Assembly (NCBI RefSeq): GCF_001904615.1
Contig: NZ_MRBY01000039.1
Coordinates: 1 to 36,640 of the forward strand
Source: [Limnothrix rosea] IAM M-220
GTDB taxonomy: Bacteria; Cyanobacteriota; Cyanobacteriia; Cyanobacteriales; MRBY01
Reading direction: 5' to 3'
DNA: 36,640 nucleotides
Part shown: positions 1 through 36,640 of the stretch, in pieces
Layout of the letters: every line of letters begins with the position of its first letter
How positions within the stretch are numbered: the first letter of the stretch is position 1
Made by a program: the position numbers and the translations under genes
Notes under the pieces: generated by a model
Database searches by the model: none
What the model was told of the DNA's origin: nothing
Seen by the model: the letters and a program-made list of their open reading frames with translations, nothing else

Positions 1-53
1 CGTGTCTCCTTTTCTCTAAAGAATTTTGGCTACATTCTTATCCATAACTGACG

Positions 54-1541
54 TTAATTAGCAACAGTCTCAGTAGGATTCTTTTTAAGGGTATCGGACA
101 TCAGGAGCCAATCCTCGCCGAGCTGAATCGTAATATCCGTTGAGAGCACCCCCGTACTTTCAACACGAATTTCTCCAAATCCCAAGTTTGACCGCATTTC
201 CGCCGCCATTAGATCATCACCGCCCTGGGCAATAATGCGAGTACTTTGCAACGGTTCTGACCAGTCACTGGCAATGGTTACCCGTTCATAGCCCATGGAG
301 CTTAGATACTGAAGCAGCGATCGCACGGCATTGGCATCACCTGTGCTGTCTTGAATGGCAATACGGACTCGACTGGGAGTTGTCACGGCAACTTCATCTA
401 AATCTCCCACATCAAAATGTTGTGCCATTACATCACTAATACGACGGTGGTGGGGTAACCAAAAACTTGTATTGCCATTTTTACCATCACCACTAAATTC
501 TCCGGGTAACATCACCATTTGCATGTCGCTACGATTGACTTGGGAGGCAAAACCCGCAAGGGCAATGAGTTCTTGCACGCTGAGGTTGGTATCAATATGG
601 GACTGGACAATGGACAAAATCTTCGGCAACTTAACCAGATTTCCCGGTGTTAATGCTTGCTCTAAAACTGCCCGAATTAATGTTTGCTGGCGTTGCACCC
701 GGCCAATATCGCCGTAGCCATCGTAGCGAAACCGTAAAAACTGTAGGGCTTTTTCGCCGTTTAGCACCTGTTCCCCTTCTTTGAGGTCAATATAAAGGTG
801 CTGACTATGGTCGGTATATTTCATGTCTTTGGGGACATATACTGTGACACCGCCTAGGGCATCAATCAATTTTTCAATACCTTGGACATTGACCCGAATA
901 TAACGGTCTAATTCAATGCCGCCAAGGAGGTTGCTAATACTTTTTGCGGCCAGAACAGCGCCGCCGTAGGAGTTGGCGTGGTTGATTTTGCCGACACCGT
1001 AGCCTTCGATATTGGCTTGGGTATCCCGGGGGATAGACAGGACTGACATGCGTTGGTCTTCGGGATTAAAGCGCACCACAAGCATTGTGTCGGATAATCC
1101 TTCAAAGGAGTTGACTAGGGCATGGTAGCCGAGGTCTGGCTGGTTTGGGTCATCGACATCGGAGGTTAAAACTTTGGTGCCCAAAAGCATGATGTTCACG
1201 GGGCGAGTCAATTCTGGGAGGCGTAAACTCTGGGAGGCGATCGCCTCATCTTGGGAAAAGACCGTGAGTTCTTCTGGAGCCATGGGTGTTTGGCGCAGCG
1301 GTGTTGAAGAAAGGGAGACAGCTAATAGTGCACCGGCCGTTGCTGAAGCGATAGAAACTCCCGTTAAACCGCACCAAATCATTACCCAATGCCAAAACAG
1401 TAAAGGCTTTTTTTTCGGCTTACGCTTTTTGCCTTTTGAACTGGGCTTGGTGAGACGTTGATTTCTCGTCCCGGTGGTTTTTAGTTTGCGACTCTTCTGT
1501 GGGGAAGGGGATGAATGTTTTGCAGGCACAGGTTTTCTCAC
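54..1541 (-). CDS. LytR-CpsA-Psr (LCP) family cell-envelope ligase
   Basis: LCP proteins transfer lipid-linked glycopolymers to the cell wall, acting at the outer face of the inner membrane. The 495-residue product has a very basic, Lys-rich N-terminal tail, one membrane helix at about residues 48-75, an LCP core from about 110 to 300, and a C-terminal LytR_C-like domain at about 390-480. The core shows the family signatures SIPRDTQ and RFRYDGYGDIGRVQRQQ, whose Arg and Asp residues bind the pyrophosphate substrate and metal. The start is a GTG with no strong ribosome-binding site, so the N-terminus is uncertain, but the basic tail plus helix is typical. In cyanobacteria the acceptor polymer is unknown. 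Family assignment is firm; the substrate is inference. Confidence 0.9.
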   Translation of the reverse strand: MRKPVPAKHSSPSPQKSRKLKTTGTRNQRLTKPSSKGKKRKPKKKPLLFWHWVMIWCGLTGVSIASATAGALLAVSLSSTPLRQTPMAPEELTVFSQDEAIASQSLRLPELTRPVNIMLLGTKVLTSDVDDPNQPDLGYHALVNSFEGLSDTMLVVRFNPEDQRMSVLSIPRDTQANIEGYGVGKINHANSYGGAVLAAKSISNLLGGIELDRYIRVNVQGIEKLIDALGGVTVYVPKDMKYTDHSQHLYIDLKEGEQVLNGEKALQFLRFRYDGYGDIGRVQRQQTLIRAVLEQALTPGNLVKLPKILSIVQSHIDTNLSVQELIALAGFASQVNRSDMQMVMLPGEFSGDGKNGNTSFWLPHHRRISDVMAQHFDVGDLDEVAVTTPSRVRIAIQDSTGDANAVRSLLQYLSSMGYERVTIASDWSEPLQSTRIIAQGGDDLMAAEMRSNLGFGEIRVESTGVLSTDITIQLGEDWLLMSDTLKKNPTETVAN

Positions 1542-1625
1542 ACCGGAAAGACCAAAATAACTAGGAGGGTTGGGTACTTTGATAGCTATGCTAAACCAGA
1601 GGTTCCCTTTTTGGTAATTTGCAAC

Positions 1626-2009
1626 TTAGGAAAAGTATTTGCGTTCTAAATCATTGGCAAGGCGATCTATACCGGAAATGGTGGGTTTTTCGGCCTTTTG
1701 CCAAACACGCACCATCAAAAACAGACAGCTTAGAAAATAGCCCGATGTCCATAAACTGTTGAAAAACATGACTCGAAAGGCTGTCGTACCGGAAAGATGA
1801 TCGGCTCCCCAACCCAATCCGAGATAAGTGAGCAACCAACCGAGCATTAGGATAACGGCTAGGCGGCTAATCTGTTGTTCCCGGCGATCGCCTTGGCGGC
1901 GATAAAGCTGCCATAGGGCTGGGAAGAAACCAATAACTGGCAACAAATATAGGTAGAGCTTTAATTGCTTAATACGGTCTTCGCCGAAGGTATCCGGTTT
2001 GGTTGCCAT
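1626..2009 (-). CDS. Small integral membrane protein, function unknown
   Basis: A 127-residue protein that I do not recognise beyond a cyanobacterial-looking hypothetical membrane protein. Three hydrophobic stretches are visible, at about residues 19-36, 50-68 and 78-102. They are separated by a basic Arg-rich loop (residues 37-48, YRRQGDRREQQ) and followed by a charged C-terminal tail ending ERKYFS. It starts at ATG on the minus strand, ends about 85 bp before the LCP gene and could be cotranscribed with it. There are no cysteines or catalytic motifs. The ORF is open for its full length and contains a HIP1 octamer, like its neighbours. Confidence 0.7.
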   Translation of the reverse strand: MATKPDTFGEDRIKQLKLYLYLLPVIGFFPALWQLYRRQGDRREQQISRLAVILMLGWLLTYLGLGWGADHLSGTTAFRVMFFNSLWTSGYFLSCLFLMVRVWQKAEKPTISGIDRLANDLERKYFS

Positions 2010-2054
2010 AGTGGTAAAGGTTTAGCTGACTCCAATCTTAAAAGAAAATTGTCT

Positions 2055-2095
2055 ACTCGTCCTCTATCTTCTCGGTAATTTTTTTAAGGACGAGT
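2055..2095. terminator. Hairpin between pentapeptide gene and membrane protein
   Basis: A perfect 8-bp inverted repeat, ACTCGTCC (2055-2062) and GGACGAGT (2088-2095), lies just downstream of the minus-strand pentapeptide-repeat gene. The loop is long (25 nt) and holds a run of T on the plus strand. No clean U-tract follows on the minus strand, so termination is only a guess. Confidence 0.35.
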
Positions 2096-2148
2096 GATTT
2101 TAGCAATGTGGTTTAGCCTCGGAGTGAGAAGAATATTATTCAAGGTGA

Positions 2149-3069
2149 TTAATAGCGAACAATACCATTTGGCATGGTGGCACGGCGGAGATTGACTTGA
2201 CCGAGTTGGGTTTCGTCGAGGTTTGCGCCGAGTAAATTACATTGCTCTAAATTGGCAAAGTTTAGGTGGCAGCCCCGGAGGTTTGCGCCCTGTAAATTTG
2301 CGCCGACAAAGTTTGTGTAGCGTAGATCGGCACCCCGTAGATTCGCACCAGCGAGATCGGCTCCGGCAAAGTTGCCATAGGTGGCGATCGCCCACCGTAG
2401 ATCTGTCTGTCTGAGGGTTGCGGCTTGGAAATTTGCGCCAAATAAATAACTGTTGTGGAGATGGGTGCGAGTCAGATCGGCACCAGCAAGGTTTGCTTTA
2501 TACAGTTGCCCTGTGGCAATTTCTGCTTCAAATAAATTGGCGCGACTGAGATCTGCCTCATTTAAACTCGTTTTAAGGAGACAAGTGTCGCTGAGATTGC
2601 TACGGTTGAGACGCGCTGCGGTTAAATTCGCACCGAACAGATCGCACTGGCGTAGGTTTGTCCCGATTAAGTTGGCATTTTGTAAATTGGCATTTTTTAG
2701 GAGACTTTGGCGAAAATCACTGCCGATACAGTAGGCTTCTTGTAAATTTGCACCACTGAAGTTTCCCTGGGATAAATCTGCATTACTTAAATTCACCTGT
2801 TGCAGATTTGCTTCTTGGAGCTGCAGATGGTCTCCTTGGATCGTGCTGAGGTTTGCTTCTTTTAAGTTCGCTGCGATAAGACGTGAATAGCTGAGTCGGG
2901 CTTGACTAATATTGCAATGGCTCAGGTCAACGCCACGGAGATTGAGATGGCTTAAGTTTTGCGCACTTAAGTCGGGGGCGATCGCCGGATTAGACCGTCG
3001 CCATTGATGCCACTTCAGCGTACCTTGCTTCAGAATATGTAACGCGCCGCGATAATCTTCTTGCCCCAT
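2149..3069 (-). CDS. Pentapeptide-repeat protein
   Basis: A 306-residue protein made almost entirely of A(D/N)Lxx pentapeptide repeats from about residue 35 to 295. These should fold into a right-handed quadrilateral beta-helix. The first 30 residues form a short non-repeat cap (MGQEDYRGALHILKQGTLKW). No membrane helix or signal peptide is evident, so it is probably cytoplasmic. Cyanobacteria carry many such proteins and most have no known function; a gyrase-mimicking role is known only for a few distant members. The start is ATG. It ends about 140 bp from the small membrane protein gene and begins about 45 bp after the stop of ccmP on the same strand. Confidence 0.9.
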   Translation of the reverse strand: MGQEDYRGALHILKQGTLKWHQWRRSNPAIAPDLSAQNLSHLNLRGVDLSHCNISQARLSYSRLIAANLKEANLSTIQGDHLQLQEANLQQVNLSNADLSQGNFSGANLQEAYCIGSDFRQSLLKNANLQNANLIGTNLRQCDLFGANLTAARLNRSNLSDTCLLKTSLNEADLSRANLFEAEIATGQLYKANLAGADLTRTHLHNSYLFGANFQAATLRQTDLRWAIATYGNFAGADLAGANLRGADLRYTNFVGANLQGANLRGCHLNFANLEQCNLLGANLDETQLGQVNLRRATMPNGIVRY

Positions 3070-3115
3070 GTCCTAATCTGTCTGTCCCCCTACCGATCAG
3101 TCTTTGTCTATACCT

Positions 3116-3754
3116 TTACTCTTTCCGTAGATCTAAGCTCGCCCGTCCCGGCAAACTCTCCAACGCCGCTAAGGCTGCCCGTGATCCCGCAAGGATATCA
3201 CGCTCCTCACCACCGAGGTAAACCCGTCCAAAACTACCCACTGCTGTCACCTGTAAGATATTAATTTGCGCATATTTTTCCGCTTCGTTGGCAGCTAAGG
3301 CGGCATAGGCAGCTGGCTGTACCTCTAGCACATAAAGGGTCTGACCCGCAAGCAGCATTTGGCCACGGCGATTGCGATTAATCAGTTGTGCCTGGTGCGG
3401 GTCAATATTGCGAATGATCTGACTGGACACTACCTTGGGTTTTAAGCAATCCCGCTCAGTGGCTCCTAAAGAATCTAAAATTGCTTTTCCTGCTGTGCGT
3501 GTGTCCCCCTGTTTTTTTGAGTGGATTTCGAGTAAGCCGTAAAGACGTTCGACAAATTGAACCCCCGGTCTAACGGAGGTGGCTTTGAGAGCCACATCGG
3601 TAATGCGATTAATTTCGATGCCTGGTGATATTTCGATCCAGAGGGAAGAATCTCCCGGCAAGGGCAAAAAACCTAGGGCCACAGTTCCGATATAAGAGGC
3701 GTGTTGGGGTTGTAGGCTATCGATGTAGACGTAGCTACGGAGTTCAATGCCCAA
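3116..3754 (-). CDS. ccmP: Carboxysome shell protein CcmP (tandem BMC domain)
   Basis: CcmP is a BMC-T shell protein: two fused bacterial-microcompartment domains form trimers that stack into a double-layered, gated pore thought to pass larger metabolites such as ribulose bisphosphate and 3-phosphoglycerate. The 212-residue product matches the family's length. It shows the characteristic start [20 protein letters not shown], the mid-protein [20 protein letters not shown] segment and the [17 protein letters not shown] region. The start codon is TTG at 3752-3754, chosen because the protein begins MGIELRSY and no in-frame ATG precedes it; AGGA lies about 10 bases upstream. It is not next to other ccm genes, which is usual for ccmP. 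Recognition is from recalled family sequence. Confidence 0.88.
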
Positions 3755-3862
3755 TGCTTTTTTTTCCTGTCTGGCTTGACTGCGTTAAAAGTGTACCCTA
3801 ATTCTGTTCTGGCAATGTTGGGACAGAAAATAAGTCTGCCTTTCTGCAGGCCTCAGCTTTGC

Positions 3863-4354
3863 TTATGTTAGGTGGGTTTTAATGATGGCGATCGCCGCAT
3901 CGATAGTCTGGGCGATCGCAAATTGATGGGGGGCAAATTTACGAAAGAAATTTTTGGTCTCAATATCGGGTTTAAGCAGGATCACAGGGCGCGAATTTTT
4001 GATCGCGAGGGCGACTTCTGAAGCTGTTCCCATACCCATGCCAACGGCAACCACCACATCCGAACTCAGAACATTAATATTATTGCGGGCATTGCCAAGG
4101 TCTGTGCAAATGACTACATCTACAAATTCTGAAGCAGCGGCGCGATCGCCTCCCGGTAAAATTCCAACTGTCATCCCTCCAGCTTGTTTTGCGCCTCGAT
4201 TTGCAGCTTCCATTACTCCCGCAGGTCTACCGCCTGTTAATGTCACCCAACCCTGTCGGGCGATCGCCCGCCCTAATTTTTGCGCATCCTCAATATTTTC
4301 TGAAGTTGCACCACTACCTGCTCCCATTACCCCAATCATTATCTGACGCGACAT
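3863..4354 (-). CDS. TIGR00725 / LOG-like Rossmann protein
   Basis: A 163-residue single-domain protein with a nucleotide-binding Rossmann-like fold. Visible motifs are an N-terminal IGVMGAGSG loop, GWVTLTGGRPAGVMEAANRGA, and VVVAVGMGMGTASEVALAI. The last resembles the PGGxGTxxE signature of LOG and 'lysine decarboxylase-like' proteins, but without the exact catalytic pattern. Related proteins have been described as molybdenum-cofactor carrier-like or DprA-like; the true ligand is unknown. The start is ATG. It lies between ccmP and murA on the same strand but is separated from murA by that gene's terminator, so it probably has its own promoter. Confidence 0.8.
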   Translation of the reverse strand: MSRQIMIGVMGAGSGATSENIEDAQKLGRAIARQGWVTLTGGRPAGVMEAANRGAKQAGGMTVGILPGGDRAAASEFVDVVICTDLGNARNNINVLSSDVVVAVGMGMGTASEVALAIKNSRPVILLKPDIETKNFFRKFAPHQFAIAQTIDAAIAIIKTHLT

Positions 4355-4396
4355 CTTATCTGATTTCCTTCCTTTGAATTTGTTTGATCATTGATC

Positions 4397-4430
4397 AAAA
4401 AAAAGCCACCGAAGAAAATTTCGATAGCTT
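4397..4430 (-). terminator. Rho-independent terminator of murA
   Basis: Read on the minus strand, AAGCTATCGAA pairs with TTCGGTGGCTT (11 bp including two G-U wobbles) around a 6-nt loop and is followed by eight T. It sits about 45 bp past the murA stop codon. Confidence 0.88.
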
Positions 4431-4475
4431 TAAAAAAGTCAAATTGTAATTTTTATCCTTTAAACAGCTGCAAGA

Positions 4476-5822
4476 TTATTCAGCTTCAACCGTTGTCAAA
4501 CGCTCGATCTTTGCACCTAACGCTTTGAATTTACCTTCTAAATCGTCATAACCGCGATCCATATGGTGAATACCATGCATGATCGTTGTGCCTTCAGCCG
4601 CGAGACCTGCAAGTACTAGAGCCGCAGATGCTCGGAGATCGGTTGCCATCACTGGCGCACCAGAGAGGAAAGGTACGCCGTTGATAATTGCGTTATTGCC
4701 TTTGAGCTTAATGGCTGCGCCCATGCGACTGAGCTCAGCGACGTGGTGCATGCGGTTTTCAAAAACAGTCTCCGTCACCACACTACTCCCTTCACATAGG
4801 GTAAGCAGCGCCATAAATTGTGCCTGCATATCTGTGGGAAAACCGGGATAGGGAAGGGTTTCGATATCCGTTGCCCGCAGACCTTGGGGTTGGAGTCTCA
4901 AACGATCAGGGCTTTCTGCGATTACCTTTGTGCCTGTTTCCTCAAGCTTGGCAATGACCGGAAGTAAGTGATCTGGAACGACGGGGAAAATACTAAAAGC
5001 GGATTGAGTGATGGCACCGGCAACGAGGAATGTGCCTGCTTCAATGCGGTCGGGAATAATCGGGTAGTCCGTGCTGTGGAGGCGATCGCAACCTTGAATA
5101 ATAATTTTATTACTACCATCCCCCATAATCGTCGCGCCCATGGAGCGACAGAAATTAGCGAGATCAACAACCTCTGGTTCCTGCGCTGCATTTTCGATAA
5201 TGGTTTGTCCCTCAGCAAGGGTCGCCGCCATCATTAAAGTTTCGGTGGCCCCGACACTGGGATAATCCAAATAAATTTTTGCACCCTGAAGCTTGCGGCG
5301 GCTGCCTCGAACAGTAGCATGCACAACACCATGCTCAATCATCACTTCCGCGCCCATTGCCCGTAGGCCACGCACATGGAGATCTACAGGACGAGCACCA
5401 ATGGCGCAGCCACCGGGTAGGGGAACCTGGGCTTCACCCATGCGGGCGAGGAGGGGGCCGATGATAAAGAAACTTGCCCGTAGTTTTGAAACAAGCTCAT
5501 AGGGGGCTTCAGAGGTGCTCAGATGCCTTGTGTCGAAGTCAATGGCTTGGGGACTTGCTGTGATGCCAACGCCTAGGGCTCGGATCACATCACTCATGCG
5601 TTTGATATCTGCGAGGTCTGGGATATTCGTTAGGCGACATTCATCGCTACAGAGTAGTGTGCCAGCCATAATGGCGAGGGCAGAATTTTTAGCGCCACTG
5701 ATACGAACTTCGCCACTGAGGGAATGTCCACCTGTAATTTTGAGAACTGTTGCAGATTTCTCAGGTGCTTCGGTTGGTGTGCTGACGGGAGCAGAAGTGT
5801 TAATGGGTCGATCCTCCACCAT
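4476..5822 (-). CDS. murA: UDP-N-acetylglucosamine 1-carboxyvinyltransferase MurA
   Basis: MurA catalyses the first committed step of peptidoglycan synthesis, moving enolpyruvate from PEP to UDP-GlcNAc in the cytoplasm. The protein shows the substrate-binding Lys in [14 protein letters not shown], the active-site Cys in the mobile loop [15 protein letters not shown] (the Cys that fosfomycin alkylates), and the C-terminal [17 protein letters not shown] motif. The reading frame extends upstream to a TTG at 5852. The first ATG at 5822 is preferred, giving 448 residues. Even so, there is a disordered Pro/Ser/Thr-rich N-terminal extension of about 25 residues before the conserved fold. No strong ribosome-binding site marks either start. 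The gene is monocistronic, with its own terminator downstream. Confidence 0.95.
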
Positions 5823-6025
5823 GGATTTTGGGGAAATGGGGAAATTTGTCAAAATTTCGTCTTGATTCTACATGAATAAGTGTGATCAGTATGATTTAGA
5901 TCATCGATTTTTTTGTTCACTGTTCTGAATGGGTATTCAGGAAATCAATCATCTTTTGCGAATAGCCTTGACGTTTCAAAAAAAGCAAAACATAATTAAT
6001 GATTGTGTGATTTAGATTCGCGCCT

Positions 6026-6110
6026 GCGGGACTGGCGGAATTGGTAGACGCGCTAGATTCAGATTCTAGTGGGAATTTATCCTGTGCGAGTTCAAGTCTC
6101 GCGTTCCGCA
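6026..6110 (+). tRNA. tRNA-Leu (CAG anticodon)
   Basis: An 85-nt tRNA with a long variable arm. The acceptor stem GCGGGAC pairs with GTTCCGC (one G-U), with discriminator A. The D-arm TGGCGGAATTGGTAGACGC is class-II leucine-like, the anticodon loop TTCAGAT gives CAG, and the T-arm contains GCGAGTTCAAGTCTCGC. The 3' CCA is not encoded. It reads CUG leucine codons. Confidence 0.96.
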
Positions 6111-6213
6111 TAAAGTATGGTTAGCTCCTGTATTGGGCTGGGCTTAAGGGTTACGATGATGGCCGCAAGTTGAATTGCTTCTGGTGTATCGTACGGTAAA
6201 AATTTCAATAAAA

Positions 6214-6987
6214 ATGCTAACGAGTTTACAAAATCCTCTCATTAAGGACTTTCGTAAGTTACAGAAGAGTCGTGAAAGGCGATTACGGGGTCTTTGTCTT
6301 TTAGAGGGCACAAATCTTGTTGAGGCGGCGATCGCCAAAAATCTTGACTTTAGAACGGTACTTTTTACGGAAACTTGGGTTGAGAGATATCCCGATTTAT
6401 ATAGAAAGTTAAGGGGCGATCGCCTAGAACTTGTTTCACCGGAAGTTTTGCAGAAGGTAGCGACAACGGTTAATCCTGACGGCATTGTTGCGAGTTTAGA
6501 TAGCACATTAGTGCAACGACAGTTACCAAAGAAATTACAGTTGGGGATTGCCATTGAGCGGTTACAAGATCCCGGGAATTTAGGCACGATTATTCGGACG
6601 GCGGCGGCTACGTCAGTGGATGCTCTACTACTCAGTGGGGATAGCGTCAATCCAGAGAATCCAAAAGTTTTACGTGCATCGGTGGGAGCATGGTTTCAAA
6701 CACCAACGATTGTTTGTGATAATTTTGCTGGTCAAATTAAGGCTTATCGACAGCAAGGAGTACAGGCGATCGCCACGCTACCCAACGCCACTAAAACATT
6801 TTGGGATGTGGATTGGACGCGTCCAAGTTTAATTTTGCTAGGCAACGAAGGGGCGGGTTTATCGCCAGAAATTGCCGCTTTAGCCGACGAACAAGTCACT
6901 ATTCCCATGGTAAAGGGGGTGGAATCTCTCAATGCGGCGATCGCCTGCGCACTTTTACTTTACGAAGCCCAACGACAAAATCGATAA
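6214..6987 (+). CDS. SpoU/TrmH-family RNA 2'-O-ribose methyltransferase
   Basis: A SpoU (SPOUT) enzyme that methylates ribose 2'-hydroxyls in rRNA or tRNA using S-adenosylmethionine bound in a trefoil knot. The three family motifs are clear: motif 1 LQDPGNLGTIIRTAAATS, motif 2 LILLGNEGAGLS, and motif 3 IPMVKGVESLNAAIACALLLYE. The N-terminal third resembles the substrate-binding domain of TsnR/RlmB-type enzymes. The frame is open from 6175, but the ATG at 6214 is preferred because MLTSLQNPLIKDFRKL is where the conserved N-terminus of the family begins. Target nucleotide unknown. It follows tRNA-Leu by about 100 bp. Confidence 0.9.
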   Translation: MLTSLQNPLIKDFRKLQKSRERRLRGLCLLEGTNLVEAAIAKNLDFRTVLFTETWVERYPDLYRKLRGDRLELVSPEVLQKVATTVNPDGIVASLDSTLVQRQLPKKLQLGIAIERLQDPGNLGTIIRTAAATSVDALLLSGDSVNPENPKVLRASVGAWFQTPTIVCDNFAGQIKAYRQQGVQAIATLPNATKTFWDVDWTRPSLILLGNEGAGLSPEIAALADEQVTIPMVKGVESLNAAIACALLLYEAQRQNR

Positions 6988-7095
6988 ATTAAACCCAATA
7001 ACTTAATAGCACCTTCTTAATTTGTTTATTGATGTATAAACATGATTAAACTTATCTTTTTGTAATAGCTTTTTGTCTAAAAACAAGCCTAAATA

Positions 7096-7190
7096 CCTAG
7101 CAAATCTAGGAGAATGTTTACTTTTATTGTTGAGCTGTAGGGAGACAGTTTTTGTTTGGGAGAATGCCAGCAATAGAAAAAAGCTATTGC
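7096..7190 (+). promoter_or_regulatory. Two inverted repeats in the chlB leader
   Basis: Two perfect inverted repeats lie in the 225-bp gap before chlB. The first is CCTAG-caaat-CTAGG at 7096-7110. The second is GCAATAG-aaaaaag-CTATTGC at 7170-7190, whose 3' arm ends 22 bp before the start codon and just ahead of a weak GAGAG ribosome-binding site. The first could be an operator and the second an mRNA hairpin that affects translation. Neither matches a regulator site I can name. Confidence 0.35.
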
Positions 7191-7212
7191 AAAAAAGAGA
7201 GTATAGATACCT

Positions 7213-8739
7213 ATGAAGCTCGCCTATTGGATGTATGCTGGTCCTGCTCATATCGGCACGCTACGAATTGCCAGTTCTTTTAAAAATGTCCACGCAATCA
7301 TGCATGCGCCATTAGGAGATGATTACTTTAATGTCATGCGTTCCATGTTGGAGCGAGAGCGTGACTTTACACCTGTGACGGCCAGTATTGTTGACCGCAA
7401 TGTTTTGGCGCGGGGTTCTCAGGAAAAGGTCGTTGATAATATTGTTCGCAAGGATAAAGAAGAGCATCCAGATCTTATTGTTCTAACACCCACTTGTACT
7501 TCAAGTATTTTGCAAGAAGACCTCGAAAATTTTGTGTCCCGCGCTCAGCTTGATGCCAAGGGAGATGTCATCCTCGCTGATGTAAATCACTATCGAGTCA
7601 ATGAGCTACAGGCGGCTGATCGTACGTTGCAGCAAATCGTTGAATATTACATCAATAAAGCACGAAAGAAAGACGATTTAGATATCGAAAAAACAGCCAA
7701 TCCTTCTGTCAATATTATCGGGATTTCTACCCTCGGTTTTCACAACAACCATGACATTCGTGAACTGAGAAAATTGATGGCAGATTTGGGGATTGAGGTA
7801 AATCTTGTGATTCCCGATAAGGCGTCCGTCCATGATTTGAAAAAGTTGCCAAAGGCTTGGTTTAACTTCATTCCCTATCGTGAATTGGGTCATGGTACTG
7901 CCCAGTATTTAGAGAAAGAATTTGGGATGCCCTATGTCGATATTGCGCCAATGGGTGTGGTGGAAACAGCCAATTGTATTCGTCGGATTCAGCGGGTACT
8001 CAATGATCGGGGTATAGCAATTAATTATGAAAAGTTCATCGATGACCAAACGCTCTATGTCTCTCAGGCCGCATGGTTTAGTCGTTCCATTGATTGTCAA
8101 AATCTAACTGGGAAAAAAGCCGTTGTGTTTGGTGATAATACCCACGCTGCTGCCATGACCAAAATTTTGACACGGGAAATGGGTATCCATGTGGTTCTAG
8201 CAGGAACTTACTGTAAGTACGATGCCGAATGGTTCCGCGAGGAAGTCAAAGATTATTGTGATGACATTCTCATTAGTGAAGATCACGGGGAAATTGCTGA
8301 TGCGATCGCCCGATTAGAGCCAGCGGCAATTTTTGGGACACAGATGGAACGCCATGTGGGTAAACGCCTCAATATTCCCTGCGGTGTGATAGCTGCGCCC
8401 ATTCACATCCAGAATTTCCCCGTAGGCTATCGTCCATTCTTGGGTTATGAAGGCACCAATCAAATTGCGGATTTAGTCTACAACTCCTTCACTTTGGGCA
8501 TGGAAGATCATTTATTAGAAATCTTTGGTGGTCACGATACAAAAGAGGTGATTACCCAAACGATGTCTGCCGATGGTGATCTGAGCTGGACGACGGAAGC
8601 GCAAGGGCAACTCAATAAAATTCCGGGTTTCGTGCGGGGTAAAGTGAAACGCAATACGGAAAAATTTGCTCGGGAGCGAGGCTTTAACGAGATTTCCCTA
8701 GAGGTTCTGTATGCCGCTAAGGAATCGGTTGGCGCTTAG
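7213..8739 (+). CDS. chlB: Light-independent protochlorophyllide reductase subunit B
   Basis: ChlB pairs with ChlN to form the nitrogenase-like catalytic component of dark-operative protochlorophyllide oxidoreductase, which reduces ring D in chlorophyll synthesis with electrons from ChlL. The 508-residue length is normal. The N-terminus [20 protein letters not shown] is highly conserved. The LGDDYF motif near residue 36 supplies the Asp that replaces a cysteine as ligand to the NB 4Fe-4S cluster. TPTCTSSIL and the C-terminal [20 protein letters not shown] (light-independent reductase tail) are also present. chlL and chlN are not in the window, as is usual in cyanobacteria. The enzyme is oxygen sensitive; the leader carries hairpins that could reflect regulation. 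Confidence 0.97.
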
Positions 8740-8793
8740 GAATCCTGTGATTTTGCTGTAGAGTAAAAAGCCGAATCTTAGAAATCTGCCCTG

Positions 8794-9783
8794 ATGCTAA
8801 AAGTTGTTTTCTTTGGCACGCCGCAATTTGCTGTGCCTTACCTCGAACGTTTGCTGGAACACCCGGAGTTTGAAGTGCTGGGGGTGGTAACGCAACCGGA
8901 TAAGCGGCGGGGTAGGGGCAGTAAGTTGATTCCTTCGGCGATAAAAAAAGTGGCGATCGCCCACAATTTGCAAGTATGGCAACCGAAACGTATTAAAAAA
9001 TCCTCTGAAACTTTGGCGGAGCTTGAAGCGTTGGGGGCTGATGTTTTTGCGGTGGTTGCTTACGGGCAGATTTTATCGAAGCAAATCCTTGATATGCCCC
9101 GCTATGGCTGTGTGAATGGTCACGGTTCTCTGTTGCCAAAATATCGAGGAGCTGCGCCGATCCAGTGGAGCATTGTCAATGGCGAACCGGAAACGGGTAT
9201 GACCACAATGCTGATGGATGAAGGCATGGATACTGGTGCAATGCTTCTAAAGTCTGTAACGCCTATCAATCTTTGGATGAATGCCCATGATTTGGCAGTG
9301 GAATTAGCGACATCTGGGGCAGATTTAATGGTCAAAACATTGCTAGCATTACCCGGCGATATGGTGATGCCCACGCCCCAAAATCACGACGCGGCAACCT
9401 ATGCGCCGTTAATTCAAAAAGAAGATTTTATTCTCGATTGGACTCAATCGGCGATCGCCCTCCATAACAAAGTGCGGGGATTTTATCCCGGTTGCGTCTC
9501 CACTTTTCGCGGTCAAAAACTGAAAGTACTTGAAACTGTACCGATTAAGCCAGAATATTTCGAGCAGTACCCAGACAAATTAAACGCCCTGAAAACTCTC
9601 GATATTCCAGCGGGGCAAACAGGAGAAGTGGTGGCGATCGCCAAAAAGCTCGGAGCCATTGTTCAAACAGGCGATGGTCACATCCTGCTCAAGCAAGTGC
9701 AGCCTTCCGGCAAAAAAGCTCAGTCCGGCTGGGACTTTGTCAATGGTCAACGCCTTGAACTGGGCGATCGCCTCGGAGAATAA
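8794..9783 (+). CDS. fmt: Methionyl-tRNA formyltransferase
   Basis: Fmt formylates the initiator Met-tRNA using 10-formyl-tetrahydrofolate. At 329 residues it has the usual length. The N-terminal Rossmann domain starts [17 protein letters not shown] and carries the tRNA-binding loop [12 protein letters not shown]. The catalytic Asn-His pair sits in [19 protein letters not shown] and the catalytic Asp in [14 protein letters not shown]-terminal OB-like domain for tRNA binding follows from about residue 210. It starts 54 bp after the chlB stop and may be transcribed with it. Two HIP1 octamers sit in the C-terminal third. Confidence 0.96.
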
Positions 9784-9860
9784 GCTGCCCTCACCCCACT
9801 ACTACCCTTACTCGTTTTTTAATTGCATTACATTTCTTAGATTAGACGACAATAACACCT

Positions 9861-10817
9861 ATGGCTTCAGACAATCACACTCCGGGGAGCTGGATTTTTT
9901 CACGGGACATTTTAGCTTGGTTGAAACAGGAAAAATTAGTGAAACAATTGCCAATTCATTACCAAGATTTTGCGCTTCAATGTAACAATTATTTCGAGAA
10001 AAATAATAATCTAAAAATAGAAAATGGTAGCCAGTCTTTTCAGAATTTAATCAACCGCTACCGATTAAAAGATTCGCCAAAGGAAATTCAGATTCAATTG
10101 CCGACCTGTAAAGTATTTGTAAATTTAGAAGATCCCCGGTTCTTTCAAGTAATTAACGAATTGACCTGCGAAGAAAATGATAAAAAAATAATCAGGCGAC
10201 TTTTAAAGGAAGGGGATAGTTTTTTTGATATTGGAGCCAATCACGGTAGTTTTTCCATCCTTGCAGGACAGGTCTTAGGAGATTCTGGCAAAATCCTTGC
10301 GGTAGAAGCGCAGCCCAGATTAGCAACACTCGTAAAAAAATCTCTGGCGGCAAATTTAACCTGTAATTTTCAAGTACACCAAGTAGCTCTCGGCGATCGC
10401 CATGGAGAGATTGAGTTTATGATTCCGGTGGATTCGTCTGGTTCGGCGGGGGTCTTCGCCGGTCATTCTGCTACCCATGATTTTCAAAAACTGACAGTTA
10501 CCCTAAAGCCTTTTGATGACTTGATTTGTGCCGATGACTTTAAGCCAAGGGGATTGATGAAACTGGATATTGAGGGGAGCGAGTACTTTTTCCTCAAGGG
10601 GGCGGAGCAAACGATACGGCAACTCCAACCCACCATTTTCCTAGAGATAAACCCCGGCACGCTCCAGGCTTCTGGGGTGAAAATCGAGCAGTTAAAAGAT
10701 CTATTAATTGACTACGGCTATGGGAGCTATGCGGAAGTGGATAATCTCGAAGCCCAGTCTAGTCTTACGGTATTGGCAGCGGACTATCAACGCAATATTG
10801 TGGTTTTTCCCTCATGA
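9861..10817 (+). CDS. FkbM-family SAM-dependent methyltransferase
   Basis: A 318-residue protein with an N-terminal region of about 100 residues of unknown role, followed by an FkbM methyltransferase domain. The SAM-binding glycine motif is FFDIGANHGSFSILAG (about residue 115) with the acidic residue in LAVEAQPRLA. The late family motif MKLDIEGSEYFFLKGA is also clear. FkbM enzymes O-methylate sugars or polyketides, so a surface-glycan target is plausible but not shown. The start ATG at 9861 has no obvious ribosome-binding site. It ends before a 158-bp gap and converges with the histidine kinase gene. Confidence 0.87.
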   Translation: MASDNHTPGSWIFSRDILAWLKQEKLVKQLPIHYQDFALQCNNYFEKNNNLKIENGSQSFQNLINRYRLKDSPKEIQIQLPTCKVFVNLEDPRFFQVINELTCEENDKKIIRRLLKEGDSFFDIGANHGSFSILAGQVLGDSGKILAVEAQPRLATLVKKSLAANLTCNFQVHQVALGDRHGEIEFMIPVDSSGSAGVFAGHSATHDFQKLTVTLKPFDDLICADDFKPRGLMKLDIEGSEYFFLKGAEQTIRQLQPTIFLEINPGTLQASGVKIEQLKDLLIDYGYGSYAEVDNLEAQSSLTVLAADYQRNIVVFPS

Positions 10818-10975
10818 TTTTTGTAACCATTGGGGCGATCGCCAAGTCAGCTTCCTTCATAGACGTAGTTCATGTCACAAACTAACTCGATGCAACCTGC
10901 GGAAGTCCTAATCCTCTTTACAAGAATTCCTCTAGGCCAGATTTTAGTCCAAGATTTCCGTATAAAATTTCAGTT

Positions 10976-12943
10976 TTAAGCTGCAATAGGTAACTCAAGG
11001 ATGAAGGTTGTGCCTTCCCCGAAAACAGCGTTACAGGTGATTTTGCCATGGTGTTTTTCTGTGATGATTTGGTGGGCGATCGCCAAGCCTAGTCCTGTAC
11101 CTTTGCCGACTTCTTTTGTCGTGAATCCCTGTTCAAAGATGCGTTTTAGGGTTTCAGGTGTCATCCCACCGGCATTATCTTGAATCGTAATGGTGATGTA
11201 ATCGGCCAATAAAGTTGTCGTAATAGAAATATGATTTGGGTTAGCTTCTATTTCTTGAAAAGATTTGCCTTGGTTGATTTCATCAAAGGCATCAATTGAG
11301 TTGGCGAAAAGATTCATGAAAACCTGGTTTAGTTGTCCCGGAAAACAGCGGATTTTTGGGAGTTCTCCATAGGTTTTTGTAATCTGTATTTCGGGTCGTC
11401 CCTCATTACTCCGAGTGCGGTGCTTGAGAATCATTAGGGTACTATCAAGACCGTCGTGAATATTGAAAGGGCTTTTCTCATCTCGGTCTTTGCGGGAAAA
11501 ATTTCTTAGGCTTTTACTAATATTTTTAATGCGATCAATGCCAACATTCATAGATGCTAGGAGTTTGGGTAAATCCTCTTGTATAAAGTCTAGCTCTAAT
11601 TCTTCTAATTTTTCTTTGAGCTCTACATCGTCATTGGGACAACGTTCTAGGAGAAAATCGATCAGCTCAAAAAGATCTTGAACATAATTTTGGGCATGGG
11701 AAATATTCCCCTTCACGAAGCTGGTGGGATTATTAATTTCGTGGGCAACTCCGGCAACAAGGTTTCCGAGGGCTGACATTTTTTCGCCTTGAACTAGACG
11801 CAGCTGGGCTTTCTGGAGATCTGCTAGGGCCTGTTCTAGTGCTTCTGTTTTTTGAATAATTGCGGCTTGGTTTCGCTGGCGATCGCTAATATCACGCACC
11901 ATCGAAAAAATACCAATGGCGATATTATTGTTATCCCGCAGCGGTGTATTAAACCACTCACAGGTAATAATTTCCCCATCTTTACGGATATTTTGATTGA
12001 GGCTGTAATAGCCCCCCTGCTGCTGGATCAGGTTTGACAGGATCTCTCTGACGAGGGGACGGTCGGTTTCTGGCACGATTTGTTCGGCGTGGTGACCTAG
12101 CATTTCTGTTGCGGCATATCCAAAAATCTGCTCGGCTGAGGGATTCCAACCGATCACTTTAAAGTCGGTACTCCATTCAATGATGCCAATGGGACTTTGT
12201 TGAATTAAAAAGGTTAGTCGTTCTTGGATTTTGCTGGTTGACAATGGACTAGCGTTGGTGGCTTTTTGCGGTGCTGCTGATAGTTGCTGCTGTAAATGGT
12301 TGTTTTCTTTTTGTGTCTGTTCGTATCGTTGGGCATTTTCTAAGGTGATCGCCCCTTGAGTTGTGAGGAGTTCTAGGGGTTCTAAGCTGTGTTGGTCAAA
12401 GGCTTGTTGACTGGCCTGACGTTCTAGTTCTACGTATAGCCAACCGTTAATCTCGCCATTTTTAAGGCGTAGGGGTAAACATAGGGCACAATTGGCCGGG
12501 TATGGCTCAACATCAGGCTCGCTACCATTGGACAAAATCTGCTTTTGTTTGCCCTGCCAAGCATGATTAATAAAATTGATGGGCAAATCTTCTGCTGTCT
12601 CAATGGGGGTTTCACAAAGAATTGTTTTTCCCGTAGTGGCGATCGCCTTTATGAGCAAAGACGGTTGCCCTTGCTCTGAAGTCTCTTCTAATAAAACAGC
12701 ACAGCGATCGCCTTCAGTATATGTCAAGAAGATTTCAGCTAAAGTCTTGAGCAAAGCATCAGTTTTTAGACAGCTTGTAATTGCTTGGACAGCTTCAAAT
12801 ATGGCCGTCATGTCAAAAGCATCAGTTTTTAGACAGCTTGTAATTGCTTGGACAGCTTCAAATATGGCCGTCATGTCATTTGAAGACCAGTTATTTGTTA
12901 CTTGGGAAGATGTTGTTGTGTTTTCCTTCGGGGTGTTGCACAT
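10976..12943 (-). CDS. GAF-PAS sensor histidine kinase
   Basis: A 655-residue soluble sensor kinase with no membrane helices. The order is a duplicated N-terminal 21-residue segment (about 23-64), a GAF domain (about 65-210), a short coiled stretch, a PAS/PAC domain (about 245-365, with GWNPSAEQIFGYAATEM), a coiled-coil linker, a dimerisation helix with the phospho-acceptor His in GVAHEINNPTSF, then an HATPase domain with N box (FMNLFANSIDAFDE), G1 (DNAGGMTPE) and G2 (GKGTGLGLAIAHQI). No receiver domain is fused and no response regulator lies beside it, so it is an orphan kinase. The GAF lacks the chromophore Cys context of a cyanobacteriochrome, as far as can be seen. Confidence 0.92.
   Translation of the reverse strand: MCNTPKENTTTSSQVTNNWSSNDMTAIFEAVQAITSCLKTDAFDMTAIFEAVQAITSCLKTDALLKTLAEIFLTYTEGDRCAVLLEETSEQGQPSLLIKAIATTGKTILCETPIETAEDLPINFINHAWQGKQKQILSNGSEPDVEPYPANCALCLPLRLKNGEINGWLYVELERQASQQAFDQHSLEPLELLTTQGAITLENAQRYEQTQKENNHLQQQLSAAPQKATNASPLSTSKIQERLTFLIQQSPIGIIEWSTDFKVIGWNPSAEQIFGYAATEMLGHHAEQIVPETDRPLVREILSNLIQQQGGYYSLNQNIRKDGEIITCEWFNTPLRDNNNIAIGIFSMVRDISDRQRNQAAIIQKTEALEQALADLQKAQLRLVQGEKMSALGNLVAGVAHEINNPTSFVKGNISHAQNYVQDLFELIDFLLERCPNDDVELKEKLEELELDFIQEDLPKLLASMNVGIDRIKNISKSLRNFSRKDRDEKSPFNIHDGLDSTLMILKHRTRSNEGRPEIQITKTYGELPKIRCFPGQLNQVFMNLFANSIDAFDEINQGKSFQEIEANPNHISITTTLLADYITITIQDNAGGMTPETLKRIFEQGFTTKEVGKGTGLGLAIAHQIITEKHHGKITCNAVFGEGTTFILELPIAA
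12753..12878. repeat. Perfect 63-bp tandem duplication inside the kinase gene
   Basis: Two identical 63-bp copies, 12753-12815 and 12816-12878, abut head to tail with no mismatch. They keep the frame, so the kinase contains the block MTAIFEAVQAITSCLKTDA twice. Identity at the DNA level, including third positions, indicates a very recent slippage or recombination event. Confidence 0.97.
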
Positions 12944-13530
12944 CGATACACACTACAGATCAAAAAAATCCCACATCCTATCTAATACATAACCTAAATT
13001 TTCTAGTCAGACCCATTTTTTAAGATAAAGTTCTGAGAATCTTTGCACTTGTCAATGTACTCCAGACGGCGATCGCCCCATTTTGGACGGACGCAAGTAA
13101 ACTAACCTGATGAAATATAGAATTTTGTCTATCTAAGCCATTTAACCAAGTGATTGATTTACTCCCACACAATAAAAAACCTCTATCAGCTCAACATGTG
13201 TAATGTCTTATTGGTAATTTCTTAATAGAAACCCCTAAATCGACGGTTAAACCCTGCTTATCAAATGGCGCTCAAATTTATATCATTTTTTATCCTTAAT
13301 TCTTTTTTAAAAAAGTTATCCTAGAAGAGGATAGAAATGACATATTTCGTAAGAAAAAAGGTATTTTTTGAAATGTGTTCTCAGTCATCTGAGTCTTAGA
13401 AATATCTTATTTACAAATATTTTTCTGTCTTTAGGGGGGATTGAGATTTGGTTTTAGTTCCTCTAATGTTTCCCGATGTACGGACTAGCAGTATTTTCTC
13501 TAACTTTGATATTAATTAAAGGACCATCTA
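12944..13530. other. Intergenic region between divergent kinase and 80-residue ORF
   Basis: There are 587 bp with no credible gene. It must hold the promoters of both flanking divergent genes. Visible structures are a 14-bp perfect palindrome CTTTTTTAAAAAAG (13302-13315), a 6-bp hairpin TATCCT-agaag-AGGATA (13317-13333) next to it, and one HIP1 octamer. From about 13200 it is strongly AT-rich. Confidence 0.6.
13441..13469 (+). promoter_or_regulatory. Possible sigma-70 promoter of the 80-residue ORF
   Basis: TTGAGA (13441-13446), a 17-bp spacer and TAATGT (13464-13469). The -35 element is good (5 of 6) and the -10 element is poor. It would give a leader of about 55 nt before the ATG at 13531. 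Confidence 0.3.
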
Positions 13531-13773
13531 ATGAACAAGACACCAGTACAATTAAAAGAAAACGTTAGCTCTGGCTGGTCTCTACAGCTATATAGTGGCG
13601 ATCGCCGTCTACTATGGTCTCTAGACCCATCCCACGGCTGGATATTCCTAATCGGTAGTATCTTGGGCTTCTCTTCGGCATTATTATTGGGCTTTTCTTA
13701 CCCAGAAGAAACAATCAACTCTGTTGACCCCGTCATTGACCAAACAGTGACTCCACTATTGGAAGTTGACTAA
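13531..13773 (+). CDS. Small single-helix membrane protein, unknown
   Basis: An 80-residue protein that I do not recognise. It has a polar, basic N-terminal half (residues 1-34), one hydrophobic helix at about 36-57 (GWIFLIGSILGFSSALLLGF) and a short acidic tail ending LLEVD. AAGGA lies 7 bases before the ATG, which supports the start. A clear intrinsic terminator follows at 13841-13871, so it is a single-gene transcript. The helix has a Gly/Ser-rich face that could favour helix packing. It contains a HIP1 octamer, like neighbouring genes. It converges with the sbtA-sbtB operon, but nothing in the sequence ties it to bicarbonate uptake. Confidence 0.75.
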   Translation: MNKTPVQLKENVSSGWSLQLYSGDRRLLWSLDPSHGWIFLIGSILGFSSALLLGFSYPEETINSVDPVIDQTVTPLLEVD

Positions 13774-13840
13774 TGGATTTAGCCTATTTTTTTAAGACTT
13801 ATTTTTGACACTCTACACCACCAAAGCACCAATATATTAA

Positions 13841-13871
13841 AAACGGCAGAAACCAAATCTGTCGTTTTTTT
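13841..13871 (+). terminator. Intrinsic terminator of the 80-residue ORF
   Basis: AAACGGCAGA pairs with TCTGTCGTTT (10 bp, one G-U) around a 7-nt loop and runs into seven T. Confidence 0.9.
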
Positions 13872-13896
13872 GTGTTTTAAACGTTATTTTATTGAC

Positions 13897-13933
13897 AAAA
13901 AAAACCGCCCTGATAGCTTAAGTCAGGACGGGT
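13897..13933 (-). terminator. Intrinsic terminator facing the sbtA-sbtB operon
   Basis: Read on the minus strand, CCGTCCTGA pairs with TCAGGGCGG with one mismatch, followed by eight T. It is the first hairpin with a U-tract past sbtB, about 225 bp beyond its stop. Confidence 0.75.
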
Positions 13934-13957
13934 ATGCTTGATGGAGGAAACTTGTAG

Positions 13958-13995
13958 AAAACCTAGAGATGACCAATTAGAAGTTTCTAGGTTTT
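13958..13995. other. Third hairpin in the convergent gap
   Basis: A perfect 10-bp inverted repeat, AAAACCTAGA (13958-13967) and TCTAGGTTTT (13986-13995), with an 18-nt loop. It may serve as a bidirectional terminator or 3'-end stabiliser. The gap 13774-14157 otherwise shows no gene. Confidence 0.5.
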
Positions 13996-14157
13996 TGTGA
14001 TGAACACAATAGCTGTAGAGAAAATAGAGAAAACAGTTTTTGAATTTTTAAAGTTAGTAATCATGTCTAAAACCACAACCCGTAATGCCAAAAAGCATTT
14101 TCTTTAATTAATCCAAATCTGAAATATCCTAATTTTTTAACCTATCTTACTCTCAAG

Positions 14158-14502
<345 letters not shown>

Positions 14503-14602
14503 TCAAGATGTGTATTCGTAAACAAAATAACAATTTAGAACAAAAATAAGTTTGTGTGGTAGCCGATTCAGAAGAGAAACGGCTGACGACACTTTTACTT
14601 TT

Positions 14603-15709
14603 TTAGACTCCGCCATTTGCAAGCGCTTGGGCAAGTCCGATGAAGAGGGGAATACCGATTGCAAGGGCAACAGGTGTACCCACAGCGGTGGACGAACCAA
14701 TATAAGCAGAGGGGTTAGCGGAAGGAATACCTGCCCTTAGGGTGGGAGGTCCAGAGATATCAGAACTAGAAGCGGCAATAGTCGCTAGGATAACAACACC
14801 GCCAAGGCTAAAGCCTGTTGCATAGTGAGCAACCATGCCAAGACCAAAGGCAAGGAGACCATGTATGAGTGGTGCAACAATCGCGTATAGAGCATACCAT
14901 TGACCGACTTTACGGAGTTCACCAAGTCTCGCCCAAGCTTCCATACCCATCACTAGCATGAGGATTGAAAGCAGGCCACGGAAACCGGGATCAAAGAAGC
15001 TCTCATATACTCTTTCAGGGCGGGTCAGTAATCCTAAGCCAAGGCCAAGTAGTAGTGCAGATAAAGCAGATCCTTGAAGACTCTCTTTGACAATCGGCCA
15101 GATTTCGACTCGCTTGCTCTTGGTTCCGCTTTGACCGCTGAGATACTCCTGCCTGCTGCTGGGGTAGTCGCCTGCTGCAACGGGTTGTTTGTTTACTGCT
15201 TCTTCATGAACAGCTTTCTCGCGCTTTTTGCTGACATAAATACTGGCTAAAACAATTGCTGTGACGAGGGCAGGAATATCCATAAAGGGATAAAGTGCTG
15301 CTGCCCAAGCTTCGTACTCTATGCCTTCGGTTTCTAGTAGTGTTAGGGCGGCGGCAAGGGTAGAGCCACTCACTGCACCAAATAAACCGGCGGTCGCAAT
15401 GCCATCAACTGTCCTAACGCCCGGTAAATTGGCAAGGGTCAAGCGGCCAATAAATACAATCAAGATACCCATTACCATGGCAAATAATGCTGGTAATAGC
15501 ATCTCAACTAGGTTGGCGTTGCGGATGGCGATACCACCGCTTAGACCAACTTTAATGAGCAGCATAAATACGATGAATTTATAGACTGCATCGGGAATTG
15601 ATAAACGACTATTAACAGCGGCAACGACCATACCACCGATTAGAAAGCCGAGCGTTGGAGACTGCAACTTCCCTAGGAAGAGCGTGAAAAAATCGGATAA
15701 AAAATCCAC
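14603..15709 (-). CDS. sbtA: Sodium-dependent bicarbonate transporter SbtA
   Basis: SbtA is the high-affinity, low-flux Na+/HCO3- symporter of the cyanobacterial CO2-concentrating mechanism, induced by carbon limitation. The 368-residue protein has about ten membrane helices in two inverted halves, separated by a cytoplasmic loop at about residues 165-215 rich in Lys, Glu and Ser. The N-terminus DFLSDFFTLFLGKLQSPTLG and the C-terminal half's SSDISGPPTLRAGIPSANPS segment, part of the substrate/Na+ site, are recognisable. The start is GTG at 15709, preceded by AGAGGA at good spacing. It is followed by sbtB. Upstream are a leader hairpin, a 44-residue ORF and a promoter, described separately. 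Confidence 0.96.
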   Translation of the reverse strand: MDFLSDFFTLFLGKLQSPTLGFLIGGMVVAAVNSRLSIPDAVYKFIVFMLLIKVGLSGGIAIRNANLVEMLLPALFAMVMGILIVFIGRLTLANLPGVRTVDGIATAGLFGAVSGSTLAAALTLLETEGIEYEAWAAALYPFMDIPALVTAIVLASIYVSKKREKAVHEEAVNKQPVAAGDYPSSRQEYLSGQSGTKSKRVEIWPIVKESLQGSALSALLLGLGLGLLTRPERVYESFFDPGFRGLLSILMLVMGMEAWARLGELRKVGQWYALYAIVAPLIHGLLAFGLGMVAHYATGFSLGGVVILATIAASSSDISGPPTLRAGIPSANPSAYIGSSTAVGTPVALAIGIPLFIGLAQALANGGV

Positions 15710-15735
15710 GGTGTAATTCCTCTCGAATCAAAACT

Positions 15736-15779
15736 TAGGGGCTAGGACGCTAGTAAAGGGTAAGTAACCTTAGCTCCTA
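15736..15779 (-). promoter_or_regulatory. Possible stem-loop in the sbtA leader
   Basis: On the minus strand, TAGGAGCTAAGG can pair with CCTAGCCCCTA with one mismatch and one bulge, around a loop of about 20 nt. It ends about 25 nt before the sbtA GTG start and just before its ribosome-binding site. It could influence translation or mRNA processing between the 44-residue ORF and sbtA. Confidence 0.35.
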
Positions 15780-15867
15780 GATGTTTGGTTTTATGCATTT
15801 GGAGAATGCATGGCTTTATTTTTTAGTTATTTATGGAAATTCAGAAAAAAAATCTCTTGAGGGTAGA

Positions 15868-16002
15868 TTAGGGGCGATCGCCAACACTTAGATCGGCGTC
15901 TTCAATGTAATCCTTCAGGAGTATAGATTTCAGGCAATAAAGCAAAATCATCAAACTAAAATAAACGATTACGAAAACAGCAACCTGGTGATACATATTC
16001 AT
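15868..16002 (-). CDS. Unrecognised 44-residue membrane peptide upstream of sbtA
   Basis: A short ORF (44 codons plus TAA) that I translated by hand. It starts MNMYHQVAVFVIVYFSL, continues as one hydrophobic helix to about residue 29 (MILLYCLKSILL) and ends with an acidic tail KDYIEDADLSVGDRP. TGAGGAAATG gives a good ribosome-binding site, with GAGG just before the ATG. It lies 158 bp upstream of sbtA on the same strand, and a plausible promoter precedes it by about 80 bp. It would therefore be the first gene of an ORF-sbtA-sbtB transcript. I do not recognise a family. A single-helix accessory subunit of SbtA is attractive but purely inferred. The last codons include a HIP1 octamer. Confidence 0.7.
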   Translation of the reverse strand: MNMYHQVAVFVIVYFSLMILLYCLKSILLKDYIEDADLSVGDRP

Positions 16003-16085
16003 TTCCTCAGAAAAGAATTTGGATGTTTTAAAACCACAAAAAATCTCAAGTGATTTTCTTGGCGATCGCAGGATTTTGCACTAGC

Positions 16086-16114
16086 TATATATCAGAGCTG
16101 ATATACATGACCAA
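16086..16114 (-). promoter_or_regulatory. Promoter with built-in palindrome, sbtA operon
   Basis: On the minus strand TTGGTC (16114-16109), a 17-bp spacer and TATATA (16091-16086) preceded by TG (extended -10) form a promoter. Inside it lies TATATCAG-ag-CTGATATA (16088-16105), an 8-2-8 perfect inverted repeat overlapping the spacer and -10. That is the position expected of a repressor operator. The predicted start near 16079 leaves a leader of about 77 nt before the 44-residue ORF. The regulator is not identified; the site does not match the NdhR/CcmR consensus I recall. Confidence 0.55.
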
Positions 16115-16270
16115 AAAAAATACTTGGCGTGGCTGAACGAAGAGACAATCTGCAGACTCGATAAGCGAGAAAACCGAGTTGCAGTGCATTTCTATTGAAA
16201 ACGTTCTCTGTTGTTACAGTCACGCCAAATACAAAATCCACGTTGCATAGAAGCTTTCCTATGCCTGTTG
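16113..16270 (-). ncRNA. Candidate structured small RNA upstream of sbtA
   Basis: On the minus strand a roughly 157-nt RNA is predicted. It begins after a good promoter and ends in eight U. Its 5' part is a hairpin GCATAG-8 nt-CTATGC (16264-16245). The 3' part, about 105 nt, folds as one long interrupted rod. In order the nested pairs are TTGGCGTG/CACGCCAA, CTG/CAG, AAC/GTT, GAGA/TCTC, CAAT/ATTG, CTGCA/TGCAG and CTCG/CGAG. The outer stem (16228-16221 with 16131-16124) runs into GTA and T8 at 16120-16113, as in an intrinsic terminator. A 68-codon frame overlaps it but has no ribosome-binding site and looks accidental. It could be a free sRNA or a decayed inverted-repeat element; I do not recognise a family. 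Confidence 0.55.
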
Positions 16271-16275
16271 AAAGT

Positions 16276-16305
16276 ACTATACGCTTTTCACTATACAAAT
16301 GTAAA
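16276..16305 (-). promoter_or_regulatory. Sigma-70 promoter of the candidate RNA
   Basis: On the minus strand TTTACA (16305-16300), an 18-bp spacer and TATAGT (16281-16276). Five of six positions match at each element. The predicted start near 16270 coincides with the 5' edge of the structured RNA. Confidence 0.6.
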
Positions 16306-16343
16306 CAAACTATTCTTCAAAAATACGTAGTTGTTTCATAATT

Positions 16344-16467
16344 TGAGCTTATTAATTAAAAGCTCAGTCCAAAGGCAGATTAATCTCACCCATAGGGCAA
16401 TTTAATGCTCACCTAGAACTTAAGGGGTATTAAAATGAGCTTACGGAAACTATCATTATCGTAAGCT
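16344..16467. repeat. Two perfect hairpins upstream of the recombinase
   Basis: TGAGCTT-9 nt-AAGCTCA at 16344-16366 and AGCTTACG-14 nt-CGTAAGCT at 16438-16467. The arms of both share the core AGCTT, so they may be related copies. No gene is visible from 16306 to 16654. Possible roles are protein binding, RNA structure or a recombinase site. Confidence 0.5.
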
Positions 16468-16654
16468 AAAGAGAGGAAAGCTTTATTTGGTAGTATTTAC
16501 AGCCATGGGATAAATTGACCCTAAACTCACCGATTAATCCTTTTTTTTCAGCAAAATATCCGAAAGAAACCAAAGTTTAATCAGTCGCACAACAAATTCA
16601 TAGCGCGCCCACACTCTGCCCAAAGATGGAAATTTAGTCCGTATAAATACTGTT

Positions 16655-17620
16655 ATGACTAACGCCCTTGCGAAAGCCGAAGTGTTTCCTGCTCTAGAAC
16701 AAGAGCTGGATATCCTCGCACAACTCCTCGAAAATCAAAAATCACCCAACACCTGGCGTGCCTACAGGAAGGATATTCGCGATTTCTTTCGGTTCGCAGC
16801 GGATGCCCATGAACCAACCCCAATACTGGTTGATGCCTTCCTAAAACTGGATCAAACCCAAGCTTTATCCCTCGTATTACGCTACAAAAATGACCTGCGC
16901 GATCGCCGCCGTCTCAAAGAAGCAACCATTAATCGCCGACTGGCTGCGTTGAAATCTTTGGTGCGTTTAGCAAATCAGTTGGGGCAATGTACCTTTACCC
17001 TCGATGGAATTAAAGGAGAAAAAGTCGTTAATTATCGAGATACGACAGGTATAAAACAAAATTTGTATAGACAAATCTTGCAAATACCAGATAGAGGAAG
17101 CGTCAAAGGGAAGCGAGACTACGCATTGTTAAGATTGCTCTGGGATAATGCTTTACGGCGCGGCGAAATTGTCCAAATTAATTTAGAAGATTTAGACATG
17201 GAAAACCGAAAAGTGGCGATTTTAGGGAAAGGCAAGGGCACACAAAGGCAGGACATTACCCTTTCGAAGGCGACAGTGACAGCATTGGAGGAATGGATTG
17301 CAGTGCGTCCGAAGCAAAAAGGCCGGGTTCAACCTCTGTTTATCGCGTTAGATCATGCTCACTATGGTCATCGGTTAACGGGAACAGCTATTTATCAGCT
17401 GGTACGGAAAACGGCAAAGCTTGCAGGTATTGACAAGGTGATGTCACCTCACCGCATTCGCCATTCTGGGATTACTGCGGCATTGGATGCAACCAATGGG
17501 GATGTACGTAAGGTACAAAAGTTTTCGCGGCACTCGGATCTCAATACGTTGATGATTTATGACGATAACCGGAAAAATATGCAGGGTGAAGTGACGGATT
17601 TGTTAGCAGATTTAATTTAA
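16655..17620 (+). CDS. Tyrosine recombinase (XerC/D-like integrase)
   Basis: A 321-residue site-specific recombinase. An N-terminal SAM-like core-binding domain (about 1-115, with NTWRAYRKDIRDFFRF) is followed by the catalytic domain. The catalytic set appears complete: Arg in NALRRGEIVQIN, the beta-hairpin Lys in ILGKGKGTQ, HxxR in SPHRIRHSG, a second His in KFSRHSDLNT, and the nucleophilic Tyr in LMIYDDN. Length and layout resemble the single chromosomal XerC-like recombinases of cyanobacteria. It is not beside a tRNA, transposase or phage gene, so a housekeeping role in dimer resolution is as likely as mobility. The start is ATG; paired hairpins lie upstream. Confidence 0.9.
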   Translation: MTNALAKAEVFPALEQELDILAQLLENQKSPNTWRAYRKDIRDFFRFAADAHEPTPILVDAFLKLDQTQALSLVLRYKNDLRDRRRLKEATINRRLAALKSLVRLANQLGQCTFTLDGIKGEKVVNYRDTTGIKQNLYRQILQIPDRGSVKGKRDYALLRLLWDNALRRGEIVQINLEDLDMENRKVAILGKGKGTQRQDITLSKATVTALEEWIAVRPKQKGRVQPLFIALDHAHYGHRLTGTAIYQLVRKTAKLAGIDKVMSPHRIRHSGITAALDATNGDVRKVQKFSRHSDLNTLMIYDDNRKNMQGEVTDLLADLI

Positions 17621-17696
17621 GCAACTTTGTCTGGGTAGTTTCAGTCATTTGACCCCAATTGTGGTGTCATGGCTTACCGAGGTAAATCCAGTGAGA

Positions 17697-17725
17697 TTAC
17701 GTATATATACTGGAGTTGTTATAAT
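17697..17725 (+). promoter_or_regulatory. Strong sigma-70 promoter of the peptide-TPR pair
   Basis: TTACGT (17697-17702), a 17-bp spacer and a perfect TATAAT (17720-17725). The predicted transcript starts near 17732, just before AAGGAG at 17734. That fixes the start of the next small ORF downstream of this point. Confidence 0.75.
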
Positions 17726-17746
17726 CAACATTCAAGGAGCACGTAC

Positions 17747-17920
17747 GTGACAACGGGACTATATCTACCGAATAATGTTTATTTAAGTGCAATTATTTGG
17801 GGATGGCGGGTGGTGTTTGGGGTGCTCCTGAGGGGTTTCATCACCATGGGAGCTGTTTGTGGCGGTCAATTTTTTTTGATGGGCGGAACAGTTTTCTTTC
17901 AACAGTTGTCTATGCAGTAG
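17747..17920 (+). CDS. 57-residue hydrophobic peptide, unknown
   Basis: The frame is open from an ATG at 17669, but a perfect TATAAT promoter lies inside that longer version. AAGGAG at 17734-17739 sits before the GTG at 17747, so the GTG start (57 residues) is preferred. The product has two hydrophobic stretches, about residues 10-29 (VYLSAIIWGWRVVFGVLL) and 33-52 (ITMGAVCGGQFFLMGGTVFF), joined by a short turn with Arg: a helical hairpin. It ends 13 bp before the TPR gene and should be cotranscribed with it. I do not recognise a family. It could also act as a translated leader that controls the TPR gene. Confidence 0.6.
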   Translation: MTTGLYLPNNVYLSAIIWGWRVVFGVLLRGFITMGAVCGGQFFLMGGTVFFQQLSMQ

Positions 17921-17933
17921 ATGGTAGATTGTA

Positions 17934-18821
17934 ATGACCTCAGTGGTTCTAGAGAAGGCTTTGAAAAAATCATTACTGGCGATCGCCCCGGAAGCGACCC
18001 TTATTGCTTGTTATTCCGCCGTTTTAGGTATGGTGGGTAGTACAGCAACAATTGCTCAACCTGTATGGGTAGCTCAGACACTGCAAGAGAATTCAGCTCC
18101 GTCATCGGACGAACCAACAGAACAACTTCCTGCTGAGCCTGAATTAACCCCTGCGGAAAGTGCCCATGAGGCGGGTTTAACGGCATTAGCACAGGGGGAT
18201 TTTGAGGAGGCGATTAAACAATTTACGGAGGCGATCGCCAAAAACTCATTATTTGTAGAGGCTTTTAACAACCGTGGTATTGCCCATGGGGAGCTGGGTC
18301 AACTGCAAAATGCAATAGCCGATTTTAACCGGGCGATCGCCCTAGATGCCCAATCTCCGGCCGCCTACTATGGGCGGGGCACGGTCAACCATAAACTGGG
18401 AAAACCACAGGCATCCTATAACGATCTTTCCCAGGCGATCGCCCTCACACCTCAATGGGTTGACCCATATATCAATCGCGGGCTAATCCTTGTAAATTCG
18501 GGGCTGCGTAATGAGGCTCTCAACGACTTCAATCAAGCATTGACCCTCGAACCCAACAATATTCTGGCTTTGGTAAACCGCTCAAGCTTGTATGTCCGCA
18601 CGGGAAATTATGAAGGAGCCTTAGCCGACTGTAATCTGATCCTCCGCCTCAATCCCAATATCGCCGTCGCCTATAACAATCGTGGTATCGCCCTCGCTGG
18701 GCTGGGCAACAATATTCAGGCCAAACAGGATCTTGAAACCGCATTGAATCTATTTACCCAACAGGGTGATGTGACAGGACAATCCCGTGCCCAAAAATTT
18801 CTAAACACTCTTTTTAACTAG
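17934..18821 (+). CDS. Exported TPR-repeat protein
   Basis: A 295-residue protein. The N-terminal 45 residues look like a signal peptide, with a basic start, a hydrophobic run around 22-40 (LIACYSAVLGMVGSTATIA) and a possible cleavage site near AQPVWVAQ. An acidic, Pro/Glu-rich linker (about 50-75) follows. Then come about six tetratricopeptide repeats (about 76-285), each with the A-x-x-x-Y/F-N-R-G or AI-x-DFNRAI pattern. TPRs mediate protein-protein contacts, so a periplasmic or membrane-associated scaffold is likely, partner unknown. The gene is short-spaced after the 57-residue peptide and ends at a clear intrinsic terminator. Confidence 0.9.
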   Translation: MTSVVLEKALKKSLLAIAPEATLIACYSAVLGMVGSTATIAQPVWVAQTLQENSAPSSDEPTEQLPAEPELTPAESAHEAGLTALAQGDFEEAIKQFTEAIAKNSLFVEAFNNRGIAHGELGQLQNAIADFNRAIALDAQSPAAYYGRGTVNHKLGKPQASYNDLSQAIALTPQWVDPYINRGLILVNSGLRNEALNDFNQALTLEPNNILALVNRSSLYVRTGNYEGALADCNLILRLNPNIAVAYNNRGIALAGLGNNIQAKQDLETALNLFTQQGDVTGQSRAQKFLNTLFN

Positions 18822-18900
18822 ACAATATTGTTTTTCTGTCTGTTTTAGATCTAACTAGGGACTGGCGATCGCCGACTTTTTTGGACTAAATCGAGAATTT

Positions 18901-18953
18901 AATCCGTTTATTTATTCACCCTTACGCAGGTCTAAGTAAACGGATTATTTTTT
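18901..18953 (+). terminator. Intrinsic terminator of the TPR gene
   Basis: A perfect 10-bp stem AATCCGTTTA (18901-18910) and TAAACGGATT (18937-18946) closes a 26-nt loop and runs into a T-rich tract. It lies 80 bp past the TPR stop. Confidence 0.85.
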
Positions 18954-18954
18954 T

Positions 18955-19632
18955 GTGCTAATTTACTAAAGCCTTTCAGAGCAATACATTTAGCAGTGTT
19001 CAAAAATTTGAATACACAAGGATATCGACTAACCATGCTTAGGAAAAACAGAGCTAAACAACCGATACTTGCCCAGACTCCACACAACCTCAAAGTCCAT
19101 CTGGTGATTTAGCTTATATTTTTTCTGTAATTTGTCTATTTTAAAAAGGTTTTATACACTTTTGAGTGGTAGCGATCAGGCGATCGCCAAACGCCAGATT
19201 TTAACAATAAAAATAAAATTGACAAATAAAACAAGAAAACATTTTGACCTACAGCAACCAAACAAAATTTAACTCAAAAAGATAAAATACTATTTTTGAA
19301 TATATGTTTTGATTTTTTTAATTTACAACAAAAAAGTTTTATTTAGAGTTGAAAAAAAAATTATCTTTAAACTCAACAAAAAACGAAAATAAATGTAAAA
19401 CAAACATATTCTCAGCTAAATAACGGCATAAATCACTGCCCTAAAGCCACTTGAAACGTAGCTTATGAAGGGATTTTTCTTTTGTCTTGACTCCAAATAT
19501 CTATATCTAAAAACTTCAGAAAATTAGCACAAAAAACTAAAACCAAATCAATCATAGAAGAATTTAGCAAATATATACTAGATAGATTTAAGGAAATAAA
19601 CTTTTGATTTTTAGTTGTCCTCTAAGCCTTTT
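18955..19632. other. AT-rich region without a visible gene
   Basis: About 680 bp with no credible ORF on either strand. From about 19196 to 19420 it is extremely AT-rich, with long A and T runs. A small inverted repeat TTCAAA-aa-TTTGAA is at about 19000-19013, and there is one HIP1 octamer near 19180. I see no tRNA, rRNA or repeat array. Confidence 0.5.
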
Positions 19633-20718
19633 TTAAAGTAGATCAGAAAACACATCCTGTATAGAAGGATGAACAATCTCTTTTTTGTCTATATTTAAAC
19701 CGTGAAATAGAGCCTTGTTTTTGGCGATCGCCCCCCGTCCCTCATTAGCAAGCTGAAGCACATAGGGCAAAGTACTATTGTTGAGCGCTTGAGTGGCAGT
19801 CCACGGCACAGCACCCGGCATATTAGGAATTCCGACATGGACAACACCCTCATCAACATAGGAAGGTTGACTATGGGAAGTCGGGTGGAGCGTTTCGATA
19901 CAGCCCCCTTGATCTACCGCCACATCAACAATTACAGAACCCCTTTGCATCGTTTTGACCAAATCTCGCGACACAAGAATGGGTGCGCGTCTCCCCGGAA
20001 TAAGGACTGCACCAATCACCAAATTAGCTTCTTCAATATATTTCTGGATATTGGCCGGAGTACTGTAGAGTAGCGAGACCCGGGAACCAAATAACGTTCC
20101 GAGATCACCAAGGCGATCAACATTAATATCAAGAATCTGCACTTCCGCACCCAGACCGATCGCCATCTTTGCCGCTTCAGTGCCGACATTCCCCCCACCA
20201 AGAATCATCACTCGACCTGCCGCCACACCCGGCACACCACCCAGCAAAACCCCCTTGCCACCTTGCTGTTTCTCTAGATATCGCGCCCCAAGCTGCACTG
20301 CCAACCTGCCCGCGATCATGCTCATCGGCGCTAATAGTGGCAAGCGACCCTGTTCATCCATCACCGTTTCATAGGCGATCGCCGTCACCCCAGATTCAAT
20401 TAAACGCTCAGTAAGTTGTCGTTGCGCAGCGAGATGGAGATAGGTAAAAAGCAACTGTCCATCATAGAGAAACTCGTACTCACAGGGTAAAGGCTCCTTC
20501 ACCTTAATAACTAATTCCTGTTCCCAAGCCGAAGCCGCATCAAAAACCAGTTTTGCACCAACATTTTGATAATCTTCATCCGTAAAGCCAGACCCAAAAC
20601 CCGCATTATTTTCGACAAAGACTTCATGCCCAGCTTGCACTAAAACCTGCACACTACTGGGACTTAAGCCGACCCGAAATTCCTGATCTTTGATTTCTTT
20701 TGGTACACCAATTCTCAT
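19633..20718 (-). CDS. ald: Alanine dehydrogenase
   Basis: Ald catalyses the reversible NAD-dependent deamination of L-alanine to pyruvate and ammonia. The 361-residue length is normal. The start MRIGVPKEIKDQEFRVGLSP is diagnostic, as are the substrate Lys in VIKVKEPLPCEY and the catalytic His in TYLHLAAQ. The NAD-binding Rossmann motif is VMILGGGNVGTEAAKMAIGLGA, and the later VDVAVDQGGCIET segment is also present. AAAGGTGA precedes the ATG by a few bases. It is transcribed divergently from the GNAT gene across a 385-bp gap and has no operon partner in view. Confidence 0.96.
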   Translation of the reverse strand: MRIGVPKEIKDQEFRVGLSPSSVQVLVQAGHEVFVENNAGFGSGFTDEDYQNVGAKLVFDAASAWEQELVIKVKEPLPCEYEFLYDGQLLFTYLHLAAQRQLTERLIESGVTAIAYETVMDEQGRLPLLAPMSMIAGRLAVQLGARYLEKQQGGKGVLLGGVPGVAAGRVMILGGGNVGTEAAKMAIGLGAEVQILDINVDRLGDLGTLFGSRVSLLYSTPANIQKYIEEANLVIGAVLIPGRRAPILVSRDLVKTMQRGSVIVDVAVDQGGCIETLHPTSHSQPSYVDEGVVHVGIPNMPGAVPWTATQALNNSTLPYVLQLANEGRGAIAKNKALFHGLNIDKKEIVHPSIQDVFSDLL

Positions 20719-21103
20719 CTGATCACCTTTAAATACCTTGATTCCAGTGTAATCAGAGAAAAAACGAAATTACTGACATCCTTTACTCAGAAACAATACG
20801 GGGATACAAATATTTCTGAAAACGATGACATCGAAAATCCATGCCACTAATCGAAAAAGATATCGACTCACAGGCAGAACGATCCGCCGGAAGAGCACCA
20901 TAGTGGATAGATTTTAGATAAATATTTACGTTTTATTTCGTTAACTTTAGAGATAATCAAACATTTTTGGATTCAAAACTATAACCATAAATAAACTTAT
21001 GAAAAAATACCGTTACTTTCTGTAGTCAAATGCTAGCATTCAGGCAGATCGTTCCATTTACTAAGTATCTCCGACTGCCGTTTATAGAAGAAATCTAAAT
21101 ATT
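20719..21103. other. Divergent promoter region ald / GNAT
   Basis: There are 385 bp without a gene, which must carry promoters for both divergent neighbours. I looked for GTA-N8-TAC (NtcA) sites on both strands and found no match. No strong hairpin stands out. Confidence 0.45.
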
Positions 21104-22051
21104 GTGGTTGTCAGCATTTATACTCGAAAATCGTTTTCTTTTCAGAGAGTTCATCGGTTAGAAACAGATGCCCATTGGGTAGTGGGGAAGGGCGATCGCC
21201 CTCCTTTAGGTTCTTATTCTCTCTGGTGGCGAAATACCCCTAGTCTCAACAATCAAAAAGTGGGTTATTTAGGTGATTTTTCCGTTGACAGTCAAACAAA
21301 ATTTAGTGCTTTACTAAAGCATGGTTGTCTTGAACTAAAAAAACATGGCTGTGCATTGGCGATCGCCCCGATAGATGGTAATACTTGGCAGCGATATCGA
21401 GTCGTGACAGAGACTGATAATAGTCCTGCATTTTTTCTGGAGTCTCCGTATCAAAATTTCAATCCCCAAATCTTTACTGAAGCAGGGTTTGATGTGGTTG
21501 CAAGCTACCATTCTCGGCGGGTTAGTGATCTAAAAACGACGGATCGGCGATCGCCAAAAATTGCCGCTAGATTATCCAGACTCGGTGTGACCATTCGACC
21601 TTTAGATATAGCTAATCTCAAACAAGAATTAGAACGTCTTTATCCCGTCGTTCACCAGAGTTTTCAGTGCCATTTTCTCTATAGTCAAATTTCAAAAAAA
21701 GAGTTTGTCAAGCAGTATCTACAGTTAGAAAAATATATCATTCCTGAACTAATTCTCATTGCAGAGCATCAAAATAAGATTGTTGGGTTCATGTTGGCAA
21801 TACCAGATATTTTGCATTTTAAGGGTAAAAAAAATAAAACTATTATTTTTAAAACATTAGGCATTTCTCCAGAGAGAAAATATTCAGGATTGGGCATTCT
21901 TTTACTAGATACCATTCGACAAAAATCTCTAAAAATGGGTTTTCAAGCTGCTATTTATGCCCTCATTCAATCTGGTAGCTTGTGTGACAATATGACCCGA
22001 CACCACGGCGAGATTTTCCGGCGTTATGCTCTGTTTGGGAAGATGTTATGA
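21104..22051 (+). CDS. GNAT-like acyltransferase paired with an acyl-adenylate ligase
   Basis: A 315-residue protein. The C-terminal half (about 185-300) looks like a GNAT acetyl/acyltransferase: ELILIAEHQNKIVGFMLAIPD gives the central strands, and TLGISPERKYSGLGILLLDTI resembles the acyl-CoA-binding R/Q-x-x-G-x-G/A loop. The N-terminal half (residues 1-150) resembles a second, degenerate GNAT fold (YLGDFSVDSQ). The start is GTG at 21104 with only a weak AGAAG upstream. The stop overlaps the next gene's start as ATGA, so the two are translationally coupled. I infer that the ligase activates an acid that this enzyme transfers to an amine or hydroxyl; the substrates cannot be read from sequence. 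Confidence 0.75.
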   Translation: MVVSIYTRKSFSFQRVHRLETDAHWVVGKGDRPPLGSYSLWWRNTPSLNNQKVGYLGDFSVDSQTKFSALLKHGCLELKKHGCALAIAPIDGNTWQRYRVVTETDNSPAFFLESPYQNFNPQIFTEAGFDVVASYHSRRVSDLKTTDRRSPKIAARLSRLGVTIRPLDIANLKQELERLYPVVHQSFQCHFLYSQISKKEFVKQYLQLEKYIIPELILIAEHQNKIVGFMLAIPDILHFKGKKNKTIIFKTLGISPERKYSGLGILLLDTIRQKSLKMGFQAAIYALIQSGSLCDNMTRHHGEIFRRYALFGKML

Positions 22052-23601
22052 ATCTCTTCTCAGTACTCGAACAACAGGCGATCGCCAGTCCGACAGCCAC
22101 CGCAATTATTGAAGGACACAATAAAAGAACGAGCTTTGCAACTTTGGTAAAACGCTCTGCACAGGGAGCTGTATTTTTAGAACAATACGGCCTAAAAAAA
22201 GGTGATGCAGTTTTATTATTTTGCCCAATGTCGGCGGAACTCTACATCATCCTTGGCGCATTATGGCGATTAGGATTGTTGGCGTTATTTATCGAACCCA
22301 GTGCCACAGCCAAACAGTTTCAGCAGTGTTGTGAACTCTGTAAACCAAAGGCGATGATTGCCCCAAGCCGCGCTTTTCTTTTATTAGGGCGATCGCCGAG
22401 CCTACGACACATTCCCCACAAATTCTCGCTCGATCTGCCATTCCCTACCGGTCATATCTGGTGGACAAGTCGTTGCTGGACGGCAAATTCAAACATTATT
22501 GATTGTGAACCAGAGCATCCAGCCTTACTCACCTTTACCAGTGGCAGCACGGGCAATCCTAAAGCCGCAGTCCGCAGCCACGGTTTTCTATTGAGGCAAT
22601 ATCAACTCCTTGCTAAATATCTAGAGCCAAAACCCCAACAGATCGAGTTAACCCATCTGCCAATTTTTGCCCTCGTTAACCTTGCGGCTGGACGCACCAC
22701 GATTATTCCCCAAGGAAAATTACGAAAACCTGCGGCGATCGCCGCCAAACCGATCATTCGGCAAATTCAACGCAAACAACCCACAAGCATCCTCGCCTCA
22801 CCCGCATTTCTAGAACGATTGTTAAATGAGTGCCAAAGGAAAGACATTACCCTTTTATCCGTGCGACAGATTTTTAGTGGCGGTGCGCCGATTATGCCCC
22901 GAATTCTGCGGCGACTCCAACAATTTATGCCCGCTGCCAGCATTCACATTCTCTACGGCTCCACCGAAGCCGAACCCATCAGTATTTTTCCCCATGCCCA
23001 ACAGCAAGCACTATCACCCCAAAAAGGTCTATGTGTCGGTCAACCCATCCCCGAAATCCGAGTTAAAATCCTACCGCTGCAAAATTCAGCTTCTCACTAC
23101 AGCCCATATTGGTTTAAGGCGATTTGTTTAGCGCCACATCAAGTCGGTGAGATCGTTGTGGCAGGCGACCATGTCCTGAATTCTTATCTCCAAGGGGCAG
23201 GCGATCGCCATACAAAAATTCAAGTCGGCGAAACCCTTTGGCATCGTACTGGAGATGCAGGCTATCTCGACGAAAATAATCACCTTTGGCTAGTGGGGCG
23301 TTGCAGCGAATGCCGAGAACTGAAAAACTCACAACTATATCCCTTTGTCCTCGAAACCGCTCTACAACAACATCCCCAAGTAAAACGAGCTGCCGCCATT
23401 CACCATGCCGGGAAAAACCACATTTTTATCGAATCTACAACCCGACAAGCGCGACCAAAATCTCAAGAATTACAAGAACTTTTGCCTCAGTCCCACGAAG
23501 TTCATTTCATCAAAAGAATGCCCGTTGATCGTCGCCATAATGGCAAAATTCTCTACCGTAAATTACTCGCCAAAACATTACGTATAGGCAAATCGAGATA
23601 G
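22048..23601 (+). CDS. AMP-dependent acyl-CoA synthetase / acyl-adenylate ligase
   Basis: A 517-residue ANL-superfamily enzyme that activates a carboxylic acid with ATP to an acyl-AMP, then usually loads it on CoA or a carrier. The canonical motifs are present in order: P-loop LLTFTSGSTGNPKAAVRSHG (about 165-185), ILYGSTEAEP (about 308), RTGDAGYLDENNHLWLVGR (about 400) with the hinge region after it, and the catalytic Lys in NGKILYRKLL near the C-terminus. The first codon overlaps the GNAT stop codon. No carrier protein or condensing enzyme is nearby. The motif order resembles OleC-like and fatty-acid ligases, but the substrate is not determined. Confidence 0.88.
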   Translation: MNLFSVLEQQAIASPTATAIIEGHNKRTSFATLVKRSAQGAVFLEQYGLKKGDAVLLFCPMSAELYIILGALWRLGLLALFIEPSATAKQFQQCCELCKPKAMIAPSRAFLLLGRSPSLRHIPHKFSLDLPFPTGHIWWTSRCWTANSNIIDCEPEHPALLTFTSGSTGNPKAAVRSHGFLLRQYQLLAKYLEPKPQQIELTHLPIFALVNLAAGRTTIIPQGKLRKPAAIAAKPIIRQIQRKQPTSILASPAFLERLLNECQRKDITLLSVRQIFSGGAPIMPRILRRLQQFMPAASIHILYGSTEAEPISIFPHAQQQALSPQKGLCVGQPIPEIRVKILPLQNSASHYSPYWFKAICLAPHQVGEIVVAGDHVLNSYLQGAGDRHTKIQVGETLWHRTGDAGYLDENNHLWLVGRCSECRELKNSQLYPFVLETALQQHPQVKRAAAIHHAGKNHIFIESTTRQARPKSQELQELLPQSHEVHFIKRMPVDRRHNGKILYRKLLAKTLRIGKSR

Positions 23602-23790
23602 AAACTATAGTGATTACGATTTAGACAACAATATTTCAGCAGAGGATGCAAAAAAGCAAATTGTTTTAGCGCGAAAATTTATTGCCTTTTTTTGAAAGCT
23701 TTCTCTGAGGCGATCGCCCTTACCCTCTAAAAATCGCCATAAAAAAACTCGACGATCACAATCGAGAAATACTTAATTTTGTGTTGTGTA

Positions 23791-23872
23791 TGGGCAGAGG
23801 GGGACTCGAACCCCCATGACCGAAGTCGCCACATTTTGAGTGTGGTGCGTCTACCAATTTCGCCATCCGCCC
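23791..23872 (-). tRNA. tRNA-Leu (CAA anticodon)
   Basis: An 82-nt class-II tRNA on the minus strand. The acceptor stem GGGCGGA pairs with TCTGCCC (one G-U), with discriminator A. The D-arm is TGGCGAAATTGGTAGACGC, the anticodon stem is CCACA/TGTGG with loop CTCAAAA (CAA), and the T-arm GGGGGTTCGAGTCCCCC is perfect. The CCA is not encoded. It reads UUG codons. Its first 22 nt are also the last codons of the M48 peptidase gene. Confidence 0.96.
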
Positions 23873-24726
23873 TTGGATAAGCCTTTGCTACTATAACCCG
23901 AATCCTTCTTTTGAAGCAAGTTAGAATATTCTTGGGAACCAGACCACTCCCGAATCGCCTGGGCACGGATGACCGGAACCGGATGGGTGAGCTGAGCACT
24001 TTGATTTTCTTGCAACACTTTACCCAGTTGACTCTGACTAAGAGCCTCATAGGTTTTTGCTTGCTCCATAAATGCATCAAGGTTGAGCAACGGCGCAAGA
24101 CTAGGCGATCCACCCGCTAACTTCATCAACACCGACATAATAATTTTTGGGTCTTGACTCACCAGAAATGCCGCGCGATCGCAACTCAGTTCAGCGCAGC
24201 GTAGCCACGACATCATTTGTTCCTGCATCGACTGAGCAGCAAGCGTTCCCCAAACCGGTAAAGCATTGGTCGCCAAAACCAATAAATTGGCCAAAGTAAG
24301 ATAAACGCCGTGCTCACATTTAAGATGACCCAGCTCGTGGGCCATTACCGCTTGGATCTCCTTGTCATCCAGCATTTCCACTAGGGATGTGTGAATCACC
24401 ATAAATGGTTTTTCCCCACGCATCGCAAAGGTATAGGCATTGGGCACAGGGTTCTGCTGGATATAGAGATCTGGCGTTTCAAGATCAAGGATGTTACAGG
24501 CTTCCTTTAAAAGATTATGGAGGTGGGGTAGCTGGCGATCGCCGACGAGGATACTGGATGCCAGATTATTAAACCGAAAAACCTGCTCCGCCGTGGAACC
24601 TAGCACCGAACGGATCAGCAAATCCAACCCCGGTAGCTGCCGCAAATTATTCGTCGCTTCGCGGTCAAGGGGGTGACGAAACTGATCCGCCGTCAAACCA
24701 ACAAAATGGTGCTTTATCCCAGTCAT
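23851..24726 (-). CDS. M48-family zinc metallopeptidase
   Basis: A 291-residue peptidase with the zinc-binding motif HELGHLKCEH (HExxH) at about residue 129 and a downstream acidic ligand probably in the AELSCDRAA helix (about 177-185). These are the hallmarks of the HtpX/Oma1/Ste24 (M48) group. A hydrophobic stretch follows the HExxH (GVYLTLANLLVLATNALPVWGT), suggesting membrane association. The N-terminal TGIKHHFVGLTADQFRHPLDREA is typical of cyanobacterial homologues, which are thought to act in protein quality control. The frame runs into tRNA-Leu and borrows TAG from its D-arm as stop codon, giving a 22-nt same-strand overlap. Confidence 0.88.
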   Translation of the reverse strand: MTGIKHHFVGLTADQFRHPLDREATNNLRQLPGLDLLIRSVLGSTAEQVFRFNNLASSILVGDRQLPHLHNLLKEACNILDLETPDLYIQQNPVPNAYTFAMRGEKPFMVIHTSLVEMLDDKEIQAVMAHELGHLKCEHGVYLTLANLLVLATNALPVWGTLAAQSMQEQMMSWLRCAELSCDRAAFLVSQDPKIIMSVLMKLAGGSPSLAPLLNLDAFMEQAKTYEALSQSQLGKVLQENQSAQLTHPVPVIRAQAIREWSGSQEYSNLLQKKDSGYSSKGLSKGGWRNW

Positions 24727-24765
24727 AATCTCAAATTAAGTGCAGAGTAAAAGGTGTTGAAGAGT

Positions 24766-25188
24766 CTACTCAGAAAGCCATTTTTTCACTTTCTGTAAAT
24801 CCTTCCAGTCAGGCTTACGCTTGAGGCCGTCTTCAATATTTTCGTTAATGTCCGTTTTAACTTCGTCGCTAAAATCCATGACCTTCTGTACTAGCTCGAT
24901 GTGCTTGCGAACACCTTTCCCGCCAGTGCCAAGCAAGGCAAGGGCAGCATTAACATGGGCTTGGGGATTACGGTGATCCAGTTTGATGCTGCGTTGGGCG
25001 GCGGGCAAAGCCAGATCCGGCTTATCCCTTAAAAGATGCAGCCAAGCCACACAACTCCAAGCTGCCGCATTTTTCGGATCGAGACGACAAATTTCCAAGA
25101 ATTCCGGTAAAAGCGTTTCAGGAGCTTCGCCCGCATCGTAACGCTCAAAACCTTTTTCAAAACGTTGTTCAATAGTGAGTTCAGTCAT
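24766..25188 (-). CDS. TPR-like small protein
   Basis: A 140-residue helical protein. It begins MTELTIEQRFEKGFERYDAG. The central part (about 30-95) reads as one or two tetratricopeptide-type helix pairs (AAAWSCVAWLHLLRDKPDLA, then NPQAHVNAALALLGTGGKG), followed by a charged C-terminal helix rich in Lys and Asp. The frame is open to an ATG at 25233, but the ATG at 25188 is preferred because the upstream residues lie over a HIP1 site and do not look conserved. No membrane segment is visible. It lies 39 bp from the M48 start and 84 bp from the Fe-S carrier gene, all on the same strand. Function unknown. Confidence 0.8.
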   Translation of the reverse strand: MTELTIEQRFEKGFERYDAGEAPETLLPEFLEICRLDPKNAAAWSCVAWLHLLRDKPDLALPAAQRSIKLDHRNPQAHVNAALALLGTGGKGVRKHIELVQKVMDFSDEVKTDINENIEDGLKRKPDWKDLQKVKKWLSE

Positions 25189-25272
25189 AACCAGATTATG
25201 GAAGATTAAATAGAAATCGCGATCGCCGGCCAAAATTAGCCATTACAATCGCGACTTTCTATTAAACCAAAC

Positions 25273-25626
25273 TTAAACCCCAAAGGATTTACCGCAACCA
25301 CAGGTTTGGTTAGCATTGGGGTTCGTGAACTGGAAGCCGCCGCCAATCATCGCTGTGCTGTAGTCCAGCACCATGCCATAGAGATACAGAAGACTTTTTT
25401 TGTCGCAAATAATCTTAAAACCGTCGGCATAATCAAACACTTCATCATGCTCATTAACGCTGTCGGGAGAGTCAAAATCCATCATATAGGACATGCCAGA
25501 GCAGCCGCCTTGACGGACACCCACCCGAAGCCAGAGATCTTTGCCTTGCTGTTGGCGTAGTCCTAAGACATGCTGTAGAGCCGTTTCGGTGAGTTGAATG
25601 CCTGAAGTAGTAGTCGCTTGGGTCAT
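25273..25626 (-). CDS. A-type iron-sulfur carrier (IscA/SufA family)
   Basis: A 117-residue HesB/IscA/SufA-family protein that binds and passes on 2Fe-2S or 4Fe-4S clusters during Fe-S protein maturation. The three ligand cysteines are in place: one in [12 protein letters not shown] (about residue 42) and two in the C-terminal CGCGKSFGV. The length is typical. The C-terminal [13 protein letters not shown] is the family hallmark. The start is ATG at 25626 with a weak ribosome-binding site. No isc or suf genes are adjacent. Whether it is IscA or SufA cannot be settled here. Confidence 0.93.
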
Positions 25627-25743
25627 GATCTTATCGAGATTAAGTGATGGGGTTAAACGTGTTTACAAAACTCAGTTCTTAAATAGAAAGGATGTCTATT
25701 AGAGGGCGATCGCCCCAAAATCAAAATATTACGCCCCTTTATT

Positions 25744-27729
25744 TTAACCGTTATCTTCCGACTGTGAATCAGATTCGGGGGCTGATTGGAGCTTAAAGTT
25801 TTCCACCTCCGGTAATTCTTCTAGAGCCAACCGAGAAGATTGCATACCTCCAGAAAGGCGCTTCAGTAGCTGAGGACGGGGGTCATGGAGTAAATAAATC
25901 AACTCATCTTCTGACTGTAATTCATTCAGCGATCGCATCACCATTAAATTATCGTCACGTTTGATTAGCAAAGGCAATAACTCCCCCGATTCAATGAGCG
26001 ATTGAAAATAAAAAGTTTTTTTCTCAGTTTTTTCGGTTTTTTCCGCTACCCCAATGGTCGATTTACCCAGTTTGACCTGCTGATCACGAATATATTGATT
26101 CCACGTTTTTACAGAAAACCCCCCAGTAAACGCCTGACCAATTTTGGATTTGTTGGCGATCGCATTATTTTGATCCCCTTCCTCAAAAAAGGCCACAACC
26201 CTAGGCGGCTGAAATTCCTCCACAGCCCGCTGCGCCAACACCAAATTCACTTCACCATTGCTCGTCAGAGACAAAAATGTCCCCATCGAACTAATGCCAA
26301 TCTCCTCTAAAACCTCAGCATTGAGCGCACTACTTTGGTACACCTCTAGATCCTGCGCCTTCGCTTCCTCACAGGCCTTCGCGTCCGTATCAACAATCAC
26401 GACCGATTCCCCTTGATCTTGGAAAATCTTTGCCACAATGCGACTCAGGGGATTTGACCCAACAATCACAGCTCCCTTCGCACTAGACGACGTAATTTGT
26501 AGCTGCCGCGCTATCCATTTCGCCGTCAATCCTTGAATAAAAACCGTCATTAAAATAGTCAAAAAGACCAGTGCCTTAATCGATGCACCACCGTTAAACC
26601 CCTGCTCCGTCAAAATAATCGCAAACAAAGAAGCAACAGACGCTGAGACAATGCCCCTCGGCGCAACCCAAGCAACAAAAAACTTTTGTCGCCAACTTAA
26701 ATCACTATTCGCCGTGCAAAGCGCCACACTGATCGGCCGCACGACAAACATCAACGTCGCAACCGCCAAAAAACTCCCCCAACCCAAGGCCACAATACTA
26801 GCCAAAGATAAATCTGCCGCTAGCAAAATAAATAAAACCGAAACGCAGAGTACCGTTAACTGACTTTTAAACCGTCGTAAGAGCCGCTCCTCAGGAATCG
26901 ACAAAGCCCGTAATACAATACCCGCCACAACAACCGCCATTAAGCCAGACTCTTGACTGACGTACTGAGCAAACCCAAATAATCCCCAAATACTTGCTAA
27001 AACAAGTAAATTTTTCAAATCCTCGGAAAGGGATGTCGCTAAACGCAGAAACTGTCCCATAAGCCAACCACCAGCAGCACCAATTAATGTGCCAATCCCC
27101 AAACGCAGGATCAATCCGCCGGCAATTTCCAGCAGCCCAGCGTCAGCGTTCAGGATGGTATCAAGGACAACAACGGCAAGGATGGCACCGACGGGGTCAA
27201 TTAAGACACCTTCGCCTTCTAGTAATGTTGCGACTTTTTTTTCAACGGCAACTTGCTTCAATAAAGGCCCCACCACGGTAGGCCCGGTGACGACGACTAG
27301 GGCCGCATAAAGAAAGGCGATCGGCCAGGGAAACTCAGCCAAATAATGGGCGGCGATTCCCCCACCAGCCAAGGTGATCAAAGTACCGAAAGTGACGAGA
27401 TTACGTAGACTCCCGGAAACCTCATTCAGCTCTTTGAGACGGAGATTTAGCCCGCCTTCAAACAAAATGATGGCAACGGCTAAGGCGACCAATACCTCTA
27501 GGCCAACCCCAAACTCGCTGGGATGAAGCACGGCGAAACCGTCAACACCGAGAACAATCCCAAAAATTAGCAGCAGGACGATGCCCGGTATCTTTAGAAA
27601 TTCGCCCAGCACCTGTGCGGAAATTCCAGCGAAAACCGCAATGATAATTTGCAATGTGAGGTCAAATGAATCTGCCATGCGAAAGTCTAAAAAATAGATA
27701 GCAATTAAATAGCCTGACAATATTGCCAT
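25744..27729 (-). CDS. Na+/H+ antiporter with TrkA-like regulatory domain
   Basis: A 661-residue monovalent cation/proton antiporter. About twelve membrane helices fill residues 1-415, with the family motifs FEGGLNLRLKEL, VTGPTVVGPLL, and EGEGVLIDPVGAILAVVVL, whose Asp is at the ion site. The cytoplasmic half carries a TrkA-N nucleotide-binding domain (GAVIVGSNPLSRIVAKIF, about 420-540) and a TrkA-C-like domain (about 580-635). The tail is acidic. The layout resembles the NhaS5-type antiporters of Synechocystis. The ATG at 27729 gives an extra 17 residues before MADSFDLTLQ; the second ATG (27678) could be the true start. It is divergent from rubA. Confidence 0.9.
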   Translation of the reverse strand: MAILSGYLIAIYFLDFRMADSFDLTLQIIIAVFAGISAQVLGEFLKIPGIVLLLIFGIVLGVDGFAVLHPSEFGVGLEVLVALAVAIILFEGGLNLRLKELNEVSGSLRNLVTFGTLITLAGGGIAAHYLAEFPWPIAFLYAALVVVTGPTVVGPLLKQVAVEKKVATLLEGEGVLIDPVGAILAVVVLDTILNADAGLLEIAGGLILRLGIGTLIGAAGGWLMGQFLRLATSLSEDLKNLLVLASIWGLFGFAQYVSQESGLMAVVVAGIVLRALSIPEERLLRRFKSQLTVLCVSVLFILLAADLSLASIVALGWGSFLAVATLMFVVRPISVALCTANSDLSWRQKFFVAWVAPRGIVSASVASLFAIILTEQGFNGGASIKALVFLTILMTVFIQGLTAKWIARQLQITSSSAKGAVIVGSNPLSRIVAKIFQDQGESVVIVDTDAKACEEAKAQDLEVYQSSALNAEVLEEIGISSMGTFLSLTSNGEVNLVLAQRAVEEFQPPRVVAFFEEGDQNNAIANKSKIGQAFTGGFSVKTWNQYIRDQQVKLGKSTIGVAEKTEKTEKKTFYFQSLIESGELLPLLIKRDDNLMVMRSLNELQSEDELIYLLHDPRPQLLKRLSGGMQSSRLALEELPEVENFKLQSAPESDSQSEDNG

Positions 27730-27960
27730 CTTACAAAGTAATCAAAGTATAGCCCTTCGCCTGGGGGGGCTTTCTAAATGTTTCTCTTTTCGACCCTGTG
27801 ACTTGATTTTTTTTGCACCTCATTAAAAAGCCAAAGTTGTCTTTGATTTTTTGAGTCAATAGTGGCGATCGCCAGAGTACTTTAAAGAAAGTTTACAGTT
27901 TATGTCATAATTTCTCATATTCCCTTGATGTAGATTTGCTAGTTCTACCCCCTTCGAAAG

Positions 27961-28308
27961 ATGAGCGATCGCCCAATAGAAAAGACATTAGCCGAACTCG
28001 CCCCGGCCAGCTATGAATGCCCCAGTTGTGGCTACATTTATGATCCCAACAAAGGCGAAAGTCGTAACAAAACCGAGCCCGGCACAAAATTTGAAGAGTT
28101 ACCTCTCATCTGGAATTGTCCAGTATGTGGTGTCGATAAAGGTCAATTTCGAAATATCGGCGCAGCAGATGCTCCGTCCGGTTTTGAAGAGAACCTACAA
28201 TATGGTTTCGGCTTTAACAATATGAGCTCCAACCAAAAAAATCTCATAATCTTCGGCACCCTAGGACTCTTTATCCTCTTCTTCCTAAGTCTCTACGGCT
28301 TAGATTAA
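27961..28308 (+). CDS. rubA: Membrane-anchored rubredoxin RubA
   Basis: RubA is a thylakoid-anchored rubredoxin needed for assembly of photosystem II and of type I centres. At 115 residues, it has an iron site built from CPSCGYIYDP and CPVCGVDKGQF, a linker (about 70-92) and one C-terminal helix (NLIIFGTLGLFILFFLSLYG). Its position, directly before ycf48 and psbEFLJ on the same strand, is the conserved cyanobacterial arrangement. The start ATG overlaps the HIP1-like sequence ATGAGCGATCGCCC. It is separated from ycf48 by 70 bp. I could not identify a confident promoter in the 231-bp gap upstream. Confidence 0.96.
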   Translation: MSDRPIEKTLAELAPASYECPSCGYIYDPNKGESRNKTEPGTKFEELPLIWNCPVCGVDKGQFRNIGAADAPSGFEENLQYGFGFNNMSSNQKNLIIFGTLGLFILFFLSLYGLD

Positions 28309-28378
28309 TCGGCATTTATTGTCGTCGCAGAACCCTTTCTTGATTTTGCTGATTTAGCTGATTTAAACACTTTAACCT

Positions 28379-29401
28379 ATGTCTTTATTTTCGAAATTAT
28401 TCAAACCATTACAAAAAATAGTTTTGGCGATCGCCGTACTGTCCCTTTGCATGGGCTGCGTAGAAGCCCCCATCATTAGCAATAGCCCCTGGCAAGAGAT
28501 AAACCTCAACACCGACTCCACCTTCGCCAATATCGCCTTTACCGACGATCTACAACATGGTTGGCTCGTCGGTACAAAAGAAACACTCTTCGAAACCAAA
28601 GACGGTGGCAACACCTGGGAAGAACGCATTATCAACCTTGGCGAAGAAAAAGAAAGCTTCACAGGCGTAAGCTTCTATGGCGAGGAAGGCTGGATTACTG
28701 GTCGCCCTTCCATTTTGCTTCACACCAATGACGGCGGCGAAAACTGGGCACGCATTCCCCTGAGCAGCAAGCTACCCGGTGCTCCCTACAACATCACCGC
28801 CCTAGCCCCGAATACAGCCGAAATGGTCACTGACCTCGGTGCGATCTACAAAACCACCGACGGAGGGAAAAACTGGAAAGCCCTCGTCGAAGGCGCAGTC
28901 GGTGTTGCCAGAACCATTGAGCGCTCCGCCGATGGTAAATACGTTGCAGTATCCGCCCGCGGTAACTTCTACTCCACTTGGTCTCCCGGCGATAGCGAGT
29001 GGACTCCCCACAACAGAAACTCCTCTCGACGCTTACAAAGCATGGGCTTTGACGGCCAAGACAATCTCTGGTTATTAGCCCGTGGCGGTGTCGTCCAATT
29101 TAGTGATAGCACCAACCCAGATAATGCAGAAGCTTGGAGTGAGCCCATTACACCCCAATATCGCAATAGCGTCGGCCTCTTACATATGGGCTACCGTACT
29201 CCCGAAGAACTTTGGGCAGTTGGTGGTAGCGGTAGCTTAGTTGTCAGTAAAGATGGTGGTCAAACTTGGTTCCGCGACGCTGAAATCGAAAATGTCCCCA
29301 CTAATTTCTATCGTGTTGTCTTTTTAAACAAAGAAAAAGGCTTTATTCTTGGGCAACAAGGGGTGATTTTACGGTACGATAATTCCACTGAAGCGGCTTG
29401 A
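28379..29401 (+). CDS. ycf48: Photosystem II assembly factor Ycf48
   Basis: Ycf48 (HCF136 in plants) is a lumenal seven-bladed beta-propeller that binds precursor D1 and helps form the D1-D2 reaction centre. The 340-residue protein starts with a lipoprotein-type signal (hydrophobic LAIAVLSLCMGC, with the lipidated Cys near residue 26). Repeated propeller blades follow, marked by the recurring xxDGGxxW pattern (KDGGNTWEE, NDGGENWAR, TDGGKNWKA, KDGGQTWFR). Length and order match the family. It sits between rubA and psbE, about 100 bp before psbE. Confidence 0.97.
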   Translation: MSLFSKLFKPLQKIVLAIAVLSLCMGCVEAPIISNSPWQEINLNTDSTFANIAFTDDLQHGWLVGTKETLFETKDGGNTWEERIINLGEEKESFTGVSFYGEEGWITGRPSILLHTNDGGENWARIPLSSKLPGAPYNITALAPNTAEMVTDLGAIYKTTDGGKNWKALVEGAVGVARTIERSADGKYVAVSARGNFYSTWSPGDSEWTPHNRNSSRRLQSMGFDGQDNLWLLARGGVVQFSDSTNPDNAEAWSEPITPQYRNSVGLLHMGYRTPEELWAVGGSGSLVVSKDGGQTWFRDAEIENVPTNFYRVVFLNKEKGFILGQQGVILRYDNSTEAA

Positions 29402-29425
29402 TTTCCACTTTCTAGTTGTGGTAAC

Positions 29426-29451
29426 GCCTATTATTTTTTTATGATATAGGC
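29426..29451 (+). promoter_or_regulatory. Hairpin between ycf48 and psbE
   Basis: GCCTAT (29426-29431) and ATAGGC (29446-29451) form a 6-bp stem with a 14-nt T-rich loop. It may be a partial terminator or processing site that separates rubA-ycf48 mRNA from the abundant psbE mRNA. Confidence 0.35.
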
Positions 29452-29499
29452 TAGCTTATTTAATAATATTTTTTCATCAAATCCAAGAGGAGAATTCGC

Positions 29500-29745
29500 A
29501 TGGCAGGTACTACCGGAGAACGCCCGTTTTCTGACATCGTAACCAGTATTCGTTACTGGGTAATTCATAGCATTACAATTCCGATGCTATTTATCGCAGG
29601 CTGGCTATTTGTAAGTACTGGTTTGGCTTACGATGCTTTTGGCACACCTCGCCCTGATCAGTATTTTACTGACAGTCGCCAAGAAATTCCGATCGTCACT
29701 GATCGCTATAATGCGGTTGATGAGATTAACGAATTTAACAAGTAA
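29500..29745 (+). CDS. psbE: Cytochrome b559 subunit alpha
   Basis: PsbE binds half of the cytochrome b559 haem in photosystem II and is essential for early assembly. At 81 residues, it starts [20 protein letters not shown], with the haem-ligand His in [11 protein letters not shown] (residue 23), a single membrane helix, and a lumenal tail. AAGAGGAG precedes the ATG. It is the first of four short-spaced genes. Confidence 0.99.
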
Positions 29746-29786
29746 GTTTTAGTTACTGTTTTACTGTTTCTACAAGGTTTTAAATC

Positions 29787-29921
29787 ATGACAAGCGGTCC
29801 CAATAATCAACCTGTTTCTTACCCCATTTTTACTGTCCGTTGGTTGGCAGTTCACACCCTTGCTGTCCCCTCAACTTTCTTTGTTGGGGCGATCGCCGCT
29901 ATGCAGTTTATTCAACGATAG
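29787..29921 (+). CDS. psbF: Cytochrome b559 subunit beta
   Basis: A 44-residue single-helix protein, too short for standard ORF lists. The sequence [19 protein letters not shown] continues to the haem-ligand His in [10 protein letters not shown] and ends AAMQFIQR, as in other cyanobacteria. It pairs with PsbE to hold the haem. The gene lies 41 bp after psbE. A HIP1 octamer falls in its last third. Confidence 0.98.
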
Positions 29922-29930
29922 GTATTGTTC

Positions 29931-30050
29931 ATGGAAAAAAATCAAAACCCCAATCGGCAACCCGTTGAGCTAAACCGTACATCTTTGTACTTGGGTCTGC
30001 TTCTTGTCGCCGTACTCGGTATCCTTTTCTCCAGCTACTTCTTTAACTAA
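29931..30050 (+). CDS. psbL: Photosystem II protein L
   Basis: A 39-residue single-helix PSII subunit located at the monomer interface near QA. It reads [20 protein letters not shown] and ends FSSYFFN, the conserved family pattern. It starts 9 bp after the psbF stop. Confidence 0.98.
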
Positions 30051-30105
30051 AGTCAGTAGTTTGGTATTGTCTTTTATTCAGTCATTTTAATCGGAGGTTG
30101 TTTCC

Positions 30106-30225
30106 ATGTCTGAAGGCGGAAGAATTCCCTTGTGGATTGTTGCAGTTGTTGCAGGTATGGGTGTTATCGCTGTTGTTGGCATCTTTTTCTATGGTGCTTA
30201 TGCCGGCGTTGGCTCTGCTGTCTAA
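30106..30225 (+). CDS. psbJ: Photosystem II protein J
   Basis: A 39-residue single-helix PSII subunit near the QB side. It reads [20 protein letters not shown] and ends [13 protein letters not shown] lies just before the ATG. It completes the psbEFLJ operon; no strong terminator is visible right after it. Confidence 0.98.
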
Positions 30226-30506
30226 ATAAAAAATAATATCCAACAAAAGACAAAGACTTTCTGATCTTTAAATCTTTTTTTGAATGATTAAAGCCATCTG
30301 CAATTATGTGGGTGGTTTTGTCATTTTTTTATGCTTTGAATTGATTACATCATTATTTTTATCTAAATCTTGCTATCAGTGGATAAAAAATATTTGGTTT
30401 ATCTCTAAATTTTTTATAGGATGTGAAGAAAACTACCACCACAATTTTTTAGATAGCGCCAAAGTAGCTTTTATGGTTCCTCTCTAAATGCTTTACTCAC
30501 TGACAA

Positions 30507-30799
30507 TGGTATTTTCGCTTCAGTAGACTCCGTAAGGCGATCGCCACCCTCCCAGACTGGAATACAACCCTAGAACTGGCTTTTTTTATTGAATTTAGTG
30601 CCGCATGGAACTATAAACCTACCGAATCAAGCGTCACAACCAATCAGCTTTAGTCTATCGGCATTGGTTTGCGCTTAGCCGTTGATGCAACCTTAATGCC
30701 CGCATCGACTGGGGAATTCCCCTTGACAATCTAGAAATAACGAGCGATACATCACAGGAAAACGGCGTATATTTCTTCGTTGAATACAAGCTCCCCTAA
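30507..30799 (+). pseudogene. Degraded C-terminal piece of a ShlB/FhaC-like barrel protein
   Basis: No intact ORF remains, but two frames join into a recognisable barrel end. From 30507 one frame reads WYFRFSRLRKAIATLPDWN, continues to AFFIEFSAAWNYKPTESS, meets a TAG at 30651, then reads SIGIGLRLAVDATL. Near 30694 a frameshift leads to NARIDWGIPLDNLEITSD and ends ENGVYFFVEYKLP before TAA (30797-30799). The motif pattern (FxEFSAAWN, SxGxGLRL, ARIDWGIPL, GxYFxxEY) is what ends ShlB/FhaC/HecB-type outer-membrane proteins of two-partner secretion. The N-terminal POTRA and plug parts are missing. It is a decayed remnant between psbJ and hli. Confidence 0.6.
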
Positions 30800-30825
30800 A
30801 AACGAGAAATCACTAATTTTTTAGC

Positions 30826-30849
30826 AAAAAAAAGAGGGCAACAACCCTC
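30826..30849 (-). terminator. Intrinsic terminator of hli
   Basis: On the minus strand GAGGG-TTGTTG-CCCTC is followed by eight T. It lies about 60 bp past the hli stop codon. Confidence 0.92.
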
Positions 30850-30911
30850 AGTAAATACCATTATTAAATAATTAAATAAGACCTCATAGCGTTATAAAGT
30901 CTTTGAAGCGA

Positions 30912-31055
30912 TTACATTAAGCCCAACTGAGCAAGGATTCCCTTACCAGTCAACACTTCAGTCAAAATACCAATTACGAAACCGAGCATCGCTAAGCGAC
31001 CGTTCCAATTTTCAGCAAAGGCGCTGAAACCAAACTTACCTTCTTGATTTTCCAT
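30912..31055 (-). CDS. hli: High-light-inducible protein (HLIP/SCP)
   Basis: A 47-residue single-helix protein of the light-harvesting-like family, absent from standard ORF lists because of its size. It starts MENQEGKFGFSAFAENWNGR. The chlorophyll-binding motif ExxNxRLAM is intact (ENWNGRLAM), and the helix continues with LGFVIGILTEVLTGKG. HLIPs bind chlorophyll and carotenoid, dissipate energy and help chlorophyll reuse and PSII assembly. GGGAG precedes the ATG. The transcript ends at the hairpin 60 bp downstream. An HLR1-like site upstream suggests RpaB control. Confidence 0.96.
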   Translation of the reverse strand: MENQEGKFGFSAFAENWNGRLAMLGFVIGILTEVLTGKGILAQLGLM

Positions 31056-31137
31056 GATGATAAAACTCCCAATTGAGTCGAAATGGATATGATTGCATTT
31101 TGGTCAACCAGTTGATATCTAAGTTAACAAAATCCCC

Positions 31138-31160
31138 CGTCAATTGCAACATTTTGTAAA
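31138..31160 (-). promoter_or_regulatory. HLR1-like (RpaB) site and -35 of hli
   Basis: On the minus strand TTTACA-AAAT-GTTGCA (31160-31145) matches the HLR1 pattern (G/T)TTACA(T/A)(T/A)NN(G/T)TTACA with one mismatch. It abuts TTGACG (31143-31138), a near-consensus -35 element. RpaB binds HLR1 and controls high-light genes including hli; a site just upstream of -35 is where it acts as activator. Confidence 0.6.
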
Positions 31161-31235
31161 GATAAAATGATCTTTTATGGCTGGCAGTCGAGTTTAGGAA
31201 AAATTATGCTGTGTGGGACGAAGTCATTAAAGTCT

Positions 31236-31865
31236 CTAGGACGTTGTCGTGACATCTTGTCCATAGGCTTGCCAAGAGAGGTCAATGAGGCCATTCATGA
31301 TGGCGACAGCCACCACTGCGCTGCCTTTACGGCCGTTGATATAAATGTAGGGAATCGATGAGTCATGGAGCTGCAACCGAAACTGATCACCTGTAATAAA
31401 GTTTGCTGGTGTAATGATCACTAAAGCGGGTCGAATTTCTTCGGCATTAATCAAAGTCATCAAACTAGCTAGTGATGTCTGGGATTGCCCGACGATAAAA
31501 ACCGCTTCTGGATAGCGTCTCGCGAGGGTCTCAATTCCCCAGGCTGTCCTTGTGCGGCCTTTTTGGGGACGTGTTAGGGTTTCGGAACTGCAGTAGACGG
31601 GGTTTGCAAAGGTTTTTTGTAGGTTGTTCGCAATGCCTACCTGTACCATCGGCACATCAACAACAATGGTACTGCGGGCAGCAAGGGCGGCGGCTCCGGC
31701 TTGGAGGGCACGATCTGAGAAGCGAATGAGACGTTGATAATCAAAGTCAGCGGTTTCGTAAATAACACGGCGCACAATTTCGTATTCTGCGGGAGAAAAA
31801 GAGTGCTCTCCGACCTCTTGATCAATAAGAGATAGGCTTTGAGCGTCTGTGATGTGCCATTCCAT
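31236..31865 (-). CDS. cobH: Precorrin-8X methylmutase-like protein (CobH/CbiC)
   Basis: CobH moves a methyl group from C11 to C12 of precorrin-8X to give hydrogenobyrinate (CbiC does the cobalt form) in cobalamin synthesis. The 209-residue length and pattern fit: EIVRRVIYETADFDYQRLIRF at about residues 29-49, TIVVDVPMVQVGI, the TRTAWGIETLA segment, VIITPANFI, and GRKGSAVVAVAIMNGL at the end. In the characterised enzyme the catalytic residue is His43 within a MxHACG/IHxTGDF-type motif; here that position appears to be Tyr (RVIYETADF). This may be normal for cyanobacterial homologues, or the activity may differ. No other cobalamin genes are nearby. Confidence 0.85.
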   Translation of the reverse strand: MEWHITDAQSLSLIDQEVGEHSFSPAEYEIVRRVIYETADFDYQRLIRFSDRALQAGAAALAARSTIVVDVPMVQVGIANNLQKTFANPVYCSSETLTRPQKGRTRTAWGIETLARRYPEAVFIVGQSQTSLASLMTLINAEEIRPALVIITPANFITGDQFRLQLHDSSIPYIYINGRKGSAVVAVAIMNGLIDLSWQAYGQDVTTTS

Positions 31866-32200
31866 AGTGGTTAGGATACTCGCTGGATTACTCGAAAAAT
31901 CTGGGGGGAGAAGAATTTGATTGCCCTCATTTTGGCATATTCTGAATTCTCCAAAATAGTTCTCTGCTTAAATTTAACTGTTATGCAAGAATCCAAAATG
32001 AAGTTTTACGTCTTGTCTTGTTGTGTTGGTGAGGTTTTTGGGGAGAGGGTATATTGGCTTCGCGATCATGGGTTGAAAATTACTGAGGCTGTATTCCTAG
32101 TCGCTTAGGTTTACGTGAACGGCGATCGCCTGCCAGTGTCTGTGTGGGCTTGGGCCGAAGTAACGTCAAAGTCTTAGGATAACGAGTTGTTGGGTCTTAC
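31866..32200. other. Intergenic region, no gene supported
   Basis: There are 335 bp between the cobH start and the end of the TIGR03032 gene, both on the minus strand. A 63-codon plus-strand frame (31917-32108) has Cys-rich, low-complexity content and no ribosome-binding site, so I do not call it. One HIP1 octamer is at about 32121. The cobH promoter should lie here. Confidence 0.45.
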
Positions 32201-33301
32201 CTAGAAAGTGCTTAGTTTCGAGAAATCAACTTCGGCGATCGCCTCATCCGGCAAAATAAACGAAGAACTCAGCAGAGTTTGATCCCAATTAATTAATTCT
32301 GGATAGCGAATACCCGGCAAAATAGAAACCGCAAAAATTTCTTGGACAGCATCTTCAAAGCGCAAAAAAGCAATAACCTGTGCCGTCTCAATATTGACAA
32401 CCCACACACCACAGAACCTTTCTTCACGCCGTTCCGTAATCGGTAGGCCACTAAATACCGCCGTTTCCCGCACCTGAGATAGCCCAATAAAGGCTAAAGG
32501 CCCCCAGAAGCTCAGACCACGGGTAAAACCGGGTAAATTGATCAAAGTTTCGAGTTTTCCCGTCTTAAAATCGAAGGCCGACAAGCTTCCATAGCCTGAT
32601 TCTAAAAGCCATAGGCGATCGCGATACCAGCGCGGCGAGTGGGGCATCGACAGACCTCGAGCCAAAATTTTATTGGTGGTGATGTCCATTAAGACACCGC
32701 CATTACGTTTATTGCCACGCCAACCTTTATCGGTATTCGTCTCACCTAAAGCCGTGACATAGCGAGGTTTTTGATCACGGATGCCTAACCCATTTAAGTG
32801 GCAGCGATCGCCCAAATCATAGGCAGAAATAAAAGGGGGTCGCCAGCGAGGCACAAAACTATTTTTTCGATCAAGAGTACAAAGACAAGAAAAACGAGTA
32901 TTAACAAACCACAACTCGTCGCCGCAGTAGGCCATCTCATGGATGTCAATATCACCAGTAATATGGCGATTGCGCGGTAAAAAACAAGCATCATGCCGAC
33001 GAGGCGGCTTTAGCTTTTTAGCAACAGCAGGCACATTCCGTAATTCCCAAACTTCATAGGCCGTACCCAAAGCCAATTTTTCGCGATCCGCGGCAATGCC
33101 CATCGGCTGCTCAAACACACGAAAATGAGTATTTAGTTCCCGTTGATCCGCCCGTATCACGACAACCTTGCCCGCCTGATATGTAGAAATAACAAGGGAA
33201 ATGCCGCACTCCACTAAAATTTCGCGCAAATTTTGAGTGTGGATGCTCCTCAAAGGTTCCAAATCCTGCCCAGTCGATTGTTTTGCTTGAGATACGTTCA
33301 T
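32201..33301 (-). CDS. TIGR03032 family protein
   Basis: A 366-residue protein of the TIGR03032 (DUF4915-like) family. Recognisable features are the N-terminal LVISTYQAGKVVVIRADQ, the central GDIDIHEMAYCGDELWFVNTRFSCLCTLD, LNGLGIRDQKPRYVTALGETN, the MPHSPRWYRDRLWLLESGYG stretch and SRLGFW-like GLSFWGPLAFIGLSQVRE. The repeated short beta segments suggest a beta-propeller. No signal peptide or membrane helix is visible. Members have been found beside glycosylation or sulfation-type genes, but the reaction is unknown. Here it lies 268 bp from cysC on the same strand; that gap holds the cysC terminator, so they are not one operon. Confidence 0.82.
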   Translation of the reverse strand: MNVSQAKQSTGQDLEPLRSIHTQNLREILVECGISLVISTYQAGKVVVIRADQRELNTHFRVFEQPMGIAADREKLALGTAYEVWELRNVPAVAKKLKPPRRHDACFLPRNRHITGDIDIHEMAYCGDELWFVNTRFSCLCTLDRKNSFVPRWRPPFISAYDLGDRCHLNGLGIRDQKPRYVTALGETNTDKGWRGNKRNGGVLMDITTNKILARGLSMPHSPRWYRDRLWLLESGYGSLSAFDFKTGKLETLINLPGFTRGLSFWGPLAFIGLSQVRETAVFSGLPITERREERFCGVWVVNIETAQVIAFLRFEDAVQEIFAVSILPGIRYPELINWDQTLLSSSFILPDEAIAEVDFSKLSTF

Positions 33302-33487
33302 AAAATCATCTGGTACGCTGCTCTCGCTGAAATGTTACAACACAAATTTTTAGTCATTAGGTTAGTCCCACAAATAAAAATTAGCGAGTAAAACCCCATA
33401 CGAAAACCAATAGTGACACCCTAGTATCCATTACAGCCTTTCCTCGGCCAAAACCCAACTTTGTTTACGGATCGAATTAAATTGCAA

Positions 33488-33516
33488 TAAAAAATCCCCC
33501 CAAATCTAGGAGGATT
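33488..33516 (-). terminator. Intrinsic terminator of cysC
   Basis: On the minus strand AATCCTCC pairs with GGGGGATT (one G-U) around an 8-nt loop and runs into TTTTT. It lies about 54 bp past the cysC stop. Confidence 0.85.
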
Positions 33517-33569
33517 AACATCAATTCCAGAGTATTATCCGGAATCTCCATCCACTAATTCGGCAAACA

Positions 33570-34103
33570 TCAAGCAGAAAGATAGCCTAACTCAGTGAGC
33601 TTAGCGAGTACTTTTTCCACACTTTCCTCTAGCTCTTCTAGATCAGTGCGACATTCAATTTCAGGATTGGTTGGCGCTTCATAGGGGTCATCGATACCTG
33701 TAAAACCTTTAATTTCACCGGCGCGAGCACGTTTGTAGAGACCCTTAACATCCCGCTTTTCACACTCAGCAAGGGGGGCATTGACGTAAACTTCCACAAA
33801 ATTGCCGACGCGATCGCGAACTTCTTCACGGATATTACGATAGGGAGAAATAGCCGAAACAAGTACAATTACACCGTTACGGGTGAGCAGGTGGGAGACA
33901 AAGCCAATACGACGGATGTTTTCGTCGCGATCTTCTTTACTGAAGCCTAAACCTTTGGTGAGGTTGGTACGAACAATATCGCCATCTAAAATTTCAAACT
34001 TACATTCTTCCTTTTTAAGACGCTTGGCGATCGCCTGACTGATCGTAGTCTTACCCGCACCGCTAAGACCTGTGAACCAAACCGTGACGCCACGATGCTC
34101 CAT
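33570..34103 (-). CDS. cysC: Adenylylsulfate kinase CysC
   Basis: CysC phosphorylates adenylylsulfate to PAPS, the activated sulfate used for assimilation or sulfation. At 177 residues, it has a P-loop GLSGAGKTT near the N-terminus (about 12-20), DGDIVRTNLTKGLGFSKEDRDENIRRIGF (APS site, about 40-68), SAISPYRNIREEVRD, and the lid GEIKGFTGIDDPYEAP. AAAGGA lies upstream of the ATG. All catalytic segments are intact. No other sulfur genes are adjacent. Confidence 0.97.
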   Translation of the reverse strand: MEHRGVTVWFTGLSGAGKTTISQAIAKRLKKEECKFEILDGDIVRTNLTKGLGFSKEDRDENIRRIGFVSHLLTRNGVIVLVSAISPYRNIREEVRDRVGNFVEVYVNAPLAECEKRDVKGLYKRARAGEIKGFTGIDDPYEAPTNPEIECRTDLEELEESVEKVLAKLTELGYLSA

Positions 34104-34459
34104 GGGACTATATTCCTTTAAAAACTTGATTTACAAAACATCAATAGTTTAAAGGGAGATGCCATAATTTTCGCGGGAACTCACCAAATCAATAAATTTT
34201 CAACCTGCACCCAGCATGCTTCACCTTATTTTTCAGGACTAAAAAAGGATGTTTTCCATTACTTTGGTGATGGAGAGAATAACAAAATGTCAAGGATTTG
34301 GGTTGCGTTCTGGCAAAACAAGATTAGGATTATAAATAGTGTCAGTAAACTACTGGTATTGTGGCGACAGAGCATCAAGAAAATGCCTTCTTTCGCCCTA
34401 GTAATTTGCTTTTACATAGCAAGTTAAAATGACAGCAATTTTCAGCCCTTTTTGGTGAT
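34104..34459. other. Divergent intergenic region cysC / proline-rich gene
   Basis: There are 356 bp without a gene. A possible plus-strand -10 element TATAAA lies near 34333 with a weak TTCTGG 17 bp upstream. The short hairpin TTGAT-TTACAAAAC-ATCAA near 34129-34147 falls in the cysC leader. Minus-strand frames here have no supporting start site. Confidence 0.4.
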
Positions 34460-35467
34460 ATGAACGAATTTCGCGTAAGTTCCAATCCTCCCACTGCCTC
34501 CTCTTGGTCTGCCGAAGAGGAAGCGGATCGTCTAATGGATGATGTTTTTTCTGACATCGATTCTTTGTTAACAGGCAAGAGACCGACCGCGAAAATTCAG
34601 ACAGCGTCCCAAAGTGACTACACCTCTTTACAGTCTTTAGTGGTGCCGCAGATTGACCTTGAAGACACACCGCTCCCGGAGGAACTGGACGAAAAAGTCA
34701 TTATCAAAAGGGGAGTCGGCTATTACACAGAAAGACTTTTATTGATGGGATCCTGTGCTTCTTTATTGGGAGTAGCCCTCTGGATGGCTGTTAATGATCG
34801 GCTACGTGTACCGCAATTTCTTATTCAACCGACGCCAGTTATTGAGACAGCGGCGGAAACAGAGGCAGCAACGGAACCGATTTTTGCTGACTATGTTAGA
34901 CGGGCTTTAGATAATATTGATCGTCAGGGAGCGTCTCAACCGATACCTGTTAGTCCAATGGGGCAGCCTGCGGTAGGCACTGTACCGACCACGGATCAGC
35001 AGGCACCGGGATCTAGCTCCCCGGTCATTGAGCGTATTTATATTCCGGTCTATCCTCCTGAAGTTTCAGCGAATGCTCGTCCTCCTCTGCCGGGCAATAC
35101 TCCTGTTATCACTCCTGCGCCTCAAATTGTGCAGCCGCCCCAAATACAAACTCCTGCGCCTCAAATCGCGCCTGAGCCTCCGGCACCACGGTCTATTCCT
35201 GATCTCCAAGCTGTTGTGCCGACGCTACCTGCGCCGCCAGTGGCAGCGAAGGATCTCTATACCCTTGTTGGTGCACTCGAATCGGGCGATCGCTCGGCAG
35301 CTTTGTTTAATATCAATGGTGTCACCCAACGTTTTAAGGTGGGCGAAAATATTGGTGCTAGTAATTGGAAATTGCTGTCTGTGCAAAATCAGCAAATTCT
35401 TATGGGGCAAGGCGGACAAACGCGCTCTCTTTATGTCGGCCAAAATTTTGGCATTGAACGTGAATAA
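34460..35467 (+). CDS. Proline-rich inner-membrane protein with PilP/GspC-like end
   Basis: A 335-residue protein with a bitopic layout. The first 90 residues are acidic and cytoplasmic. One helix follows at about 94-110 (LLLMGSCASLLGVALWMAV). A long Pro/Ala/Gln-rich periplasmic linker (about 120-260) holds repeats such as TPAPQI. A compact C-terminal domain of about 65 residues reads YTLVGALESGDRSAALFN, then RFKVGENIGASNWKLLSVQN and ends SLYVGQNFGIE. That end resembles the PilP/GspC homology-region fold: a 'value-gain' beta barrel in which VGE/GxxIG and WxLxSV recur. Cyanobacteria have PilM/N/O/Q, while PilP is not obvious in them, so this is a candidate functional analogue. That is inference. 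Confidence 0.7.
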   Translation: MNEFRVSSNPPTASSWSAEEEADRLMDDVFSDIDSLLTGKRPTAKIQTASQSDYTSLQSLVVPQIDLEDTPLPEELDEKVIIKRGVGYYTERLLLMGSCASLLGVALWMAVNDRLRVPQFLIQPTPVIETAAETEAATEPIFADYVRRALDNIDRQGASQPIPVSPMGQPAVGTVPTTDQQAPGSSSPVIERIYIPVYPPEVSANARPPLPGNTPVITPAPQIVQPPQIQTPAPQIAPEPPAPRSIPDLQAVVPTLPAPPVAAKDLYTLVGALESGDRSAALFNINGVTQRFKVGENIGASNWKLLSVQNQQILMGQGGQTRSLYVGQNFGIERE

Positions 35468-35518
35468 TTAGCAATGAATTAACTGCAAAATTATAAAACT
35501 TAAGAAGTTGAGTGGATT

Positions 35519-35550
35519 AGCGGCATGTCCTAAGGAAGTGTCGCTTTTTT
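35519..35550 (+). terminator. Intrinsic terminator after the proline-rich gene
   Basis: AGCGGCA pairs with TGTCGCT (7 bp, one G-U) around a 13-nt loop, running into six T. It lies between the convergent genes. Confidence 0.8.
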
Positions 35551-35562
35551 CTTAATGGCTGG

Positions 35563-36423
35563 CTATTTTTTTAGCCAACGTTTTTTCCATTGGCTGGTTG
35601 ATTCAAGAGTGGTTTGCTGTTGTTCTAAAATGCGTCTTTCTAAAATCGTTTGGCGATCGCCCTTTAGATCTGGGTCACGATAGGGAATAGCCGCACGGGT
35701 CTTAAGATGTTCAATTTCCTGTTGGGATAATGGCTCTAAATGTTCTGTGGTAAAACGCGCTAATGTACCGGGCGATCGCCGACCCACGCCGGGAGTCCCA
35801 CCAAATTTTAGATTGGCTAATGTCATGGCCTGTCGAATAGCCGCCGCACAGGAATAGGTCGCGAGATAACTCTGTTTATCCAGACACTGTGCCACTAATT
35901 TTAAAAATTCTACTGTCCATAATTGGGGACATTTTGGCGGGGAAAAGGGGTCAAGAAAAATAGCATCGGCTTGAAAGTTTTGGGCGATCGCCAGTTGGAT
36001 TGTTTGGCGGGCATCCCCAATCAGAAGTTGAGCAGCGAGCTTTTCTGTTTGCACTTCAAAACGATGACTCAGCTCCCCTAAAAGTACTGCCACCTCTGAC
36101 GACCAAGGACTTAATAAATTATTTTTAAAGGCTGTCGGGGCGATCGCCGGATCTCGCTCTAAAGCAATCACCTCCACCCGACAAGCCGGATTTACCTGCC
36201 AAATTTTCGTCAGTGCCGCCGCCGTATTGTGCCCCAACCCATAGCAAATATCCAACAATCGCAAGGTTGATTTTGTCCGCGCTTGAGTCGCAATGCGACA
36301 GGGAATTAAAAACTTCTCCTCCGCTTCCCGTTTAGCTCCCGCAAAGGAATGATAATGCTCTTGAAATTCATCAGAAAAAAAAGTGTAAGAGCCATCCTCA
36401 GTGATTTTTGGATCAAGTACCAT
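35563..36423 (-). CDS. MnmC-like (DUF752) SAM-dependent methyltransferase
   Basis: A 286-residue protein resembling the methyltransferase half of MnmC, which completes 5-methylaminomethyl groups on tRNA wobble uridine. Recognisable elements are DGSYTFFSDEFQEHYHS at the start, the SAM loop LLDICYGLGHNTAAAL, the acidic VIALERDPA, and the catalytic region DAIFLDPFSPPKCPQLWTVEFL, which is the family's DxFxPxxNPxxW-type signature. The oxidoreductase half is missing, as in stand-alone MnmD-type proteins. The frame is open to 36525, but the ATG at 36423 gives the usual N-terminus. There is no clear ribosome-binding site at either. Its last codons are 12 bp from the upstream gene's terminator. Confidence 0.85.
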   Translation of the reverse strand: MVLDPKITEDGSYTFFSDEFQEHYHSFAGAKREAEEKFLIPCRIATQARTKSTLRLLDICYGLGHNTAAALTKIWQVNPACRVEVIALERDPAIAPTAFKNNLLSPWSSEVAVLLGELSHRFEVQTEKLAAQLLIGDARQTIQLAIAQNFQADAIFLDPFSPPKCPQLWTVEFLKLVAQCLDKQSYLATYSCAAAIRQAMTLANLKFGGTPGVGRRSPGTLARFTTEHLEPLSQQEIEHLKTRAAIPYRDPDLKGDRQTILERRILEQQQTTLESTSQWKKRWLKK

Positions 36424-36640
36424 CAGCGATCGCCATTTCGATAAAATTTTATGGGCATTAGATATCTTAAACTCTGGCAAAATAAAGATTCTAGAGAACC
36501 TCAATGATCTGTTTTTAAGCAGCATAATTATCCCGAAAAACCATTAAGAACCAAAAAAAATTTAATAGAATAATCCCTGATCTTCGGCTCTCCGGGATTG
36601 ACTATGCAGCGTTGGTAGGAAAATGCCAACAAATGAGACA

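Follow-up and report, generated by a model that had tools for sequence, protein, structure and literature searches.

A candidate terminated RNA in the leader of a 42-residue membrane-type reading frame near sbtA in [Limnothrix rosea] IAM M-220: a proposed actuaton-like arrangement

Actuatons as the closest described systems

In the sections of PMC5386190 cited here, actuatons are described as sRNA/mRNA units in which an abundant small RNA is accompanied by read-through into the next gene, and a hallmark of these units is that the downstream gene lacks a start site of its own. The examples given there from Synechocystis PCC 6803 and PCC 6714 include CsiR1, the cmpA leader Ncr1575, and Yfr2b/c; CsiR1 is traced to a sequence that integrated downstream of a conserved promoter (PMC5386190), and is reported as CO2-responsive in the part of PMC4390856 used here.

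The window analyzed in this study is a contig of 36,640 nucleotides from the genome of [Limnothrix rosea] IAM M-220 (contig C41 of genome G000), and it was compared with five further genomes of the same genus, G001 to G005. On the minus strand, between the candidate promoter P1 and an open reading frame of 42 residues, lies a long rod-like fold followed by a U tract (Table 1). We propose, with a probability of roughly one half, that the P1 transcript is both a terminated small RNA of about 157 nt and the 5' leader of the small ORF, in the manner of an actuaton. Transcription from P1 would give a discrete RNA made up of the 5' hairpin, the rod and eight U, ending at its own intrinsic terminator; the majority of transcripts would stop at 16113, and the 42-residue ORF would be expressed through incomplete termination, possibly assisted by a weak promoter, P2, at the terminator. 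The rod would then be a cassette added between an old promoter or operator and its gene, or lost from the sister leaders.

The likeness to the actuatons described in the cited part of PMC5386190 lies in a small RNA with an incomplete terminator, placed in sense orientation between promoter and protein-coding gene, and the likeness to CsiR1 in a sequence that one strain has gained behind a conserved promoter and the other strain lacks. The proposed resemblance concerns the layout of the elements, and no relation in sequence is claimed. In contrast to the described examples, the rod RNA is predicted, precedes an ORF of only 42 residues, and has a weak candidate promoter after its terminator; were P2 to provide a start site of its own, the hallmark of the downstream gene would be broken.

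Table 1. Coordinates of the features of the candidate leader and the ORF behind it, as positions in the window.
Feature	Position	Strand	Basis or remark
Promoter P1, TTTACA-N18-TATAGT	16276..16305	-	10/12 consensus positions; similar pair in 4/4 homologous leaders
5' hairpin or DNA dyad CATAG-N8-CTATG, near predicted RNA 5' end	16246..16263	-	In 4/4 leaders
Rod (basal helix, middle helix, small side hairpin, apical helix)	16121..16232	-	Fold z -5.38; homologue in G005
U8 tract, candidate intrinsic terminator	16113..16120	-	Read from sequence; U6 in G005
Predicted discrete RNA, about 157 nt	16113..16269	-	Inferred; start taken from P1
Weak candidate promoter P2, TTGGTC-N17-TATATA	16086..16114	-	Read from sequence; overlaps U tract
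42-residue membrane-type ORF preceded by the RNA	15868..15996	-	Between rod and sbtA; alternative start 16002

The rod and its flanking signals

The minus strand from 16105 to 16270 folds with an energy of -53.9 kcal/mol (z -4.98), which none of 200 dinucleotide shuffles matched; restricted to the rod and U tract (16113-16232), the fold has -41.3 (z -5.38), again unmatched in 200 shuffles; for a slightly longer rod stretch with a separate shuffle set the z-score was -3.7, and 1 shuffle in 300 was as good. The main arms, 16121-16148 and 16204-16231, are 28 nt long and 75% complementary. The first-pass annotation had described one long rod running into eight U on the minus strand, and these values bear it out. 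The site of the rod and U8 was not listed by a simple terminator scan confined to loops of 3-8 nt. As far as sequence goes, the analysis supports a structured, conserved RNA candidate that begins behind a promoter and finishes in a U tract. The strand and transcription of this RNA are inferred from P1 and the U tract; its termination and read-through, and any role in trans, are predictions, and the rod may have been either gained or lost.

A 68-residue frame with a TTG start overlaps the rod. Its substitutions between the two known rods fall 8/39, 11/40 and 15/39 by codon position, a mild excess at the third; since stops interrupt the frame in G005, no conserved coding frame underlies the rod, and we rejected it as coding sequence. 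We also considered 6S RNA, which is a long bulged rod of comparable size. The genome carries its own copy elsewhere (RF00013 at G000:C66:494-680, 67 bits), while the model has no match to the rod or anywhere else in the window, and this identity was discarded.

A search for sites of P1 grade found one where shuffled sequence gave a mean of 2.9, so that P1 alone is no more than chance would supply; a similar -35/-10 pair recurs at three homologous leaders. We regard a sigma-70 promoter placed at the 5' hairpin as plausible. The P1 spacer holds a TATAG half-site, which is CATAG in the other leaders. The CATAG-N8-CTATG dyad lies just inside the predicted transcript; its loop sequence is not conserved among the leaders, and it may be an operator or an RNA hairpin. 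The pattern is not enriched genome-wide (in six genomes it has 14 sites, and its reversed form 20), and its weight comes from position alone. G002 (G002:C1:534636) and G003 (G003:C1:519723) also carry this dyad and a promoter of similar kind, at 0.73 and 0.75 kb respectively on the upstream side of sbtA, where its arms are longer and differ between the two genomes by a paired change (AATTC/GAATT against AATCC/GGATT); neither the small-ORF family nor the rod was found in these two genomes.

At the other end, the RNA had been said to finish exactly at the -35 element of the next promoter. A -35-like hexamer does overlap the U tract in both genomes that carry the rod; as a promoter element it is less convincing, with 3/6 consensus positions in the window and no call for P2 by the promoter scan, which calls none in G005 either, where TTGACC stands at the same place. 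This hexamer bears on a different reading, in which the rod is a free-standing small RNA gene that acts in trans or binds a protein, and the 42-residue ORF is a mere neighbor with P2 as its own promoter. P1, the rod and the U tract would suffice as a complete gene. However, P2 is weak, and the RNA and the ORF stay together while the sbtA side is rearranged. Moreover, predicted duplexes between the RNA and the start regions of sbtA, sbtB, the 42-residue ORF and the recombinase gene (the last in G000 only) were no better than with shuffled targets (fractions 0.095-0.925 in seven tests), and targeting of these neighbors in trans was dropped as a candidate. We regard a free-standing gene as unlikely, though the most serious competitor to the leader reading.

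The 42-residue ORF and its leaders

The ORF has homologues in G005 (57% identity), on a second contig of the same genome, C7 (48%), and in G004 (50%). The family, at window 15868-15996 (-), L052:2054-2182, L063 and L064, shares the core ILLYCLKS; a search of 148 genomes at E 0.01 gave close homologues in 3, one of which is G000 itself with two copies. No match was found in Pfam, NCBIfam or PHROGs, or for a four-row profile among PDB sequences. Run over 386 genomes, the ORF profile gave matches in ten at E 0.01, the source genome included. Four of these (G012, G040, G080 and G245, all from one other family of the order) are plausible distant homologues, the frame in G245 being without an ATG at the aligned start; the short partial matches in G378, G285, G300, G342 and G363 were set aside as chance. 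A collection of genome contigs, scanned with near-exact peptide patterns and possibly omitting records near the window, yielded one relative, the metagenome-assembled genome G004.

It had been suggested that the RNA might be an attenuated leader of the bicarbonate transporter operon, and the gene order tells against this. In the window the rod is separated from sbtA by the 42-residue ORF. The pair of rod and ORF is kept, co-oriented, in G005 but is inverted there relative to sbtA; in G004, a draft genome, contig C93 carries the ORF and C136 sbtA. We therefore reject the rod as an sbtA leader. The ORF is downstream of the rod and co-oriented with it at both rod loci, and in each the U tract faces the ORF. 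By this linkage, and with the G004 ORF apart from sbtA, the conserved unit is the leader with its small ORF. The case cautions against assigning a structured RNA to the best-known gene nearby as its leader.

P1 and the dyad are present in all four leaders of the family, and the rod in two, those of the window and G005. This is the pattern of a variable cassette behind a conserved promoter, as in CsiR1, although not every actuaton needs it; a paralogue is among the leaders, which keeps this from being a clean comparison of strains. The absence of the paired segments from homologous loci of close relatives had been named in the first-pass annotation as an outcome that would count against the RNA, and the relatives are divided: G005 has the rod, whereas the C7 and G004 leaders keep the promoter and 5' hairpin and lack it. 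Nor was a rod found in the stretches examined upstream of sbtA in G001-G004, and with a threshold of E 5 the covariance model described below returned none in these four genomes. Judged by eye, the proteins of C7 and G004 are closer to each other than to that of the window, and the ORFs may therefore form two sub-types. One ORF family thus has one promoter and 5' hairpin both with and without the terminating RNA, and both forms occur in a single genome; the natural comparison of C41 with C7 makes gain or loss of the small RNA/leader cassette directly testable.

A tyrosine recombinase gene that starts 0.35 kb from P1 raises a further reading, in which the rod is a palindrome acting at the level of DNA, as an operator or recombination site, for example for this XerC-like enzyme, and not an RNA. 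The palindrome does read on both strands. Against this, the U tract is on one side only, the recombinase gene of G004 (by eye) lies beside an ORF without a rod, and among the ORFs in 5 kb around the G005 rod no recombinase-like frame was seen by eye. We consider a purely DNA-level role very improbable. The gene itself, at 16655-17617 (+), is XerC/XerD-like with scores below the NCBIfam cut-offs; by eye, a similar one adjoins the small ORF in Limnothrix RL_2_0 (L085), the assembly with which G004 is the same or nearly the same (1774 identical bases).

Conservation, wider searches and the question of a mobile repeat

The G005 rod (L052:2388-2261, minus strand) was recovered by a single-sequence nhmmer search over seven loci at E 9.1e-11, and its local alignment with the window rod scores 278, where the maximum among 300 shuffled rods was 176. 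When the sbtA upstream regions of nine relatives were read, a homologous rod was found in G005 only. The two rods are 71% identical (84/118 aligned columns), compared with 59% for P1 and the hairpin (38/64), 68% for the stretch from terminator to ATG (53/78, with 39 gap columns) and 60% for the sbtA-sbtB spacer (63/105); gapped alignment inflates such non-coding values, that of the rod included. Fourfold sites are 52% identical in sbtA (99/190) and 54% in sbtB (22/41), and by this measure the rod evolves more slowly than the synonymous positions of either sbt gene; this neutral yardstick is uneven, as the third positions of the 42-residue ORF are 65% identical over 43 codons and its fourfold sites 5/8, close to the value for the rod. 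The 300 nt above P1 are 44% identical (125/285), which is the shuffled level, the mean for 40 aligned shuffled rods being 44% and the highest 55.5%. Standing above both the sbtA fourfold sites and the upstream DNA, the rod is by these comparisons conserved, and it is probably under selection.

The first-pass annotation had proposed a look for compensatory changes in relatives, and with two sequences these are not significant: of the 41 pairs of the G000 fold, 34 are kept in G005 (null mean 31.9, P 0.18), and of the 33 pairs of the G005 fold, 24 are kept in G000 (null mean 24.1, P 0.63). A consensus of 33 pairs is possible in both rods, nine of them changed and one on both sides, but this consensus was chosen to fit both sequences, and the shuffle control gave 259/500. 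By the G000 fold, substitutions fall in 19/82 paired and 15/36 unpaired columns (Fisher p 0.049); by the G005 fold the difference is small (17/66 and 17/52). The G005 rod folds more weakly (z -2.69; 2 of 200 shuffles as good), and its minimum-energy fold departs from the consensus in the interior, which can rearrange. The parts of the rod that hold up well are its basal and apical helices.

Another reading is a ligand- or protein-sensing attenuator, similar to a riboswitch, that would control the 42-residue ORF. The position of the rod, its terminator-like 3' end and its conservation above sbtA synonymous sites are consistent with this. However, the alternatives to the basal helix amount to only about 5 bp by eye, the sister leaders are wholly without the rod, and no family of Rfam 15 matches it at the gathering score; we think such a sensor improbable. 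The Rfam search agrees with the earlier remark that no RNA family could be recognized; the matches below threshold, mir-340 (E 0.084) on the window rod and Atu_L1 (E 0.0059) on the reverse strand of its G005 counterpart, are far under gathering and were judged chance.

With the leader as query, blastn at E 0.001 brought up no relative from 39 other genomes, and within the genus, at E up to 10, short matches only, the best outside G000 at E 0.024 (G002). A covariance model built from the two rods gave strong matches in the six genus genomes only in G000 and G005. Two weak ones accompanied them, the opposite strand of the G005 rod and a site on contig C18 of G000 (E 0.25), which has no inverted repeat and was dropped. 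Outside the genus the model found no credible copy among 386 genomes of the phylum (four genomes at E up to 0.1, one being G000) or 388 of the order (six at E up to 0.05, including G000 and G005); the two samples overlap, and with stricter filters and only 8-9 candidates scored per genome, weak relatives may have been missed. The window leader had no DNA match in phages, and neither it nor the G005 leader had one in plasmids. Eight stretches of viral contigs that fit a loose stem pattern were folded and set aside as coincidence; L086 and L087, one sequence, appear coding by eye. A limited literature search in one library found no report of this RNA. As a long shot, we put forward a more specific proposal, a lineage-restricted new class of regulatory RNA. 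The rod would respond to a signal, perhaps one connected with inorganic carbon or membrane energetics, or would bind a protein, and would thereby control termination ahead of a very small, undescribed membrane protein with CATAG repeats in its promoter.

Palindromic elements also include Nezha and the other MITEs of cyanobacteria named in the cited parts of PMC3733652 and PMC10969869, and MITEs may influence neighboring transcripts. The rod could accordingly be the fossil of such a mobile repeat, retained as a terminator and nothing more. It has inverted-repeat ends and is missing from the sister leaders, and three of five weak model hits outside the genus (L076, L077 and L094) are palindromic, measure about 130 bp and have ends around GGCGTTGCTGA. 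Repeated genomic copies, by which a MITE would be recognized, were not found: G000 and G005 have one strong copy each, and none was detected in the four other genomes of the genus. The five weak hits (the three above with L078 and L095) have per-genome E values of 0.004-0.09 over 386-388 genomes, which is the level of chance; the ends differ beyond GGCGT, no target duplication is visible by eye, and the interior is conserved too. These differences, and the lack of a convincing match, make a mobile-repeat origin unlikely, and we retain the actuaton-like leader as the preferred reading.

The palindromes L076, L077 and L094 come from three genomes that all belong to a single other family of the order, and resemble MITEs in their own right; they may be of Nezha type. 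Within the window, a small ORF with a membrane-type stretch (SHGWIFLIG) lies beyond sbtB at 13531-13773 (+), and a frame resembling it by eye stands upstream of sbtA in G001-G003. Finally, a perfect tandem duplication of 63 bp (12753-12878; 2.0 copies) duplicates 21 residues in the N-terminal part of the ORF at 10976-12943, which is histidine kinase-like by eye.
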